Positions 1 through 64,000 of a stretch of DNA of 64,000 nt are shown here, piece after piece (the stretch's first letter is position 1; each line of letters starts with the position of its first letter). The stretch spans positions 186,001 to 250,000 of the forward strand of contig JAJRPM010000002.1 in NCBI GenBank assembly GCA_024280775.1, in the 5' to 3' direction. This DNA comes from Candidatus Zixiibacteriota bacterium (GTDB lineage: Bacteria; Zixibacteria; MSB-5A5; GN15; JACZUZ01). A program made the position numbers and the translations under genes. Below the pieces are notes generated by a model, which worked only from the letters and a program-made list of their open reading frames with translations, was not told the origin of the DNA and did not search any database.

Positions 1-2
1 GG

Positions 3-395
3 TTTATGTTGCGCGTCGATGGGCTTCCGGTGGCGTTGACCGGTAAATCCTTCAAGTATTTGGTGAAGTTGGTTTGCGCGCGTTTGAGTCAGCCTGAGGG
101 TTGGATTTACAAGGATGATATTGAAATCGGTTTTAATCAGGCCCGCTATTTATATCGGATGCGTCGTGAAATTGCGGCGCAACTGCCTGGTTATCGCTGG
201 GCGGTTTATGAGAACAATCGACTCGGATATTATAGGTTGGCGCTGGATTCGGTGGCGGTCGATGTCAATCGCGAGACTTTGCTGAATAGTCCTGATTATG
301 AAGTGGCGCAAGTTGCGGCGGCTTTGCCGGAGACGTTGTTCAGAGAGACATCTGCTAAGATGACTGCGCCCACTGAAAACCGTCGAATTGGATAG
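3..395 (+). CDS. C-terminal part of a winged-helix (OmpR/PhoB-like) protein, 5' truncated by the window
   Basis: The frame is open from the first complete codon at the window edge to a TAG at 393-395. An ATG occurs at 6, but no ribosome binding site can be seen, so this is more likely the end of a longer gene. The roughly 80 residues up to YYRLAL read like a C-terminal winged helix of transcriptional response regulators: a short beta strand with LTGKSFKYL, a YKDDIEIG turn, a basic helix containing ARYLYRMRREI, then a hydrophobic wing with YRWAVYENN. A polar tail of about 40 residues follows. What lies upstream (receiver, TPR or other domain) cannot be known from this window. The DNA-binding role is inferred from fold-like pattern only. 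Confidence 0.5.
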   Translation, partial: FMLRVDGLPVALTGKSFKYLVKLVCARLSQPEGWIYKDDIEIGFNQARYLYRMRREIAAQLPGYRWAVYENNRLGYYRLALDSVAVDVNRETLLNSPDYEVAQVAAALPETLFRETSAKMTAPTENRRIG

Positions 396-442
396 CGGTT
401 TTCCCCTTGGCAGGGACGACTCAAGAGGGCTTACAATAAGCG

Positions 443-471
443 TTGACAGTGATGCAAAAACACGAGTAATT
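443..471 (+). promoter_or_regulatory. Candidate sigma-70 promoter upstream of the Lon-like gene
   Basis: A perfect TTGACA lies at 443-448, with GTAATT (466-471, spacing 17) or TAATTA (468-473, spacing 19) as the -10 element. The -10 is weak. It is the only good -35 box between the first gene and the Lon-like gene. An imperfect 8-bp hairpin, GGGCGTGG (534-541) with CCACGTCC (559-566), lies in the leader. Confidence 0.35.
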
Positions 472-604
472 ACCTCAAGATTGCCATGGGACAGTCGATT
501 ACTGCCCTGTGGGCTCTCGCGTTTTTTCTTTTTGGGCGTGGCCACATATCCAATACAACCACGTCCAAAAGCGCCACAAGCCATAATGAGGATGTTCCAG
601 CTAG

Positions 605-3106
605 ATGATAGTTAAGTCGATCAACAAACTTCCGCTGAAGCCAACCGATGGCGGGAAAGTGTATCCTATCCTGCCGGTGAAAGTTGGGTTACTATTCCCG
701 GGAAATCGCCGGAGATACAACATAAACCGTAAGTCGTCGCTGGCGTTATTGGAAGAATGTCGTAGTGGAGATAGTCCGCTGATAATCAGCTTTAGTCCCA
801 CGCCGCGCGATCTGACCGATGGCGCTGTGATACCACTTAGCGAAGTCAGTGTTGTTGCCAAGGTAACGAATGTTAGAGAGGGGCGAGGCGAGACTAAGGA
901 TGTGGAGTTTGAGGGCCTTGAGCGTGTGGCGCTGTGTTCTGTAACAAGTCGCTCTCCATTTGTACGAGGCGAAGCGCGTCTAATTCAGGAGCGCCCGAAA
1001 CTGCAGGGTGCGGCCCGCGAGAAGACGCTTGCCGAAGTAATTGATTTGTGCGAAAAGGTAATCGAGCGCGGCGCTTCGGTTGACCCGAAACTGCAGGAGG
1101 TTATTCGTGAGGCGCATGCAACTGATGGCGCCTTTGCCGATGCGGTTACAGCCCATGCGCCGTTGAATCCCACCGAGCGGCAGACTCTATTAGAAACAAT
1201 TGATTTACGCGCCCGGTTTGATCTTCTGCGTGATTTGCTCAGGAGTGAACTTGATAGAATCTCGCTTTCGCTTCAATTGGGTCATCGCGCCGAAGCCAAG
1301 ATGGAGGAAAACCGACGGCGCGAGTATCTTGAGCTAAAACTTGAGGAGATCAAGAAACAACTGGGTGGCGCCTATGATGAGGAAAAGGCCTCATCGGCCT
1401 TGAAAAGAAGAATCCAACTGGCGACGAATCTGCCCAATGATGTTCGAGAGTTGGCATGGGAGGAGGCGTCACGTTTGGCGATTCTGCCAATTGGCGCCGC
1501 TGAATATGCCAGTGTCCGGCATTTCGTGGAGACGTTGATTTCATTGCCCTGGACCCGCGAGAGTGGTTCGGCCACTGCGGATGCGCCGCTTGATATGCAG
1601 AAAATCGAAGCAACGATTTTCAAGGATTATTACGGTTCGGACAAAACCAAGCGTAGAATAATCGAGCGTATATCCTCAAATATACTTACCGGAGGTTCAG
1701 AAAAAGGCCCGATAATTTGTTTCATGGGCGCGGCGGGAACCGGCAAGGCGACTCTCGCTCGGGCGATTGCCAAGGGATTAAATCGCGAGTTTCTGAGAAT
1801 GAGTCTTGGGTCGATTTTGGATATCATGGAGATTAAGGGAATGAATCGGTCGATGATTGGCGCGACTCCCGGAGTGTTCATTCGCGAAATGCAGAGACTC
1901 AGTAGTCCTGATCCAGTGATTTATATCGAGGATTTGGAGTATCTCGGTGATGGAGATAGCTCAGTGGCTTTGGCGCTCTTGGAAGTGATGGATCATCGTC
2001 TGAATCATCGCTTCATTGATAGCTTCATTGGTGTTCCGTTTGATTTCTCTGAAGCGCTGTTTATTTGTGGCGTTCGATATCCCGAATCAATACCCGAGGT
2101 GATTGACAATCGAATTGAGCCAATTGAGATACCGGGATATATTGAGAAAGAAAAAGTGTCAATTGCGCGTAAGCACCTTATTCCACCGCTTTTGAAGAAA
2201 TACGGACTCACCCGGACCGATGTCTCTATAACCGCAGATGGTTTGGTGCGGTTGATCCGGGACTACACCATGGAGTCAGGAATTTTAGAGTTTTCTCGTT
2301 TGCTGGATAGAATATTCCGTCATGTGGTCAACGAGATACGCCTGAAGAAGCGTAAGAAATGGAAACTGGACAGCACATTGCTGGAGTCTGCTTTCGGAGC
2401 CCCTATTTATATTCCGGAGAAACCGGTAAAAGAGCCACAGATTGGCTTAGCGACTGGCTTGGCGTGGACGGGTGTTGGCGGGGAGTTGATGTTAATCGAG
2501 TGCCTTAAGATGCGTGGCGATGGAAATATTGTTTATACAGGCTCTTTAGGCGAAGTGATGCGTGAGTCGATTCAGGCGGCGCATAGCTATATTCGCTCCA
2601 AGGCCGATATGCTGGGGATAGATCATGATGATTTCAAGAATTTTGATATTCATGTCCATTTTCCATCCGGGGCTATTCCCAAGGACGGCCCATCTGCGGG
2701 TATTGCTGTTTCGCTGGTAATTGCTTCGGTGATGGCGGAGCGTCCAATTCGTAACGATATGGCGGTGACAGGTGAAGTGTCACTTCAAGGTAATGTGTTG
2801 CCTGTTGGTGGAATCAAGGAGAAGGTCGCCGCGGCACATCGGGCGAATATTCCTTACGTGTGCATGCCGCGTGAAAATGAGAAAGATCTCAAAGACCTGC
2901 CCAAGGAGATAACTCGTAGCACTAAATTCATTTTTGTTGGCTCTGTTGATGAGTTATTTGAACAAGCCCTGCTGGATTTCACTCCTTCATCATATACGCT
3001 GGAAAAGATGTTCGCTGTTGAGCTTGAAAAAGCCCGCCGTAAGCGTTCTTCAACTGTTTCGAAAAAGCGGAAAAGTACGCGCAAAGTAGCAAAAAAGAAG
3101 AAATAG
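605..3106 (+). CDS. Lon-family serine protease with degenerate AAA+ core
   Basis: This 833-residue protein has the full LonA layout: LON N-terminal domain (about 1-200), coiled-coil linker (about 220-260), AAA+ module (about 330-590) and Lon protease domain (about 620-800). The protease dyad is intact: Ser697 in KDGPSAG and Lys740 in GGIKEK, 43 residues apart as in E. coli Lon. The ATPase signatures are not. Walker A reads GAAGTGKAT (375-383), with Ala382 in place of Thr/Ser. Walker B ends Glu442-Asp443 instead of Asp-Glu. The conserved pore-loop Tyr of RTYIG is Met417. The sensor-1 Asn is Arg and the sensor-2 Arg is Leu. The presumed Arg finger (DNRIE) remains. The C-terminus is a Lys/Arg-rich tail of about 25 residues. 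An ATG with GAGGA about 10 bases upstream sets the start. It probably acts in the cytoplasm, either as an ATP-independent or ATP-binding-regulated peptidase. A housekeeping Lon would be expected elsewhere. Confidence 0.9.
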   Translation: MIVKSINKLPLKPTDGGKVYPILPVKVGLLFPGNRRRYNINRKSSLALLEECRSGDSPLIISFSPTPRDLTDGAVIPLSEVSVVAKVTNVREGRGETKDVEFEGLERVALCSVTSRSPFVRGEARLIQERPKLQGAAREKTLAEVIDLCEKVIERGASVDPKLQEVIREAHATDGAFADAVTAHAPLNPTERQTLLETIDLRARFDLLRDLLRSELDRISLSLQLGHRAEAKMEENRRREYLELKLEEIKKQLGGAYDEEKASSALKRRIQLATNLPNDVRELAWEEASRLAILPIGAAEYASVRHFVETLISLPWTRESGSATADAPLDMQKIEATIFKDYYGSDKTKRRIIERISSNILTGGSEKGPIICFMGAAGTGKATLARAIAKGLNREFLRMSLGSILDIMEIKGMNRSMIGATPGVFIREMQRLSSPDPVIYIEDLEYLGDGDSSVALALLEVMDHRLNHRFIDSFIGVPFDFSEALFICGVRYPESIPEVIDNRIEPIEIPGYIEKEKVSIARKHLIPPLLKKYGLTRTDVSITADGLVRLIRDYTMESGILEFSRLLDRIFRHVVNEIRLKKRKKWKLDSTLLESAFGAPIYIPEKPVKEPQIGLATGLAWTGVGGELMLIECLKMRGDGNIVYTGSLGEVMRESIQAAHSYIRSKADMLGIDHDDFKNFDIHVHFPSGAIPKDGPSAGIAVSLVIASVMAERPIRNDMAVTGEVSLQGNVLPVGGIKEKVAAAHRANIPYVCMPRENEKDLKDLPKEITRSTKFIFVGSVDELFEQALLDFTPSSYTLEKMFAVELEKARRKRSSTVSKKRKSTRKVAKKKK

Positions 3107-3257
3107 CAACCAGCGTTTATCCACATTGTTGAGCGTTCAAGTCGGTGAGCGCGCTAATCTCATTTGAATCCTTCCAGTGTTTTCCCATGGCTATTGGGCT
3201 TGGCGCTTTGCCCATGTTGCGCGTTGCCGCGTTGCCTCTTTGAGGCAGTAATAGTCG

Positions 3258-3287
3258 TTGACACTTGAGCGCTTTATCCACTATATT
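3258..3287 (+). promoter_or_regulatory. Sigma-70 promoter for the dockerin protein gene
   Basis: TTGACA at 3258-3263 and TATATT at 3282-3287 are separated by 18 bases. Transcription would begin near 3294, which leaves a leader of about 265 bases before the ATG at 3561. Confidence 0.65.
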
Positions 3288-3305
3288 TACCCTGTACGAT
3301 CGGGC

Positions 3306-3415
3306 GTTTGGCTTTTTGCCAAATGTGCATACCTAAGTAAGCCCCCAAGGGGCGCAGTCAGAATATCAAAAAACTAACTTTGTTCACCACCCGACTTTCA
3401 GGTGAATCTGAACAA
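3306..3415 (+). promoter_or_regulatory. Structured 5' leader with three hairpins
   Basis: Seen directly: GTTTGGC-TTTTT-GCCAAAT (3306-3324, 7 bp including one G-T), GCCCC-CAA-GGGGC (3341-3353), and TTCACC (3383-3388) pairing with GGTGAA (3401-3406). The last has a competing pairing, TTGTTCA (3380-3386) with TGAACAA (3409-3415). I do not recognise a known riboswitch class. A regulatory role is inferred only from leader length and the alternative pairings. Confidence 0.4.
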
Positions 3416-3560
3416 TTGCTGTATGTGTGAAATGATCGAGTTATCTCTGATTGTCACATCTCTTGTGGTATTACAGCCAGGATGCCTCGATAGTTTGGAA
3501 GTATAGTTGTTAAGATAACATGGATTGATTTTGAATAAGAAGCGAAACAGGAGTGACATT

Positions 3561-5972
3561 ATGTTCTTATTGAAGCCTCACAGCGCTAGACGATCTTTAG
3601 GTATACGCTCACAGAATCTCAGACTCGTAATGAGCTTTGCGGTTGTCATGTTTGCTTCGCTATTTCTTGGCTCACCGGAAGTCGCCTCTCAAGTTTCTGG
3701 ACTAAATGCAATTGCCGGAGCCGACCCGGGGGTTCCTGATACTATTTCGGTTACTAGCGCTGATGTGAATCAGGGAGATCATTTTAGTGTTCAAATCAAT
3801 ATGGTTAATGACGAGGAGCTCTCCGGAGGCACAGTCGGGATAGGCTGGGGGACACCGGATCTCTTTTTGGACTCGATTTCATTTGTGGGTTCAAGGCTCG
3901 GGTTCTTATCTGAGGCTCAGCGCCCTACAAGTATTGACAATGGCGGGCTATTTGCCGGATTGGCGGGATTCTTTGTGTTTTTCCCTCCGGGAGTACAACC
4001 CGGTTCGGGGTTGTTTGCAACCTTATGGTTCACAGTAAATCCTGCGGCCCCTGACCAGTTTATTGATCTTGATTCACTGTTTTTCCCGCCCAGTGGTGAC
4101 TTCCTTTTGGTGGCTTTGGCGGGTAATGCTTCTTTCGTTCCTCAATTCGAGGGCGGCAAAATCAAAATAGGAAATCCTTCTGAGCCCTCCACAATTAGCG
4201 CAACTCCGACAGATTTTACTTTCGAGGCGGTAGCCGGCGGGATTAACCCTCCAATACAGGCTCTGAATATTAAGAATATTGGTTTGGGGACTCTAAACTG
4301 GAACGCCACTTTTTCATCAACTTGGTTGGATGTCTCGCCTGCAAATGGCGTAGCGCCCTCGGTGACTCAAGTCTTGGCTAACTCAATCGGACTGCCGATA
4401 GGCACATATTTCGACACTATTCGAATAACCGATCCGAATGCTACTAACAGTCCCTTCGAAATTCCGGTTTCACTGTCTGTAACACCACCACCGCCTACAA
4501 TAAGTGTCTCTCAAAACGAATTCTTTTTTAATGCTGTTGCCGATTCAACTAGCCCTCCGGCGCAATTGTTGATAGTCAAGAATGTGACAACCGGTTCTTT
4601 GAGTTGGACATCAAGTCACACAGAAAGCTGGCTTGCGGTAAGCCCAGTTTCGGGAGGAGACTCCACTGATGTCATATTAGCGGTGGATATTACCGGATTG
4701 CCTTTCGGGGAGTATAAGGATACGCTTTTCATTGCAGATCCAAATGCGACTAACAGTCCAGTCCGTGTGGCAGTCAATTTGTCTGTAGCTTCGGATTTGC
4801 CAATAATATCTCTTGACCCGGATACATTGCATCAAGTTGTCGACCTTAACCAGACGCAGGCGCCTGCTGGAGCGGCATTACTTATCGATAGCGCCTACAT
4901 AGTGATAAACAATGCCGGCGCCGGAACGATGACTTACTCGTTGTCTGAGTTTTCCAGCAGGATTCTTAGTCTTGAACCTCTTACAGGAACTGCCCCTGAG
5001 TCCGTGCTAGTCGTATTTCGTTTGTTCGACGCCCCTCCGGGAGATGATTTCGATACTATTATGGTTTCTTCGCCTGAGGCGATAAACTCCCCTCAGCCGC
5101 TCATAGTGAGATACCACTATACTTTCACACCCGCGAATATCGTCCCGTCACCTGATACACTTGAGTTTTCATTGTTTGAATGCGAGCAGGGGGCGAGTTT
5201 TGTGCCACAAATTGTTACAGGAAGTTTTACTAATTTTGGCGAACCTGCGCCTTTCACACTGGAGCATGACATTGACTGGTTGACTTCGATGCAGGACTTT
5301 GGTGTGGCTCCAATGTCGATTGGTTTTATTGCGTCAGAGACCGGCCTTCCGGCCGGTGAGTACGTCGATTCCATCAAAATAATCGCTCCTATTTCGCAGA
5401 CCAATCCTCAGTACATGTATGTGCGTTTGACAGTGAGACCCGCTGTTTTTCCGGCGCTTATTTTCCCCAACAAGGAATTATTTATTATACCGGCCAGAGA
5501 AGGCACGAGTTTTCAATATGGTCCGACCGCTGTCCTGCAGGTAACAAACTTCCAAGGTGGATGTTTTAACTGGTCGATTCAGGAATCAATTTCATGGCTT
5601 AGTGGAGAGCCGCTTAACGGAATTAACCCGCAAAACGTATTACTGTTAGGCGACGGGACAAATCTGCTATTTGGCGAATATGATAGCCTATTCACCATTA
5701 GCTCTGCGGAGGCGAGCAATTCACCTAAGACTATTTCAGTTAAACTCAGAGTTTGGCGGCTTTTCGGTGATGCCAACTACAGCAATCGCATCAATATCTC
5801 AGACGTAGTCTATTTGATTGATTACATCTTCAACAGCGGACCTCAGCCTGAGCCGGCTATTTATGTGGCCGATGTGAATTGCACTGGAACTGTGAATATT
5901 AGCGATGTGACATTCTTGATAGACTATATTTTCGTTAAAGGCGATGCGCCGTGCGGGAATGAGGGACTCTAA
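3561..5972 (+). CDS. Secreted cohesin-like/BACON-like repeat protein with C-terminal dockerin
   Basis: The ATG at 3561 is chosen over an in-frame TTG at 3525 because AGGAG sits 7 bases before it. The N-terminus has a basic stretch and a hydrophobic segment (signal peptide, about residues 20-45). A cohesin-like beta domain follows (about 55-215), then four or five repeats of about 100 residues starting near PTDFTFEA. These share NxGxGxLxW and DPNATNSP motifs typical of BACON-like Ig modules. The last 65 residues form a paired dockerin: GDANYSNRINISDVVYLIDY then DVNCTGTVNISDVTFLIDY, with calcium-binding Asp/Asn positions. Dockerins bind cohesins. In this lineage they appear on many extracellular proteins not linked to cellulose breakdown, so the partner is unknown. 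The protein is predicted extracellular or surface-attached and stands alone behind its own promoter. Confidence 0.8.
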   Translation: MFLLKPHSARRSLGIRSQNLRLVMSFAVVMFASLFLGSPEVASQVSGLNAIAGADPGVPDTISVTSADVNQGDHFSVQINMVNDEELSGGTVGIGWGTPDLFLDSISFVGSRLGFLSEAQRPTSIDNGGLFAGLAGFFVFFPPGVQPGSGLFATLWFTVNPAAPDQFIDLDSLFFPPSGDFLLVALAGNASFVPQFEGGKIKIGNPSEPSTISATPTDFTFEAVAGGINPPIQALNIKNIGLGTLNWNATFSSTWLDVSPANGVAPSVTQVLANSIGLPIGTYFDTIRITDPNATNSPFEIPVSLSVTPPPPTISVSQNEFFFNAVADSTSPPAQLLIVKNVTTGSLSWTSSHTESWLAVSPVSGGDSTDVILAVDITGLPFGEYKDTLFIADPNATNSPVRVAVNLSVASDLPIISLDPDTLHQVVDLNQTQAPAGAALLIDSAYIVINNAGAGTMTYSLSEFSSRILSLEPLTGTAPESVLVVFRLFDAPPGDDFDTIMVSSPEAINSPQPLIVRYHYTFTPANIVPSPDTLEFSLFECEQGASFVPQIVTGSFTNFGEPAPFTLEHDIDWLTSMQDFGVAPMSIGFIASETGLPAGEYVDSIKIIAPISQTNPQYMYVRLTVRPAVFPALIFPNKELFIIPAREGTSFQYGPTAVLQVTNFQGGCFNWSIQESISWLSGEPLNGINPQNVLLLGDGTNLLFGEYDSLFTISSAEASNSPKTISVKLRVWRLFGDANYSNRINISDVVYLIDYIFNSGPQPEPAIYVADVNCTGTVNISDVTFLIDYIFVKGDAPCGNEGL

Positions 5973-6240
5973 TCCCAACGTTCTCTTTGTTCTAGCCTTC
6001 GTTATTGATTTTATCAGTTTGGATAGCCTGTTGGGTTTGCTAGCCGGCGTGGCTTTAGTGTGTCTTTCCACGTAAATCTTGTAATTAGTGAATTGATTCT
6101 TGGCAGATTCGTCTCTGTATGTTACCTTCAATTTCGGCCATTTGGGTCGCCAACTAGACGGCTTGATAGCTAAGTGAACTACTTTGCTAAGTGGTTCATT
6201 GAAATCAATGGGATACATATTGAGATTGGTTAGCAAATAA

Positions 6241-7656
6241 ATGAATTCAAAGCTTTATCACATAATCACCTATGGCTGTCAGATGAATGTCGCGGACTCG
6301 CAGACACTAGCCGGCTGTTTGGAGAAATCAGGTTATCAGGCGACTGAGGATGAGGATATCGCTAATCTCATTATCGTGAACACTTGCTCGGTGCGTGAAA
6401 AAGCCGAGGAGCGAGCTTTTGGTCGTCTTGGAGATTTGAAGCGCCTGAAGAAAAAGGGCCACAATCTCAACATCGCCGTAGTCGGTTGCATGGCGCAAAG
6501 GTTGGGAGCTAGAATCATTGATCGAATTCCGCACGTCGATTTGGTTCTTGGCACCGACAGGATGTTTGATCTACCAGAGATTTTGGAGCAGAAAGAATCG
6601 ATACCGGAAATCCATACCGAATTTGGGCATGAAAACATCGATGACGCCCCGGCTATCCGCGATACACCTTTTAGCGCCTATTTGACTATCACTCGCGGGT
6701 GCAACAACTACTGCACTTTTTGTATTGTCCCCTTTGTCCGCGGGCGAGAAAAACATCACCCCGCGGATCATCTAGTGGCGCAGGCCGCGGAGTTGGCATC
6801 CGATGGAGTAATTGAGTTGACTTTGCTAGGGCAGAATGTGAACTCTTACCGTGATGGAAAAGTTGATTTCCCGGGTCTAATGCAGCGTATAGCAAACGAA
6901 ACCGACATTCAGCGGATTAGATATACGAGTCCACATCCCAAAGACCTGTCACTACGGCTAATTGAGTTACACGCAAATGAGCCAAAAGTGATGCCCCATG
7001 TGCATCTGCCATTGCAGTCCGGCTCTGATAGGATTTTGCAGAAAATGGCCCGACCATATTTGTATGGCCACTATCGGAATATGGTAAAGAAGCTTCGTGC
7101 GGCCACGCCACATATCGCGATTACCACTGATGTCATCGTAGGTTTTCCGACCGAAACCGAGCTTGACTTCCAGATGACGCTTGATGCATTTGAAGAGACG
7201 CAATTCGATTCGGCTTTTATGTTCCACTACTCGGTTAGAGAAGGGACGCGCGCCTGGAAAGAAATTGAGGACGATATTCCATACGAGCTTAAGATAGAGC
7301 GCCTAGAGCGTCTTATTGAGTTACAGAAAAAGATAAGCTATCATAAGAATCAATCGACGCTGGGTAAGATTCAGGATACATTGGTGGATGGATTTAGCAG
7401 ACGTGACAATTCTATTCTAAAGGGCAAAACACCCGGCGGGAAGACGGCTTTGTTTGCTGGTGATGAGAAGCTCATTGGTTCAGTCGTTCCGGTGAAAATC
7501 TCTCAGGCCGATTCATGGACTTTACATGGTTCGGTGTATCGGGGAAGCGAAGGGTATCGTCCGATTGGCTTTTTCAAGCCAGAGATTCCTGATAGCGTCG
7601 CAGAAAGCACAGTTGGTATACCGCCGGCGCTAAGAAAGGCGCTGGGCAGAGGATGA
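6241..7656 (+). CDS. miaB: tRNA-2-methylthio-N6-dimethylallyladenosine synthase MiaB
   Basis: Radical-SAM methylthiotransferase that converts i6A37 to ms2i6A37 in tRNAs reading U-starting codons. All three domains are present in 471 residues. The N-terminal UPF0004 domain has the cluster ligands Cys13 (YGCQMN), Cys49 (NTCSVR) and Cys83 (VGCMAQ). The radical-SAM CxxxCxxC is Cys154, Cys158 and Cys161 in RGCNNYCTFC. The C-terminal TRAM domain includes the VPVKI segment. Length and motifs match MiaB rather than MtaB or RimO. The last codons overlap the next gene in an ATGA, so the GAF/receiver gene is translationally coupled. No SD is obvious upstream of the ATG. Confidence 0.95.
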   Translation: MNSKLYHIITYGCQMNVADSQTLAGCLEKSGYQATEDEDIANLIIVNTCSVREKAEERAFGRLGDLKRLKKKGHNLNIAVVGCMAQRLGARIIDRIPHVDLVLGTDRMFDLPEILEQKESIPEIHTEFGHENIDDAPAIRDTPFSAYLTITRGCNNYCTFCIVPFVRGREKHHPADHLVAQAAELASDGVIELTLLGQNVNSYRDGKVDFPGLMQRIANETDIQRIRYTSPHPKDLSLRLIELHANEPKVMPHVHLPLQSGSDRILQKMARPYLYGHYRNMVKKLRAATPHIAITTDVIVGFPTETELDFQMTLDAFEETQFDSAFMFHYSVREGTRAWKEIEDDIPYELKIERLERLIELQKKISYHKNQSTLGKIQDTLVDGFSRRDNSILKGKTPGGKTALFAGDEKLIGSVVPVKISQADSWTLHGSVYRGSEGYRPIGFFKPEIPDSVAESTVGIPPALRKALGRG

Positions 7657-10600
7657 TTGCCCACCACGCACTGGCGATTATTTGGTTGGCGTTAGTAGGT
7701 GTGACTTACTCTCGTCTGTTGAAACGTCAGGATGGTTTTGACAACAATCGCAATAGTAGTAACAATCTAAACAAAAATACAAAATTCCGCACATTTACGA
7801 TTGCTTCAGGTTTATGTCTGCTTCTTGCGGCGTTAATCTTTTGGCTAAGCGCTTTTAGCGCATATTCGAACTGGTTTGTGCCAACGGTTTACCCGGTACT
7901 AGACTGGTTGCGAATAGCTTTGGTGATAGCCGGAGGAACATTGATTATCTGGGCTTTTATTCAAAAGCTAGAGACTGATGTTGTTCCAGCAGACAAAGGC
8001 GCACAGATTCCCGGGGAGTCAGGTTCAGGGCTTCAGAGCGCGTCTGCCACTAGCGCAGTCAACGATATTCCGCAGACGAGTTTGGCGTCTTTGAATGCGC
8101 TTAGAGTTTCCTTGTCACAGCCCTATCCTTTTGCGGAGTTGGCTCGCGCCGCTCTTACTGGTGTTAGTGAGGTGGCGGGTGTGGCGGCAGGCGCCTTGTA
8201 TGTGCACAATGAGTCAACTCACGAGATGACACTTGTTGCCTCGCAAGGGCTCTCACCTGCACAGGAAAGAGCCTTCGAGAGATTGTCCCTTGGCGCCTCG
8301 GTACTCTCTGAGGTTTTTGCCGAAGGTGAAACATTGATTTCCTCGAGTTTCAGCTCCGGAGTTTCTGCGATTTCCGGGGACATCGGGAGCATTCCCGGGC
8401 CGTATTCTTTGTTGACTCCCATATTTCGTAATAATCAGCCGTTAGGACTTGTTGTTCTTTTCTCGACGGCTGAGCCGCAGCTTTCCAAGTCGCAGATTGT
8501 AACTCTGGCGCAAATGTCAGATATTGTTGCTGATAAGTTTGTAAATGTAAAGTTGCGTGGTGAACTCGCTAGAGCTGAAAAGAGAAGCGCTGAACGTGAA
8601 GAATCTCGAAAGAGATTGACACAGGTGTTCCAGAGAGCGTTTGAGGCTCTTTCGGGAAGTTCCCTTGGAAACTCCGCAGAGCTGGAGGCGATGTGCCAGG
8701 TGCTAGTCGGAATTGGAGGAGCTGATGCGGTTGCATTGGTAGAGCTTGATGAGGCAGGCGCTATACTTCGTTTTGCGGCAACTTCAAATGATTTTCCATC
8801 AACTACTGACGGGTTTGAACGCGCCACGATTCAGGCATTGAAACGACAGTCGCTTGTTCTGCTTTCGAGAGAAAAGCGCGAGACGGCAAGCGGAGGTGAT
8901 TCTTCGGCAGAACGTGAGCCTATGGCTTTGGTTGCCCCTTTGGGTTCCAGTCACGCCGAAGCAGGTTCATCACGAGGCTCTCGAAATGGAATTCTGTTTT
9001 GGAACAGCTATGGGCGTTTCTATCTTGGCGCTGAAGAATTGCATGAATTTCAAGATTGGCTCCGGCCTCTAACTCTGGCGTTGGGTGGGATTTTACGGAA
9101 TCGTATTTCCGGAGCCGCCGCAGGAATGTTGGAGATAGTCAGAGAGCTTTTGCAACCAGTTGCAGGCCCTGATACTGAGAAGACGCGCATGAAACTCTTT
9201 CTTGCATCTATTAGAAGAGTGTTGGGTTTGCAGGAAACAGCTTTGGTATTCAAACGGAGCAGTAACGGACAGCTTCGCCCTATGATGTCATTCGGCGTGG
9301 CGTACGAGGATGTGGCTCAGCTGGTGATTTTGGCCGGTGAAGGCTCTCTGGGACGATGTGCGGCGCTGGGGAATAGCGTAATTGAGGAAGGCTCAGTTTG
9401 TCTTGCCCGGTCTACTGAAGAATATGATATGCTTAATCGTGACGTGTTTGGCGATGGTTTCGCGAGAATGGGCCCTGTGGGGTCATTGTTGATTGCGCCG
9501 ATTACGGTAAACGGCGCCACGCGATTTGTGTTACAGTTCTTTTTTGCGGACGCGGAGATTGCGCGGAATTCAGCCAAAGTAATTCTTCCGTTGTGCCAAC
9601 TCATGGCCCTTGTGATAAGTGTCGAGGAGTTGCAGGTTGAGCGAGGCGCTGATGTCGTAGCGTCAGCTGGAGTGGCTGGCGTCGGGGGCGCTGTAACTGA
9701 TATCGTAAATGACATCAATAATGACCTCTTGACGATAATAGGTAACTGTCAATTGGCCGCCGAGGATCCGAACCTTTCTGGTGGCCTGGACAAACTTCTG
9801 CAATTAGTGATAGATCGCGCGGAACATTCTGCAAAGTTGATGCAGAGTGGAGTCGAATTGAGCGATAGGAAGGTGGATAGCGAGGATGGAAATACCGCTA
9901 CTCTCAATATGACGAAGTCTGAGTCGTCTGCTACGTCGAAGATTGATTCATCAGTATCGTTGACCGAGGAGCTTCGTGAGTTTGCCGCTCAACGTGTAGT
10001 TGGAGGTCAGATTCTTTTGACTGAAGGCAAGGCGCGCGAGGTCGAGTGTCTCCTGGATGGCGACTTCCGTTTGGGCATCGATTCCGGGAAGGCCACGACT
10101 TTGATTGAGAAACTGTGTCATGGGCTAAGCGCTTTGGCTGATGAGCGTGAAATTGTGACAGTCTCGGTTTATGATGATAGGGGCTACTCATATTTGGATA
10201 TTTCGCGACGGTGGCGGAATCTTCCGTTAACCGATAGAATAGGATCTTATGCGCGGTTCGGAGCTCCAGCAGAAGGAATCTTTGATATTTCTGCGGCGAC
10301 TGTGCAAGCCCTCTCCGAGATTGGCGTAGAGATAGCGCTGGATAGACGGAGTAACCGCCCGGCATATGTGACCTTGCGAAACCGGATAGACGTTGATTCA
10401 CGGCGTGAAATGAATCGTGACGCTTCGAAGGGAGCTATCACCAAGGACGTGCCAAGGATATTGGCAATTGACGATCAGACGATGATTCTTGACTTACTTG
10501 GCGCGATGTGCGATTCATTGGGCTACCAAATCGACACTTTTGATTCTCCCGAAAGAGCGATAGCCGCTTTTGAACGTGGAGTCCATGACGTGGTGATTAC

Positions 10601-10829
10601 CGATGTTGCCATGCCGGGCATTGATGGGTGGGAAGTTGCCGAGGCGATAAAGAAGCTCCGCCCTGAGACCTATTTGATTTTTATTACAGGTTGGGAAGAG
10701 GGTCTTTCTGCAGAGCGACTACGTGATTGCGGGGTAAATCATGTTTTGAAAAAGCCATTTCGCCTTGAACAGCTAACAGAATCTCTTCTTCAGGCTGAGC
10801 GTCTTTCAAAGCCAACTGCCACTACTTGA
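7653..10829 (+). CDS. Membrane GAF protein with degenerate histidine-kinase core and C-terminal receiver
   Basis: 1058 residues. Hydrophobic segments near the N-terminus (about 3-20, 48-68 and 80-105) suggest two or three membrane spans. Two or three GAF-like sensor regions follow (about 145-300, 320-470 and 500-650). Next comes a region that aligns by eye with a histidine-kinase dimerisation helix, but the acceptor reads NDINNDLLTIIGN: Asn686 replaces the phosphorylatable His of the usual H-[DE]-x-N-N. The following GHKL-like region (about 770-920) lacks a recognisable N-box and glycine boxes. The C-terminal receiver (about 936-1055) is intact: Asp940/Asp941, phospho-acceptor Asp984 in ITDVAMPG, Thr1012 and Lys1034. 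It would therefore receive phosphate rather than make it, or act as a scaffold. It overlaps miaB by ATGA and precedes an HDOD gene. Confidence 0.75.
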   Translation: MIAHHALAIIWLALVGVTYSRLLKRQDGFDNNRNSSNNLNKNTKFRTFTIASGLCLLLAALIFWLSAFSAYSNWFVPTVYPVLDWLRIALVIAGGTLIIWAFIQKLETDVVPADKGAQIPGESGSGLQSASATSAVNDIPQTSLASLNALRVSLSQPYPFAELARAALTGVSEVAGVAAGALYVHNESTHEMTLVASQGLSPAQERAFERLSLGASVLSEVFAEGETLISSSFSSGVSAISGDIGSIPGPYSLLTPIFRNNQPLGLVVLFSTAEPQLSKSQIVTLAQMSDIVADKFVNVKLRGELARAEKRSAEREESRKRLTQVFQRAFEALSGSSLGNSAELEAMCQVLVGIGGADAVALVELDEAGAILRFAATSNDFPSTTDGFERATIQALKRQSLVLLSREKRETASGGDSSAEREPMALVAPLGSSHAEAGSSRGSRNGILFWNSYGRFYLGAEELHEFQDWLRPLTLALGGILRNRISGAAAGMLEIVRELLQPVAGPDTEKTRMKLFLASIRRVLGLQETALVFKRSSNGQLRPMMSFGVAYEDVAQLVILAGEGSLGRCAALGNSVIEEGSVCLARSTEEYDMLNRDVFGDGFARMGPVGSLLIAPITVNGATRFVLQFFFADAEIARNSAKVILPLCQLMALVISVEELQVERGADVVASAGVAGVGGAVTDIVNDINNDLLTIIGNCQLAAEDPNLSGGLDKLLQLVIDRAEHSAKLMQSGVELSDRKVDSEDGNTATLNMTKSESSATSKIDSSVSLTEELREFAAQRVVGGQILLTEGKAREVECLLDGDFRLGIDSGKATTLIEKLCHGLSALADEREIVTVSVYDDRGYSYLDISRRWRNLPLTDRIGSYARFGAPAEGIFDISAATVQALSEIGVEIALDRRSNRPAYVTLRNRIDVDSRREMNRDASKGAITKDVPRILAIDDQTMILDLLGAMCDSLGYQIDTFDSPERAIAAFERGVHDVVITDVAMPGIDGWEVAEAIKKLRPETYLIFITGWEEGLSAERLRDCGVNHVLKKPFRLEQLTESLLQAERLSKPTATT

Positions 10830-11065
10830 GCGCTGTTTCATTTTGGCCCTACTGTACATTTTTGCGACATCTCCCTTGTTACACTACTCGCCAGTCGAAT
10901 ACAATGTGATTTAGCGCGATATGCGCTCAATTCCGTCTCGAATCCACCCGATACTTATTATAGGGCCAAGAGTCCCAATCGCAACTCTTGCTCGAAAGGC
11001 GCTCTCTTGAATTATTGAGGGTTTTAAAGGAATCGGATATAACACCGCATTTAGATGGAACATCA

Positions 11066-12421
11066 ATGAATACTGTTGCCGAAGATACCCGGATCACTGC
11101 TCTCAAAGAGAGCATACTCGCTGACATTGCCCGGGGTGATAACCTGCTTTCGTTGCCTGCTAATTTGGCAAATGTTCTAGCGGTAATAAATGATGAGCAC
11201 GCTTCGATTGATGCGCTTGCTGACGCCATTCAGAGAGATCCATCACTGACTGCCACGATTATTCGCATGGCGAATACTCCATACTATGGACGCATGACGC
11301 GGTGCAGTTCGCTTTCTGATGCGGTAATGACTCTAGGGAGTTTGACGATGAAGTCAATTGCCCTTACTGCATCGACGTTGAACCCAAAAAATATACAAGA
11401 GCAGTGTGGGATAAAACCCGAGGAGTTCGTTGCGAACTCACTTACAGTCGCCACTTTGGCTCATGAAATAGCTCTTGCAGTAGGATACTCGAAGTCTGAG
11501 GATGCGCTTACTGCTGGTTTGCTTCATGATATTGGCGTGCTGTATTTTATGGGTAATCATAGCGCTACTTATAGTGAGGTTGCAGAAAACGTGGCATCCG
11601 GTGGTGATGTTTTGGAATGTGAGCTGGCTACCTTTGGCATAGACCATACGAGTATCGGCAAAGAGCTAATCAGCCGTTGGCATTTGCCAGATGATATTTG
11701 TGAATGCATCGGAGCGCATCATCATGCCGACGGCGATGTCACAAGAGATATCACTGAATCCGGGGGCGGCGCTCTGGTGAGAATAGTTCAGCTTGCTGTT
11801 GCGGTTGCGGGGGATTCGTATCTGCAACAGCGCCGAAAGCTTGATTGCGATTTGAAATGCGTTAGCAATTTATCTGCTTCACTGAAGCTATCGGATGAAA
11901 AGCTAAGCGAGATAGTCGCCGTTTCTCTCACTAAATCACTAGAGGTGGCGTCAGGATTTGGGATGCATGAAACTTCTGTAGAGCAGTTGATGGCTACCGC
12001 CAACAAAAAGCTTGGGCAGTATTTGAACGCACTGCAAAGATTGATGCGAGATCGCGAAGATTTGAGCGCGAAAATCCTCTCGGAGGAGCGCAGAAAAGGT
12101 GTCGCTGAATCTCGTATTGCAATCATTGCTTCGCTTTCTCATCATATCAACAATTCAGCAATGGTAGCGATGGGTAAAGCAGAGGCTCTTTCTCTGATAT
12201 TGGAGAAGCAGTTGTCTGTCGATGCCTACGCCCCGGTAGGTAAAGATCTACAAACTATTGTGGAGTCAATTGCGAACATCAAGATTGTTTTGGAGAAAAT
12301 GTCACATATAGCTGACAATGATATCATGGCTGTCCACGACCAGACGAATACTCTCGATCTTGATATGTTAATCAAGAAATGTGTGCAGTTGGATAAGTCG
12401 AGCCTCTTGCTTAAAGACTAG
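11066..12421 (+). CDS. HDOD-domain signalling protein with a C-terminal DHp-like helix
   Basis: The ATG at 11066 (GGA 8 bases upstream) is preferred to an in-frame TTG at 10988 that lacks a ribosome binding site. It gives 451 residues. The first 280 or so are an HDOD domain, recognised by LPANLANVLAVIND, DPSLTATIIRMAN, GLLHDIG and FGIDHTSIGKELI. HDOD domains are HD-superfamily relatives used in c-di-GMP, motility and stress signalling. The last 100 residues contain SLSHHINNSAMVAMGKAEAL (His359-His360-Ile-Asn-Asn), which resembles the phospho-acceptor helix of histidine kinases. No ATPase domain follows. A shared role with the upstream GAF/receiver protein, whose acceptor His is lost, is an inference from adjacency. 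Confidence 0.75.
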   Translation: MNTVAEDTRITALKESILADIARGDNLLSLPANLANVLAVINDEHASIDALADAIQRDPSLTATIIRMANTPYYGRMTRCSSLSDAVMTLGSLTMKSIALTASTLNPKNIQEQCGIKPEEFVANSLTVATLAHEIALAVGYSKSEDALTAGLLHDIGVLYFMGNHSATYSEVAENVASGGDVLECELATFGIDHTSIGKELISRWHLPDDICECIGAHHHADGDVTRDITESGGGALVRIVQLAVAVAGDSYLQQRRKLDCDLKCVSNLSASLKLSDEKLSEIVAVSLTKSLEVASGFGMHETSVEQLMATANKKLGQYLNALQRLMRDREDLSAKILSEERRKGVAESRIAIIASLSHHINNSAMVAMGKAEALSLILEKQLSVDAYAPVGKDLQTIVESIANIKIVLEKMSHIADNDIMAVHDQTNTLDLDMLIKKCVQLDKSSLLLKD

Positions 12422-12440
12422 TGAACTGCAAGTCTGAAGA

Positions 12441-12470
12441 TTGACAAGCCCCTAAGTTTCTCTGTACTAT
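12441..12470 (+). promoter_or_regulatory. Sigma-70 promoter giving a nearly leaderless aroC mRNA
   Basis: TTGACA at 12441-12446 and TACTAT at 12465-12470 are 18 bases apart. The expected transcription start (about 7 bases after the -10) falls at or next to the aroC ATG at 12478. There is no Shine-Dalgarno sequence. Confidence 0.6.
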
Positions 12471-12477
12471 ATTCCCT

Positions 12478-13683
12478 ATGATACGTTACTTGACCGCCGG
12501 CGAATCGCACGGCCCGGGCCTGACTCTTATTCTTGAGGGTTGTCCCGCAGGGCTGGCTATTGATTTCGATGAAATCAACTACGAACTCTCGCGCCGTCAA
12601 AAGGGCTACGGGCGTGGCGGGCGTATGAAAATTGAGCGGGACAAAGTTATTCCGCAATCGGGGATTCGTCATGGCAAAACGTTGGGTACTCCGATTTCAT
12701 TCTTGATAAACAATCGTGATTGGGAGAATTGGCAGGATGTTATGCATTCTGTTAATCCTATGCCGGATGATTTGACCGGCCAGAAGGCCAAGTTGGCCTA
12801 TGACAACACGCGGCCTCGTCCGGGGCATGCTGATTTATCCGGAGCCATTAAGTTTCATCATGATGATTTGCGCAATGTGCTTGAGCGGGCATCGGCTCGT
12901 GAAACCGCCGCGAAGGTTGCCCTGGGGGCGATTGCCAAGCAATTCCTGGGGCAGTTCGGCATTGAGTTTGGTTCACACGTGGTGCGAATTGGATCGGTTG
13001 AGCTTGAAGGTTACGATTTGTCATTGTCAGAGATTCGTGAACGCTCGGAGAAATCTGAGGTTCGCTGTGTGGACCCGGCTACCGAAGAGAAAATGGTCGC
13101 GGTGATTCGTGAGGCGATTGTCAAGAAGGACTCTTTGGGTGGAGTGTATGAGGTTCTGGTTGACGGACTGCCGGTTGGCTTGGGTGGATATAGTCAAGCC
13201 GATGTTCGTCTCGATGGCAAACTTGCCGCGGCGGTGATGTCAATTCCGTCAGTTAAGGGCGTTGAGGTCGGGATGGGTTTTGAGACGGCAAGGCGTCATG
13301 GCTCAGAGGTTCATGATCAGATTTACTATGACAAGGATGGCGCCAAACACAGCTCCAAGAACAAAGGCGGCTTCTATCGCAAGACTAATAACGCCGGTGG
13401 GCTTGAGGGTGGAATGACCAATGGCGAGCGTCTGGTCATTCGCGCTGCGAACAAGCCGATTTCGACGCTCTATCAGCCACTTGATACAGTTGATATCAAA
13501 ACCAAAGAAGCCGCTGTTGCAATAGTAGAGCGCACTGACAATTGTGTCACTCCGGCGCACTGTGTAGTCGCCGAGGCGGTGATAGCGCTCACTCTCTTCG
13601 ATGTATTCCTCGACAAATTCGGCCATGACAATATGGACGACATCCAGGCCGCCTGGCAACGGCATATAGATTTCGAGATTTAG
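12478..13683 (+). CDS. aroC: Chorismate synthase AroC
   Basis: Last step of the shikimate pathway: EPSP to chorismate, needing reduced FMN. The 401 residues begin with the family signature (TAGESHGPGL) and include RRQKGYGRGGRM, HADLSGAIKFHH near 115-130, RASARETAAKVALGAI and the C-terminal RTDNCVTPAHCVVAEA. Length is close to the long bacterial form. It starts 7 bases after a -10 box, so translation from a leaderless or nearly leaderless transcript is expected. It stands alone between the HDOD gene and the flagellar block. Confidence 0.96.
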   Translation: MIRYLTAGESHGPGLTLILEGCPAGLAIDFDEINYELSRRQKGYGRGGRMKIERDKVIPQSGIRHGKTLGTPISFLINNRDWENWQDVMHSVNPMPDDLTGQKAKLAYDNTRPRPGHADLSGAIKFHHDDLRNVLERASARETAAKVALGAIAKQFLGQFGIEFGSHVVRIGSVELEGYDLSLSEIRERSEKSEVRCVDPATEEKMVAVIREAIVKKDSLGGVYEVLVDGLPVGLGGYSQADVRLDGKLAAAVMSIPSVKGVEVGMGFETARRHGSEVHDQIYYDKDGAKHSSKNKGGFYRKTNNAGGLEGGMTNGERLVIRAANKPISTLYQPLDTVDIKTKEAAVAIVERTDNCVTPAHCVVAEAVIALTLFDVFLDKFGHDNMDDIQAAWQRHIDFEI

Positions 13684-13786
13684 TATTTCCCCAAAGTTTT
13701 TCCATCGGTTGCGTTTCACCTGTCATCGCAGATGGAGCGCGGTAATCTAGTGGATTACTCGGGCTGATTCGTCTATCTCTTTGGGC

Positions 13787-13813
13787 TAAACATCTAAGCC
13801 CGGAGGCCGATAG
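13787..13813 (+). promoter_or_regulatory. Sigma-28 (FliA) flagellar promoter
   Basis: TAAA at 13787-13790, 15 bases, then GCCGATAG at 13806-13813. This matches the enterobacterial sigma-28 consensus TAAA-N15-GCCGATAA at 11 of 12 positions with exact spacing. It lies 122 bases before fliD and points into the fliD-fliS-flgN-like run. Confidence 0.8.
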
Positions 13814-13935
13814 AAGAAAGGAGAGGGTGTGCAAAAGTTGAGCTCTCTACTTTGTCTATTAGGCCCGCTACATGATTGTGGGAGCTGTTAAAATTATATG
13901 GCATAAACACTTAGTCTCGGAATTGAAGGCAAGTT

Positions 13936-16269
13936 ATGCAAGGAATTGGCGCAGGAAGCGTTACTGGAATCGCCTCTGGGCTTGATACAAACTCGATAGT
14001 TGATGCAATTATCGGGGCCGAGCGCGGGACTGCGGTCTTACTTGAGGTGCGTCAAGCCGAAAAAACCCGAATGGTTTCGGCCTATAAGGCTATTGAGGCG
14101 CGATTTCTAGCAATCCAGGCCAAGCTGGGTCTTTTGAGTAAGGGAGTGACGTTTGACAAGATGAATGTCACGTCCTCTGATGAAGATGGGCTTGGTGTCA
14201 AGAGAGGCGAGGGAGCGGTTGCAGGGACTTTTGACGTGCGAGTCACTCAGCTCGCGCGCAACCATCAGGTGGCCTCACAGGGCTTTGGCAGCCTCGATGA
14301 CAAGGTTCTCGGAACTGGAACGTTTCAGTTTGGGGTTGGTAGCGCTAGTATGACGAGTGTTACCCTCACGGCCAACAACAATTCCTTGAGTGGACTTCGT
14401 GATGCGATAAACAGCGCCGATGCGGGAGTCAGCGCCTCGATTGTCAATGATGGAACCGAGAAGAACTCGTATCGTTTGATTTTGACTTCTACCAAGACCG
14501 GGCTGGCTAACAAGATTGCAACCAAAAGCTCGCTTTCCGGTGGTAGTACGCCTGATTTTGTGGGGGCGAGTTTTGATGTTCCAGAGACTAGTGGGTTTTC
14601 TGCAACTGCTTCTTCATTGGTTACTCTTGGCTCGACTGCATCTTACACTGGAGCTGAGAACAAGACTTATACTTTCACAGTAGCCGGAGTCGGAACGCAG
14701 ACAGTCGGCACAGATATTATCACGCTCAACTACACTGACGGCACAAACAGTGGCTCTATAGTTGTGACTCAGGCAGACACCGAAGTAGCGTTGGCAGGAA
14801 CCGGGTCTGACGGCTTGAAATTGTCTTTTAGCGCAGGAAGTTTGGTTGCCGGCGACACCTTTAAGGTTTCTACTTTTGCGCCAGTTCTGCAAAACCCTAC
14901 TGATGCTAAACTGTCGATTGGTTCGACTGCCGCAGGTGGGGCTCCGATTGAAATTGTCTCTGATTCAAATGAGTTTACCGGCGCTTTGCCGGGTCTGAAT
15001 TTGACTGCCAAGCAAGTTACTCTGGCGGGGCAGTCTATTACTGTCACTGCAGAGCGTGATGTCGAAGGTGTCAAGCAGGAAGTATCAGGATTCATCTCCG
15101 CTTATAATGACGCTATGAAATTCATCGACTCTCAGTTCTCATTCGATCTGGATACTAAGAAGAGCGGTATTCTCATTAGTGAAGGCTTGCTTCGCAATAT
15201 GCAGGAAAGAGTTCGTTCAGCGGCTACTGGCATTGTTAGTGACTTGAAGCAAAAAACCAATACTCTTGCGACAATCGGTATTCGCTCTGACGCCAAAGGG
15301 CTTTTGCGTATTGCCAATTCTTCAGTTTTTGAAAAGGCTGTGAAAGAAAACAGCTCAGAGTTGAAGGTGTTGTTTGGTGATGATATTGTTTCAGACCGGC
15401 CGGAGGTTGAATTGCTTGTTGCTGGGAATGACAGCAAGGCCGGGAAAGATTACAAGTTAGACATTACACAGGCGGCCACCAATGGCGCTCTCTCGGGCGC
15501 TACAATACCGGATCCTGCGACAACTCCATTGGTGATTGATTCAACGAATAACAAATTAACGCTAAAAGTTGATGGTAAGACCTCGAACGGTATTGTGCTT
15601 ACCGAAGGCACATATTCAAGTTTTGACCAATTGGTGCGTGAGATTCAAAAGCGCATCGATGCGGATTCTGAGATAGGTAAGCTCAAGTTAGTTGTTTCTT
15701 CAACCGCTTCCAGCGGGACCGGAAGACTCATCTTCACCAGCGGTTCATTCGGCGCCACCTCGACGATAAATTTGGACAATGCCAATACTACCACAGGGCA
15801 AACTTTGGGCTTGTCAGTCAACGGTGCGATAGCTACTACCGGCAAAGATGTGGCAGGTACCATAAACGGAGAAAAAGCCACAGGCGCAGGGCAGATTCTC
15901 ACCGGCGCGACTGACAACAAAACTACTGACGGTTTGAAATTGAAAATTACTTTTAGCCCCCTGGATGTCATAGAGGGCGCTGAGGCCACCTTCAATCTCA
16001 CCAAGGGTGTTGCCTCAAAGTTGAAGGACTCCCTGTTTAGGATTGTTGATAGCGCCGATGGCTCACTTTCAAGACGAGTTAAAGCCTTGAATGCGCAAGC
16101 TGAAGATATCAAGGATCAAGTATCGAAGATTGATGCGCGTTTGGTTTTGCGTCGTCAGCGTCTTATCGAGCAGTTCCGTCAGATGGAACAGGTCCTGGGG
16201 CAGTTGAATTCCCAAAGTGGGTTCCTCTCCGGACAGCTTGCGAATTTAACATCGAATTTTAATAGATAA
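13936..16269 (+). CDS. fliD: Flagellar filament cap protein FliD (HAP2)
   Basis: Caps the growing flagellar filament and helps flagellin subunits fold and insert. The N-terminal domain is clear: GIASGLDTNSIVDAII at about 12-27 and a helical segment up to residue 75, followed by VKRGEGAVAGTFDVRVTQLA. The C-terminal FliD domain has a coiled-coil end with RVKALNAQAEDIKDQVSKID and RLIEQFRQMEQVLGQLNSQ. At 777 residues it is longer than the 450-500 of enteric FliD. The extra length is in the variable, Thr/Ser/Gly-rich surface-exposed middle. It is the first gene after the sigma-28 promoter, with fliS 69 bases downstream. Confidence 0.93.
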   Translation: MQGIGAGSVTGIASGLDTNSIVDAIIGAERGTAVLLEVRQAEKTRMVSAYKAIEARFLAIQAKLGLLSKGVTFDKMNVTSSDEDGLGVKRGEGAVAGTFDVRVTQLARNHQVASQGFGSLDDKVLGTGTFQFGVGSASMTSVTLTANNNSLSGLRDAINSADAGVSASIVNDGTEKNSYRLILTSTKTGLANKIATKSSLSGGSTPDFVGASFDVPETSGFSATASSLVTLGSTASYTGAENKTYTFTVAGVGTQTVGTDIITLNYTDGTNSGSIVVTQADTEVALAGTGSDGLKLSFSAGSLVAGDTFKVSTFAPVLQNPTDAKLSIGSTAAGGAPIEIVSDSNEFTGALPGLNLTAKQVTLAGQSITVTAERDVEGVKQEVSGFISAYNDAMKFIDSQFSFDLDTKKSGILISEGLLRNMQERVRSAATGIVSDLKQKTNTLATIGIRSDAKGLLRIANSSVFEKAVKENSSELKVLFGDDIVSDRPEVELLVAGNDSKAGKDYKLDITQAATNGALSGATIPDPATTPLVIDSTNNKLTLKVDGKTSNGIVLTEGTYSSFDQLVREIQKRIDADSEIGKLKLVVSSTASSGTGRLIFTSGSFGATSTINLDNANTTTGQTLGLSVNGAIATTGKDVAGTINGEKATGAGQILTGATDNKTTDGLKLKITFSPLDVIEGAEATFNLTKGVASKLKDSLFRIVDSADGSLSRRVKALNAQAEDIKDQVSKIDARLVLRRQRLIEQFRQMEQVLGQLNSQSGFLSGQLANLTSNFNR

Positions 16270-16338
16270 TTGTAGACAGCGTTGTAGCAGTGTACTGCAG
16301 CGAAACCGTGAATTCACATAGGAGGCTAATTCACTAAT

Positions 16339-16713
16339 ATGGCACGTGGCATCGGAAGCTATCAGAAAACCGAAACTCTCGGTAAATCCCCACTTGAATT
16401 ACTACTAATGGTCTATGGCGGCGCTATTCAGGCGATGCAGGACGCCGAAAATGCGTTTGGCGATGGGAATCGCGATTTGGGTCGTGAGAAAGTCGAGCGG
16501 GCCAAGAAGTTTGTGACACATCTCTATACTACACTTGATAATGAGCGCGGGGGAGAAATAGCGCAACGCCTGGGGCACTTGTACGTGTTCATTATTGAAC
16601 GTTTGCAGGTTGCGCAAGCCAGTGGTGATGGCGACGCTCTTCAGGATGTTCGAGAGATATTGGAAAACTTGCGCTCAGGCTGGAAGGGTGTGGAGCAGTC
16701 CACAAACAGTTAA
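16339..16713 (+). CDS. fliS: Flagellin-specific export chaperone FliS
   Basis: 124 residues, usual for FliS. FliS binds the C-terminus of flagellin in the cytoplasm and prevents early polymerisation. The family's start is visible: Y-Q-K-T-E-T near residue 10, then SPLELLLMVYGGAIQAMQDA, the first helix of the four-helix bundle. AGGAGG at 16320-16325 is the ribosome binding site, though 13 bases from the ATG. The fliD-fliS order is conserved across bacteria. No flagellin gene lies in the window. Confidence 0.92.
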   Translation: MARGIGSYQKTETLGKSPLELLLMVYGGAIQAMQDAENAFGDGNRDLGREKVERAKKFVTHLYTTLDNERGGEIAQRLGHLYVFIIERLQVAQASGDGDALQDVREILENLRSGWKGVEQSTNS

Positions 16714-16789
16714 GCAGAGTTAGTCGTACATTATACAGGTAGGCAATTCATACAATCAATTCGATATTACAAGACCGAGACCATAAATA

Positions 16790-17242
16790 ATGCAGTTTAA
16801 TGAAATCACAGAATTAGAGCGCGAACTAATGTCTACTCTCAAAGAAGAGTATTCATTTTACCAGTCATTATATATTCTTGTGGATCGTCAGCGAGATTTG
16901 ATTCGTATTGAGAAGGACGACAAGCTACTGGATTTGTTCGCTGAGATTGAACGTTGTCATCAACGGCTAAAGAAGTCTGAAGAGCGGCTTATGCTATTGC
17001 GCACCAAGAATCCAAAATTGTTTCCTTTGGCTGCTTCTGCGCCGGGAGTGCGCAAATTAGTGACATCTATTACGACTTTGGTGCAGAAGAATATGAAGTT
17101 GGTCAAAGAAAACGAAGATCATTTGCGTGCGAGGCACGGAAGAGTTCGGTCAGAGCTTGACGGATTGAAGAATTCGAGCAAGATTATGGTATACCTGCGC
17201 GAGCGCTCAGACGCTCCGCTCTTTATTGATAGCAAGTCATAG
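16790..17242 (+). CDS. FlgN/FliT-like flagellar export chaperone
   Basis: 150 residues, almost all helical and charged. The N-terminal two thirds fit the FlgN family (chaperones for hook-associated proteins FlgK/FlgL): LxxxLxxEYxxYQSLYILVDRQRDLIR, a short linker, then LDLFAEIERCHQRLKKSEERLMLL. In enterics the gene after fliS is fliT, the FliD chaperone. By position this protein could serve FliD instead. The choice between FlgN and FliT roles is not settled by sequence alone. Confidence 0.65.
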   Translation: MQFNEITELERELMSTLKEEYSFYQSLYILVDRQRDLIRIEKDDKLLDLFAEIERCHQRLKKSEERLMLLRTKNPKLFPLAASAPGVRKLVTSITTLVQKNMKLVKENEDHLRARHGRVRSELDGLKNSSKIMVYLRERSDAPLFIDSKS

Positions 17243-17293
17243 ACAATAACAGTAAATAATTGTCGCCGGATACAGTTAGTGATTGTTCAATAA

Positions 17294-17323
17294 TTGACAC
17301 AACGGCTGTTTCAATGTTACACT
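17294..17323 (+). promoter_or_regulatory. Sigma-70 promoter upstream of flgM
   Basis: TTGACA at 17294-17299, an 18-base spacer, and TACACT at 17318-17323 preceded by TG (extended -10). It would transcribe flgM apart from the sigma-28 promoter before fliD, leaving a leader of about 80 bases. Confidence 0.6.
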
Positions 17324-17412
17324 TTGGCACAGAATAGGATGAATCGTTAGTGACAACAAAGACTTCCTAAGTGGATTTTGTGTTATGACGATAAAGAGGA
17401 ATAGAGGCGTTC

Positions 17413-17853
17413 ATGAAAATTGAAAACTCTGGAGTAAACGTCACTCCCAAAGCTTCTGCTGAAGTGACGCAGGGGCGGAAGGCGCATATTGCTCGAAACG
17501 ACGGCGCCTTGACCCCTCGTTTGGGTAACCATAATAAAATTGATTCGGACTCGGTGGAGATTTCCAGGGGTTCAGCGGAAAAAGTAGTAACATCAGGTGA
17601 TTATAGCGCTAAGGTATTAGCTCCGCGGGGACTGGATAAGTTACAACCTATGAGTAATCTAAAGAAGACAGCAGATGAACGGTTGAAGCAATTTGGTTCT
17701 GATAGTGACGCTGTAGAATCAGTGTCAGAGTTGAATCTGAATGATGACCGTAAAGATATGGTCGAGATTGCGAAACTTCGCGTTAATAGCGGCTTTTATG
17801 ATCGTCCCGATGTGATAGACGAAATCGCCAGACGGATTATCGAAGGTGTCTGA
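17413..17853 (+). CDS. flgM: Anti-sigma-28 factor FlgM
   Basis: The start (MKIENSG, then a polar, glycine-, serine- and asparagine-rich, apparently disordered region) and the end (DMVEIAKLRVNSGFYDRPDVIDEIARRI) fit FlgM. FlgM is a small, mostly unstructured protein that holds sigma-28 until it is exported through the finished hook. At 146 residues it is longer than the usual 90-100, the extra being in the middle. AGAGGAATAGAGGCG precedes the ATG. Its location behind a sigma-28-type promoter and flagellar genes supports the call. Confidence 0.8.
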   Translation: MKIENSGVNVTPKASAEVTQGRKAHIARNDGALTPRLGNHNKIDSDSVEISRGSAEKVVTSGDYSAKVLAPRGLDKLQPMSNLKKTADERLKQFGSDSDAVESVSELNLNDDRKDMVEIAKLRVNSGFYDRPDVIDEIARRIIEGV

Positions 17854-17947
17854 TAAGGCAAGTGTTTGGGAAGCCTAACTATATTAATAAGTACGAATTG
17901 TTACAAAAAACGAGTTAACATCCAAGAACCGATACGCGAAACTACTT

Positions 17948-18844
17948 ATGTCCGTTCAGATATGTAAAGACCCTCAGGCTCAGAGCCGGGTAGAGCAAAT
18001 TGTCTCAAACATTAAGAACTTGCCTACTCCACCGATTGTCTTTAACCAAATACAAAAAGTCATCAACAAGGAGTCAGCTTCTTCCGGGGATGTTGCCAAG
18101 ATTCTATCCGAGGATCCGTCAATGTCGGCTAAGGTATTGAAGATGACAAACTCCGCTTTCTACGGTCTATCTCGTGAGATTGATTCAGTTAAGCAGGCGG
18201 TGATGATTATTGGTTTTGACGCAGTCAAGAATCTGGTTCTCTCGGCGTCGGTTATGGGGATGTTCAACGGTAGCAAAATTGATCCGGAGTTTCAGGAACG
18301 GTTCTGGCGCCATTCATTGGCGACGGCGCTAGCCGGTAGACTAGCGGCGCAGTCTATTCGTAGCCGAGGGATGATTGACACTGACACTGCTTTCTCAGCG
18401 GGACTGCTTCACGACATTGGGAAATTAGTAATTGGCTGTTTTATGCAGGATGAGTTTGTCGCTATAAGAGAGATCATGGAGAATGATGAATCCATAGACG
18501 AATCAACCGCCGAGTTGGAGGTCCTGGGATTCTCGCATGAGCAAATCGGGGCGGCTCTGGCGCAGTTTTGGAATCTCTCAGATGGCTTGGTGGATGCGAT
18601 TGCCTTTCATCATGTTCCGCACGAGAGCGAAACGCCGAATTCCATGGCCTACATGGTTTGCGTAGCCAATCATGTGGCCAAGAAGTCTTTTGCCTCTGAG
18701 TACACTGGTTGTCCGACATTGGAGCTATCACCCAAGGTTTTGGCCTATTTGGATATTACCGATGAAAGCATCGAGGAGCTTTCTACCAAGTTGATTTCAG
18801 AGTACACCAAGGCAGAGACCTTTATGTCGATGGCCGGTGTTTAG
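17948..18844 (+). CDS. HDOD-domain protein
   Basis: 298 residues taken up almost fully by one HDOD domain. Recognisable parts are LPTPPIVFNQIQKVINKE, EDPSMSAKVLKMTNSAFYG, AVMIIGFDAVKNLVLSASV, a CheY-binding-like helix region, GLLHDIGKLVIG with HD retained, and LGFSHEQIGAALAQFWNLSD then IAFHH. Unlike the HDOD protein at 11066 it has no extra C-terminal helix. HDOD proteins often act in motility, c-di-GMP and sensory pathways. Placement right after flgM suggests a motility link. Whether the HD pair is catalytic is unknown, since most HDOD domains are thought to be non-catalytic. Confidence 0.85.
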   Translation: MSVQICKDPQAQSRVEQIVSNIKNLPTPPIVFNQIQKVINKESASSGDVAKILSEDPSMSAKVLKMTNSAFYGLSREIDSVKQAVMIIGFDAVKNLVLSASVMGMFNGSKIDPEFQERFWRHSLATALAGRLAAQSIRSRGMIDTDTAFSAGLLHDIGKLVIGCFMQDEFVAIREIMENDESIDESTAELEVLGFSHEQIGAALAQFWNLSDGLVDAIAFHHVPHESETPNSMAYMVCVANHVAKKSFASEYTGCPTLELSPKVLAYLDITDESIEELSTKLISEYTKAETFMSMAGV

Positions 18845-18925
18845 GGTTTGTTCTCGTGGTCCTGGTCTTGGCAATCGGCTATCATATTCCAGCAAATTCT
18901 TATTACTTCCGGTCTATTTAACCTC

Positions 18926-18953
18926 TTGACAAGCAACACAAAAGCAATATACT
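18926..18953 (+). promoter_or_regulatory. Sigma-70 promoter upstream of tRNA-Val
   Basis: TTGACA at 18926-18931 and TATACT at 18948-18953, spacing 16. The predicted start near 18960 gives a 5' tail of about 125 bases before the tRNA. Confidence 0.6.
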
Positions 18954-19084
18954 TCGCGCCTGTGGCAGTCTTTGACTGGCTGTTACGAATGTGTAGCTTT
19001 GGTTGTTGGAACTTCGTTTTCGAGTTTTTGAAGCTCTTCAAAGTTCAAATCAAGTTTACATCAAATATGTGTCGTTTTCAAAGA

Positions 19085-19161
<77 letters not shown>

Positions 19162-19168
19162 TTTTTTT

Positions 19169-19213
19169 GTTAGTGTTGTTTTAGTATGTATTGTGTTAGT
19201 ATGTGTTGTTTTA
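19169..19213 (+). repeat. Imperfect direct repeat after tRNA-Val
   Basis: GTTAGT-GTTGTTTTA (19169-19183) recurs as GTTAGT-ATGT-GTTGTTTTA (19195-19213) in a T/G-rich spacer. It does not match any tRNA 3' end, so it is not an attachment-site duplication. Confidence 0.4.
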
Positions 19214-19282
19214 ATTTGTGTTGAATTCTTGGCCCCTCCTCACGATAATCAACTCAGCATTATCAGAGAGGTCTTTGGAGTC

Positions 19283-19346
19283 CTTGAATCCTCCAAGCGC
19301 ATATTCTGAAAGAGATTTCAGAACGGCGCCGAGATTCAAGCTTTTT
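19283..19346 (+). terminator. Long hairpin with T-tract upstream of thrS (terminator or attenuator)
   Basis: Three stacked pairings: CTTGAATC (19283-19290) with GATTCAAG (19333-19340), GCGC (19297-19300) with GCGC (19326-19329), and TTCTGAAA (19304-19311) with TTTCAGAA (19316-19323) closed by a GAGA loop. CTTTTT follows (19341-19346). It lies 80 bases before the thrS ATG. It may end the tRNA-Val transcript or attenuate thrS. No T-box consensus was found. Confidence 0.6.
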
Positions 19347-19426
19347 GTGTAGAGTAGAGGTAGTTGCGCCGAAGTAGGAAGTAGATAGGATAGGCTGGAC
19401 GAGCCTGATAGAGTAACGAGAGAATC

Positions 19427-21376
19427 ATGCATACCAGTAGCGCAAAAAATATCGAAATAACCTTACCGGACGGTAGTGTCCGTGAGGTTGCGCATGGCTC
19501 AACCGGCTATGATGTAGCCGCTTCTATTTCGCCACGGCTTGCGAAAGAGGCGCTGGTGGTTCGTGTCGATGGTGAACTGCGTGATCTTTCTGCGCCGATT
19601 TCAGCTGACGCTTCTATTGAGATTCTGACTTTCAAGGATGACGCCGGCAAAGAGGTTTTTTGGCATTCTACTTCGCACTTGATGGCTCAGGCGGTTCGTG
19701 AGGTTTTCCCGAATGTGAAACTGGCTATCGGGCCTCCGATTCAGGAAGGCTTCTATTATGATTTTGAGGCCGAGAAGCCGTTTTCGCCGGAGGATTTGCT
19801 CAAGATAGAAAAGGCGATGGCCAAGATTGTCGCTGAGAAAGCGCAATATACTCGCGAGGAGATGAGCCGCGAGGAAGTCATCAAATGGTATGAATCGGTC
19901 GGCGAGACTTACAAATTGGATTTGATGGAAAACACCATTCTCGATGAGACTGTGTCGGTGTATAGTCAATCCAGATTCAAAGACCTTTGCCGCGGGCCGC
20001 ATATTCCGAATACGGGCATGATTAAGGCCTTCAATTTGACTTCCAGTAGCGGCGCTTATTGGCGCGGTGATGAAAAGAACGCGATGTTGCAAAGGATTTA
20101 TGGCGTTTCATTTCCTAAGAAGTCGATGCTGGATGAGTTTCTTGAGCGTATGGAACAGGCCAAGAAACGCGACCATCGCGTTTTGGGTAAGCGGCTCGAA
20201 TTGTTCACTACCAGCGAAGATGTTGGCCCGGGGCTGATTTTGTGGCTTCCGAAAGGCGCGGTGGTGCGCAATGAAATAGAAAATTTCTGGCGCGCTGAGC
20301 ATTTGGCTAATGACTATGAATTAGTATTTTCCCCGCATGTGGCTCATATAGAATTGTGGGACAAATCTGGGCACACGGATTTCTATCGCGACGGAATGTT
20401 TCCTCCGATGGAGCTGGATAACCATACCTACCAGCTTAAGCCAATGAATTGCCCGTTCCATATTGCGATGTATAAAGCCAAACGTCATAGCTATCGTGAG
20501 TTTCCGCTCCGTTGGGCTGAGCTCGGGACGGTGTATCGTTATGAGCGTCCGGGAGTGTTGCATGGATTGATGCGAGTCCGGGGTTTTACTCAGGACGACG
20601 CCCATCATTTTGTAACTCCTGAGAGTATGGAGCAAGAGCTGGTTTGGATATTGAAATTCTGTTTACATATTCTCAAGTCTTTCGGATTTGTGGATTTTGA
20701 GGTTTGTCTTTCTACCAAGCCCGAAAAGGCTATAGGTGAGGATGTTGATTGGGAGGCCGCGGAAAATGGTCTTCGCAGGGCATTGGAGCTTTCGAATTTG
20801 CCATTTACAGTTGATGAAGGCGGCGGCGCTTTCTATGGCCCGAAAATAGATCTCATTATCAAAGACGCTATTGGGCGCAAATGGCAGTGTTCGACAGTGC
20901 AGTTTGATTTCTCCCTGCCGGAGCGGTTTAACCTGACTTATATCGATTCGAGTGGCGAGCAGAAGCGTCCGATGATGATTCATCGGGCTTTACTTGGCTC
21001 AATTGAGCGCTTTTTCGGCGTATTGTTGGAGCATTATAGCGGTGATTTCCCGCTTTGGCTGGCTCCCGAACAGGCGCGGATCTTGCCGATTACCGATAAA
21101 GTCAACGATTATGCCGCGACAGTGGTCAAGAGGCTTAAGGCCGCTGGGGTTCGTTGTTCTTTGGATGATCGCTCCGAGAAGGTTGGGCATAAGATTCGCG
21201 AGGCCGAACTGGCTAAGACACCGTATATGCTCATAGTTGGCGGTCGTGAGGCCGAAAACGACCAGGTTTCGGTGCGTCATCGCGGAGAAGGTGACGGAGA
21301 CTTGGGCGCAATGGCGGTTGAGGATGTTGTTAAAAAACTTGCCTTAGAGATTGAATCTAAGGGACTAAATGATTAA
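19427..21376 (+). CDS. thrS: Threonine-tRNA ligase ThrS
   Basis: Charges tRNA-Thr. The 649 residues show the bacterial layout: TGS domain (about 5-65), the editing/second additional domain with FWHSTSHLMAQAVREVFPN and the C-H cluster in RFKDLCRGPHIP, the class II catalytic core with motif 1, the zinc-binding Cys of MNCPFHIAMY, motif 2 TVYRYERPGVLHGLMRVRGF and motif 3 near MMIHRALLGSIERF, and the anticodon-binding domain (about 540-640). It heads the thrS-infC-rpmI-rplT-pheST run and lies downstream of an attenuator-like hairpin. Confidence 0.97.
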   Translation: MHTSSAKNIEITLPDGSVREVAHGSTGYDVAASISPRLAKEALVVRVDGELRDLSAPISADASIEILTFKDDAGKEVFWHSTSHLMAQAVREVFPNVKLAIGPPIQEGFYYDFEAEKPFSPEDLLKIEKAMAKIVAEKAQYTREEMSREEVIKWYESVGETYKLDLMENTILDETVSVYSQSRFKDLCRGPHIPNTGMIKAFNLTSSSGAYWRGDEKNAMLQRIYGVSFPKKSMLDEFLERMEQAKKRDHRVLGKRLELFTTSEDVGPGLILWLPKGAVVRNEIENFWRAEHLANDYELVFSPHVAHIELWDKSGHTDFYRDGMFPPMELDNHTYQLKPMNCPFHIAMYKAKRHSYREFPLRWAELGTVYRYERPGVLHGLMRVRGFTQDDAHHFVTPESMEQELVWILKFCLHILKSFGFVDFEVCLSTKPEKAIGEDVDWEAAENGLRRALELSNLPFTVDEGGGAFYGPKIDLIIKDAIGRKWQCSTVQFDFSLPERFNLTYIDSSGEQKRPMMIHRALLGSIERFFGVLLEHYSGDFPLWLAPEQARILPITDKVNDYAATVVKRLKAAGVRCSLDDRSEKVGHKIREAELAKTPYMLIVGGREAENDQVSVRHRGEGDGDLGAMAVEDVVKKLALEIESKGLND

Positions 21377-21471
21377 GTTACAGCCGATTCCGTCGGGCCG
21401 TTTGTAGGCTGGACGGGATTTGTTGATGTTTGAGTTTTGAAATCATAGATTGTACTTAGGAGGAAATTAGC

Positions 21472-22215
21472 ATAGCCAGACCACGAGAACCCCGCATCAA
21501 TGACCGTATTCGCATCAGTCCGGTGCGATTAGTAGGCGCAGATGCGGAGCAAATTGGAATCGTTCCTATCAACGAGGCTCTTGAGAGAGCCCGGACCGCA
21601 AATCTTGATTTGGTAGAAGTTTCGAGTACCAGCAGGCCGCCGGTCTGTCGTATCATGGATTATGGTCGGTATAAATATGAAACCGCCAAGAAACAGAAGA
21701 ATGCTCGCAAGAAACAGCATTCGATGGAGTTGAAGGAAATGCGGTTTCGCCCGAAAGTTGACAAACACGATTATGAGTTCAAGACAAAGCATATTCGTGA
21801 GTTCCTTGAGGAAGGAAACAAAGTAAAAGTTTTTGTTATGTTCCGTGGTCGTGAGATGGCTCACACAGAATTCGGCCGCGAATTACTCGCTCGTGTCTGT
21901 GAGGACATGAAGGAGGTTGCATCAGTGGAAATCGGCGCTAAGCAAGAAGGGCGCAGGATGAATATGGTGTTGGCGCCACTTCCGGCTTTGGTTAAGAAAG
22001 CCGCCGATGAGCGCGCCGCTAAGGCAGTTGCCAAAGAAAAGGCCAAGCGTCCGGGCGCCTCTAAGGGTGATGCGAAATCAAAGAATTCGAATGACGCTGA
22101 AGTAGTGTCTGCGGCTGAGTCTGCGTCTGCGTCTGCGTCTGCGTCTACGCCTGAGTCCGATACTGTTCCGCTTGAGACGAAGGCGGAATCAACGGTAGTT
22201 GAATCTGACGACTGA
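21472..22215 (+). CDS. infC: Translation initiation factor IF-3, AUA start codon
   Basis: IF-3 binds the 30S subunit and rejects non-standard start codons. The conserved beginning (ARPREPRINDRIR, then VRLVGADAEQIGIV) lies before the first GTG (21523). An in-frame TAG sits at 21457-21459. The only possible starts between them are ATT (21466), ATA (21472) or ATC codons. AGGAGG at 21458-21463 is 8 bases from the ATA and only 2 from the ATT, so ATA is chosen. This mirrors E. coli infC, whose AUU start lets IF-3 repress its own mRNA. The N domain, KKQ-rich linker and C domain (to about residue 180) are normal. A tail of about 65 residues follows, Ala/Lys-rich then acidic, containing a Ser-Ala repeat encoded by a 6-bp tandem repeat. 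Confidence 0.93.
   Translation: MARPREPRINDRIRISPVRLVGADAEQIGIVPINEALERARTANLDLVEVSSTSRPPVCRIMDYGRYKYETAKKQKNARKKQHSMELKEMRFRPKVDKHDYEFKTKHIREFLEEGNKVKVFVMFRGREMAHTEFGRELLARVCEDMKEVASVEIGAKQEGRRMNMVLAPLPALVKKAADERAAKAVAKEKAKRPGASKGDAKSKNSNDAEVVSAAESASASASASTPESDTVPLETKAESTVVESDD
22120..22146 (+). repeat. 6-bp tandem repeat (TCTGCG) inside infC
   Basis: Four perfect copies of TCTGCG plus TCT encode alternating Ser-Ala in the tail of IF-3. Copy-number changes would keep the frame. Confidence 0.85.
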
Positions 22216-22295
22216 TAAGTATTAGTTTGTATTGAATAGCGGTTTTTTCGAGTAAGAAATAGTAAGAAGCAGTTAGAATAGAAAGTATCAGCATT

Positions 22296-22490
22296 ATGCC
22301 AAAAATTAGAACAAACCGCGCTACAGCCAAACGGTTTAAGAAAACCGGTAGTGGCAAGATTAAGCGCCACAGTTCGCACATGCGCCACATCCTCAACAAG
22401 AAGGCTTCGAAGCGCAAGCGCAAATTGCGTCAGGCTACTTTGGTCTGCAAGGTGGATGCGCCGCGTATTTCACGGCTGATTCCTTATTGA
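22296..22490 (+). CDS. rpmI: 50S ribosomal protein L35
   Basis: 64 residues, highly basic, with the family start [20 protein letters not shown] and the central [15 protein letters not shown]. Normal length. It sits between infC and rplT, as in most bacteria, 80 bases after the infC stop. Confidence 0.97.
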
Positions 22491-22677
22491 GGTAGTCGCT
22501 GTTAGCGGAAAGATTTAACAGTAGTTTTTAGCGGTAGTTTTTTAATATTAGTATATTCACAGGTTCGACATCATCGGAGCCCCGTACCCGGTGTTCGGCC
22601 ATTAACACGAGCCAGACTAGCTTTTTTCATCGCAGAGACGGCTCTAATTCAAATCGAAGAAAGTACGGAGAGACAGA
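22491..22677 (+). promoter_or_regulatory. Structured spacer between rpmI and rplT
   Basis: A 187-base gap, long for this operon. It contains an imperfect hairpin from GGTTCGA to TCGGAGCC, a GTGTT/AACAC stem across GGTGTTCGGCCATTAACACG, and a T6 run followed by GGCTC, which can pair with an earlier GAGCC. The rpmI-rplT mRNA is autoregulated by L20 in other bacteria. A similar role here is inferred from position and structure only. Confidence 0.35.
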
Positions 22678-23028
22678 ATGCCAAGAGCTATGAACAATGT
22701 GGCGGCTCATCGTCGTCACAAAAAAGTCCTCAAAAAGGCCAAAGGAAATTACGGCGGTCGTTCCAAGCTGTATAGAACAGCGGTAGAAACTGTTGCCAAG
22801 GGCCTGACTTATGCCTATCGCGACAGAAAGAACAAAAAGCGCACTTTTAGAGCGTTGTGGATTGTTCGTATTTCCGCCGCGGCCAAGTTATGTGGCATGA
22901 ATTATTCGACATTCATCCACGGTCTCAAGAAGAACAATATCGATCTGAATCGTAAAGCGCTCGCTGATATTGCGGCGACTGATATGCCGGCTTTTGAAAA
23001 GTTGGCGTCGCTGTCCAAAGGCGAGTAA
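22678..23028 (+). CDS. rplT: 50S ribosomal protein L20
   Basis: 116 residues with the conserved start (PRAMNNVAAHRRHKKVLKKA, GNYGGRSKLYRTA) and the long basic helix, then WIVRISAAAKLCGMNYSTFI. GGAGAGACAG lies before the ATG. L20 is an early assembly protein of the large subunit and, in E. coli and Bacillus, represses its own operon. Confidence 0.97.
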   Translation: MPRAMNNVAAHRRHKKVLKKAKGNYGGRSKLYRTAVETVAKGLTYAYRDRKNKKRTFRALWIVRISAAAKLCGMNYSTFIHGLKKNNIDLNRKALADIAATDMPAFEKLASLSKGE

Positions 23029-23161
23029 GTAGCAGAGCGCATCAATAAGTCTCTTGCAGTCGGTTGTGGCTTTTGAAAGTTACACCGGCGCTTTGGGCTA
23101 TTTGTAGGTGAGTGAGAATCAGTATATAGTCGAGAAGCATATTAGAAGAAAACCCTAGAGT

Positions 23162-24187
23162 ATGTCGGTATTATCTCAAATAGAGTCATTGCTAGCAAAA
23201 GCCGGCGCCGAATTGCAAAGCGCTGCCTCTGCTGATGAAGTTGAGCAGGTCAAGGTTCGCTATTTGGGTCGCAAGGGTGAGTTGCCGGGGATTCTCAAAG
23301 GTGTAAAGGATTTGCCGGTTGAGGAGCGTAAGCCTGTCGGCGCCGCCGCTAACAAAGCGCGGGTTATGCTTGACGGACAGGTGAAAGCGAAGCTTGAATC
23401 ATTTGACTCAAGTTCTGACGCTGATTTCGATTATACATTGCCTGGTTCGCCGCTTACAGTTGGTCGGCCACATTTGCTGGTTCGGACTATGGCGGATATT
23501 GCGGAGATTTTTTCGCGCAAGGGATTCTTGGTGGCCAATGGGCCGGAGATTGAATCTGATAGATACAATTTCGGAGCCTTGAATTTCCCGCCGGATCATC
23601 CGGCTCGGGATATGCAGGACACGTTTTATCTTCGCGAGGCCAATGGGCTTCCTGAGGGTTTGCTGTTGCGCACGCATACTTCAAATGTGCAGGTTCGGCA
23701 ATTCGAAAGCCGAACTCCACCAGTTAAGATTATTGCGCCGGGAAAAGTGTTTCGCCATGAGGCGGTTTCCAGCCGGGCCTATTGTGTTTTTCATCAGGTT
23801 GAAGGGTTTCAGGTCGGGACTGATATTACACTCGGTGATCTGAAAGGCGTATTGCTGGCTTTTTGTCAGGAGTATTTCGCTGAGAATATTGAGCTACGTT
23901 TTCGTCCGAGTTTTTTCCCGTTTACTGAGCCGTCGGCTGAGGTTGATATGTCTTGCCTGCTTTGCGCTGGTAAGGGATGTTCGATTTGCAAATATGACGG
24001 TTGGTTGGAGATACTTGGTTGCGGGATGATTGACCCCAATGTGATGTCGGCAGTGGGCTATGACCCTGAGGTTCTATCGGGTTATGCCTTTGGTATGGGT
24101 GTCGAGCGGATTGCGATGCTCAAACATCGCATTACCGACATAAGGCTTTTCTACGAGAATGATTTGAGATTCTTGCGGCAGTTTTAG
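23162..24187 (+). CDS. pheS: Phenylalanine-tRNA ligase alpha subunit
   Basis: 341 residues, usual length. It has the N-terminal coiled coil followed by KVRYLGRKGELPGILKG, then class II motifs: motif 1 around NFGALNFPPDHPARDMQDTF, motif 2 in GKVFRHEAVSSRAYCVFHQVEG, and motif 3 in GYAFGMGVERIAMLKHRITDIR. Pairs with PheT as an alpha2beta2 enzyme. It is followed 77 bases later by pheT. Confidence 0.97.
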   Translation: MSVLSQIESLLAKAGAELQSAASADEVEQVKVRYLGRKGELPGILKGVKDLPVEERKPVGAAANKARVMLDGQVKAKLESFDSSSDADFDYTLPGSPLTVGRPHLLVRTMADIAEIFSRKGFLVANGPEIESDRYNFGALNFPPDHPARDMQDTFYLREANGLPEGLLLRTHTSNVQVRQFESRTPPVKIIAPGKVFRHEAVSSRAYCVFHQVEGFQVGTDITLGDLKGVLLAFCQEYFAENIELRFRPSFFPFTEPSAEVDMSCLLCAGKGCSICKYDGWLEILGCGMIDPNVMSAVGYDPEVLSGYAFGMGVERIAMLKHRITDIRLFYENDLRFLRQF

Positions 24188-24264
24188 TAGCCTCTAATAG
24201 TCCAATAAGATTTTGCAATTTGTAATAACAGATATTGTAGATAGTAGCACAGGTAAAGTAGCGC

Positions 24265-26712
24265 ATGAAAATATCCTATAATTGGGTTCGCGATATCGCG
24301 CCGGTTGACTGGTCGCCAGAGGAAATGGCGCATCGTTTGACATTGGCCGGGACTGCTTGCGAGACGGTGATTGATCTTTCAGCTCGTTTTGCCAAGATGG
24401 TGGTTGGTCGGGTTGAGTCCTGTGTGGCTATTGAGAAGTCCGATCATTTGCGTCATGCTTCTGTTTCTATTGATAAAGAAAGCGCAGGCAAAGAAACCCT
24501 TAGCATTATTTGCGGGGCTCCCAATGTGGCCGCAGGTCAGCTTGTGGCTGTGGCCCAGGTCGGGGCGGTTATGCCCGACGGGATGAAGATTGAACGTCGC
24601 AAGATGTTTGGGATAGCATCGGAGGGGATGATACTCTCCGAGCGCGAGCTTGAGTTATCTGATGAACATGAGGGCATAATCGTATTGCCGGAGAATCTTG
24701 AAGTCGGCGCTCCTTTGGCGACGGTATTTGGTGTCGATGACTATACACTGGAGTTTGAACTAACTCCTAACCGACCGGATTCTATGTGCGCTATTGGTAT
24801 CGCCCGAGATGTGGCGGCGCTATCTGGCTGTACTATGAACCGTCCGGAAATTTCACTGACTGAAAGTTCTGAGAAGTCCTCTGATATAATACAGGTCGAG
24901 ATTGAAGATACGGAGTTTTGCCCTCGTTATGCGGCGCGGGTGATTCGTGGTGTCAAAGTTGGGCCATCTCCGGCTTGGTTGCGTGACAGGCTGGTGGCCT
25001 CGGGGCAATCGTCTATCAATAATGTGGTGGATGTTACAAATTATGTGATGCTGGAGTTTGGTCAGCCTTTGCATGCTTTTGATTTGTCGCGTTTTGATTC
25101 CGGTAAGGTAGTGGTTAAGCGAGCTAAGGCTAAAGAGAAATTTGTTACGCTTGATGAAATCGAGCGTGAAGTTGACGAGTCGGTTCTGATGATTACCAAC
25201 GGTAGCGATTATCTAGCTGCCGGTGGAGTAATGGGTGGCTTGAATAGCTCTATTACAGATGACACCACCGATGTGCTGCTTGAAGCTGCCTACTTTGATC
25301 CGTCATCAATTCGCAAATCCAAGCGGACATTGGGACTATCTACTGATTCCTCGGCTCGTTTTGAGCGCGGGATTGATCCTAACATCACAATCATCGCAAT
25401 AGACCGGGCGGCGCAGTTGTTGGCCGAAGTAGCTGGTGGAGAGCCGTTGGCCGGAGTGGTTGATAATTATCCCAAGCCGATTGAGCCGCTCTTGGTGGAT
25501 TTAAGACCCGAGCGTTGTCACCAGATTTTGGGAGTCGAGGTTAAGCGCCCCGAAATCGAGAAGATTCTCTCCGGTTTGGAGTTGGGGATAGCGAATCCGG
25601 GAGCAAAGACCGAGGCGATTTCAGTAAAAGTCCCGACATTCAGGCCGGATATTACTCGCGAAATAGATTTGATAGAAGAGGTGACACGGATACTTGGGTT
25701 CGATAATATCCCTACCACCAAAGGCTATTTGGCAGCCACCGATAATCGCAAGACTGAGGCGGTTGAGATTCAGGATGACCTGGTATCCACTCTGTGGCAG
25801 ACTTTGCTGGGCGTGGGTTTCAATGAGATTTGCGGTTCAGGTTTGGCGGATGGTCGATTGCTGGAGTTGATTGACCCGGGCGAGCCGCAAATTGTGGTGG
25901 CTAACCCTATCTCTGATGAATTCGGCTCGATGCGGAATTCGCTGGCGTATTCACTTTTGAATGCCGCGAGAGTCAATGTCACACATCAAACTGTTGACCT
26001 GCAATTGTTCGAGTTGGGTAATATCTATGCGCCGGGTATTGGTAAGAAGGATAATGTACTCAATGCTGATCATGAGCGTATGCGTTTGGGAGTTTTGGTT
26101 ACCGGCCAGCTACAGCCACATTGGAAAACCGGCCGAGATAACTTGGACTTTTATACACTTAAGGGTGTGATTGATTCTTTGCGTGGTGAAGCGAGGCTAG
26201 CTGAACTGAAGTTGGTTCCTGCGAAATATCCGGTTTTCCAGTCCGGGCAGTCATTTGAATTACGTGGCGGGGTAAAGAAGGACAAAGTTGTTGGTAGAAT
26301 CGGCAATGTAAGCTCCAAGCTTCTTAAGCGTTTTGATATCAAGCAGTCAGTTTCATTGATGGAATTGGATATTGCCGAGCTGAGTCGGATGATTCAGCCT
26401 GGCAGAGGATATCAGGCCCTCTCAAAATTCCCGGCCTCAGATCGTGATTTGTCTTTATTGTTGGATGAGAGTGTTCTAGTTGGCGAGATGCTCAAAGGAG
26501 TTGAACGAGTTGGCGGCGAGCTTGTAGAGAAGGCTGTGGTTTTTGATCTTTTCCGCGGCAAACAAGTGCCGGAGGGGAAGAAATCGGTGGCTATATCTGT
26601 CCGTTATCGTTCGGCGAATAAAAGTTTGGAATCTTCCGAAGTGGATGGTTTACAACAGAAAATTATTGTGTATCTTAAGCAAGAGTTTAAGGCAGAGATA
26701 CGCGAGAAGTAA
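24265..26712 (+). CDS. pheT: Phenylalanine-tRNA ligase beta subunit
   Basis: 815 residues, close to the normal length of about 795. Domains read in order: N-terminal domain, EMAP-type tRNA-binding domain (about 40-150, with IICGAPNVAAGQ), B3/B4 editing domain (about 205-380, with NNVVDVTNYVMLEFGQPLHAFD), B5 domain (about 410-480), core-like domain, and C-terminal FDX-ACB domain (about 710-810, with SKFPASDRDLSLLLDES). Editing of mis-charged Tyr-tRNA-Phe is expected in the B3/B4 region. Confidence 0.97.
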   Translation: MKISYNWVRDIAPVDWSPEEMAHRLTLAGTACETVIDLSARFAKMVVGRVESCVAIEKSDHLRHASVSIDKESAGKETLSIICGAPNVAAGQLVAVAQVGAVMPDGMKIERRKMFGIASEGMILSERELELSDEHEGIIVLPENLEVGAPLATVFGVDDYTLEFELTPNRPDSMCAIGIARDVAALSGCTMNRPEISLTESSEKSSDIIQVEIEDTEFCPRYAARVIRGVKVGPSPAWLRDRLVASGQSSINNVVDVTNYVMLEFGQPLHAFDLSRFDSGKVVVKRAKAKEKFVTLDEIEREVDESVLMITNGSDYLAAGGVMGGLNSSITDDTTDVLLEAAYFDPSSIRKSKRTLGLSTDSSARFERGIDPNITIIAIDRAAQLLAEVAGGEPLAGVVDNYPKPIEPLLVDLRPERCHQILGVEVKRPEIEKILSGLELGIANPGAKTEAISVKVPTFRPDITREIDLIEEVTRILGFDNIPTTKGYLAATDNRKTEAVEIQDDLVSTLWQTLLGVGFNEICGSGLADGRLLELIDPGEPQIVVANPISDEFGSMRNSLAYSLLNAARVNVTHQTVDLQLFELGNIYAPGIGKKDNVLNADHERMRLGVLVTGQLQPHWKTGRDNLDFYTLKGVIDSLRGEARLAELKLVPAKYPVFQSGQSFELRGGVKKDKVVGRIGNVSSKLLKRFDIKQSVSLMELDIAELSRMIQPGRGYQALSKFPASDRDLSLLLDESVLVGEMLKGVERVGGELVEKAVVFDLFRGKQVPEGKKSVAISVRYRSANKSLESSEVDGLQQKIIVYLKQEFKAEIREK

Positions 26713-26811
26713 GCTCCTGTCATCTTTGATGGTTTGAAATCATAGTCAGTTTTCATTTTTGGGCATAGCCCGCGAGTTTCCACCGATTTTGCCACTGATG
26801 GATGTAAGTGA

Positions 26812-27057
26812 ATGACGCAGACAGATTATCTTAAGCGACTGGAAGATAAGGTAAACAAGGCGATTGATCATATCGAACGCCTAACGCTCGAAAACGAGCG
26901 CTTGCAGACTGAAAATCAGAATATAGCTGAAAAACTCCGCGAGTACGGTCGTGAGCTAAACCAAAGCCGCCTCGATGAACGCAATCGCGCTTCTCAAGTG
27001 CGAGAAAAGATTCGCTCAATTCTTCACAAAGTGGACTCCCTTAACAATTTACCTTGA
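26812..27057 (+). CDS. ZapB-like small coiled-coil protein
   Basis: 81 residues forming nearly one heptad-patterned coiled coil (LKRLEDKVNKAIDHIERLTL, then ENERLQTENQNIAEKL). Size and pattern match ZapB-type cell-division proteins. The gene sits just before zapA, an arrangement seen in several phyla. It could promote Z-ring assembly together with ZapA. No sequence motif proves this, so the name stays provisional. Confidence 0.6.
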   Translation: MTQTDYLKRLEDKVNKAIDHIERLTLENERLQTENQNIAEKLREYGRELNQSRLDERNRASQVREKIRSILHKVDSLNNLP

Positions 27058-27064
27058 TTCCAAC

Positions 27065-27090
27065 CTCTGATGTCAGGGCGTTCTTTTTTT
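27065..27090 (+). terminator. Weak intrinsic terminator after the ZapB-like gene
   Basis: A 5-bp stem, CTCTG (27065-27069) with CAGGG (27074-27078), is followed five bases later by seven T (27084-27090). A TTGACA at 27147 and a TATAAC at 27176 lie downstream but 23 bases apart, so they do not form one standard promoter. Confidence 0.35.
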
Positions 27091-27331
27091 CGGATAGAAT
27101 TTGCCGAAAATCTTTCAGTGATTCGCGAATGTAGCGGCTTTTAGTCTTGACAGCAGCCCCCCAAATCTGATACCCTATAACAGCTTGAGGTAGTAAGCAG
27201 GCGACTAAAGCATTCTCGCAGGCGCTCGTGTTCTTGGAGCTTGGCAGAACCTTCTCTTAAGTGAGAAATGTCAGTTCAGGGGCGATGAGATTTGTGAATA
27301 ACTTACACAAATAGCTTTCGAGAAGTATGAA

Positions 27332-27679
27332 TTGGAAATAGGAACGTTGGAAAACGACGCCAGATTAAAATGTGAGGCTGATGGTTCGACTCGTGTAGTC
27401 AAAATCTTCGGTCGAGAGTATCCGTTGAGATGTACCGGTGATCATGAGGAATTACTGAAAATTGCTGAATATGTTGATGCAGTAATGCGTCGAGTAGCGG
27501 AGTCTTCTGCTATAACAGCGCACAGCGACCTCGCAGTGCTTGCCGCGCTTAATATTGCCAGTGAGTTCATGGGCGCATCATCCCAAGAGAGCGCCACCAC
27601 TGTCGATTTTGAAAAACGGACTCAATCTATCCTTTTAAGACTGGAAGAATCACTTCCAGAGTTGGAGTCCGCCGGGTAA
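27332..27679 (+). CDS. zapA: Cell division protein ZapA
   Basis: ZapA cross-links FtsZ filaments at mid-cell. Of 115 residues, the N-terminal domain reads KIFGREYPLRC, then GDHEELLKIAEYVDAVMRRVA, a classic ZapA start. The C-terminal helix is AVLAALNIASEFM followed by a coiled coil. No ATG is in frame: TTG at 27332 or TTG at 27347 must be used. The second has GGA 5 bases upstream. Neighbours (ZapB-like before, rny after) agree. Confidence 0.82.
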   Translation: MEIGTLENDARLKCEADGSTRVVKIFGREYPLRCTGDHEELLKIAEYVDAVMRRVAESSAITAHSDLAVLAALNIASEFMGASSQESATTVDFEKRTQSILLRLEESLPELESAG

Positions 27680-27802
27680 TCCGCGCGACTCTTGGCTTCC
27701 TGTTTGTGCTTCATAAGTAAGAATCATTTCTTAGCCGCTTCACTTACTCCCATATTTGATATAGTTCTTGACCTATAAGGGGCGTTTGCCCGGGAGTGTT
27801 TG

Positions 27803-29380
27803 ATGTCTTCGATATCAATGTCTGTTCCAATACTGATTATTGCTTTGATAGCCGCTGTGCTGATTGGCGCATTTCTTGGATGGCTGGTTTCACGCAGTAT
27901 TGGCGCCAATAAGATCACTAATGCTAATGATAGCGCAAAGCGAATTGTCAGAGACGCTGAAAAAGAAGCTGAAATCCTCAAGAAAGAGGCGGTTCTCAAT
28001 GCTAAGGAAAAGTGGTATAAGGAAAAATCTAGAATTGAGAAGGAAGTTTTGGAGCGTCGCGCTAAAGCTGACGATCTGCTAAAGAGCGCTCGTGACAAAG
28101 ATGTAGAAGTTGGCCGCAAGGTTGATCTGCTCAACAAGAAAGAGCAGGACCTCAAGACGGTAGAATCGGATTTCGCCACTCGTCAACGTGGAATTGAGAT
28201 TCGTGAGAGAGAGATTGAAGAGTCTCTTCGAGAGCAGAACACGCGTTTGGAAAAGATCGCGGGTCTGACACAAGAGGAAGCAAAGAGGCAACTTCATACC
28301 AATCTGATTGACCAGGTGCGCATGGAGGCCGCTGGAGCCGCCAAAGAGATTCGCGAGCAGGCAGAGCGTGACGCTGAAAAGGAAGCTCGAGAGATTGTTT
28401 TGGGCGCGATTTATCGTTCCGCCGCTGACACGACAGTTGATGCGGTTGTTACGGTAGTGAATTTGCCTAGTGATGAAATGAAAGGCCGGATTATTGGTCG
28501 CGAGGGGCGTAACATTCGCGCCTTTGAAACTTTGACTGGTGTGGACGTGATTGTCGATGACACACCTGAGGCTATTTTGCTTTCAGGATTCGATCCGGTG
28601 CGTCGAGAAATTGGCCGCATGGCTATGAACAAACTAATAAGTGACGGACGAATTCATCCGACACGAATCGAAGAAGTTGTGGAGAAGTCAGCCAAAGAGA
28701 TGGTGACCATAGTTCGTGAGGCCGGAGAACAGGCTTGTTTTGATTTGGGCATTCACGGTGTGCATCCTGAAGTAATCAAGTTGCTCGGTAAACTACACTA
28801 TCGAACTTCTTATGGTCAGAATGTTCTGGCGCACTCCAAGGAAGTGGCGATGATGTGTGGTTTAATGGCTAATTTGCTGGGCTTGGATCCTGTGCTTGGT
28901 AAGCGTTGCGGTTTGATGCATGATATTGGGAAAGCCATTGATAGGGAAACCGAAGGCACACACACCGAGCTAGGCGCTGAGTTTGTAGAGCGCTACAATG
29001 AGCCGGCGATTGTTGTAAACGCTTGCGCGTCACATCACAACGATGTACCGCAGGAAACAGCCTATCCGGTTTTGGTTCAGGCCGCTGATGCGATTTCCGG
29101 AGCTCGTCCGGGGGCGCGTCGTGAGCCGCTGGAGAATTACATTAAGCGCTTGCAACGTCTTGAAGAGCTGGCGGATTCATTCAAGGGTGTTTCCAAAGCC
29201 TATGCAATTCAGGCTGGCAGAGAGATTCGAGTGATTGTGGAGAACTCGCAGACTGATGATTTGGCCGCGAGTATTTTGGCCTCGGATATTGCCGCAAAGA
29301 TTGAATCACAACTGGAGTACCCGGGGCAGATTAAGGTGACTGTGATTCGTGAATCACGCACTACGGAGTATGCGCGCTAA
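27803..29380 (+). CDS. rny: Ribonuclease Y
   Basis: Membrane-anchored endoribonuclease that starts mRNA decay. The ATG at 27803 is preferred to the TTG at 27800 because GGGAG ends 6 bases before it. It encodes 525 residues: an N-terminal membrane helix (about 10-30), a long charged coiled coil (about 35-200), a KH RNA-binding domain with GRIIGREGRNIRAFE, and the HD domain with the metal pair in GLMHDIGKAID and a further His in ACASHHND. A small hairpin, GGGC-GTTT-GCCC (27780-27791), abuts the ribosome binding site. Stop codon directly abuts ymdB. Confidence 0.96.
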   Translation: MSSISMSVPILIIALIAAVLIGAFLGWLVSRSIGANKITNANDSAKRIVRDAEKEAEILKKEAVLNAKEKWYKEKSRIEKEVLERRAKADDLLKSARDKDVEVGRKVDLLNKKEQDLKTVESDFATRQRGIEIREREIEESLREQNTRLEKIAGLTQEEAKRQLHTNLIDQVRMEAAGAAKEIREQAERDAEKEAREIVLGAIYRSAADTTVDAVVTVVNLPSDEMKGRIIGREGRNIRAFETLTGVDVIVDDTPEAILLSGFDPVRREIGRMAMNKLISDGRIHPTRIEEVVEKSAKEMVTIVREAGEQACFDLGIHGVHPEVIKLLGKLHYRTSYGQNVLAHSKEVAMMCGLMANLLGLDPVLGKRCGLMHDIGKAIDRETEGTHTELGAEFVERYNEPAIVVNACASHHNDVPQETAYPVLVQAADAISGARPGARREPLENYIKRLQRLEELADSFKGVSKAYAIQAGREIRVIVENSQTDDLAASILASDIAAKIESQLEYPGQIKVTVIRESRTTEYAR

Positions 29381-30256
29381 GTGGAGAATCAAGAAGCTCA
29401 AGAGACTGATTCCGTTGATGCTACTGTTGATTCAACCGATGATTCAACGCTGACGATACTGTTTTTCGCTGACTGTGTGGGGCAACCCGGACGTCAGGCG
29501 CTTTCGCAGTTGGTTCGTGAGATGCGCGAGAAACATCGCGCCGATATGGTTATCGCCAATGTGGAGAATGCCGCAGGCGGCTTTGGTGTCACACCGGAAA
29601 TGTCGCGCAAGATTTTCAAGTATGGTGTCGATGTGCAGACTTCGGGGAACCATATTTGGGACCGGATGGACATTCAAGATTACATCCGCAAGGAACGACG
29701 TTTGCTAAGGCCGGCAAATTACCCTTCGAGCGCTCCGGGCAATGGCTCTTATGTGTTTCAGTTGCCGGATTGTAAAGTTGCTGTGTTGAATCTGATGGGG
29801 CGGACTTTTATGAACATGGCATTGGATTGTCCCTTTCGCACTGCTGATGGCGAACTGAGTATGCTTAATAGTGAAACTGATATTATTATTGTAGATTTTC
29901 ACGCTGAGGCCACTTCGGAGAAACAGGCGATTGCGCATTATCTCGATGGACGGGTTACCGCTGTTCTTGGGACGCATACACATGTTCAAACCGCTGATGA
30001 GAAAGTAAGCGAGGCCGGGACTGCCTATATAGGTGATGCGGGCATGACCGGGCCGCATGATTCGGCGCTGGGAATGCGGTTTGAGGCGGCGGTTGGCAGG
30101 TTCATGACCGGTTTGCCCAAGAAATTTACTTGCGCTAGTGAGGATATTAAGGCGTGTGGTGTGATTCTCAAAATTAATCGTCATGATGGCAGAGCGCGCT
30201 CAATTGAGCGCTTTCGAGTTGATTTTGATCCGAGTAATTCAAACTCTACCGTGTAG
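29381..30256 (+). CDS. YmdB-family metallophosphoesterase
   Basis: The GTG start touches the rny stop, so translation is coupled. 291 residues of the TIGR00282/YmdB family (di-iron phosphodiesterases that act on 2',3'-cyclic nucleotides and, in Bacillus, affect biofilm and motility decisions). The metal-site motifs are present: FFADCVGQPGR, NVENAAGG, GNHIWD, DFHAEATSEK and GTHTHVQTADE. An extra acidic, Thr/Asp-rich stretch of about 25 residues precedes the core. The rny-ymdB pair is conserved across phyla. Confidence 0.9.
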   Translation: MENQEAQETDSVDATVDSTDDSTLTILFFADCVGQPGRQALSQLVREMREKHRADMVIANVENAAGGFGVTPEMSRKIFKYGVDVQTSGNHIWDRMDIQDYIRKERRLLRPANYPSSAPGNGSYVFQLPDCKVAVLNLMGRTFMNMALDCPFRTADGELSMLNSETDIIIVDFHAEATSEKQAIAHYLDGRVTAVLGTHTHVQTADEKVSEAGTAYIGDAGMTGPHDSALGMRFEAAVGRFMTGLPKKFTCASEDIKACGVILKINRHDGRARSIERFRVDFDPSNSNSTV

Positions 30257-30281
30257 AGTACGCGCTGTGCGAGGCTAGCTG

Positions 30282-31163
30282 ATGGCTGAAATTATTGATG
30301 GCAAAAAATGCGCCGCCGGGATTCGCGCTGAGGTTGCGCGTCGGGTTGAGGCGCTGAGTTCCAAGGGCGTGACACCGGGATTGGCCGCTGTGTTAATCGG
30401 TGATGATCCGGCTTCGCGGTACTATGTCCGCTCTAAGGAGAAGGCCTGCGGAGAGGTGGGTATTTACTCCGAGGTGATTCGCCGGGACGCAGGGACTTCT
30501 CAGAGTGAGTTGCTACAGCTAGTTGATGACTTAAATGCAAATCCGAAAATCGATGGAATACTTGTTCAGTCGCCGCTTCCTGAGGGCCTAGATGAGACTG
30601 AAGTTACTTTGCGAATTGACCCGGGAAAAGATGTTGACGGGTTTCATCCTTATAATATCGGCGCGCTATCATTAGGGCTTCCGGCCCTTGCTCCTTGCAC
30701 TCCCGCCGGGATAATTGAAATGTTGATCTTTGCGAAGGTTGACACTCAGGGCAAAGAAGTGGTGGTTGTTGGGCGGTCAAATATTGTAGGTCGTCCAGTG
30801 GCGGGATTGTTGTCACTTAAGGGACCACGTGGGAATGCGACAGTGACGTTGTGCCATTCACGGACAAAAAATATTGAATCGGTTTGCCGTCGCGCAGATA
30901 TTCTTATCGCGGCGATTGGTAGGCCGGAGTTTATCACTGCGGAATTTGTGAAGCCCGGCGCCGCGGTTATTGATGTTGGTGTGAACCGTGTCGAGGATTC
31001 CTCGCGGAAGTCGGGATATCGCTTGACTGGTGATGTTGATTTTGATGCGGTCGAGAAAGTTGCCGGATATATTTCTCCGGTTCCAGGTGGAGTGGGGCCG
31101 ATGACAATTGCCATGTTGCTGTCGAATACTGTTACCATCGCTGAACATCGAGCTTCCAAGTAG
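30282..31163 (+). CDS. folD: Bifunctional methylenetetrahydrofolate dehydrogenase/cyclohydrolase FolD
   Basis: Interconverts 5,10-methylene- and 10-formyl-tetrahydrofolate using NADP. The 293 residues include the active-site pair Tyr48 and Lys52 in YYVRSKEKAC, the DGILVQSPLPEGLDE and DPGKDVDGFHPYN motifs, the Rossmann loop VVVGRSNIVGRPVAGLL, and the C-terminal SPVPGGVGPMTIAMLL. GATGG context with no strong SD. It follows ymdB by 25 bases and probably ends the operon. Confidence 0.96.
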   Translation: MAEIIDGKKCAAGIRAEVARRVEALSSKGVTPGLAAVLIGDDPASRYYVRSKEKACGEVGIYSEVIRRDAGTSQSELLQLVDDLNANPKIDGILVQSPLPEGLDETEVTLRIDPGKDVDGFHPYNIGALSLGLPALAPCTPAGIIEMLIFAKVDTQGKEVVVVGRSNIVGRPVAGLLSLKGPRGNATVTLCHSRTKNIESVCRRADILIAAIGRPEFITAEFVKPGAAVIDVGVNRVEDSSRKSGYRLTGDVDFDAVEKVAGYISPVPGGVGPMTIAMLLSNTVTIAEHRASK

Positions 31164-31225
31164 CCCCAGCGGGTCCAGCTTTATTTTCAATAGAGTTTTC
31201 ACTAGAAAATCCTTGATATACTTGC

Positions 31226-31299
31226 CCGAATTTCTTGCCTGAGGGGCGACTCTGTCGTATTTTCAATCTCGGTCGACGTACTTACCGGCCGAATTTCTT
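31226..31299 (+). repeat. 11-bp direct repeat upstream of the large secreted protein
   Basis: CCGAATTTCTT occurs at 31226-31236 and again at 31289-31299, in the same orientation, 63 bases apart, each a few bases after ACTT. It lies in the 167-base gap after folD. It could be an operator pair or chance. Confidence 0.35.
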
Positions 31300-31330
31300 C
31301 CAAGATTTTGAACCGCCTAGGTGTTAAAGT

Positions 31331-34300
31331 TTGAATGTTAGAGTTGTCAACGTAGAGGGATGTATAGCGTTGTTGGCAGGGAAACGAAAAAATATATTTT
31401 GGCTGATTTGCGCCGGTCTGATATATTCTTTGGTCGGATTAGGTCAAAGTGTCAGCGCCGATACTATTTCGGAGAACCTCCGGTTTAGTGGCGATAGCAC
31501 ACCCGTGGCGCTTGATGACGTTATTCTGTCATCTTCTGCGGTTGTTGTTGGCTCTGCGAGTCAATTACAAGTTCGCTTCACCACTCCGGATTTGGAGTTC
31601 CCCTTTGATTATAGAGTGGGGGTCACTTTTCCTACTGCGTTCGGGTTTGACAACGCCGTCAGCGCGGTGTTCAGTGATGATTCTCCGGCGCCTGACACTG
31701 AGATACAATTAATTGAGATAGTCGACCATACAGTAATCTTCACTTTCCGGCGGACGTTTTTTGCTCCAAAGGCCGGACAGGTAGGAATCATTGACATAAG
31801 TGGTGTGACGCTTCCGACTGCCTCAGGCGCTTATGCGGCGACTGTGTTCATCTCTGATATAGATTTTGTAGTTCTGGCCGGACCGACTTTTACCTCAGAG
31901 GTGACTTTGGTTCCGGATGTGGCTTCCTCGGTTGCATTGTCTCCTGTGGCAAATGTTGTTGTGACCGCCGGAGAGTTGCTTAGCTTTGTTGGCAATTCGG
32001 TTGACCAATATGGCAATGCGGTTTCTGATTCTACTTTGGATTGGAGATTGACCGACGATAGTGATTCATTAGGTGTTGTGACACCTGGTACTTTACTGGC
32101 GACAAAAACCGGAAGCGGCAGGGTTGTTGTTTCATCAGGGATTGCCGCAGACACTAGTGGCGTGATTACAGTTGTAGCAGGCGCATTGGCTCGTTTGGAA
32201 ATTGATATAGACCGTCAGCAATATGTAGGCGGCGGGATTTGTGGCAAGGGTTTTGTAAGAGCTTTTGATCAATTCGGTAATCCTAAAGGGAATTTCAGCG
32301 GGACAGATACGCTATTGGAGCTTATTGTTTCTGAAGGCACAATGGTTCCTGAGTCCTTGCCGATTAGCGCTTTTGATTCTAATGGTGTGCTCGATTTAGC
32401 TAAGGCTGGAGTGCAGTTTGAAGGGTTTGTCGGTGAGACTGACATTGTAGCGGGGCTTGGCTCAATTACAAGCGCCAGTGAGCCTGTCTCACTAGGCGGC
32501 ATGATCATTCGATTCCCGTACGACAATAGCCAGGTAACTGATCTACCCGCCGGGAAACGAATTAGTACAACTATCCTGCTGAATAGAGTCGGTTCGCCGC
32601 TACCTACGCCGGATTCGGTAACTGGTGAGTTTCCAGGAGGAGGTCGCTTTGCATTGACGAACCCTACTCATTTAAGAGTATCTGCCCGATTGCCAGATTT
32701 CCTTACTACGAGTGTACCGACAGATGGAGGTGATGACACTCTTCTAATTGTTCTGTATGGATCAATTTTGAAAGACTCGCTAACCAATGAGACAATTCAT
32801 ACGGTAAACACAGTGCGATTGCCCTTGCGAATTGTTGATAGGCATATAACTCATTCGACAGGGACCGATACACTATTGTCAGGGGCTCGGTATTTTGCCT
32901 ATGATGGTTTCGAGTTACACAGTCCGCTGTCTCCAGATAGACTCTTGGATGGTAGCGCTTTTGTTAGAGATACTTCGGGTAGGTTATTTCGCTTCGGTCA
33001 GTATGGTGGCGGAAACTATCGCTCGGATTCCAATGGTGTTGATCTTAGGTCCCGAATGGATATCCTTGGTGTTCCTCCTGAATTCGGGCCAGGGATTCAC
33101 GGCGTGACCGCGATAGTCACTCTAATTGACGGACCATACAAGTATCAGGATACAGCTTTCGCAGACTCACAGCTATATCTTGTTGAGCCAGCCTATTTTG
33201 TTGCAGATGCTTCCGAATTGTCTCCTGTGTCCACTAGTCCAGGTGATTCAGTTCTCTTTGCTCTCCCTGTTTCAGTGGAGCGCGTTTTTGACGATTCGAC
33301 AATATTTGCAGTGACTCTCCAATTGTATTCCGAGGATACAGTAATGAGCGAGATAGCGGCGGTATCTCGGGACAAGGACTCGATTATAAATGTGAAACCC
33401 ATCAAGTTTCCTATGGAATTCGCACAAACGAGTTGGGGAGTTCGTTTCGTGATGCAAATACTTGAAAGTCGAAGTGACAGGTATGACACTTTAGATCTGG
33501 GGCCAGATGTATTCCAAGTGGGACCGGTTAGGCAAATCAATGTTCTTGGGTTGAATCCTAGCGCTCCGAACTTTCCATTTGTGAGCGCTGGACAGGACTT
33601 GGGCTTAGTAGCGAGGATTGTTAATGATGCGCCATTTGTTGTGAGCGGTGTTCAGGTGGTTGTGGATGCAATGGTTGTTGATACTACTGTTGTGACTGTT
33701 GGTGATGTCGGCGCAGGTGATACTATTGATGTGACGATACCTTTTGCCGCAGGAAGTCCTGCTTCGCTTCAAACAGTTATTGCTCGAGTGACTTCAGCAA
33801 ACGGCGCTCGGGAGGAGTCTTCGGCTCAGATACAATTCACTGTTCAAAGTCCGGCTTTGTTGTCTCTGAAGGGGAATCTCAACTTGCAACAGGGCGCTGA
33901 AGGGCAGTTGGTTTCTGAGATTGGCTCTCCGTTGTCTCTGCAGTTGCAGATGGAGAATGCCGGTGAGGCTGATGTGACAGGTGGTAGCGCTCTGATTACC
34001 GCTACCGGAGCTGGTTTGGATTTTAGCGCTATTGTGGAGCTTTCTGCGCCAGTGGTTACTAAGAGTCTGGGTGTGGCGTCACTTGCGGGGATAGTCAATG
34101 TGACAGCTTCGATTTTGGATAAACCCCGGGAATTGAACAGCGGGCAGGATGCGTCATTTGCGGCGGGTAGCGCTATATTTGCTGAGAAAGTTTTGTTGGT
34201 AGATCGTGAATTGGTAGTGAACGCCAATATCACCCCGGGTGATACTTCGGCGGTTGCTTTCGGTGAACTTCGCGAGATGTTCTCTGTCGAGTTAAGCAAT

Positions 34301-35005
34301 GCCTCGCCGCTTGAGGATGCAGATATCGAGGTTCTAACAGTGGCTGTGTTGTTACATGACGCCAAGGCGAAGCTAATCAACCCGTCCGCGGTTATTGATG
34401 TGGCTCGTTCGGCGCTATTCAACGAACAAGGTAAGGCAATAGCGATACTCCGGGTCTCCGGTGATACATTGCTTATGGATATGACACCTAACACTCTGGG
34501 TGTGGGTGAGAAAGTGAATTACAAGTTTGTGGCTCAGTTTAGCGCCAAAAGTCTGATAAGAACTTTCTCGCTTAGTGTACCAACCGATGGAATCATCCTA
34601 AAGGCAATCAGCGGGCCGCGCGAGGGGGCGCGGTTCGTCGCTGAGGCTCCATCGGGAGCGCCGCCATTTGGCTCTAAGGAATACACATTGACTTCAGCGG
34701 CGTTCGTTGAGTCATTCCAGCCGCAGAATAATCCTTTCAATCCTGACAATGGCGCCACACAGTTTTCGTATACTCTAAGCTCTGACAATGATATTGAATT
34801 GGCAGTTTACACACTCACAGGAAAACTGGTTCGTCGTTTCAACTTTAGTTCCGGTTCGCAGTATGCGTCTTCGGGCGTTCAGACTCCCTCGTGGGACGGC
34901 AGAAATGGCAATGGCGATATTGTTCGTGACGGTGTGTATGTAGTGGCTCTTACGAACCTGGGTACAGGCGAGAAGGCGTTTCTGAAGCAGGCGGTGTTGC
35001 GATGA
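31331..35005 (+). CDS. Giant secreted beta-domain protein with Por (type IX) C-terminal sorting domain
   Basis: 1224 residues from TTG 31331. No in-frame ATG exists near the start. A TTG at 31370 (GAGGG 11 bases upstream) is an alternative. The signal peptide is about residues 18-44 (IFWLICAGLIYSLVGLG... SVSA). The body is a string of beta-rich segments, including an invasin/Big-like domain around 205-285 (AGELLSFVGNSVDQYGNAVSD) and repeated LSSDN-type Ig segments. No enzyme motif was seen. The last 90 residues form a FlgD-like sorting domain: NPFNPDNGATQFSY, then ELAVYTLTGKLVRRF, WDGRNGNGDIVRDGVYVV and a short basic end. Such domains direct proteins across the outer membrane in PorSS/T9SS bacteria. 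It overlaps the PorV-like gene by ATGA. Confidence 0.75.
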   Translation: MNVRVVNVEGCIALLAGKRKNIFWLICAGLIYSLVGLGQSVSADTISENLRFSGDSTPVALDDVILSSSAVVVGSASQLQVRFTTPDLEFPFDYRVGVTFPTAFGFDNAVSAVFSDDSPAPDTEIQLIEIVDHTVIFTFRRTFFAPKAGQVGIIDISGVTLPTASGAYAATVFISDIDFVVLAGPTFTSEVTLVPDVASSVALSPVANVVVTAGELLSFVGNSVDQYGNAVSDSTLDWRLTDDSDSLGVVTPGTLLATKTGSGRVVVSSGIAADTSGVITVVAGALARLEIDIDRQQYVGGGICGKGFVRAFDQFGNPKGNFSGTDTLLELIVSEGTMVPESLPISAFDSNGVLDLAKAGVQFEGFVGETDIVAGLGSITSASEPVSLGGMIIRFPYDNSQVTDLPAGKRISTTILLNRVGSPLPTPDSVTGEFPGGGRFALTNPTHLRVSARLPDFLTTSVPTDGGDDTLLIVLYGSILKDSLTNETIHTVNTVRLPLRIVDRHITHSTGTDTLLSGARYFAYDGFELHSPLSPDRLLDGSAFVRDTSGRLFRFGQYGGGNYRSDSNGVDLRSRMDILGVPPEFGPGIHGVTAIVTLIDGPYKYQDTAFADSQLYLVEPAYFVADASELSPVSTSPGDSVLFALPVSVERVFDDSTIFAVTLQLYSEDTVMSEIAAVSRDKDSIINVKPIKFPMEFAQTSWGVRFVMQILESRSDRYDTLDLGPDVFQVGPVRQINVLGLNPSAPNFPFVSAGQDLGLVARIVNDAPFVVSGVQVVVDAMVVDTTVVTVGDVGAGDTIDVTIPFAAGSPASLQTVIARVTSANGAREESSAQIQFTVQSPALLSLKGNLNLQQGAEGQLVSEIGSPLSLQLQMENAGEADVTGGSALITATGAGLDFSAIVELSAPVVTKSLGVASLAGIVNVTASILDKPRELNSGQDASFAAGSAIFAEKVLLVDRELVVNANITPGDTSAVAFGELREMFSVELSNASPLEDADIEVLTVAVLLHDAKAKLINPSAVIDVARSALFNEQGKAIAILRVSGDTLLMDMTPNTLGVGEKVNYKFVAQFSAKSLIRTFSLSVPTDGIILKAISGPREGARFVAEAPSGAPPFGSKEYTLTSAAFVESFQPQNNPFNPDNGATQFSYTLSSDNDIELAVYTLTGKLVRRFNFSSGSQYASSGVQTPSWDGRNGNGDIVRDGVYVVALTNLGTGEKAFLKQAVLR

Positions 35006-36879
35006 GCATGTCGTTAGCTAATAAGTTGCGTTCAACCTTCGTGGGGATACTTACTGTGGCGCTTGTTTTGTGTGGAAGTTCAGGTTACGCCGCTGAGGGC
35101 GCATCTGGAACACGTAGTGTGCTTTCACAAGGCTTTGGAGTAAGGGCGCTTTCATTAGGCGGGGCTTATGTGTCACTGGCCAATGATGCCGATGCGACAT
35201 TCTGGAATCCGGCCTGGCTGGCGCGTTTGCACAGGCAGGCATTCAGCGCGACACATGCGCGGTTCTTCCAAGACACAGAAATCAACTCTGCAGGCTGGGG
35301 CCACAATTATGATAATCTCGGAGCAGTGGGTTTGTCATTTACTCGCTTAGGAATTGATGACATCAAGGCTGTCAGCAATTGGGTGGTTCTGCCGCAGGAT
35401 ATCGGTTACAGCACATCGCTTGCGACACTCAGCTATGCCAGAGGGTTTGGCGCAAACTTTAGCGTGGGGTTAACCGGCAAAGCGCTGTATGAATCACTGT
35501 TTGGAATTCAGGATTATAGCTTTGGACTTGATCTGGGCTTTGCATTTCGCAAAAGTCACTATCGCGCCGGTTTGATTCTCCGTGACTTTGTATCCTCTGA
35601 GGTCAGTATAGGCTCAAGGGGAGAAAATTTGCCGATGTCGTCGCAATTCGGTTTGGCGATTGATTCACTTTCTATTGTAAATCAGCTGAGTTTTTCAGTT
35701 GCAAGTGAAGTTGAACTAATTGAGGGGCGTAGCGCTATTGCGCATATTGGCGCTGAGGCGCTGTTGTATGATCGCTTGGCGTTACGCGGGGGAGTCGATG
35801 ACGGTGACCCGACTTTCGGAGCAGGTTTTGTCTTTGAGTCATTTAGGATTGACTATGGTTTGCGTCTGATGAGTGATATTGGTGATACGCATCTATTCGG
35901 ATTCAGTCTGTTGTTTGGTTCTTCGGCGGAAGAACGCGCGGAGCGTCGCAGTGAAGCGAGAATGGCTCTCGGAGAAAGTTATGCCCTTAGTGACAGACAT
36001 CAGAGAGCTCTGGAATCTGTTGAGAAGGCAAAAGAATTTGAAACACTCGGTGAACTGGATTCGGCGCTGGTTTATTTCCAACTTGCCAATTCTCTTGATT
36101 CTAGCCTACCGGATGCAAGTCCAAAGATCTTGGCGATAACTAACAAGCTACAAGAGCAGGCGCGTCGTGATTCTTTGGCGATTGTAGAATCCGCCGGGCT
36201 CGATTCATTGTCATTGGCGGAGTTGGCCTCGCAGTTGGCGGTTGGTTTGGCTGAGGAGTTGCGCGCAGAAAAGAGATTTGTCTCGGCGCTTAGAGTTTTG
36301 GACAAGGCGCGCTCCGAAGACCCCGATAGTCCGGATTTGGCGGGCGCTGTGACACGCATTACTGCAGATAGAGATTCATGGAAAGTTGAAGCTCAGGCCA
36401 AAGCCGAAAAAGCTCGCGCTCGAGGTGACTATGTGACGGCCTTGGATACTTATGCGGCCCTGCTGCGCGAGTTTCCGCAGGATGCAAAAATCCGCTCTGC
36501 TATGAAGGCTATGGGCGCGAAGCTGGAAGTTTCAGATTTGTTGAGTCGCGCGGGGCGTAAGCTCGATAGTGAATTGTATACCGATGCTCGCATATATGTT
36601 GAGCGGGCTTTGCTTATTGATTCGAGTAACGTGGCCGCCAATGGATTACTGGAGAGAATTCTAAGATCAATAGCGCCTGATGAGAGTATCAAAGCCATCT
36701 CGGAAAACGCAGAAGACTGGGCGCAAATGTCGCAGGCCTTGACATTGGTGCGCGACGGCAAACTCAAGAGCGCGTTGAAGATTTTTGAATTGTTGCTTGA
36801 GAAATATCCACACAATTCGGAGCTATTGCGTAACAAAGAGCAGGTTGAGCTGAGGCTGTCAGGCTCGATTTCTGATTGA
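35002..36879 (+). CDS. PorV/PorQ-like outer membrane barrel fused to TPR repeats
   Basis: 625 residues. A signal peptide (about 1-30) leads into a beta-barrel region (about 35-310) with the family hallmark RALSLGGAYVSLANDADATFWNPAWLA, followed by alternating strands. In T9SS bacteria, PorV shuttles sorted substrates to the attachment complex. Residues about 320-620 are helical TPR-like repeats (HQRALESVEKAKEFETLGEL, RVLDKARSEDPDSPDLAGAV, KSALKIFELLLEKYPHN), which are not part of classic PorV. The ATGA overlap with the sorted protein gene suggests the pair works together. Whether the repeats face the periplasm is unknown. Confidence 0.75.
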   Translation: MSMSLANKLRSTFVGILTVALVLCGSSGYAAEGASGTRSVLSQGFGVRALSLGGAYVSLANDADATFWNPAWLARLHRQAFSATHARFFQDTEINSAGWGHNYDNLGAVGLSFTRLGIDDIKAVSNWVVLPQDIGYSTSLATLSYARGFGANFSVGLTGKALYESLFGIQDYSFGLDLGFAFRKSHYRAGLILRDFVSSEVSIGSRGENLPMSSQFGLAIDSLSIVNQLSFSVASEVELIEGRSAIAHIGAEALLYDRLALRGGVDDGDPTFGAGFVFESFRIDYGLRLMSDIGDTHLFGFSLLFGSSAEERAERRSEARMALGESYALSDRHQRALESVEKAKEFETLGELDSALVYFQLANSLDSSLPDASPKILAITNKLQEQARRDSLAIVESAGLDSLSLAELASQLAVGLAEELRAEKRFVSALRVLDKARSEDPDSPDLAGAVTRITADRDSWKVEAQAKAEKARARGDYVTALDTYAALLREFPQDAKIRSAMKAMGAKLEVSDLLSRAGRKLDSELYTDARIYVERALLIDSSNVAANGLLERILRSIAPDESIKAISENAEDWAQMSQALTLVRDGKLKSALKIFELLLEKYPHNSELLRNKEQVELRLSGSISD

Positions 36880-36977
36880 GTTTACTCTGTCGTGTTTTTA
36901 TTGAATTCTTGAGGGCTGACAGTTGTTTATTGAGACCCGATGTTATGGGTTGATTTATCAAAACAATAAGAAAGAAT

Positions 36978-38954
36978 ATGTTTAGCAAAGCCATAAAAGA
37001 AACCAAATCAGATTTCCCGGCTGAGCTGTCTTCGCTGGAGACAATGCGCTCGGTGACTCGTCAGGCGCTAGAGGAGTCACGCTTGGATTCAGGTGACGTA
37101 GAGAAAGTTTGCCTGGCTCTTGAAGAGGCGGTGACAAATATCATTCGTCACGCCTATGTCACTACCTCCGGCTCGATTCAATTGAAAATCATCACCTATC
37201 CCAGTCGGGTTCTTATTTCATTGACCGATCAGGGGCGTCCTTATTTTCCTGAGAGTAAGCGCGATGTTCCTTTGTCGCGTTTGGTGGAGACTTCCCGCAA
37301 GGGCGGTTTGGGGCAGATGATGATTGAGAAGCTGATGGATGATGTGCAATATATTGTAGGTGATGACTACAACGAATTGCGCCTGACCAAACGGACACCT
37401 GGCAGGTTTTCGTCGGCGAATCCTTTGAAATGGCGCGCGATGAGTTTGCGCGCGCGTTTTTCGATGGTTACCGGTTTGATAGTTCTGCTAATTGTCGCTA
37501 GCTCATATTACTTTATTGAATCAAGAATGATAACCGGAATCAAGGGCCAGCAGGAAGATAATATGCGGGCGCTCACTGAGTCGGTGGCGTCTCTAGCAGG
37601 TAGATATATTCTCAATGGCCGAACCTATGTCGAATTTGACGAGTTGGCGTTCAGCCTTAGTTCGCAGATGACTGATCTTGCGCGAGTGACGCTGGTGGAT
37701 ACCGCCGGAACAATTCTGGCTGATTCGCGGGATATCAAATTGCTTCGCAAAAGGTACACTCCTCCTGCGGGTGTGAATTCCGGTATTGGAGCCGATGGCG
37801 AGACGCAGGAGTTCAAAGCGGATAATTTGAAAATGAGTTATTTGCGCACCCCGATTATGAATCAGGGGCTTAAGCTCGGCGAAGTGATTATTGAGTTTAG
37901 CTCATCGAGCGTGGATGCGAAGATTGCTGAGGCCCGCACCGAGACTTTTCTGCTGATATTTCTTGAGTTGTTACTGGGGATTGCCGGGATATACTTTTTG
38001 TCGAATTATTTTGTGCGTCCGATTATTGCGATAACCGAACAGGTTGAACGATTCGCCAAGGGTGGCGAGGCTGGCGAATTGCCAGTGGAGGCCGCAGAGG
38101 AATTCTTTGTCATCTCGAAAGCGCTAAATGAAATGATGACCAGTATTCGTCGCGATAGTGTCAAACGGGCCGAAAGTGAGAAACTCGACAAAGAGTTTGA
38201 GATAGCCGGTGAGATTCAAAAGACACTTATGCCGCGAAACATTCCGGCAATTCCGGGACTTGACCTCGGTTTCTTTTATCGTCCGGCTTCGCATTTGGGC
38301 GGCGATTTGTATGATGTCTTCGAGATAGGCGAGGGACGTTATTGTATGATTGTCGCTGATGTTTCAGGCAAGGGTGTGCCTGCTTCATTAGTGATGTCGG
38401 TTTTGCGCACAGTTGTGCGTTTCAAAGCTCCCGGCGAGCAGTCCCCGGCGGCGATTTTGCGCAAGGTTGAGGAGCATATAACGCTGGATATTCCAGAGGG
38501 AGTTTTTGTAACTGCCGGTCTTGCGGTCTATGACAGCCACACCCGCGAATTCCGTTTTGTCAGCGCCGGACATAACCCGCTTATTCATTATCGCAGCGCC
38601 GAAGCGAGATTTGAATTAGTGAATCCCAAGGGAGCGCCTTTGGGTTTGAGCTCATTCGCCACAGACGGCGTCGCCGCTGTGCATGAGGAAAAACGATTTG
38701 TACTTGCTGATGGCGATTTCCTTTGTGTCTACACTGATGGTCTTAGCGACCTGGCCGATGAGTCCGGCGCTCGTTTGGGTCCTGAGGGATTACTGGGCAT
38801 GTTGGAATCTGTCGCTACAGATGTTCAAACTCAGGCCGCCAGTGAGATTGTTGACACGCTGGTTGAGAAACTCGATTCCTATCGCGGAACTGAAAAACAG
38901 GACGATGATATTACCGTGCTGATAGGGAAGACCGCCGGCCCTGGTGTTGCCTAG
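36978..38954 (+). CDS. Membrane receptor fusing an RsbW-like kinase and an RsbU/SpoIIE-type phosphatase
   Basis: 658 residues. Residues 1-140 are a GHKL serine-kinase domain as in RsbW: N-box LEEAVTNIIRHAY (Glu50, Asn54), DQGRPYF and GGLGQMMIEKLMD. A membrane helix (about 162-180), an extracytoplasmic sensor domain of about 140 residues, a second helix (about 323-345) and HAMP (about 346-398) follow. The C-terminus is a PP2C/SpoIIE serine phosphatase (about 420-650) with metal ligands Asp443 in GGDLYDVF and Asp461 in DVSGKG, plus the DDDIT end. Kinase and phosphatase normally oppose each other on a STAS anti-anti-sigma protein. Here both are cytoplasmic ends of one receptor, and a STAS gene is next. 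Confidence 0.85.
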   Translation: MFSKAIKETKSDFPAELSSLETMRSVTRQALEESRLDSGDVEKVCLALEEAVTNIIRHAYVTTSGSIQLKIITYPSRVLISLTDQGRPYFPESKRDVPLSRLVETSRKGGLGQMMIEKLMDDVQYIVGDDYNELRLTKRTPGRFSSANPLKWRAMSLRARFSMVTGLIVLLIVASSYYFIESRMITGIKGQQEDNMRALTESVASLAGRYILNGRTYVEFDELAFSLSSQMTDLARVTLVDTAGTILADSRDIKLLRKRYTPPAGVNSGIGADGETQEFKADNLKMSYLRTPIMNQGLKLGEVIIEFSSSSVDAKIAEARTETFLLIFLELLLGIAGIYFLSNYFVRPIIAITEQVERFAKGGEAGELPVEAAEEFFVISKALNEMMTSIRRDSVKRAESEKLDKEFEIAGEIQKTLMPRNIPAIPGLDLGFFYRPASHLGGDLYDVFEIGEGRYCMIVADVSGKGVPASLVMSVLRTVVRFKAPGEQSPAAILRKVEEHITLDIPEGVFVTAGLAVYDSHTREFRFVSAGHNPLIHYRSAEARFELVNPKGAPLGLSSFATDGVAAVHEEKRFVLADGDFLCVYTDGLSDLADESGARLGPEGLLGMLESVATDVQTQAASEIVDTLVEKLDSYRGTEKQDDDITVLIGKTAGPGVA

Positions 38955-39009
38955 TCCTTTTGATTTGAAATCCCAATTACTTATTCAATTAGTATGCAAC
39001 TGGTTGCCT

Positions 39010-39030
39010 TCAAGTTTCACTTGTACTTGA
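39010..39030 (+). promoter_or_regulatory. Inverted repeat upstream of the STAS gene
   Basis: TCAAGT (39010-39015) and ACTTGA (39025-39030) form a perfect 6-bp inverted repeat with a 9-base centre that itself holds CACTTG. It lies 76 bases before the ATG. It could be a dimer-binding operator, perhaps for the STAS/winged-helix protein itself (inference). Confidence 0.3.
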
Positions 39031-39105
39031 GATGATTCTGTTAGATATTCCTACACTGAAAGCGGCGCCAGATTATTGGGGCGCAGAATCGGGTTATGAG
39101 GGATT

Positions 39106-39870
39106 ATGAGTCAGTCTGAAAATATACGCGTTTCGATTCTTGACCCTGAGAGTGAAGTCTCTACTGTTCGAGTGGATGGAGTGGTTGACACAATTACCTG
39201 CAAGGAAGTCGAGCGTGCAATCGAGGGCCTAATCAGCCGCGACAAGCATCGGATTGTAATGGACCTGGCCGGAGTCGACTACATTTCATCAGCTGGCTGG
39301 GGAGTCTTTATTTCGCATTTGAAAGAGGCGCGGGCTAACTCCGGAGACTTGCGTTTGGCGGGGATGATTCCAAATGTTCAGGAGATTTTTGAACTGCTGG
39401 AATTCGATACGATACTCAACAATTTTCAAAGCGCCTCACAGGCCGCGCAGAGTTTTCAGAATGAGTTGCCTGACCTTGAGGGTGGTCCACGAGCGCCTTC
39501 GCAGACTTCCAATGGTGGTCTCGATGAATTAGCGGCAATCGGAGTTGATACACCGCCACCGGACTTAGGAGCGGAGGCTTTTTCCTCTGAATCGCCAAGT
39601 CAACCGGCTCAGGCTACTGCCGGTCCGAGTAAGTCCCAGTCTCAATCTAATTCTCAATCCAACTCACCTCAGGATGCTTTGCTGGAGCTTATAGTTAGCG
39701 ATCCTTTTGCCACGATTTCAGAATTGAGCGACTCTCTTAGTCAGCGTCAATTCGGAGCGGGAGGCGCTCAAACAGGATGGTTTTGGGTCTTTAGGACGCT
39801 TTGGAAGCAAGGTCTGCTTTCTAAGCGATCGCGCTTCAAGTTGGCGCGACGGAATTCTCTGAGTAAATAG
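39106..39870 (+). CDS. STAS anti-anti-sigma-like protein with a C-terminal winged-helix-like domain
   Basis: 254 residues. Residues 1-120 are a STAS domain of the RsbV/SpoIIAA kind, with DYISSAGWGVFISHL carrying the phosphorylatable serines at 61 and 62. Residues about 120-190 are a disordered linker rich in Pro, Ser and Gln (SQSQSNSQSNSPQ). The last 60 residues (ISELSDSLSQRQFG, then WFWVFRTLWKQGLLSKRSRF) look like a small winged helix with a basic end. A DNA-binding output on an anti-anti-sigma protein would let phosphorylation act on transcription directly, without a sigma factor. It lies 151 bases after the kinase/phosphatase receptor. Confidence 0.72.
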   Translation: MSQSENIRVSILDPESEVSTVRVDGVVDTITCKEVERAIEGLISRDKHRIVMDLAGVDYISSAGWGVFISHLKEARANSGDLRLAGMIPNVQEIFELLEFDTILNNFQSASQAAQSFQNELPDLEGGPRAPSQTSNGGLDELAAIGVDTPPPDLGAEAFSSESPSQPAQATAGPSKSQSQSNSQSNSPQDALLELIVSDPFATISELSDSLSQRQFGAGGAQTGWFWVFRTLWKQGLLSKRSRFKLARRNSLSK

Positions 39871-39906
39871 CTAATAGCAATTTCATTTGTTGGGAGCTTA
39901 CCGGAC

Positions 39907-40932
39907 TTGATTTTTTCTGACTATCATACCGCGCTTACAGTAGCTTTAGCTGTCCTGCTACTGCTGTCTGTAATACGGCTCTATCAGATACGCACCGAAC
40001 GTCGCAGCGCCTCGTCAGGCGCTATCGATGCTCCCAACCCAACAGACAACCTGGCTGTTGGGGGCTCTGGCAATGGTATTGCCGAAGTTGATAGTGAAGC
40101 GGTAAGCAAATTGCTCCAGCACGAAGAAATCACTCCTTTGCTAAATGATCTGGCAAAAAAGATTGAATCAGACTTTGGCTTTAGCTGGACCGAGTTCTCG
40201 CTGGATTCAGGAGAGAGTAAAAGCGACAATTCGGCGGGGGATAAGGGAACTTACAGTAGGTTGATTCAAGTAGACGGGAATATGTCTGTCAGATTTCGCT
40301 GGCGCGGCGCCGGAGATGATTCGTCCAATGGTAGCCAATTGGATTCAGTGGAGCGCTTGACGCGCGCCTATGTACTTAACATCAGACGTATCCAGCATTA
40401 CAAAAGACTGGCGGATCGTGATCCGCTCACGGGATTATTCAACGCCGCTTACCTTCGGCATCGACTTAAAGAGGAAGTAGAGCGCTCCAAACGATACAGT
40501 CGCTCGGTGGGGGTTTTTATTCTCGATGTTGACCATTTCAAGGAAATAAATGATAATCTAGGGCATCTAACCGGAGATCAGGCGCTCAAATTTTTGGCGA
40601 CCTTGGTGGTTGAAAATGTCAGGTCGATTGATATTGTTTGCCGCTATGGTGGAGATGAATTATGCATTATTCTACCTGACGCCAACGAAGCTACTATTCG
40701 AGGGACAATGAGCCGCTTGCAGGGGTTGATTCGGAATGATTCAGTTGCCGCGACAGGTGTGGCCCTGACGGTTTCAATCGGTGGTTCTATTTCTATTTAT
40801 GGAGATTTAGCGCCGGAGGCCCTTTTCGAGGAAGCCGATAGGGCAATGCTGCTAGCCAAGCGACAGGGGCGGGATCAATGCTTTTTCAAAATTCCCCTAG
40901 GAGCTGAGGTCATTGGCAGTGATGAGGAGTAG
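39907..40932 (+). CDS. Diguanylate cyclase (GGDEF) with N-terminal membrane helix
   Basis: The TTG start at 39907 has GGGAG 10 bases upstream, and no ATG fits. 341 residues: a membrane helix (about 8-25), a variable region (about 50-160), and a GGDEF domain (about 170-335). The active site is GGDEL (248-252). The inhibitory I-site RxxD is present as Arg239-Ser-Ile-Asp242, five residues before it, so product feedback is expected. DPLTGLFNAAYL and DVDHFKEINDNLGHLTGDQAL are further hallmarks. It makes c-di-GMP and stands between the partner-switch genes and the polysaccharide operon, which is a plausible regulatory target. Confidence 0.9.
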   Translation: MIFSDYHTALTVALAVLLLLSVIRLYQIRTERRSASSGAIDAPNPTDNLAVGGSGNGIAEVDSEAVSKLLQHEEITPLLNDLAKKIESDFGFSWTEFSLDSGESKSDNSAGDKGTYSRLIQVDGNMSVRFRWRGAGDDSSNGSQLDSVERLTRAYVLNIRRIQHYKRLADRDPLTGLFNAAYLRHRLKEEVERSKRYSRSVGVFILDVDHFKEINDNLGHLTGDQALKFLATLVVENVRSIDIVCRYGGDELCIILPDANEATIRGTMSRLQGLIRNDSVAATGVALTVSIGGSISIYGDLAPEALFEEADRAMLLAKRQGRDQCFFKIPLGAEVIGSDEE

Positions 40933-41174
40933 CGGAGGTAACGAATCAGCGCTATAGGCAAATCTCTTGCGAAATCGGTCTTACTTTCGGGTTTAATCCT
41001 TTACAGCGATAATGTTACGGTATTAGCTTTCTTTTGGTATTGTCACAGGACTGCTAGAGGTATATTCAGGGCAGACTGCTCGTTATGGATACAGGCAAGA
41101 ATGATATGAACTTCGAGATTGAACCGACAGGTCATCCGGGGTGTAGGAAGACAAATGGGAGAATTGGTCAGGTC

Positions 41175-42182
41175 ATGTTTGCTAGAAAAAATAATACAGA
41201 ATTGAAGAAGTCCAGACAGAATAGATTGTGGCCTCGATTGTGTGGCCTTTTTGCTGTTTGCGGGATGATGTTTGGTTTGGGCCTCTTTGCTGAGGCTTCC
41301 GCCGCGACATACAAAATTGGCTCTGAGGATGTGTTGGAAATCCGTTTTTGGCAAGATCCGACATTGAACGCTCAGGTGCGAGTTCGTGATGATGGCAAGA
41401 TTGCGATAGACATAATCGGCGAACTACAAGCCTCTGGTCTCTCGGAGTCCGAGCTGGAGAAAGAAATCGTGCGACGGATTTCTCGAATCAATCCTCAGAT
41501 TTCGCAGGCTACTCTTCGGGTATTGCAGTATAACAGCCGGAAAGTCTTTGTCTTCGGTGAAGTGCAGGATCCGGGTAAATACACTTTCGAGAGTATCCCT
41601 GACCTTTGGGCTTTGATAAACGAAGCCGGCGGGGCCACCGATGTGGGAGACCTCAGTCGTGTTCGTATTATCAGAGGTGGATCGAATCAGGGGCAAGTAG
41701 AGATAGTTGACGTATCGGGCATGATATCTCGTGGTGAGGCCAATAAGCTTCCATCAATTGAGTCAGGCGATACTATTGAGCTCTTGCGAACCTTTGGCGG
41801 AGTTGTGAGGCCGAGAGTTAGCGGTAATATCGGCTTGAAGAACCTCTATTATATTATTGGCGAGGTCAATACTCCTGGAACCCATGCGCTGGAGCCGAAT
41901 ATTGATTTGCTGGATGCTATTGCGCTGGCCGGTGGTCCGACCGGGGCGGCGAATCTGAAGAAGGTTCGCGTGGTTAGCAAAGACGGAGACTATTCCCAAG
42001 TGGTTACTATCGATATAGAGGGATATACCAAGACAGGTCAGCCAGCGCGCTATCTTATTCGCCCTGAGGACACTATTGTCTTGCCAACCAGAAATGGCGG
42101 ATTCCTAGGCTTGGGTAGAGCCAGCGACTTTGTCGCGTTGGCCACCGGGTTATCGTCATTATTCCTGATATTGAATCGATAG
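41175..42182 (+). CDS. Polysaccharide export protein (Wza/XrtA-type, SLBB)
   Basis: Several in-frame ATGs exist (41085, 41106, 41175). 41175 is chosen because the next 45 residues then form a normal signal peptide ending near AEASAA. It has a polysaccharide export (Poly_export) domain starting YKIGSEDVLEIRFWQDP and two SLBB domains: VFVFGEVQDPGKYTFE with LINEAGGATDVGDLSRVRII, and YYIIGEVNTPGTHALE with LDAIALAGGPTGAANLKKVR. There is no lipobox Cys, unlike Wza. It probably forms the outer-membrane or periplasmic conduit for an exported polysaccharide. Confidence 0.85.
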   Translation: MFARKNNTELKKSRQNRLWPRLCGLFAVCGMMFGLGLFAEASAATYKIGSEDVLEIRFWQDPTLNAQVRVRDDGKIAIDIIGELQASGLSESELEKEIVRRISRINPQISQATLRVLQYNSRKVFVFGEVQDPGKYTFESIPDLWALINEAGGATDVGDLSRVRIIRGGSNQGQVEIVDVSGMISRGEANKLPSIESGDTIELLRTFGGVVRPRVSGNIGLKNLYYIIGEVNTPGTHALEPNIDLLDAIALAGGPTGAANLKKVRVVSKDGDYSQVVTIDIEGYTKTGQPARYLIRPEDTIVLPTRNGGFLGLGRASDFVALATGLSSLFLILNR

Positions 42183-42268
42183 GCGCTAAATGTCGATAAT
42201 TATGTATATGGTTATAGTATAGTAAACTTAGAGGCGTCTCCAGCAAATTAGAAGGTCAGAATACAGCA

Positions 42269-43765
42269 ATGCCAACTAGCAACGACAATAAGAATAATCC
42301 CACGGTTGATTTGCGCGATGTATTCGCGGCGGTGAGTAGACGCAAATGGTACATCGTGATTCCGTTCGTGCTGACTCTGGCGTCTGCGATTGGTGGTTCC
42401 TTTTTGATGGAGTCGGCCTACTATTCAACTACAATCATGAGCTACAATAACAATCCCTCGTTGATTAAGCCGCTTAGCGGTTTGGTGGCGCAACGAGGAA
42501 GTGGTCGGATGACTTCCGATGACAGACGTCGTCAACTAGCGGCGATGACAAACGAGATACTTTCCTCCAAGGTTTTGGGGCGTTTGATTCGAGAGATGAA
42601 GTTTGACCAAAACCCGCAGGTTGAGCAAGAGGCGCAGAGGATTCGCTCCCAAAATCCTCGTATGCCGCTTGATAAGATTAAGATGGAGCTTCTGATAAAA
42701 AAGATGCGTGAGTCGATTGAAGTGGAATTCGCCGGGCAGGGGCAATTGCGACTGGGAGTCTATGATAAAGACCCGCTAGTCGCTCAGAAGGCCGCCTCAC
42801 GTTTAACGGACATATACATCGAAGAGCGCACATTACAGGACCTTGGCGCAGTGCGAAGCGCTCAGGAATTGACTGACGACCAACTGAACAAGTATGAGTC
42901 TCAACTGCGGGTGGCTCTCGAAAAGAAGGCCGCCGCCGAGAAAGACTACCTTCAGCTTCAGATTGACGAAACTATTATCTCCGAGGAGAATCGCAAAAAG
43001 ATTGGCGCGGCAATAGATGAGATAACAAGTGAGATCAGCGATTTGAATCGTGATGAGATGGCGCTAGTAGGCAAGCTCAACACAGTTGGGAAATTGACTC
43101 CACCGTCGAGTTCAAATCTACGTTCGTTGAAGAAGCAACTCGGCGAGGATAGTCGTTCTTTGGTCAATCTGATGGGCAAATACGTTTGGTCGGAGAGAGT
43201 GGTTCTCAATGGAACTATTGATCTGAACCGTAAGCTGATTGCGATGGAAAAGGAAGTTGAGCGGTTGGTTGATGAGAAATACACCAATGTTGAGCCTGCT
43301 ATCAGGAGTGATCTGCGGAAGTATTTTGTGCTTATGGAGCGCTTGAGTTTTTTGCATGATCATCGCGCGTCATTGAAGCAGTCATTCAGCAGTGTCCAAC
43401 AGCGGGCAAATGAAATACCGGTGGCCAAAGCTTTGCTGGATCAAATAGATAGAGAAGTCAAGGATGCCCGTCAGAATCTGGCTTTGTTCAAGCAACAGGA
43501 AACCAGTAATCAGTTGAGGCAAGATATTATTCACAGCGCTAATTCGCGCTACCAGATTATTGAGCCCGCTGTTGCGCCGCTAGCTCCGGCGAAGCCGAAT
43601 CGAGTTAAGATTAGTATCATGGGAGGTATCCTGGGAGTGATTTTGGGCGGGGCGGCCGCTTTGTTACGTGAGTTAATGGATGGCTCATTTAGAAAGACCA
43701 CTGAGGTTGAGGATGTGCTAGGAGTGCCGGTGTTGGCTACTATCCCTAATATTGAATCCCTATAG
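42269..43765 (+). CDS. Polysaccharide chain-length determinant (Wzz/GumC family)
   Basis: 498 residues with the usual plan: N-terminal membrane helix (about 28-50) after DLRDVFAAVSRRKWYIV, a long periplasmic coiled-coil domain (about 55-450), and a C-terminal helix around SIMGGILGVILGGAAALL. It ends with a short cytoplasmic segment (TTEVEDVLGVPVLATIP). There is no fused kinase. The tyrosine kinase is a separate gene two positions on, as in XrtA/EpsH-type operons. Confidence 0.88.
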   Translation: MPTSNDNKNNPTVDLRDVFAAVSRRKWYIVIPFVLTLASAIGGSFLMESAYYSTTIMSYNNNPSLIKPLSGLVAQRGSGRMTSDDRRRQLAAMTNEILSSKVLGRLIREMKFDQNPQVEQEAQRIRSQNPRMPLDKIKMELLIKKMRESIEVEFAGQGQLRLGVYDKDPLVAQKAASRLTDIYIEERTLQDLGAVRSAQELTDDQLNKYESQLRVALEKKAAAEKDYLQLQIDETIISEENRKKIGAAIDEITSEISDLNRDEMALVGKLNTVGKLTPPSSSNLRSLKKQLGEDSRSLVNLMGKYVWSERVVLNGTIDLNRKLIAMEKEVERLVDEKYTNVEPAIRSDLRKYFVLMERLSFLHDHRASLKQSFSSVQQRANEIPVAKALLDQIDREVKDARQNLALFKQQETSNQLRQDIIHSANSRYQIIEPAVAPLAPAKPNRVKISIMGGILGVILGGAAALLRELMDGSFRKTTEVEDVLGVPVLATIPNIESL

Positions 43766-43898
43766 GTAGCTCAAAACCTGCCCCAGCTGATTTCTTGAAT
43801 ATGGATATTATGAAGTATATATCGAACATTACTATTGAGCGCCGCGAGCACAGGATGTGCGAATATTTGCGTCGCGATACTAATGGAGGATCTCTTTG

Positions 43899-45080
43899 AT
43901 GGCTATGCATGGCGAAAGATCTATCGGCGATAGAGCGGCAACCGAAGCAATATCCGAAACCGCAAGGTTCACAGTATCAGGACGCGAGTTTGCTATTGAA
44001 TCTATGTTTTCGGAAACGGAGAACTCAGTAACAACCGGACTCTATGAAAACGGTCGTCTGATATTCTCATCGCTGGAGCCAACTTTAGATAAGGCTGTAT
44101 CAGGGGATGTCAACGCCTGTGTTAGCAATGCTGTTACGGCTTTGAAAGCTCAAATCGAGGAGATGTTTTCTTATTTGAAGCAAGTTGAAGAAGAGGGTTC
44201 TTCACAGCTTATTCGTTACTTGGCAGATGTTTTCGAGTCGCGGGGGATTTATGATGAAGCCGAGCAGTTGTATGGTATTGCCTCGGATTTGAATCCTACT
44301 GACGCTGAAGGGCTGTATTTTCATGGATTGTGTTTGACGGAAATGGGTGACTATGTCCGTGCTTGCGAGAAGTTATCTGAAGCGGTTAGCCAAAAACCGA
44401 TGTATGCGGATTATCGAAACGCCTATGGTTTGGCGCTGGCATGGTTTGGCAAAATTTCAGAGAGTAGAAAACAGCTTGAACATGCGTTGGAGCTGAACAC
44501 ATACTATGTGGACGCTTATTATTCTTCGGCTCTGATATGTCTGTTCAATGGTGTCAAAGGGATAGATAAGGAGTACGCAAAGGATTTTGTCTCTCGAGCC
44601 AAGAGCCTCTTCACTAAGGCAACAGTGATTGATTCTAGTTACGCAACTGCGGAATTTCAGCTGGCGATGGATACTTTGGACAAAGGGGCAGTGCGAGAGG
44701 CTTTCAGTCAATTCCGCAGAGTACGCGAAACCATAGCCGCCGGGGCAAAGAGCTCTTATGAGGACCGTCGAACTCGATTCCTGGCGACATTACAAACTTC
44801 CGGTAAACTGGCTATTGAAGCGCAAATTCAATTGCTACAACGCCAACTAGAAGAGAATCCTCATTATGTGGATGTCTCTTTTCAATTGGCTTTGGCGCGG
44901 TTTCAAGCAAGTGTTTGCGAATGGAAGACCGGGATTGAGCAGTTAAAAGCGGTTCTTGAGTTAAATCCGGAGTTTTACCAAGCGATTCGTGCGCATGATT
45001 ATGCCTTCGAAATGCTGGCTGAAATGGAAAATACGACGAAGAACATGGAGTATTCCACAGGGAAAAGCTCTTTGGGATAG
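43899..45080 (+). CDS. TPR protein of the polysaccharide operon
   Basis: The ATG at 43899 with GGAGG 9 bases upstream is preferred to the TTG at 43896. 393 residues. No signal peptide is obvious. The N-terminal 70 residues form a small domain with FTVSGREFAIESMF. From about 95 on there are TPR units: YLADVFESRGIYDEAEQLYG, YFHGLCLTEMGDYVRACEKL, YGLALAWFGKISESRKQLEHAL, and a later QLALARFQASVCEWKTGIEQ. It lies between the Wzz-like gene and the kinase, so it may be a cytoplasmic assembly scaffold. No specific family is recognised. Confidence 0.65.
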   Translation: MAMHGERSIGDRAATEAISETARFTVSGREFAIESMFSETENSVTTGLYENGRLIFSSLEPTLDKAVSGDVNACVSNAVTALKAQIEEMFSYLKQVEEEGSSQLIRYLADVFESRGIYDEAEQLYGIASDLNPTDAEGLYFHGLCLTEMGDYVRACEKLSEAVSQKPMYADYRNAYGLALAWFGKISESRKQLEHALELNTYYVDAYYSSALICLFNGVKGIDKEYAKDFVSRAKSLFTKATVIDSSYATAEFQLAMDTLDKGAVREAFSQFRRVRETIAAGAKSSYEDRRTRFLATLQTSGKLAIEAQIQLLQRQLEENPHYVDVSFQLALARFQASVCEWKTGIEQLKAVLELNPEFYQAIRAHDYAFEMLAEMENTTKNMEYSTGKSSLG

Positions 45081-45083
45081 AAG

Positions 45084-45839
45084 ATGAAAAGAGAGAATCA
45101 CGCTATATCAATAATTGATCGATTCGATTTGGAATCGAGCGCCGCCACTGAGTTCAGACGGTTGATTTATAATCTCAATGGAGCTTATGCCGCCAAGGTC
45201 AAACGCGCCGGCGGTGAGGCCGCTGGTTCGAGGGGAATGGATATTACCGGCGACAGGAAGACAATACTGGTGACTTCGGCAGTGGTGTCTGAGGGCAAGT
45301 CCACCACCACTGCATTCCTTGGGATTTGCTCTGCGAAACTGAAAGAACGCCGTACTTTGCTAATAGACTGTGATATGCGGCGTCCTAATTTACATCGTTT
45401 GTTTTCAATGGAGCGCGAGCAAGGCTTGGTGGAATATTTGACCGAAGGACTTCCTAGTTCAAGAATGATAAAGAAGACCGAGTTAGACAAACTCGATATG
45501 ATTACCGCCGGAAAGCATATTGACAATCCTACGGAAGTCTTCGACGCAACTCGTATTGGCAAACTCATCGAAGAGGTTGCCGATATGTATGATTTCATTG
45601 TCGTTGATTCTCCACCGGTGTTGCCAGTTTCTGATCCTATGCTATTGGCGAATGTCGTTGACGGTGTGTTGCTGGTTGTTAAGGCCGGTGAGACGCACCG
45701 TGATGTTGTCATACGGGCGCGAGACTTACTCGCCGGTTCAGGCGATAGATTGTTGGGGGTTGTTCTTAATAATCTCAATAATGCGCTACCCTATTACTTT
45801 AGCCCCGGTTACTCCAGTTACGAGAATGTCAAAAACTGA
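45084..45839 (+). CDS. BY-type tyrosine autokinase (CpsD/CapB, XrtA-associated)
   Basis: 251 residues. Walker A is SEGKST (Lys72), Walker A' LLIDCDMRRPN (Asp95, Asp97), Walker B near FIVVDSPPV. The C-terminus has a tyrosine cluster (LPYYFSPGYSSYENVKN) that is the expected autophosphorylation site. BY-kinases cycle with a Wzz-type partner and control polysaccharide polymerisation and export. Begins 3 bases after the TPR gene. Confidence 0.9.
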   Translation: MKRENHAISIIDRFDLESSAATEFRRLIYNLNGAYAAKVKRAGGEAAGSRGMDITGDRKTILVTSAVVSEGKSTTTAFLGICSAKLKERRTLLIDCDMRRPNLHRLFSMEREQGLVEYLTEGLPSSRMIKKTELDKLDMITAGKHIDNPTEVFDATRIGKLIEEVADMYDFIVVDSPPVLPVSDPMLLANVVDGVLLVVKAGETHRDVVIRARDLLAGSGDRLLGVVLNNLNNALPYYFSPGYSSYENVKN

Positions 45840-45923
45840 ACGCCTGATTGCCTTCAGAATGAAACTGACATTTGAAACCCTCACTTACACTGTTCCTAAG
45901 AACTAGACAGGATTGAATAGTAC

Positions 45924-46817
45924 ATGCGCGGCGCCTCATCGTCTAATAGTTCAATGAGGAATGTTTTGACTGTGGACCTGGAAGAATGGTTTGTAGTCGA
46001 GATACTTTCTGGTAGGTTTGATAGAGACTCCTGGCAGGGACTCCCCTCCAGAGTCGAAGACAATACGTATCTTCTACTGGAGTTATTTGAGCGTAAGCGC
46101 GTTTTCGCGACATTCTTTTCACTTGGGTGGGTTGCAGAGCGTCATCCTCAACTAATGAAAGACATCGTCGCCGCCGGTCATGAAATCGGCTGCCACAGCT
46201 ATTGGCACCGCCGGGTTGATGAACTTACGCAGAAGGAATTCAGAGAGGACACTCAGAGGGCGCTGGATGTAATTGGTGATGTTTGCGGTGTTCAGCCTGA
46301 GGGCTATCGCGCTCCCAGTTGGTCAATAAACTCCTCGAACACCTGGGCTCTTGAGACTCTATTTGATTTGGGGTTCAAGTATGACTCTTCGATTTTTCCA
46401 GTCAAACACGATTTCTATGGAGATACAAACGCGCCGCGTCAGTTGGTGAGATTAGCCTTAAGTGAAGGCAAGAGTCTGTTGGAGTTTCCGGCCTCAACAG
46501 TGCGTCTGTTCGGGCGCAATTTGCCTGTCGCCGGAGGAGGATATTTGAGACACTCTCCGTATTGGTATAGTTCTATGATGATAAGACGACTCAATCGTGA
46601 TTCTCAGCCGGCGATGGTTTATGTGCATCCCTGGGAGTTTGATTTGTCGCATCCTGAAATCGATGGAATTGGAATGCGGGACAGGTTTCGACAGTATTCG
46701 TCAATTAAGAGTTTCCAAAGAAAGTTAGAACGACTGATTGATGAGTTTAACTTTATTCCAATCGGCGCGTACATAGACCATATCAGCCGTCGACCGATAG
46801 GATTCGGCAGAGAGTGA
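45924..46817 (+). CDS. Polysaccharide deacetylase, XrtA/PEP-CTERM type
   Basis: 297 residues of the NodB-like fold. Motif 1 is TVDLEEWF (Asp18), motif 2 is GCHSYWHRRVDE (His91 and His95 as metal ligands), and motif 3 is GYRAPSWSIN. The C-terminal FRQYSSIKSFQRKLERLIDE region resembles DUF3473 of XrtA-system deacetylases. No signal peptide, so it would act in the cytoplasm or be exported another way. AGGATTG precedes the ATG. It would remove acetyl groups from the polysaccharide. No glycosyltransferases are in this window, so the synthesis genes must be elsewhere. Confidence 0.85.
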   Translation: MRGASSSNSSMRNVLTVDLEEWFVVEILSGRFDRDSWQGLPSRVEDNTYLLLELFERKRVFATFFSLGWVAERHPQLMKDIVAAGHEIGCHSYWHRRVDELTQKEFREDTQRALDVIGDVCGVQPEGYRAPSWSINSSNTWALETLFDLGFKYDSSIFPVKHDFYGDTNAPRQLVRLALSEGKSLLEFPASTVRLFGRNLPVAGGGYLRHSPYWYSSMMIRRLNRDSQPAMVYVHPWEFDLSHPEIDGIGMRDRFRQYSSIKSFQRKLERLIDEFNFIPIGAYIDHISRRPIGFGRE

Positions 46818-46828
46818 TATAGTTTTGC

Positions 46829-48109
46829 ATGAAACCGATAGTGAACGTACCGGAAACTAATTCTCACGAAATGATTGAATCACGAATCGAAACCGCGCCT
46901 AAGACGAGACGCGCTTTTTCTGATATGCTTTTGCTGAAGAGTTTCTTCGCACTGCTGCTTGTAGTAGGAGCGCTTTCTTGTTCAAGTAGCAAGGAAGAGC
47001 CAGTTTCAAATCCAAAGGATAAATCTACCACCTCAGACAAAAACGTCTCATCAGAGCCGCCAGCGCCAGTGGTGATAAGCAGGGTAACACAGCAAGCGGG
47101 CGAGCCGGGCTATGGGGCGAAGCAGTTTACTGCCGTTGCAAACGGGATTCGTGATGCGAGCATAGACGCCAAGCGACCAGGCAGGATTGTCGCAATTGAT
47201 GTGTCCCTTGGTGAGGCGGTGGAGGTCGGGCAGACATTGATTCGACTGGATTCTGTTTTGGACAGACTGGCAGTTGATGCGGCTCTGGCTGGCAAAGAGT
47301 CGGCGGAAGCTGGAAGGTCAAAAGCCGAACGTGACTTGAAACGCGCCGAGGAGTTGTTTGCAGAATCAGGTATTTCCCAATCACGACTGGAAAGCGTTCG
47401 TCTGGCTTTTCAGGTTGCGAACGCTACTTATGATGGCGCGGTTGCAGAGCTTGGCGCATCAAAGAGACAATTGGCCGAGACAAGAATTGTGGCGCCTTTT
47501 GCCGGAGAGGTGGCGCGGCTTCCCTATGAACTTGGTGAAACTCCGCTTCCCGGTGGAATAGTTGCGGAAGTGACAGATCGCAGTGAGCTTGTTGCCGAGA
47601 TATTTCTTTCTGAAGAGGAGGCGCAGGTGATTTCAGTTGGATCGAAAGCGCGTGTTACAATAGCTGGTGACGCACAGAGGGGGCGTGACGGCGTTCTGCG
47701 CGCCCTGAGTCCCAAAGGCAATGAGGTGACAAAGCTGTTCAAGGGCGAGGTTGTTATTGAGAATCGCGATTTACTTTTGCGGGCTGGAGTCACCTGCCGA
47801 GTAAGATTTGCGGCAGAGATGACAGAATCTCCCATAGTTCCCCTGGATGCTATTGTCGAGGTTGAAGGCGAAGTTGGTTCTTCTTTTGTGGTTGTTGTCG
47901 CAGACTTAGACGATGGTACATCAGAGAGCAAAGTTTCTCGCGCCAGCCTGCGTCGTGTCACTCTCGGTCAGCGAATCGGCTCTGGGGTTAGCATAGTTTC
48001 CGGTTTGGACTTCGGTGAGCGCATTGTGGTCAAAGGCGCTCAGTCGTTGAGCGATAATCAGCCAGTTCGTATGCTCAAAGAGGTTTCCCTTGATTCGCTT
48101 CTCAATTAG
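46829..48109 (+). CDS. RND efflux membrane-fusion lipoprotein (HlyD family)
   Basis: 426 residues. A hydrophobic N-terminal segment (about 35-50) ends in a lipobox-like ALSC, suggesting an inner-membrane lipoprotein. The lipoyl/barrel-sandwich halves surround a coiled-coil hairpin (AGKESAEAGRSKAERDLKRA, then ELGASKRQLAETRIVAPFAG). Beta-barrel and MP domains follow. It links the RND pump to an outer-membrane channel. The stop overlaps the pump's start by 20 bases. The outer-membrane component is not in the window. Substrates are unknown. Confidence 0.9.
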   Translation: MKPIVNVPETNSHEMIESRIETAPKTRRAFSDMLLLKSFFALLLVVGALSCSSSKEEPVSNPKDKSTTSDKNVSSEPPAPVVISRVTQQAGEPGYGAKQFTAVANGIRDASIDAKRPGRIVAIDVSLGEAVEVGQTLIRLDSVLDRLAVDAALAGKESAEAGRSKAERDLKRAEELFAESGISQSRLESVRLAFQVANATYDGAVAELGASKRQLAETRIVAPFAGEVARLPYELGETPLPGGIVAEVTDRSELVAEIFLSEEEAQVISVGSKARVTIAGDAQRGRDGVLRALSPKGNEVTKLFKGEVVIENRDLLLRAGVTCRVRFAAEMTESPIVPLDAIVEVEGEVGSSFVVVVADLDDGTSESKVSRASLRRVTLGQRIGSGVSIVSGLDFGERIVVKGAQSLSDNQPVRMLKEVSLDSLLN

Positions 48110-51100
48110 AAATCCCGTAGTAGTCAACTTACTTGCGGCGTCGGTGTTGATTGTCGGCGCCTTTTCGTTGGCGCAACTTCCTCGTGAAGTATTTCCCGAA
48201 GTGAAACTCAATTGGGTGTATGTAGTGACCCAATGGCCCGGAGCCAGCCCTGAAGAAGTAGAACGGCTGATTACAATTCCACTCGAAGAAGAAATCGCCA
48301 GCGTCGATAGGATTGGCACTATCACTTCTACTTCCTATGAAGGACGTTCGGTAGTTTCGGTTAAGTTCGAGGCTGTCCCGACCGATGAATTTCGCGCGCT
48401 ACTCCAGGATCTCACTAGCAATGTAGATCAAGTCAATGACCTGCCAGATGGCGCAGATGACCCTACCATAATTAACTTTACCACCGAAGATTTCATGCCG
48501 GCGATTCAGGTTGTGATTTCAGGCGCTGATATTCCTGAATCGCGCTTGCAGAATATCGCTCGAGAATTACGTTTGCAAATCAAGCGAGTTCAAGGTGTTA
48601 AGGGCGCGCAAATCTCCGGCAGACGAGAACCTGAAGTATGGGTGGAGGTTGATCCGTCCAAACTACGTAGCGCCGGACTGTCACTTGGTCAGATTTCAGC
48701 GGCCCTTAAGTCCCAGAATGTAGGTTTTCCAGTTGGAGCGGTTAAAACAGGCGCGCAAGAATATACCCTGCGATTGGTGGATCAATTTACGAGTCCTGAG
48801 GATGTGGGAGAAACTATTGTCAGTGGTAACAGGAGTTCGGGTTTCTTACGAGTAAGCGATGTTGCGACGGTGAAATCTCATTTACGCCGCCGGGAAACTT
48901 CTATGCGCTTCAATGGCGAACCTGCATTGGCGATGCTGATAACGAAAACTCCCGGGTCGAGTTCGCTGGATGTTATTGAGGACGTTAAGGAATTGACCAG
49001 GAGTTTTGGCGAGTCGCTTCCTGAGGGCGATGCGGTTACGTTTCACTATGTAGGTGACACATCACGACAAATCGAAGGTATCTTGGATATCTTGCAGAAG
49101 AATGCTGTTGTCGGATTGCTATTGGTGATAGTGACGCTGTATTTCTTTCTGGGTTTCCGTAATGCGCTATTTGCGGCGTTTGGAATTCCTATCACCTTTA
49201 TGGTAACATTTATTTTCCTCTATGCCAGTGGTGGGTCTTTCAACAGCAATTCTCTATTTGGATTGGTTTTGGTGTTGGGGGTGGTTGTTGATGACGCTAT
49301 CATTGTGATTGAAAACTGCTATCGGTATATCCAAAGAGGCTACTCGCCGGTGAACGCCGCGCTTGAGGGCGCTCGTGAGGTTGCCACGCCGGTATTGGCG
49401 GCAACCGGCACTACTATCGCTGGATTCTTGCCGTTGATGTTAATGCCCGGAATCATTGGCCAGTTTTTGAAAATAGTGCCCATAGTAGTGAGTTTGGCCT
49501 TGATAGCTTCATTGCTGGAAGCGTTCTTGGTGTTGCCGTCACATATCGCTGAATGGAGCAGTAGGAAGGCCGGAAAGAAGCATCGGGTTACACGCAGGGA
49601 GAAAGTCTTTGCGCGGTTGAACCATATTTATGTACCCTTGGTGAGCAAGTCTATTAGACATCGTTATTGGGTGGTTGGCTTCGTGGTGATGTTGTTGGGT
49701 ACCGCTCCTGTGCTGGTTAATCATTTGGGTGTTGAGATGTTTCGTGATGAGGAGTTTCCGTCAATTGTTGTGCAAGTATGGATGCCGGCGGCTTCGAATA
49801 TCGATGAGACTGAGCGAGTCCTGCTGGAGATGGAAGAGAAACTCGCAGAGGTTCCTCAGGAGGATATTCTAGGCTATAGCGCCACTGCCGGATTTCTGAT
49901 GACCCAACAAGATTGGTTCTTCAAGTCTTCGGTGGCGCAGATTCAACTTGACTTGACTGACATGGACAGCCGGACTATTTCCAATGATTCATTGATAGCG
50001 GAGATGCGCTTGGCTTTTGCGGATGTCATAGGTCCTGTCTCAATTGAGTATATGAAAATTGAATCCGGCCCACCGGTTGGCGCGCCGCTGGAGGTGAAAG
50101 TCAAGGGACGGTATTTAGGAGAGCTTGAGGAAGCCTCTAATGAGCTTATGGCCAAAGTTAAGAACATTGATGGCATGTATGACGTTCGAGATAATTTTGA
50201 ACCGGGGAAACGTGAGATACGTTACAAGGTGGATGTTGAAGTCGCCGCGCGTTTAGGTTTTACTGTCGAACAGATTGCTCGCGAAATGTTGATTGCTTTT
50301 GAGGGATTGGAGGCGACCAGCTACCGTGACGGTGATGAAGAAATCAGGGTGGTTGTCAAATTTCCTGAGGAGATGCGCTCTGATGTTTCCGCTCTTGAAA
50401 CTATGCGCTTGACTGGCGCGATGGGCCAGACAGTTGCGCTCTCGGATTTGACCACAAAAGTCGAGGCCAGGGGAGTGGACGAAATCCGTCGTTTCAATCA
50501 GGAGCGAGCAATTACTATCTCCGGAGAAATTAACAAGGAAGTAATTCAAATCGATAAAGTTGCCACCAGAGTTGCTGAGCTATACAAGGACATAAGCAAA
50601 CGTCACCCGGGTTACAGGCTGGACTTTGGCGGTGAATGGAATGAATTCAAGAACGCATTTGGCTCATTGAGCAGACTATTTGTGGTGGGACTGTTATTGA
50701 TATACATGATTCTGGGAGCCCAATTCAAATCCTTCCTACAGCCGTTTATTATACTCTTCACGATTCCCTTCGCCATAATCGGCGCAATGACCGGTTTACT
50801 ATATTTGGGTGATCCGTTTTCGATTGCGACATTGTATGGAATTGTGGCTTTGAGCGGAGTTGTGGTTAATGATGCTTTGGTGCTGGTGGATTTTGTAAAT
50901 CGAGGGCGAACCAAGGGAAGTAGCCGTTATTTGTCATTGATACGCGCTGGCAAAAGACGCCTCCGGCCGATTCTCTCTACCTCGATTACGACAATATTCG
51001 GTCTTATGCCGATGGCGATAGGCTTGGGAGGCCGGTCTATTGTCTGGGGCCCGCTGGCTACCACAATTGTCTGGGGCCTTTCGATTGCTACGATTCTTAC

Positions 51101-51191
51101 CTTATTTGTAATTCCGGCCCTGTATGCGATAACTGACGATATCAAGGCTCGCTTCGGGATGCGTTTGGCTTATCAACCCCACGATATCTAG
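48090..51191 (+). CDS. RND efflux pump (AcrB/MexF-like) permease
   Basis: 1033 residues with the 12-helix RND plan: two halves each with a large periplasmic loop. The proton-relay pair is Asp401-Asp402 in GVVVDDAIIVIEN. TM10 reads VALSGVVVNDALVLVDFVNR, so the Lys940 of AcrB is missing, as is common in this branch of the family. It is smaller than AcrB's 1049 residues but complete. Ends just before a hairpin at 51202. Confidence 0.92.
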   Translation: MIRFSIRNPVVVNLLAASVLIVGAFSLAQLPREVFPEVKLNWVYVVTQWPGASPEEVERLITIPLEEEIASVDRIGTITSTSYEGRSVVSVKFEAVPTDEFRALLQDLTSNVDQVNDLPDGADDPTIINFTTEDFMPAIQVVISGADIPESRLQNIARELRLQIKRVQGVKGAQISGRREPEVWVEVDPSKLRSAGLSLGQISAALKSQNVGFPVGAVKTGAQEYTLRLVDQFTSPEDVGETIVSGNRSSGFLRVSDVATVKSHLRRRETSMRFNGEPALAMLITKTPGSSSLDVIEDVKELTRSFGESLPEGDAVTFHYVGDTSRQIEGILDILQKNAVVGLLLVIVTLYFFLGFRNALFAAFGIPITFMVTFIFLYASGGSFNSNSLFGLVLVLGVVVDDAIIVIENCYRYIQRGYSPVNAALEGAREVATPVLAATGTTIAGFLPLMLMPGIIGQFLKIVPIVVSLALIASLLEAFLVLPSHIAEWSSRKAGKKHRVTRREKVFARLNHIYVPLVSKSIRHRYWVVGFVVMLLGTAPVLVNHLGVEMFRDEEFPSIVVQVWMPAASNIDETERVLLEMEEKLAEVPQEDILGYSATAGFLMTQQDWFFKSSVAQIQLDLTDMDSRTISNDSLIAEMRLAFADVIGPVSIEYMKIESGPPVGAPLEVKVKGRYLGELEEASNELMAKVKNIDGMYDVRDNFEPGKREIRYKVDVEVAARLGFTVEQIAREMLIAFEGLEATSYRDGDEEIRVVVKFPEEMRSDVSALETMRLTGAMGQTVALSDLTTKVEARGVDEIRRFNQERAITISGEINKEVIQIDKVATRVAELYKDISKRHPGYRLDFGGEWNEFKNAFGSLSRLFVVGLLLIYMILGAQFKSFLQPFIILFTIPFAIIGAMTGLLYLGDPFSIATLYGIVALSGVVVNDALVLVDFVNRGRTKGSSRYLSLIRAGKRRLRPILSTSITTIFGLMPMAIGLGGRSIVWGPLATTIVWGLSIATILTLFVIPALYAITDDIKARFGMRLAYQPHDI

Positions 51192-51201
51192 CTCGAATCG
51201 G

Positions 51202-51229
51202 TACTTGCCTGACGTTTCACAGGCAAGTA
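51202..51229 (+). terminator. Perfect hairpin after the RND operon
   Basis: TACTTGCCTG (51202-51211) pairs with CAGGCAAGTA (51220-51229) across an 8-base loop. No T-tract follows, so it may be a processing or RNA-stability hairpin rather than a classic terminator. Confidence 0.55.
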
Positions 51230-51236
51230 TTAACCC

Positions 51237-51264
51237 TTGACAATAACTCTTTGTCGCGTATCTT
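51237..51264 (+). promoter_or_regulatory. Sigma-70 promoter for the subtilisin gene
   Basis: TTGACA at 51237-51242, spacer 16, TATCTT at 51259-51264. Transcription would begin near 51271. The mRNA would then pass a terminator-like hairpin before the coding region. Confidence 0.6.
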
Positions 51265-51346
51265 GTTATGCGGCTGTATGTCCCGATGGATATGTTGACT
51301 GATTGTCATTTATCCTATGGAGCATTGGCTCTCTTTAACCGCCCCG

Positions 51347-51368
51347 GCGGCAACATGCCGCGTTTTTT
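51347..51368 (+). terminator. Intrinsic terminator in the leader of the subtilisin gene
   Basis: GCGGCA (51347-51352), loop ACA, TGCCGC (51356-51361), one G, then six T (51363-51368). It lies between the promoter at 51237 and the start codon at about 51448-51484, so it may be an attenuator. It could instead be the end of the RND operon transcript. Confidence 0.65.
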
Positions 51369-51447
51369 GTTACAGTATTCTTTCTCCCTCAAGTTGGTTT
51401 GATGACCTGGCTCTGTTGTAGCGCCAGGCGCCGCTAGTTTATTAGCG

Positions 51448-54400
51448 GTGGATACGTGGCGATTTGGCATGGCAGAATTCTCGATGATAACGAAAGCGCA
51501 TAACACACCGCCTGAATCTCCCGCGAGGAGGCGTCTGCTACTGTTGTCTCTTGTCGCGTTGATTTCAATCCTCACCAGTAATAGCGTTTTCTCCGGCGTG
51601 AGTCCCAAAACAGGCAGATTCATTGTCAAGCTTGCCTCCGGCGCAGATCTTCGCTCAACTTTAGGGACAACCGCTGCCTTACCTGAGCCAGGTCAAAGCG
51701 CTCAGATAGAAGGTGTGAGATTCATGCGTCCGGCAAGCGCATTACAACAACCAACTTCTCGTGCGAACACTCGATTAAATAGAGGCAGCGCAAAAGCCAC
51801 AAACGTCGTCAGCGCCACCAATCCTCTCGCGAGGATACTGATTGTCTATGCTAGTGACACTTCTATTACCGAATCCCAAATCACGGCTCTGTTGGGGGCG
51901 TCCAATGTCGAGTATGTCGAAATCGATCCAATGTTGGAATTATTTGCTGTTCCTACTGATGAACATTTTCCTGACCAATGGCATTTGCTGAATGACGGGC
52001 AAGCATATTTGGCGATTGAACGGATAGAGGGCCCGGAGAATGATACATTGAAGCGAGTATCCGGTTCTGCGGGAGAGGATATTGGCTTGCGCGGCCAATA
52101 TGACAATCCTGAGCCGGTTCGCAAGCGGCCATTGGTGGGCGTTATTGATACCGGTGTTGATGGCAAGCATCCAGAACTAGCCGGTAAGATATGGCGCAAC
52201 CCTGACGAGATTCCAGATAACAACATTGATGATGATCACAACGGATTAGTTGACGATGTAAGCGGTTATGATTTTTCTGGTGATAGCGCGCTGTTTAGCA
52301 ATCAGATTACAGACAATGATCCGTCAGATAGCGTTGGTCATGGCTCGCATGTAGCGGGAATTATTGCCGCGGCGAGTGATGGAGTCGGTGTTGTTGGAGT
52401 AGCTCCTGAAGCGGAGATATTGCCAGTAAAGATATTTCCTAACGCGTTTAGTTCAGTCGGCGCCGAGGCTGTCATATACGCAGTAAATAGTGGCGCTGAC
52501 ATTCTGAATATAAGTTGGGGCACAAGATTTCCATCGAGATTGTTGGTCGAGGCATTTGCCTATGCGCGAGCTCAAGAAGTTTTTGTGGCTGTGGCTTCAG
52601 GCAATAGCGGTGACAATTCACGTTTCCAGCCGGCAGACTTACCGACAGTCTTTACTGTCGGGGCGACTAATAGCGCAGGCAAAGTGACATTCTTTTCAAC
52701 CTATGGAGCGCATGTGGATATTGTGGCCCCCGGACGAGATATTCTTTCGATTCGCGGCGCCGGGACTGATATGTTTGCCGAGGGCGGGGAGCCGGGCGTT
52801 AGGATTGTTGATTCGTTGTATTATCTCTCCGATGGAACATCGATGTCCACTCCGATAGTGGCAGGCGCCGCGGCGCGATTGCTCTCTGCGCATCCGGAAT
52901 TATCGGTCTTGGAACTAGAGACAGCGCTTCGCAACGGAGCGCGTGATATTGTTCAGCCATTTGATACCGGAGCGCAATTTCCGGGACCGGATTCGTTGAC
53001 TGGCGCTGGAGCTTTGGATATCGGGCGCTCGCTCTCCTTGGTAAGTGGTGTTGGAATAGCATTTGGACATCCTGTGTCTTTTTCGCGAGAATCAGTGGCG
53101 TTTCCGATTGTTGGTATTCCTGTTGAAAATTACTCAGGCTCCTGGAGTTTGGATTTTGCACTGACTTCCGCAAGTGACACAGTCGGCTCGGTTGCCTTCA
53201 CACCGTTAAGTAACGGAGCGTCATTCCCCACAGATTCCGTATTGGGGCTCTACGATGACTCATTGCCGGGTGGTCGAATTCTTTTTCGAATAACTGACGA
53301 ACGAGGGCATGAAACATTCCTGAATGTAGTAGTGGCTCGCGATGCAATCGCGAAAATAATCTCTCCATCGGTTAATGATACTTTGCAATCTATTGTAGAA
53401 ATCGTCGGTAGCGCATCAAGCGCCGGTTATGATTCGGTGGTAGTTAGTTATATCTCCGCTAGTAATCCGAGGGAGACCAAAGTATTCTCCAGCACAGCCG
53501 AGTATTACAATTCTTCGATGTTTATTTGGAATTTGAATCCTCTTGAACCAGGTTCGTATAACTTGCAAATGCGAGTGTACAGCGCATCAGGTTTGACAGA
53601 GGACGCCATCGAAGTTGAAGTACTTTCAGCTCTGAGTCCGGGGTGGCCGGTTCAGCTACCGGACTTTATTGCGGTCTCGCCAGTTGCCGCAGATCTGAAC
53701 AAGGACGGATTTAAGGAGATTCTAATTGGCTCGCGCGCCGGCATGTTTGCCTATGATTATCAAGGCAATCTTCTTGAAGGATTTCCAGCGGCTACTAATC
53801 GGGATTGCCGCTCGGTGCCGACGATACATGACATAAGCGGTGACGGTTTCCCGGATATCATATTCACCAGTGATTCAGGACTGCACGTGGTAGACAGAAA
53901 CGGGCAAGATGTCCCCGGTTTTCCTATCACAGATGTAACTGGTCAGGTGTTTTTGGGATTTCCAACAGCAATAGTGACAGATATGACTGCCGACACCGAG
54001 CCGGCAATCATGTATGTCAATTCAATTGGGCAATTGCGGGCTTACACATTCTCTGGAGTGTCATATTTCTATTCACTCTCCGGATTATTTACTCGTATCG
54101 ATCCGAATATCACTAACAACTTTGTTTTCAAAGGACTTTCGATTCCACAGGTGGCGCCGGTGGATTTGACTGCCGATGGTCGAATCGAGTTGCTCGCGGC
54201 CTATTCCTCTCCGGGGGCGACATCAGGCGCCTTTGCATTCAATGCTCGCGATGGACAGCCGGCCAATGGGCGGATTAGCGCGCGGTTGTTGAGCATTGGG
54301 CAGAGTCATGGAATGGCTTTGGGTGATATTGATGACAACGGAATTCTCGATGTTTTGCTTAGTGGGCAAGAGGATGGTGGCGATATGTCGCTTTGGCTTT

Positions 54401-55014
54401 TGAGTGATGGAGTTGAGAATGCGTCGGGCTGGCCGATAAATATTCCGGCTGTCAATGATTGGATTGGGGCATACCCTGTGTTCGCGGATTTGGATGGTGA
54501 CGATATTCCTGAAGCGCTGGCGGTATTTACCGAATTCGATATCTCAAAGGTGTTCGCGTTTTCATTGGATGGGACACCATTCATTGATAGTGGAGTCGGC
54601 TTGCCCGGTGAGATATTTGCCGCTGATGTTTCGCTTTCGAGTTTGTCGGTAGCTGATATTGATGGTGATGGTATCGTAGATATAATCGCTCGTAGCGGGT
54701 TTCTTTTTCCAGGCACCGGATTTGAGAGAATATACGCTTTCACACCGGAGGGTCGGCTCTTAGATGGCTATCCTCTAGTGACACCCGCCCGGCCGTTTTC
54801 GGTTACTTCTACCGGCTTTGTGCCCTTGCTCGATGATATAGACAATGACGGATTGTTAGAAATCGTTTTGGCGGGTTCTGACAGATTAGTGAGTGTTTGG
54901 AATACTAAAGGCGCCGCAACGCAGGGCCGCTGGGAGTGGCGCAGGTTTTTACATGACATTTCAAATCATGGTATTGGCGGACTGCATAACACCAGCGGGG
55001 GAGGGCTGAGATGA
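51448..55014 (+). CDS. Secreted S8 subtilisin with FG-GAP/VCBS-type propeller
   Basis: 1188 residues from GTG 51448. ATGs at 51469 and 51484 are possible starts and no SD decides. The signal peptide hydrophobic core is LLLLSLVALISILTS. A propeptide region (about 50-165) precedes the S8 domain (about 225-540): Asp234 in GVIDTG, His298 in VGHGSHVAGI, oxyanion Asn386 in ASGNSGDN, Ser465 in DGTSMSTP. Beta domains follow, then eight repeats with calcium-binding DxDxDG-like loops (for example ADLNKDGFKEILIG, GDIDDNGILDVLLS, ADIDGDGIVDIIAR), the pattern of an FG-GAP/VCBS beta-propeller. There is no Por sorting domain at the end. It overlaps the next gene by ATGA. Confidence 0.88.
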   Translation: MDTWRFGMAEFSMITKAHNTPPESPARRRLLLLSLVALISILTSNSVFSGVSPKTGRFIVKLASGADLRSTLGTTAALPEPGQSAQIEGVRFMRPASALQQPTSRANTRLNRGSAKATNVVSATNPLARILIVYASDTSITESQITALLGASNVEYVEIDPMLELFAVPTDEHFPDQWHLLNDGQAYLAIERIEGPENDTLKRVSGSAGEDIGLRGQYDNPEPVRKRPLVGVIDTGVDGKHPELAGKIWRNPDEIPDNNIDDDHNGLVDDVSGYDFSGDSALFSNQITDNDPSDSVGHGSHVAGIIAAASDGVGVVGVAPEAEILPVKIFPNAFSSVGAEAVIYAVNSGADILNISWGTRFPSRLLVEAFAYARAQEVFVAVASGNSGDNSRFQPADLPTVFTVGATNSAGKVTFFSTYGAHVDIVAPGRDILSIRGAGTDMFAEGGEPGVRIVDSLYYLSDGTSMSTPIVAGAAARLLSAHPELSVLELETALRNGARDIVQPFDTGAQFPGPDSLTGAGALDIGRSLSLVSGVGIAFGHPVSFSRESVAFPIVGIPVENYSGSWSLDFALTSASDTVGSVAFTPLSNGASFPTDSVLGLYDDSLPGGRILFRITDERGHETFLNVVVARDAIAKIISPSVNDTLQSIVEIVGSASSAGYDSVVVSYISASNPRETKVFSSTAEYYNSSMFIWNLNPLEPGSYNLQMRVYSASGLTEDAIEVEVLSALSPGWPVQLPDFIAVSPVAADLNKDGFKEILIGSRAGMFAYDYQGNLLEGFPAATNRDCRSVPTIHDISGDGFPDIIFTSDSGLHVVDRNGQDVPGFPITDVTGQVFLGFPTAIVTDMTADTEPAIMYVNSIGQLRAYTFSGVSYFYSLSGLFTRIDPNITNNFVFKGLSIPQVAPVDLTADGRIELLAAYSSPGATSGAFAFNARDGQPANGRISARLLSIGQSHGMALGDIDDNGILDVLLSGQEDGGDMSLWLLSDGVENASGWPINIPAVNDWIGAYPVFADLDGDDIPEALAVFTEFDISKVFAFSLDGTPFIDSGVGLPGEIFAADVSLSSLSVADIDGDGIVDIIARSGFLFPGTGFERIYAFTPEGRLLDGYPLVTPARPFSVTSTGFVPLLDDIDNDGLLEIVLAGSDRLVSVWNTKGAATQGRWEWRRFLHDISNHGIGGLHNTSGGGLR

Positions 55015-57245
55015 TTCTGAAAGATTTCAGGCGAGGCGCTCTCACTGTTGTTTGCGCTATGCTCTTTGGAGTTATCTCTCTATGTCGCGTTGCCGTCGCA
55101 GGCGCTCCTGATGAGATTCAACCTCGGTTGGTCTCTGAGTTTTTGCAGAACGGTTTTTGGGCGGCCATTCAAATCGACTCGACTATGGTTTGCGCTATGG
55201 AGAGTGGCTTGGGAGTATTGACACTCGATACGTCACTTCTGGCTGAAACAGAGTCTGCGCATTTTAAGATTCGTCATTTTTTCCCGCTGAATGTGAAACC
55301 TCTTTCATTGCGCTATGACAATTTCACTTTAGTGGTTCGGATGGCGGACTTTTCGTTTCGTTTCTTTACGCTTGAGTCATCATTGAAGCTACGCGAATTG
55401 GGTCGGATAGAATACCCGAATGAGATTCAAGACTATCTCTATCAGTCAGGTAATCTGTATTTCGCCGAGGAGTTCCTGGGTGTCACTATGTATCACGTAA
55501 ACAATTTCTCTTCGCTGAGTTTTGTGGACTCGTCTATGGTTGGAGTGCGAGTGATTCAATTGGAAATGGAGCGCGACACGCTTTATGCGCTTGATGACTA
55601 CAACGGAATTTTGCGTTATCCGAACCCTGAGTCGGGCCTACAGACTAACGCCGGGTACTTGCGCCTGCCATTCCAAATACAGTCATTTTCACAGCAGGAT
55701 AGTCATATCAATATGGCGGTAGGAGTTCAGGGTATTAAGTCCGCTACATTTGATTCTTTAGGAATGTTTGATTCTCTCTTCGAGCGTAGCACCGTGAATT
55801 ACGCAGCGAGGGTGTTTGAGACCGATTCGAATTATGTGGTTATCTCTACTCCAAATGTAATTGAGATTCAGGACAAACAAGACCCCGGGGCTTTGAGCTT
55901 GGTTCCTCTGCGTGGCAACACTTATGGCTCTACATTGGCGAATTTCGCCGGCAGGCAAGTATTCGTGAGTCCGTCGAGCACATACGGCCTATTGGGTCTG
56001 TGGATGAATGTAACTGACTATCCAAAGGAGTTCGCAAGTTTCGATCATCCCGGGCCAATTCGGGCCTTGAATCTGGTTGATGGTTTTCTCTACACAGCAG
56101 GTGATGGCAATCAATTTGAAAAATACGACATAAACAGCGTTGATGGCCCAACTCTTATTGGCGCACGCGGTTTTCCCGCTGGGACCAGCGCGGCAACTTC
56201 TATTGGGAACAAAATGTATTTGGTGGATAATGTATCTGCCGTTCCGCAAGTCTGGGTGGCCACGATATTCCGTGACGCCTTGCCTTTTCCTAATGACGTT
56301 TATGGTGTTCCAGCCGGTATCGATGGGATTTCGATTCATCAGGATTTGAACGCCGGAGCGTTGATTTTGATGCGCTCGGGTAATAAATACTATGTAAACC
56401 GCGCTGCGGCAGGAGAGCTGTTTGGCATCGGAACCACTTTGATGAATCTCGGTGTGGGGGTAACGGCAGCAACTGTGGAGCGCAGTCGAGTCTACCATTA
56501 TTCATCGAAAAGCAAAAAGCTAACCCTCAGTAGACTTGATAGATTCCTAGGTTTGGAGGAGATATTTTCTAAGACTATGTCCGGACCGATTAACGAGATG
56601 CTGACCGTCAATAGTGGTTCATCACTGGTTCTTTTTTCCGCTAATCGCGCTCGCCTGTTGGTGATTAAGAATCTTTTCGAGCGTCCAAACGACACACTTA
56701 AGATCAGTGGTGATTTTCCGATTGTGGGAAATTACACTTCTGCGGTTGAGAAGGACGGATTGATTTTTGCTGTTGGCCCGAATTCCACTGGTATACTATC
56801 TTTGGCAAACAACACCATAACGGAACTATACCATGAATTCACAGGCGCAAAACTTGTAACGGCAGGCAGCGGGGTTTTCGCTACTTCTGACGGCTCTTCT
56901 ATTAAGCTCTACGAATTTTTTCAAACTGATGTAAAAGATGGCGAAATTGAAATCAGACCTACCGATTTTCGATTGCTTGATAATTACCCGAATCCATTCA
57001 ATGGCGAAACTCTGATACGATTCAGCGGCGCTCCGATTAAAAGCTCTGAGGCTCGTATTGTGGTGTATAATGTTCTAGGTCGTAAAGTACGTGAGTTGCC
57101 GCTGGTTTCTGCATCCGGTGATGTAGTTCGATGGGACGGACGCGACGAATACGGGAAGGGTGTGGCCTCGGGAATGTACTTCGCACGGCTAGTAACCCCG
57201 GACTCGGGAAGACGTCGAGCAATCAAGATGATTTATCTGAAATAA
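55011..57245 (+). CDS. Secreted propeller-like protein with Por (type IX) sorting domain
   Basis: 744 residues with a signal peptide (about 8-31). The body (about 35-640) is made of repeated beta segments of 40-50 residues (for example GNLYFAEEFLGVTMYHVNNF, DTLYALDDYNGILRY, GFLYTAGDGNQFEKYDI), suggesting one or two beta-propellers of the LVIVD type. No enzyme motif was seen. The last 90 residues are a sorting domain: LLDNYPNPFNGETLIRFSG, IVVYNVLGRKVREL, WDGRDEYGKGVASGMYFARL and KMIYLK. Its ATGA overlap with the protease suggests co-production, possibly as partner or inhibitor (inference). Confidence 0.75.
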   Translation: MILKDFRRGALTVVCAMLFGVISLCRVAVAGAPDEIQPRLVSEFLQNGFWAAIQIDSTMVCAMESGLGVLTLDTSLLAETESAHFKIRHFFPLNVKPLSLRYDNFTLVVRMADFSFRFFTLESSLKLRELGRIEYPNEIQDYLYQSGNLYFAEEFLGVTMYHVNNFSSLSFVDSSMVGVRVIQLEMERDTLYALDDYNGILRYPNPESGLQTNAGYLRLPFQIQSFSQQDSHINMAVGVQGIKSATFDSLGMFDSLFERSTVNYAARVFETDSNYVVISTPNVIEIQDKQDPGALSLVPLRGNTYGSTLANFAGRQVFVSPSSTYGLLGLWMNVTDYPKEFASFDHPGPIRALNLVDGFLYTAGDGNQFEKYDINSVDGPTLIGARGFPAGTSAATSIGNKMYLVDNVSAVPQVWVATIFRDALPFPNDVYGVPAGIDGISIHQDLNAGALILMRSGNKYYVNRAAAGELFGIGTTLMNLGVGVTAATVERSRVYHYSSKSKKLTLSRLDRFLGLEEIFSKTMSGPINEMLTVNSGSSLVLFSANRARLLVIKNLFERPNDTLKISGDFPIVGNYTSAVEKDGLIFAVGPNSTGILSLANNTITELYHEFTGAKLVTAGSGVFATSDGSSIKLYEFFQTDVKDGEIEIRPTDFRLLDNYPNPFNGETLIRFSGAPIKSSEARIVVYNVLGRKVRELPLVSASGDVVRWDGRDEYGKGVASGMYFARLVTPDSGRRRAIKMIYLK

Positions 57246-57293
57246 CCGAATAAATAACCTAATGGCTCAGTAGTCATTGATTTCAGATTATGC

Positions 57294-57322
57294 TTGACCT
57301 AAGCCTGTTTGCGCCATATTGA
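57294..57322 (+). promoter_or_regulatory. Sigma-70 promoter upstream of the small exported protein
   Basis: TTGACC at 57294-57299, spacer 17, TATTGA at 57317-57322. It leaves a leader of about 125 bases. Confidence 0.5.
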
Positions 57323-57411
57323 TAGGTGTCGCATCTGTGTTTTTCGCCTTTTGCCAGGCGGCGAGCGAGATGAGCAATATCACAACTGACAAAAAATCAC
57401 TGGTCAACAAA

Positions 57412-57447
57412 GTCTTAAAGAAGTGTCTTAAAGAAATGTCTTGAGGG
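57412..57447 (+). repeat. 13-bp tandem repeat next to a start codon
   Basis: GTCTTAAAGAAGT, GTCTTAAAGAAAT and a partial GTCTTGAGGG follow each other, ending 7 bases before the ATG at 57455. The third unit supplies the ribosome binding site (GAGGG). Confidence 0.6.
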
Positions 57448-57454
57448 AATAGAG

Positions 57455-58174
57455 ATGAAAAAGAGCGTTATCAGACGAGTAGTTTCTGTAGGAGTTTTGT
57501 TGGGTTTGGCGTTGGCGATTACTCCTCTTGGGCAGGACGCCAATGTGGAAGCCAAGCGCAAGAAAAAGCGGAAGGTTTATACCGGGACCTATGAGAATCA
57601 CATTTTCACTGACAAGAAATACGGTTTCCAGGTTGAGATTTCTGACGAGTGGAATATGAAGATGATGGCGAAGGGAAAGCCGGTTCGCTTTATCGCCGAA
57701 AAGAAAGAATATTCCATCCCTCCGGCTTTCATTGAAAACGAATACCTTACCACTTCACCGATGGTGAAAATATATGTGGATACTTCAAAGATGTCTGTCC
57801 GGGAGTTCGTGGATTCGCTGAAATCCAGGTCATTCTCATCGGACCAGAAAAAAGCGATTTTTAGATCCTTGAAAATCTTTGAGAGCAAGACAAAACGTCC
57901 GCTAGTTTCTCGCCTTAAGCTGAAAAGCGGTATCAAGGGCCTGCGGGTCAAGATTCTGCGTCGCTACAGATTGGATGTCCCTAGAGGAGTTGGACAGCTT
58001 TCTGATGTGGTAACTGATAATGTGCAGGGGGATTTGGCATTCTTCAAAACTCCCGATAATAAGCATATAGTGATTCTCAGCGGGATTTGTGAGTCACGTT
58101 TTTATCGCAATGTCAACGAGCCGTTTTTTCAGGAGATATTCGACTCCTTCAAATTCATTGAAGAAGCCAAATAG
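57455..58174 (+). CDS. Exported protein of unknown function (PsbP-like)
   Basis: 239 residues with a signal peptide (KKSVIRRVVSVGVLLGLALA), then a lysine/arginine-rich linker (EAKRKKKRKVYTG). The rest has the feel of PsbP/Mog1-like domains (DKKYGFQVEISDEWNMKMM ... FFKTPDNKHIVILSGICESR ... FFQEIFDSFKFIE), a fold used in exported proteins of uncertain role. No catalytic residues can be named. It precedes lapA. Confidence 0.55.
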   Translation: MKKSVIRRVVSVGVLLGLALAITPLGQDANVEAKRKKKRKVYTGTYENHIFTDKKYGFQVEISDEWNMKMMAKGKPVRFIAEKKEYSIPPAFIENEYLTTSPMVKIYVDTSKMSVREFVDSLKSRSFSSDQKKAIFRSLKIFESKTKRPLVSRLKLKSGIKGLRVKILRRYRLDVPRGVGQLSDVVTDNVQGDLAFFKTPDNKHIVILSGICESRFYRNVNEPFFQEIFDSFKFIEEAK

Positions 58175-58200
58175 GCGGGTAGTTTCGATATAGAGATGAA

Positions 58201-58229
58201 TTGACTAGGGCATTCAACAGGTTTACCTT
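58201..58229 (+). promoter_or_regulatory. Sigma-70 promoter upstream of lapA
   Basis: TTGACT at 58201-58206, spacer 17, TACCTT at 58224-58229, 111 bases before the lapA ATG. Confidence 0.5.
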
Positions 58230-58339
58230 ATTGTTGCACAGAGCAAATACAGGGATATTGCCTGTGGTTGATTGGAAATCCGATAGGCTCAACAAACTGC
58301 TGGGTTAGTGAGTGACGAAAGCGTGTAGGTAATACGAAT

Positions 58340-58693
58340 ATGTGGGTAATTAGAGCGATTCTGACATTAGCGGCGATAATCATTATCGGCGGTTTTTTGG
58401 TATACAATGGACCACTCGATCAACGAGTGACTATAGATTTGTACTGGAAGCGCTATGAAGATGTTCGCCTCATAATTGTCCTGTTTTGGGGGTTTGTAGC
58501 AGGGATGGCCACATCAATGTTCTTGCTAATGGGAGCCTACATCAAGCAGCTTTCACAGCTTAGTTCAGCGAAGAAGACAATCAAGGGCCTAAGAGAAGAA
58601 GTTGCGGCTCTACGTAATCGTCCGATTGAGGAGCCGCACGATTTATTCGGTGAAGGCCAGACGCAAGAATCTCCAAAGGTGGAAGCGCAGTAG
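58340..58693 (+). CDS. lapA: LapA-domain inner membrane protein
   Basis: 117 residues: two membrane helices (about 5-22 and 43-65) and a cytoplasmic coiled coil (AKKTIKGLREEVAALRNRP). This matches LapA (YciS), which with LapB controls FtsH-dependent LpxC turnover and thus lipopolysaccharide level in E. coli. The gene ends 2 bases before lapB, the conserved pair. Confidence 0.8.
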   Translation: MWVIRAILTLAAIIIIGGFLVYNGPLDQRVTIDLYWKRYEDVRLIIVLFWGFVAGMATSMFLLMGAYIKQLSQLSSAKKTIKGLREEVAALRNRPIEEPHDLFGEGQTQESPKVEAQ

Positions 58694-58695
58694 CT

Positions 58696-59766
58696 ATGGA
58701 TAACATCATTCTATTCCTATTCGCACTGATTCCAGCTTCGCTGATTGTGTATTTCGTTTATGAGCGAATTCGCGGCGGGGCTAATGCTGTTGATCAAAAG
58801 ACCTATGTTGAGGCTTTGCGCGCTTTGTTGAACGACGATGACCGCACTGCTTTCGCGAAATTACGGCAGGTGGTTTCAGTTGATACTTCAAATGTCGACG
58901 CCTATCTTCTTATAGGAAACATATTTAGAAGAAACGGCAAGCCGGAGCGCGCTTTGCAGATTCATCAGGATTTGAGCGTTCGTCACGACCTGAATCCTCA
59001 GCAGAGGGCTGATGTATATCGGGCTATTACCTCAGATTATCTCGAAACCGGCGACCACTCAGCCGCGGCGCGTTCATTACAGCAGTTCAATGAAGGCAAT
59101 GATAATAGCGCCTGGGGGCTTGAGACTTTGCTGGCAATTCAGGAGAAGACAGCCCAGTGGGACAATGCGCTGGCGACTGCCGAGAAGTTATTAAAGGTTC
59201 GGGGGGATATGTCGCGCAAGCCTTTGGCCCACTACAAGGTTATGATAGGTCAGTCGCTAGCTGATGAAGAGCAATACCATCAGGCGCGGCTGGTTTTCAA
59301 AGAGGCTTTGGCTCTGGACGATACTTGCGCGGATGCATATATCAAGATCGGTGATACATATATGACCGAAGGCCGGGTTGAGGATGCAATTGGCATTTGG
59401 AAGAGAATGGTTTCCAATGTGCCGGAAAAATCTGGTCCTACTTTAGACCGGCTGGAGAAGGCGCTCTTTGAGGTGGGCAAATTTGGCGAAATCGAAGATA
59501 TTTGCCGTATGGTGATTCGATTGGACCCGGGAGCATTGGAAGCGCGCTTGAAACTCGCAGCGTACTTTACCAAAAAATCCGACTTTGAATCCGCCGAAGA
59601 ACAGCTTATTCAGGCGCTGGAGAATAACCGCGATTCCTATTTGCCTGCTTTGGAGTTAGCGCGCTTGTATTTGAAGAGCAAAAAGGAAGACAAGATTCAT
59701 AATCTTATTGGCATGATTGAGCGCAAGGAAAGACAAGAGCGGGAAGAGGTAGTTACCTCTCGCTGA
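58696..59766 (+). CDS. lapB: LapB-like TPR protein (YciM), lacking the C-terminal rubredoxin domain
   Basis: 356 residues: N-terminal membrane anchor (about 4-22), then about nine TPR units (for example AYLLIGNIFRRNGKPERALQ, AYIKIGDTYMTEGRVEDAIG, AEEQLIQALENNRDSYLPAL). E. coli LapB is 389 residues with a C-terminal rubredoxin-like zinc domain (CxxC pairs). Here the protein ends in ERKERQEREEVVTSR with no cysteines. Context with lapA supports the name. The missing metal domain suggests a changed output or a different LapB branch. Confidence 0.78.
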   Translation: MDNIILFLFALIPASLIVYFVYERIRGGANAVDQKTYVEALRALLNDDDRTAFAKLRQVVSVDTSNVDAYLLIGNIFRRNGKPERALQIHQDLSVRHDLNPQQRADVYRAITSDYLETGDHSAAARSLQQFNEGNDNSAWGLETLLAIQEKTAQWDNALATAEKLLKVRGDMSRKPLAHYKVMIGQSLADEEQYHQARLVFKEALALDDTCADAYIKIGDTYMTEGRVEDAIGIWKRMVSNVPEKSGPTLDRLEKALFEVGKFGEIEDICRMVIRLDPGALEARLKLAAYFTKKSDFESAEEQLIQALENNRDSYLPALELARLYLKSKKEDKIHNLIGMIERKERQEREEVVTSR

Positions 59767-59837
59767 TAGATGACATGACATTTGATAATAACAATCAATT
59801 GCCGAGCGCTGTATGTACAACGCGCGAGGGATTGCTG

Positions 59838-59864
59838 TGTCCTTCATGTCCTTCATGTCCTTCA
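59838..59864 (+). repeat. 9-bp tandem repeat (TGTCCTTCA) x3
   Basis: Three perfect copies at 59838-59846, 59847-59855 and 59856-59864. The last copy supplies most of the 5' arm of the terminator hairpin. Read in the upstream extension of the SPOR gene frame they give Cys-Pro-Ser three times. Confidence 0.8.
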
Positions 59865-59887
59865 CGATACCGTGAGAGGACTTTTTT
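59857..59887 (+). terminator. Intrinsic terminator after lapB
   Basis: GTCCTTCACG (59857-59866), loop ATAC, CGTGAGAGGAC (59871-59881 with one bulged G), followed by six T. The 3' arm also holds AGAGGA, a possible ribosome binding site for the TTG at 59886. Confidence 0.7.
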
Positions 59888-60956
59888 GTATTCGCATACT
59901 TTTTCGACAATTAGCATGGTCGCCCTATTTGCGATACTATTTTCTCTTACGGTATGTGTTGGTGTTTCATCGGCGGCGACCCGCGCTGAGAAGATTCGTG
60001 ATATCGAAGCTTTGATTGACAGAGGAGAGGCCTCCGAAGCCGCGAAGAGGCTTTCAGAATTAGCCTCGGCTAGCTCTCGTTCTCCCCAGGAACTAATAGC
60101 GCTGGCGCGTTTGGAGCCTAATGGTAGTATCGGAGTCGGGTTCCTCAAAGCGGCGCTTGCCGGTGTAGAGTATCCTCGTCAGCGAGAGAAGATATACCTG
60201 AGCCTCGCTCGTTATTCTCAGGCCCTGGGGAATCTGAGAGAGCTAAGGGCGACACTTAGCGCTCACAAGCGAGAATTTGCTCGCAGTGAGTTTCGTGATG
60301 ATTTCACGAAGCTGGATGTATTCTTAGCTGAACGTGAGGGGAATTTCAAGCGCGCTAGGTCGATTTGTCGTGAGGCTATGCGCGGTTCTTCGAGTTCGGA
60401 TATGCGTGACTGGGCGCGTTTGGCGTTGGCGCGGTTTGAAATGCGCGATAAGTCTACCCACAAGAAAGGCCGGAAGAAGGCTTTCAATGTTTCTACTTCG
60501 CAGAAAAGCTCTATGGCTCCAGTGGCTCTATATTTGCTGGCCGAGGATGACACCCGCGGTGGCTCAGGTAGAAGCGGCAATAGTTATGATCAGGCGGCGT
60601 TGGACTTCAATATCCTGCGCGAGGCATATCCGCATGCGATTGGCTCATTCGATTTGATTGAGATTATTTCGGGCATTAACTCGCTGGGCGACAAGGGTGA
60701 GGCCGAGAAGCTGATTGGCTCTTACTATAGCATTCAAGTTGGAGTCTTTACCGCCAAAGACAATGCCAATCGTCAGAAGAAACAGTTCAAAAACTATGGC
60801 GAGCCGGTGGAGATTGCTCGAAAGACTATCTCGGGGAAACGCTATTATGCGGTATATGTAGGGCGTTTTGCATCCGCTGATGCGGCCGCGTCATTCAAAA
60901 GAACTCTCGAACGCTCAGAAAAAGAGCTCTTCAACATCGCCTTGCGTCAGAAGTAA
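59886..60956 (+). CDS. SPOR-domain exported protein
   Basis: The open frame begins at 59775, but the stretch before 59886 is a tandem repeat and a terminator, so that start is doubted. TTG 59886 has AGAGGA 5 bases before it. ATG 59916 has no SD. From 59886 it gives 356 residues with a signal peptide (MVALFAILFSLTVCVGVSSA), TPR-like helices and, in the last 80 residues, a SPOR domain: YSIQVGVFTAKDNANRQKKQ, then YYAVYVGRFASADAAASFKR. SPOR domains bind denuded peptidoglycan at the septum. It lies next to lapAB, and a division or envelope role is likely. Confidence 0.75.
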   Translation: MYSHTFSTISMVALFAILFSLTVCVGVSSAATRAEKIRDIEALIDRGEASEAAKRLSELASASSRSPQELIALARLEPNGSIGVGFLKAALAGVEYPRQREKIYLSLARYSQALGNLRELRATLSAHKREFARSEFRDDFTKLDVFLAEREGNFKRARSICREAMRGSSSSDMRDWARLALARFEMRDKSTHKKGRKKAFNVSTSQKSSMAPVALYLLAEDDTRGGSGRSGNSYDQAALDFNILREAYPHAIGSFDLIEIISGINSLGDKGEAEKLIGSYYSIQVGVFTAKDNANRQKKQFKNYGEPVEIARKTISGKRYYAVYVGRFASADAAASFKRTLERSEKELFNIALRQK

Positions 60957-60982
60957 TCTCGCAATAGATTCCACCTAGCTTC

Positions 60983-61021
60983 AGCCAAACGAGATTCTCG
61001 GAATGAGAGCCTCGCTTGGCT
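60983..61021 (+). other. Large two-part hairpin upstream of mutS
   Basis: AGCCAAACGAG (60983-60993) pairs with CTCGCTTGGCT (61011-61021) with one mismatch, and inside it TCTC (60996-60999) pairs with GAGA (61005-61008). No T-tract follows. It may be a SPOR-gene end hairpin or a mutS leader element. Confidence 0.5.
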
Positions 61022-61088
61022 TACGAATGTAATAGATTAGCTGTAAATGGTTTCGAATATCTACTCTGGTTAAGTCCAGCTGGAAAAT

Positions 61089-63764
61089 ATGCATAATACC
61101 GCAACTGAGAATATAGAATCCTCTCGATTAGCTAAGCCCGCCAAGACGGTCAAGCCAGTTAAGCCATCGGGGAAAATCACTCCTTTGATGCGTCAATACA
61201 ACGCTTTCAAAGAGCGTTATCCCGATAAGATAGTTTTCTTCCGCATGGGAGATTTCTATGAGATGTTCGGAGATGACGCAGTTAAAGCGGCGCCGATTTT
61301 GGGGATTGCGCTGACCACTCGTGGCGGCGCCGGGGCTGATGCAATAGCTCTAGCGGGAGTTCCGTATCATGCCGCAGAAAAGTATCTCAGCAAGTTGGTG
61401 CTCGCTGGAGAAAAGGTTGTGATTGTTGAGCAGGTGGAGGACCCCAAGGAAGCCAAGGGGATTGTCAAACGTGATGTAGTTGAGATTCTCACACCGGCGA
61501 CTGCAACCTTCGAGAATGAAATCAGCGCCAATGCGCCTACCTATCTGAGCGCCTTGTGTCCTGGCGCCAATGGCGCTATCGGCTTGGCCTATCTGGATTT
61601 GTCGACTGCGGAGTTTTGTGTTATTGACGCCGATGTTCATCAGATCGCTGAGCGCTATGCGGCGCTTGCTCCTCGTGAGACTTTGATTCCTGAATCGAAA
61701 CGCGAGGCTCTGGAACTGATTCTCGAGGCAACCGCAACTTCCAAAGGGCAAAGTGTTACTGATGACTATCAATTCGATATTTCTGTAGCCGCTGAAGAAT
61801 TGAGACGTTTCTTCAAAGTTAACTCACTAAGCGGATTCGGGCTGGAGGAAGACTCAGCCTCGACCGGCGCCGCCGGAGCTATTCTGCGCTATTTGGCAGA
61901 TAATCATCGCACTACGCTCAATCACATCACCCGAATCTCACAAGTCAGCGCAGAGTCATTCATGCGCCTTGATTATTCCTCTGCGCGTAATCTTGAATTG
62001 GTCGCCGCGCTTACCGGAGACGACCATAGCGCAACTTTGTTAGGCGCGGTGAATCTTACTCGTACTTCCGCGGGTGAACGCCGTTTGCGCCGTAACCTTC
62101 TGGCGCCATTCTCGCAAGTCAAAGAAATTAGCAAAAGACAAGAGGCGGTGACAGAGTGTCTCAGCAATAGCTCTCTTCGTGGTGAATTACGTGAGAGCTT
62201 GCGCAAGCTACCTGACTTACCTCGTTTGGCCGGACGACTGGGAGTCAAGAGGATTTCTCCGAGGCAGACATTAGCCTTAGCTGAAGGCCTGACAGTTGGT
62301 TGTGAAATTGTTCGTCAATTGGGTAATGTCAAATCCGAATTGCTTAAGAGCGCTGGCAAAACGTACCCGCAAAAGTTATCGGCGGTTTCTGAGAGTGTCA
62401 CCACGCGTTTAGTTGAATCACCGCCCCTGCTTAGTAGCGGCGGCGGGATTTTCCGTGCGGGCGCATCGTCAGAGCTGGATGGGCTAAAGGCCTCTATCGC
62501 AGATGCAAAGTCGTATATGTCGGGTTTGCAAACCAAGGAGCGTGAGCTTACTGGCATACCTTCATTGAAACTGGGCTTCAATAAAGTCTTTGGTTACTAC
62601 CTTGAAGTGACACATTTGCATCGCGAGAAGATTCCAGAGCGCTATATACGCAAACAAACGTTGGTAAGCGCCGAGCGCTATATCACCGAAGAGATGAAGC
62701 GCCATGAGAGTATCATACTCGCCGCTGAAGAGAAGATATTCAAACTTGAACGTGAGTTATTCGAGAAATTGCTTGAGGAGTTGACGGTTCATATAGCCGA
62801 CATGCAACTCGCCGGTGAGATTCTTGCTGAAATAGATGTGGTTTCTTCATTAGCTGAACTGGCGGTGGAGAGGGATTACATTTGCCCGACGATTACCGAG
62901 GAGCAGGAAATACTAGTCACTGATGGACGCCATCCGGTGATAGAGCATATCCTGCCCAAAGGCGCTTTTGTGCCGAATGACGTAGCGCTTGCGCCCGATG
63001 ATACCGCAGTGATGATACTGACCGGGCCGAACATGGCGGGTAAGTCCACTTACTTGCGTCAGATTGGTCACATTGTGGTTTTGGCTCAAATCGGTTCTTA
63101 TGTCCCGGCGAAAGCCGCTACCATTGGCGTATGTGACAGGATATTCACGCGCGTTGGCGCAGTGGATAATCTTACTCGCGGGCAGTCAACATTCATGGTC
63201 GAGATGCTTGAAACTGCCAATATCCTCAACAACGCCACCGAACGCTCGCTAGTGTTACTTGATGAAGTCGGGCGCGGCACTTCTACATTTGATGGCCTTT
63301 CAATCGCCTGGGCGCTGGCGGAGGATTTGCATAATCGCATCAAGGCCAGAACGGTTTTTGCAACTCATTATCATGAGCTAACATCACTTGCGCAGAGGCT
63401 TGAGGCGGTTAAGAACTATCAGGTTGCGGTTAAGCGCTGGCAGGGTGAAGTGATATTCCTGCATAAGATTATTCCAGGCGGTTGTGATGATTCCTATGGG
63501 ATAGAAGTTGCGAGACTAGCGGGTATGCCGAAACAGGTGTTGGCCCGCGCCGCAGAAATCCTGCGTGGCTTAGAAGCCGGGAAGAGTTCTAGCTCTGTGA
63601 GTATTGTTCAGGAGGCTGAACGTCCGGCGCAAACTTCGCTATTTGATGTTGCAGCGCCTTCGGAGGTTGAGCGACGTTTGGCCAAAACAGATATTGATTC
63701 GCTTACTCCATTGCAGGCGCTATTGCTATTGTCTGAATTGAAGGAATCATTACCAGATGAGTAG
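61089..63764 (+). CDS. mutS: DNA mismatch repair protein MutS
   Basis: 891 residues, slightly longer than usual because of a Lys/Pro-rich N-terminal extension (about 1-28). The mismatch-binding motif is [10 protein letters not shown]. ATPase: Walker [20 protein letters not shown], Walker [20 protein letters not shown], and ATHYHELT. The C-terminal helix-turn-helix dimer region follows (about 800-890). GGA is 6 bases before the ATG. The TAG overlaps mutL. Confidence 0.97.
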
Positions 63765-64000
63765 GCTAACTACAGAAAAAGCAACCAACTGGATTCGTCC
63801 ATTGCCGGAGCGTCTGGTAAACAAGATTGCCGCAGGTGAGGTGATTGAACGTCCGGCTTCAGTTCTCAAAGAGTTAGTTGAAAACGCCTGTGACGCCGGC
63901 GCCACTCAAGTAGATGTGATTGTCGAGAAATCAGGTGTGGGCAAAATTGAAGTGCATGACAACGGTTCAGGAATTCGCGCTTCGCAGTTGGAGATAGCGT
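63757..64000 (+). CDS. mutL: DNA mismatch repair protein MutL (3' truncated by window)
   Basis: Begins at an ATG that overlaps the last 8 bases of mutS. The visible 81 residues contain the GHKL ATPase start: [36 protein letters not shown] and DNGSGI. The expected cooperation with MutS and the coupled start support the name. It runs off the end of the window. Confidence 0.95.

Follow-up and report, generated by a model that had tools for sequence, protein, structure and literature searches.

The locus described here raises the question of what a partner switch controls when its two opposing enzymes appear to be joined in one receptor and the neighbouring genes encode a STAS protein, a GGDEF enzyme and a polysaccharide operon. 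The window, i.e. the complete stretch of 64,000 nucleotides that was analysed, contains the three open reading frames P1, P2 and P3 with the domains that a first-pass annotation had expected of them (Table 1). Our answer, to which we give a probability of roughly 0.7, is a sigma-free partner switch in which P1 would set the state of Ser62 in P2 and P2 would tune the exopolysaccharide (EPS) genes, with an output that would be split by slippage in sister families.

Table 1. Features of the P1-P2-P3 locus and its flanks (window coordinates; aa, residues of the respective protein)
Feature	Coordinates	Strand	Remark
Outer-membrane/TPR protein upstream of P1	35002..36879	+	
P1, bifunctional receptor, 658 aa	36978..38954	+	predicted HATPase_c_2 kinase-TM-Cache-TM-HAMP-SpoIIE phosphatase
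P1 RsbW-type kinase domain, aa 13-138	37014..37391	+	Pfam HATPase_c_2 9e-25
P1 extracytoplasmic single-Cache-like sensor, aa 188-320	37539..37937	+	between hydrophobic segments
P1 HAMP, aa 340-391	37995..38150	+	
P1 PP2C/SpoIIE phosphatase, aa 452-649	38331..38924	+	Pfam SpoIIE 5e-42
P2, STAS protein with C-terminal HTH, 254 aa	39106..39870	+	
P2 Ser62 codon, predicted phospho-acceptor	39289..39291	+	invariant, aligned with SpoIIAA Ser58
P2 disordered linker, aa 123-185	39472..39660	+	
P2 C-terminal helix-turn-helix tail, aa 185-254	39658..39867	+	four helices, no beta wing
P3, membrane-anchored GGDEF protein, 341 aa	39907..40932	+	TTG start
EPS operon, export/synthesis, XrtA-like	41085..46817	+	
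EPS operon: Poly_export/SLBB	41085-42182	+	
EPS operon: Wzz/GNVR	42269-43765	+	
EPS operon: TPR	43896-45080	+	
EPS operon: BY-kinase-like ATPase	45084-45839	+	
EPS operon: XrtA-type polysaccharide deacetylase	45924-46817	+	

The N-terminus of P1 has the fold and the boxes of RsbW/SpoIIAB-type serine kinases, with E50, N54, H58, D84, G86 and GGLG at 109-112 conserved (N, G1 and G2 boxes of the HATPase_c_2 fold). The C-terminus has the domain of SpoIIE/RsbU PP2C phosphatases, and its metal-binding aspartates D443, D461, D587, D643 and D644 are invariant. Hydrophobic segments lie at aa 155-173 and at aa 323-341. The window's P1 matches HAMP and sCache_3_2 weakly, whereas the matches of its orthologues are solid (21/21, best 1e-12, and 14/21, best 4e-8, respectively). 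P1 is therewith a predicted kinase and a predicted phosphatase on either side of an extracytoplasmic sensor in one polypeptide, as the first-pass annotation had proposed. It had also taken this arrangement to be unusual, but the same combination is already known from SypE and HsbR.

The STAS domain of P2 (aa 17-110, Pfam 7e-16) is modelled by AF2 with a pLDDT above 90. It contains an invariant serine pair, S61-S62; in the alignment, S62 falls on Ser58, the SpoIIAA serine that is phosphorylated. The expectation of several phospho-serines held for this one position only, as S62 is directly followed by Ala and a single equivalent of the SpoIIAA serine is present. P2 has the fold and the serine of a STAS anti-sigma antagonist, and no anti-sigma or sigma partner is found in the module. 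The operon encodes no sigma factor, in line with the proposal of a module that acts without one, and the genome has its 10 sigma-70 region 2 genes on other contigs.

The basic tail of P2 is conserved over 76 orthologues, with D-P-F and R invariant and I, E, W, L, L and F near-invariant. Its predicted model consists of four helices and zero strands (pLDDT 87). Among Pfam families, HTH_Tnp_Tc3_2 ranked first (43/76 tails, best 2e-6), and HTH_24 matched 12/76. A PDB sequence search with the tail found no significant match (best 2ia0 at E 0.18), and the Foldseek matches of the model, all with E of 1.4 or above, were mostly HTH regulators. The tail is accordingly assigned, with modest confidence, to an all-helical, Tc3-transposase-like HTH. 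A winged helix, as originally suggested, was rejected because the model lacks a beta wing and HTH_Tnp_Tc3_2 is the best match; the DNA-binding-like character of the tail stands.

Downstream of P2, P3 is a predicted c-di-GMP synthase whose GGDEF domain (aa 169-324, 3e-38) has GGDEL at aa 248 and an I-site, RSID, at aa 239, 5 residues ahead of GGDEL. The GGDEF gene and the polysaccharide operon thus follow as annotated. The order P1-P2-P3-EPS is kept across Zixibacteria, and the P1-P2 pair extends to Calditrichota/KSB1. P1, STAS, GGDEF and EPS exporter genes were found all together in 51 of 97 distinct loci, many of the remaining ones being contig ends. Almost all orthologous loci, those of Calditrichota/KSB1 among them, have the outer-membrane/TPR gene ahead of P1. 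In Calditrichota/KSB1, however, 12 of 13 run-less loci (loci whose STAS gene lacks the A-run described below) have the P1-STAS pair without a GGDEF gene. The candidate pathway from signal to c-di-GMP to polysaccharide, as first envisaged, was overstated in its c-di-GMP step, which is suggested by the gene neighbourhood.

Several known systems resemble this module. SypE of Vibrio fischeri carries, like P1, an N-terminal RsbW-type kinase and a C-terminal PP2C phosphatase in one protein, and it acts on the STAS protein SypA, which controls a polysaccharide locus with no known sigma factor tied in (PMC10120452, PMC4517449). However, the middle of SypE is a cytoplasmic receiver domain, in place of which P1 has a membrane-spanning Cache-HAMP sensor, and SypA is STAS only, whereas P2 has an additional HTH tail. 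By this comparison, P1 would work like SypE yet is not a SypE. In Pseudomonas aeruginosa, HsbR is likewise kinase and phosphatase of a STAS protein, HsbA, but HsbR is a response regulator that receives its input from HptB, and HsbA is STAS only and binds FlgM in addition (PMC5085249, PMC6482189) to the diguanylate cyclase HsbD (PMC5085249). SiaABCD of the same species also unites a PP2C sensor, a kinase, a phospho-switch protein and a diguanylate cyclase in one pathway (PMC8457831, PMC7647112). P1 and P3 resemble the NCBIfam equivalogs SiaA and SiaD with scores far under the cut-offs (60 of 700 bits and 140 of 290 bits, respectively). Unlike in P1, kinase and phosphatase of SiaABCD are separate proteins.

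The module could be an ordinary switch of the SypE/HsbR kind: the GGDEF enzyme would be the target of the STAS protein, and the HTH tail would serve only for protein-protein contacts or localisation. This would agree with the binding of phosphorylated HsbA to HsbD (PMC5085249), with the GGDEF gene that adjoins in most Zixibacteria and with the likeness to SiaA/SiaD. Against it, the tail is basic and HTH-like, and it is not tied to a GGDEF neighbour, as alignments extend into the tail at GGDEF-less loci. We regard this explanation as possible but rather doubtful.

A further observation comes from two sister families, in which the P2 gene carries a run of A9-A11 exactly between STAS and tail, at the position where the disordered linker starts in the window's P2; the run is A10 in 46 of 54 genes. 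The first-pass annotation missed this site because it lies in orthologues, outside the window. Past the run, the tail is in frame in 24 genes, in the -1 frame in 27 and in the +1 frame in 3, with no stop in its frame between run and tail in any of the 54. Out-of-frame tails do not occur among the run-less genes, a tally from which five run-less 'genes' (ORF 300) were excluded that are probably P1 itself with its own YISSAG motif. In 26 out-of-frame genes, 1310 codons from run to tail are free of stops (chance about 10^-37), and in almost every one of them a stop closes the tail frame a short distance before the run. In the two non-tail frames, the first stop appears 5-6 codons past the run, compared to 21 if counting starts 20 codons later. 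STAS and tail as two separately started genes were rejected, since 12 of the 26 offer no ATG or GTG in this interval and no stop sets the tail frame apart from the run.

On the P1 tree, the frame state has changed at least 12 times while run and tail were retained, and the one member of the clade that lacks the run (L135) has lost the tail as well; L075 is no further exception, as it bears its A10 at nt 530. The run is A10 alike in in-frame and out-of-frame genes, and most frame flips would therefore stem from indels outside of it. According to pattern searches, which were also used for the other A-runs, a genome has 0-5 exact A10 runs, with this STAS gene, coaBC and dnaX as recurrent sites: two in genome G006 (STAS gene, coaBC) and three in G028 (all of these genes). 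A synonymous break of the A10 run would read AAGAAGAAG.

A conserved run of at least nine A's, one frame that continues and quick stops in the others are thus found together in 54 orthologue genes, and we infer from this signature a transcriptional slippage of the dnaX type that would yield STAS-only and STAS-HTH forms. In most relatives, the A10 run very probably leads to these two forms of the switch, with and without tail. The textbook slippage gene dnaX of Thermus thermophilus likewise has A9-A10 inside the gene, early stops in both other frames and a short and a long product (PMC5009743, PMC1088944). Its long form is in the 0 frame, whereas that of the STAS genes is in any of three frames depending on the species. 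Shigella mxiE needs slippage to yield the long form of its regulator (PMC1088944), and the out-of-frame STAS genes would need it likewise. The mxiE run consists of U's and belongs to a single lineage, while that of the STAS genes consists of A's. Orthologues of mxiE are not known to alternate between in-frame and out-of-frame states. Literature searches for slippage or programmed frameshifting in STAS proteins or anti-sigma antagonists, for frameshifts in Zixibacteria and for slippage in coaBC retrieved no relevant prior report. With marginally greater confidence than for the module as a whole, we propose that in the two families slippage on the linker A10 sets the STAS-only/STAS-HTH ratio, that the same cassette is used in coaBC, dnaX and almost no other gene, and that orthologues flip freely among 0, -1 and +1 because slippage would make both forms anyway. 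The window itself is no case of slippage, as its P2 gene is a plain STAS-HTH fusion without an A-run at the junction. Runs of eight or more A or T are absent from the 64,000 nt, and dnaX of the same genome has A9.

Instead of slippage of the RNA polymerase, ribosomal -1 frameshifting on the run, as in E. coli dnaX, could produce the second isoform. The tandem AAA slippery codons within A10, the G that follows the run in 44 of 48 genes and the prevalence of -1 among the out-of-frame states would all suit such an event. However, the phase of the run varies among orthologues, and three genes require the +1 frame. In addition, ribosomal frameshifting is disfavoured because Shine-Dalgarno-like motifs near the run are close to chance (11/48 against a rate of 0.16) and no downstream hairpin was detected (mean z -0.13). 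We thus consider it unlikely. A phase variation that toggles the tail between cells by replication slippage is highly improbable: contingency loci are typically homopolymer runs, and the repeated frame flips would fit, but the run length is fixed and equal in both frame states, and the run is also found in the housekeeping genes dnaX and coaBC, for which an on/off switch would hardly be sensible. Pseudogenes or assembly errors as the source of the out-of-frame state can be practically dismissed even though the genomes are mostly MAGs, given 30 such genes in many genera and assemblies, the open codons, the conserved tail residues and a run length that does not track the frame, which also makes a homopolymer miscall unlikely.

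In a switch with slippage-split output, the balance of P1 kinase and P1 phosphatase would, under the Cache-HAMP receptor, determine the phosphorylation level of Ser62. The phospho-state of P2 would then choose its partner among P1, DNA-bound complexes (via the HTH tail) and, probably, the GGDEF enzyme encoded next to it. This choice would tune the EPS genes, either in their expression or in their c-di-GMP-driven activity. In the sister families, RNA polymerase would slip on A10 between STAS and tail, and the STAS-only form in the resulting mixture would compete with STAS-HTH for the partners as well as for kinase and phosphatase. The window's own genome encodes the full fusion only.

Transcriptional slippage is known for few bacterial genes. 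A putative slippage site in a signalling regulator that has outlived at least 12 frame changes suggests that selection keeps the transcript mixture and not the genomic frame. STAS and coaBC genes annotated as 'split' in this phylum would then each be one gene that gives two products. With its receptor and its exopolysaccharide operon, the module of the window would cleanly exemplify sigma-free partner switching in a phylum that is uncultured, and partner switching in its relatives could be tuned by the ratio of decoy STAS to DNA-binding STAS.

The three ORFs proposed in the first-pass annotation (P1, P2 and P3) were confirmed at their positions, and the kinase and phosphatase of P1 indeed flank an extracytoplasmic sensor, in the order HATPase_c_2, Cache-like domain, SpoIIE. 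The accompanying statement that these enzymes usually reside in separate proteins has to be qualified, because SypE (PMC10120452) and HsbR (PMC5085249) unite both in one protein. Across 21 P1 orthologues neither enzyme shows any change in its catalytic residues; HAMP is clear in all 21 (best 1e-12) and sCache_3_2 was found in 14 (best 4e-8). Outside the window's clade (L072, L074, L078, L086-L088, L124, L128, L137, L149) P1 is 900-1200 aa long, and 9-10 of 12 such proteins carry transposase-like HTH domains (HTH_28, HTH_23, HTH_29, HTH_Tnp_1) beyond the phosphatase, which are absent from the window's clade. DNA-binding outputs would thus have arisen twice in the history of the module. TPRs are present in two outside-clade orthologues.

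Features of the locus, its orthologues and other partner-switch sets of the same genome
Feature	Position	Match
P1 receptor	window 36978-38954	
P1 kinase, HATPase_c_2	aa 13-138 of 658	E 9e-25
P1 first hydrophobic segment	aa 155-173	
P1 Cache-like extracytoplasmic domain	aa 188-320	weak
P1 second hydrophobic segment	aa 323-341	
P1 HAMP	aa 340-391	weak
P1 phosphatase, SpoIIE/PP2C	aa 452-649	E 5e-42
P2, STAS and tail	window 39106-39870	
P2 STAS	aa 17-110 of 254	
P3, GGDEF	window 39907-40932	
EPS operon	window 41085-46817	
Large surface protein, FlgD-type C-terminus	window 31331-35005	
Outer-membrane/TPR protein	window 35002-36879	
ParA/MinD-like ATPase gene	L072:5225-6007; L078:4206-4982; L087:5186-5923; others	
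Kinase-STAS fusion (303 aa) adjoining SpoIIE protein	own genome C1:79626-81096	
Separate SpoIIE, RsbW and STAS	own genome C16:87231-90735	
SpoIIE and STAS pair	own genome C10:99947-103148	

In P2 a linker and a conserved tail follow the STAS domain. The serine pair S61-S62 of this domain is invariant, S62 being the residue that lines up with the serine phosphorylated in SpoIIAA. AlphaFold2 models the STAS domain and a four-helix tail confidently and leaves the linker (aa 123-185) disordered; the tail modelled alone with 76 orthologues again gives four helices and no strands (pLDDT 87, pTM 0.73). HTH_Tnp_Tc3_2 matches 43 of the 76 orthologous tails (best 1.7e-6) and HTH_24 matches 12, while Foldseek against the PDB yields weak matches, mainly to HTH regulators (FapR, Fur, ArgR and AsnC types). 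From this combination of model and matches, the tail is very probably a DNA-binding HTH. The winged helix suggested earlier therefore stands as an HTH-like fold according to Pfam and Foldseek, but not as a strict winged helix.

P3, a GGDEF enzyme, has a membrane segment at its N-terminus and carries both GGDEL and an RSID I-site. It is followed by genes for polysaccharide export, Wzz, a TPR protein, a BY-kinase-like protein and an XrtA-type deacetylase that scores above its NCBIfam cut-off. Gene order was compared across 97 distinct loci, taken from genomes of the window's own order and from named GTDB genomes. P1 lies upstream of the STAS gene in 81 and a GGDEF gene follows the STAS gene in 64; the order P1-STAS-GGDEF-EPS is kept across relatives, with P1, STAS, GGDEF and the EPS exporter all present in 51 loci, many of the incomplete ones being contig ends. 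Relatives with the module belong to Candidatus Zixiibacteriota, candidate division Zixibacteria and GN15. The P1-STAS pair and an upstream TPR gene reach Calditrichota, KSB1 and Caldithrix, where the GGDEF gene is missing from 12 of 13 run-less loci. One subgroup has a ParA/MinD-like ATPase gene between P1 and the STAS gene, and in family f2 (L048, L051, L054, L057, L059, L065) a STAS-HTH gene persists with no P1 beside it; its neighbour is mostly a subtilisin-like gene. In most orthologous loci the surface and outer-membrane/TPR proteins lie upstream of P1 and could be the source of the signal read by the Cache domain.

In the sister families f3 and f4 the STAS ORF often appears to end at about 130 aa, because an A-run lies exactly at the STAS/tail junction. 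Such a run was found in 54 distinct genes (46 A10, 7 A9, 1 A11) spanning 35-65 percent GC. After it the tail continues in frame 0 in 24, -1 in 27 and +1 in 3 genes, and in all 54 its frame is open back to the run. The approximately 47 STAS genes without it have no A-run longer than A7, and none of them has an out-of-frame tail; L135, the sole clade member without the run, has also lost the tail. The same motif (e.g. LTRVTVVD) comes after the run whether the gene is in-frame or out-of-frame. In 26 out-of-frame genes, the 1310 codons from run to tail contain no stop, which, given how often stops occur in neighbouring frames, has a probability of about 10^-37. The tail frame is shut 1-25 codons upstream of the run in nearly all 26, and 12 lack any ATG/GTG between run and tail. 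On a tree built from P1, which serves as an independent neighbour gene, the run characterises a single clade and the frame state switched at least 12 times, a soft count as the tree is quick with long branches between groups.

In in-frame genes the other two frames shut after a mean of 6.2 codons, versus 21 when counted from 20 codons downstream. Such quick stops are the layout known from T. thermophilus dnaX (PMC5009743). A second STAS isoform could also come from ribosomal frameshifting, but the run does not keep to one phase, some tails lie in the +1 frame, and neither an upstream Shine-Dalgarno sequence nor downstream structure is enriched; on these sequence features we prefer polymerase slippage.

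With both strands counted, a genome has only 0-5 exact A10 sites. The two sites of genome G006 are the STAS gene and coaBC, the three of G028 these and dnaX, and the four of G034 include all three genes. Most of 35 sampled coaBC genes have A10-A11 at the CoaC/CoaB junction (L216, L220, L224, L226, L230-L251, L294-L304), the continuation being in frame or -1 depending on the gene, apparently the same slippage pattern as in the STAS gene; in L296, L300 and L303 the run is lost and the gene is split. In part of the genomes dnaX carries A9-A10, and both other frames stop at about 390-415 of 555-632 aa (L219, L221, L225, L263, L285, L292, L293). The window's own dnaX (L292, contig C17) has A9 and, counted from the conserved N-terminal motif, 632 residues versus 397 and 406 in the other frames. 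This suggests gamma/tau production by slippage, the window's own genome included. A further recurrent A10 site follows the end of yidC and precedes the start of mnmE (L215, L217, L222, L223; genes named by eye from translations); it may be part of a leader or start-codon region. Given the recurrence in dnaX and coaBC, slippage is very probably in use in this lineage, dnaX serving as a built-in positive control, and the sister families' STAS gene has very probably been recruited to it. The STAS gene in the window itself stands apart, as the 64-kb window is free of A or T runs of 8 or more.

In the open-access literature, most subscription papers being outside the search, we found no report linking a STAS/anti-sigma antagonist or coaBC to slippage or programmed frameshifting. 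By analogy, the module would be a partner switch of the SypE/SypA and HsbR/HsbA kind, and we regard it as a variation on this known type. It differs in the Cache-HAMP receptor between both enzymes, in the HTH carried by the STAS protein, and in relatives with two predicted STAS isoforms whose ratio would be set by slippage, a mechanism already known but here seen in a new gene class and with unusual freedom of frame. The STAS-only isoform would compete for P1 and partners, and the STAS-HTH isoform would relay the signal to DNA, with the GGDEF enzyme as a possible second recipient.
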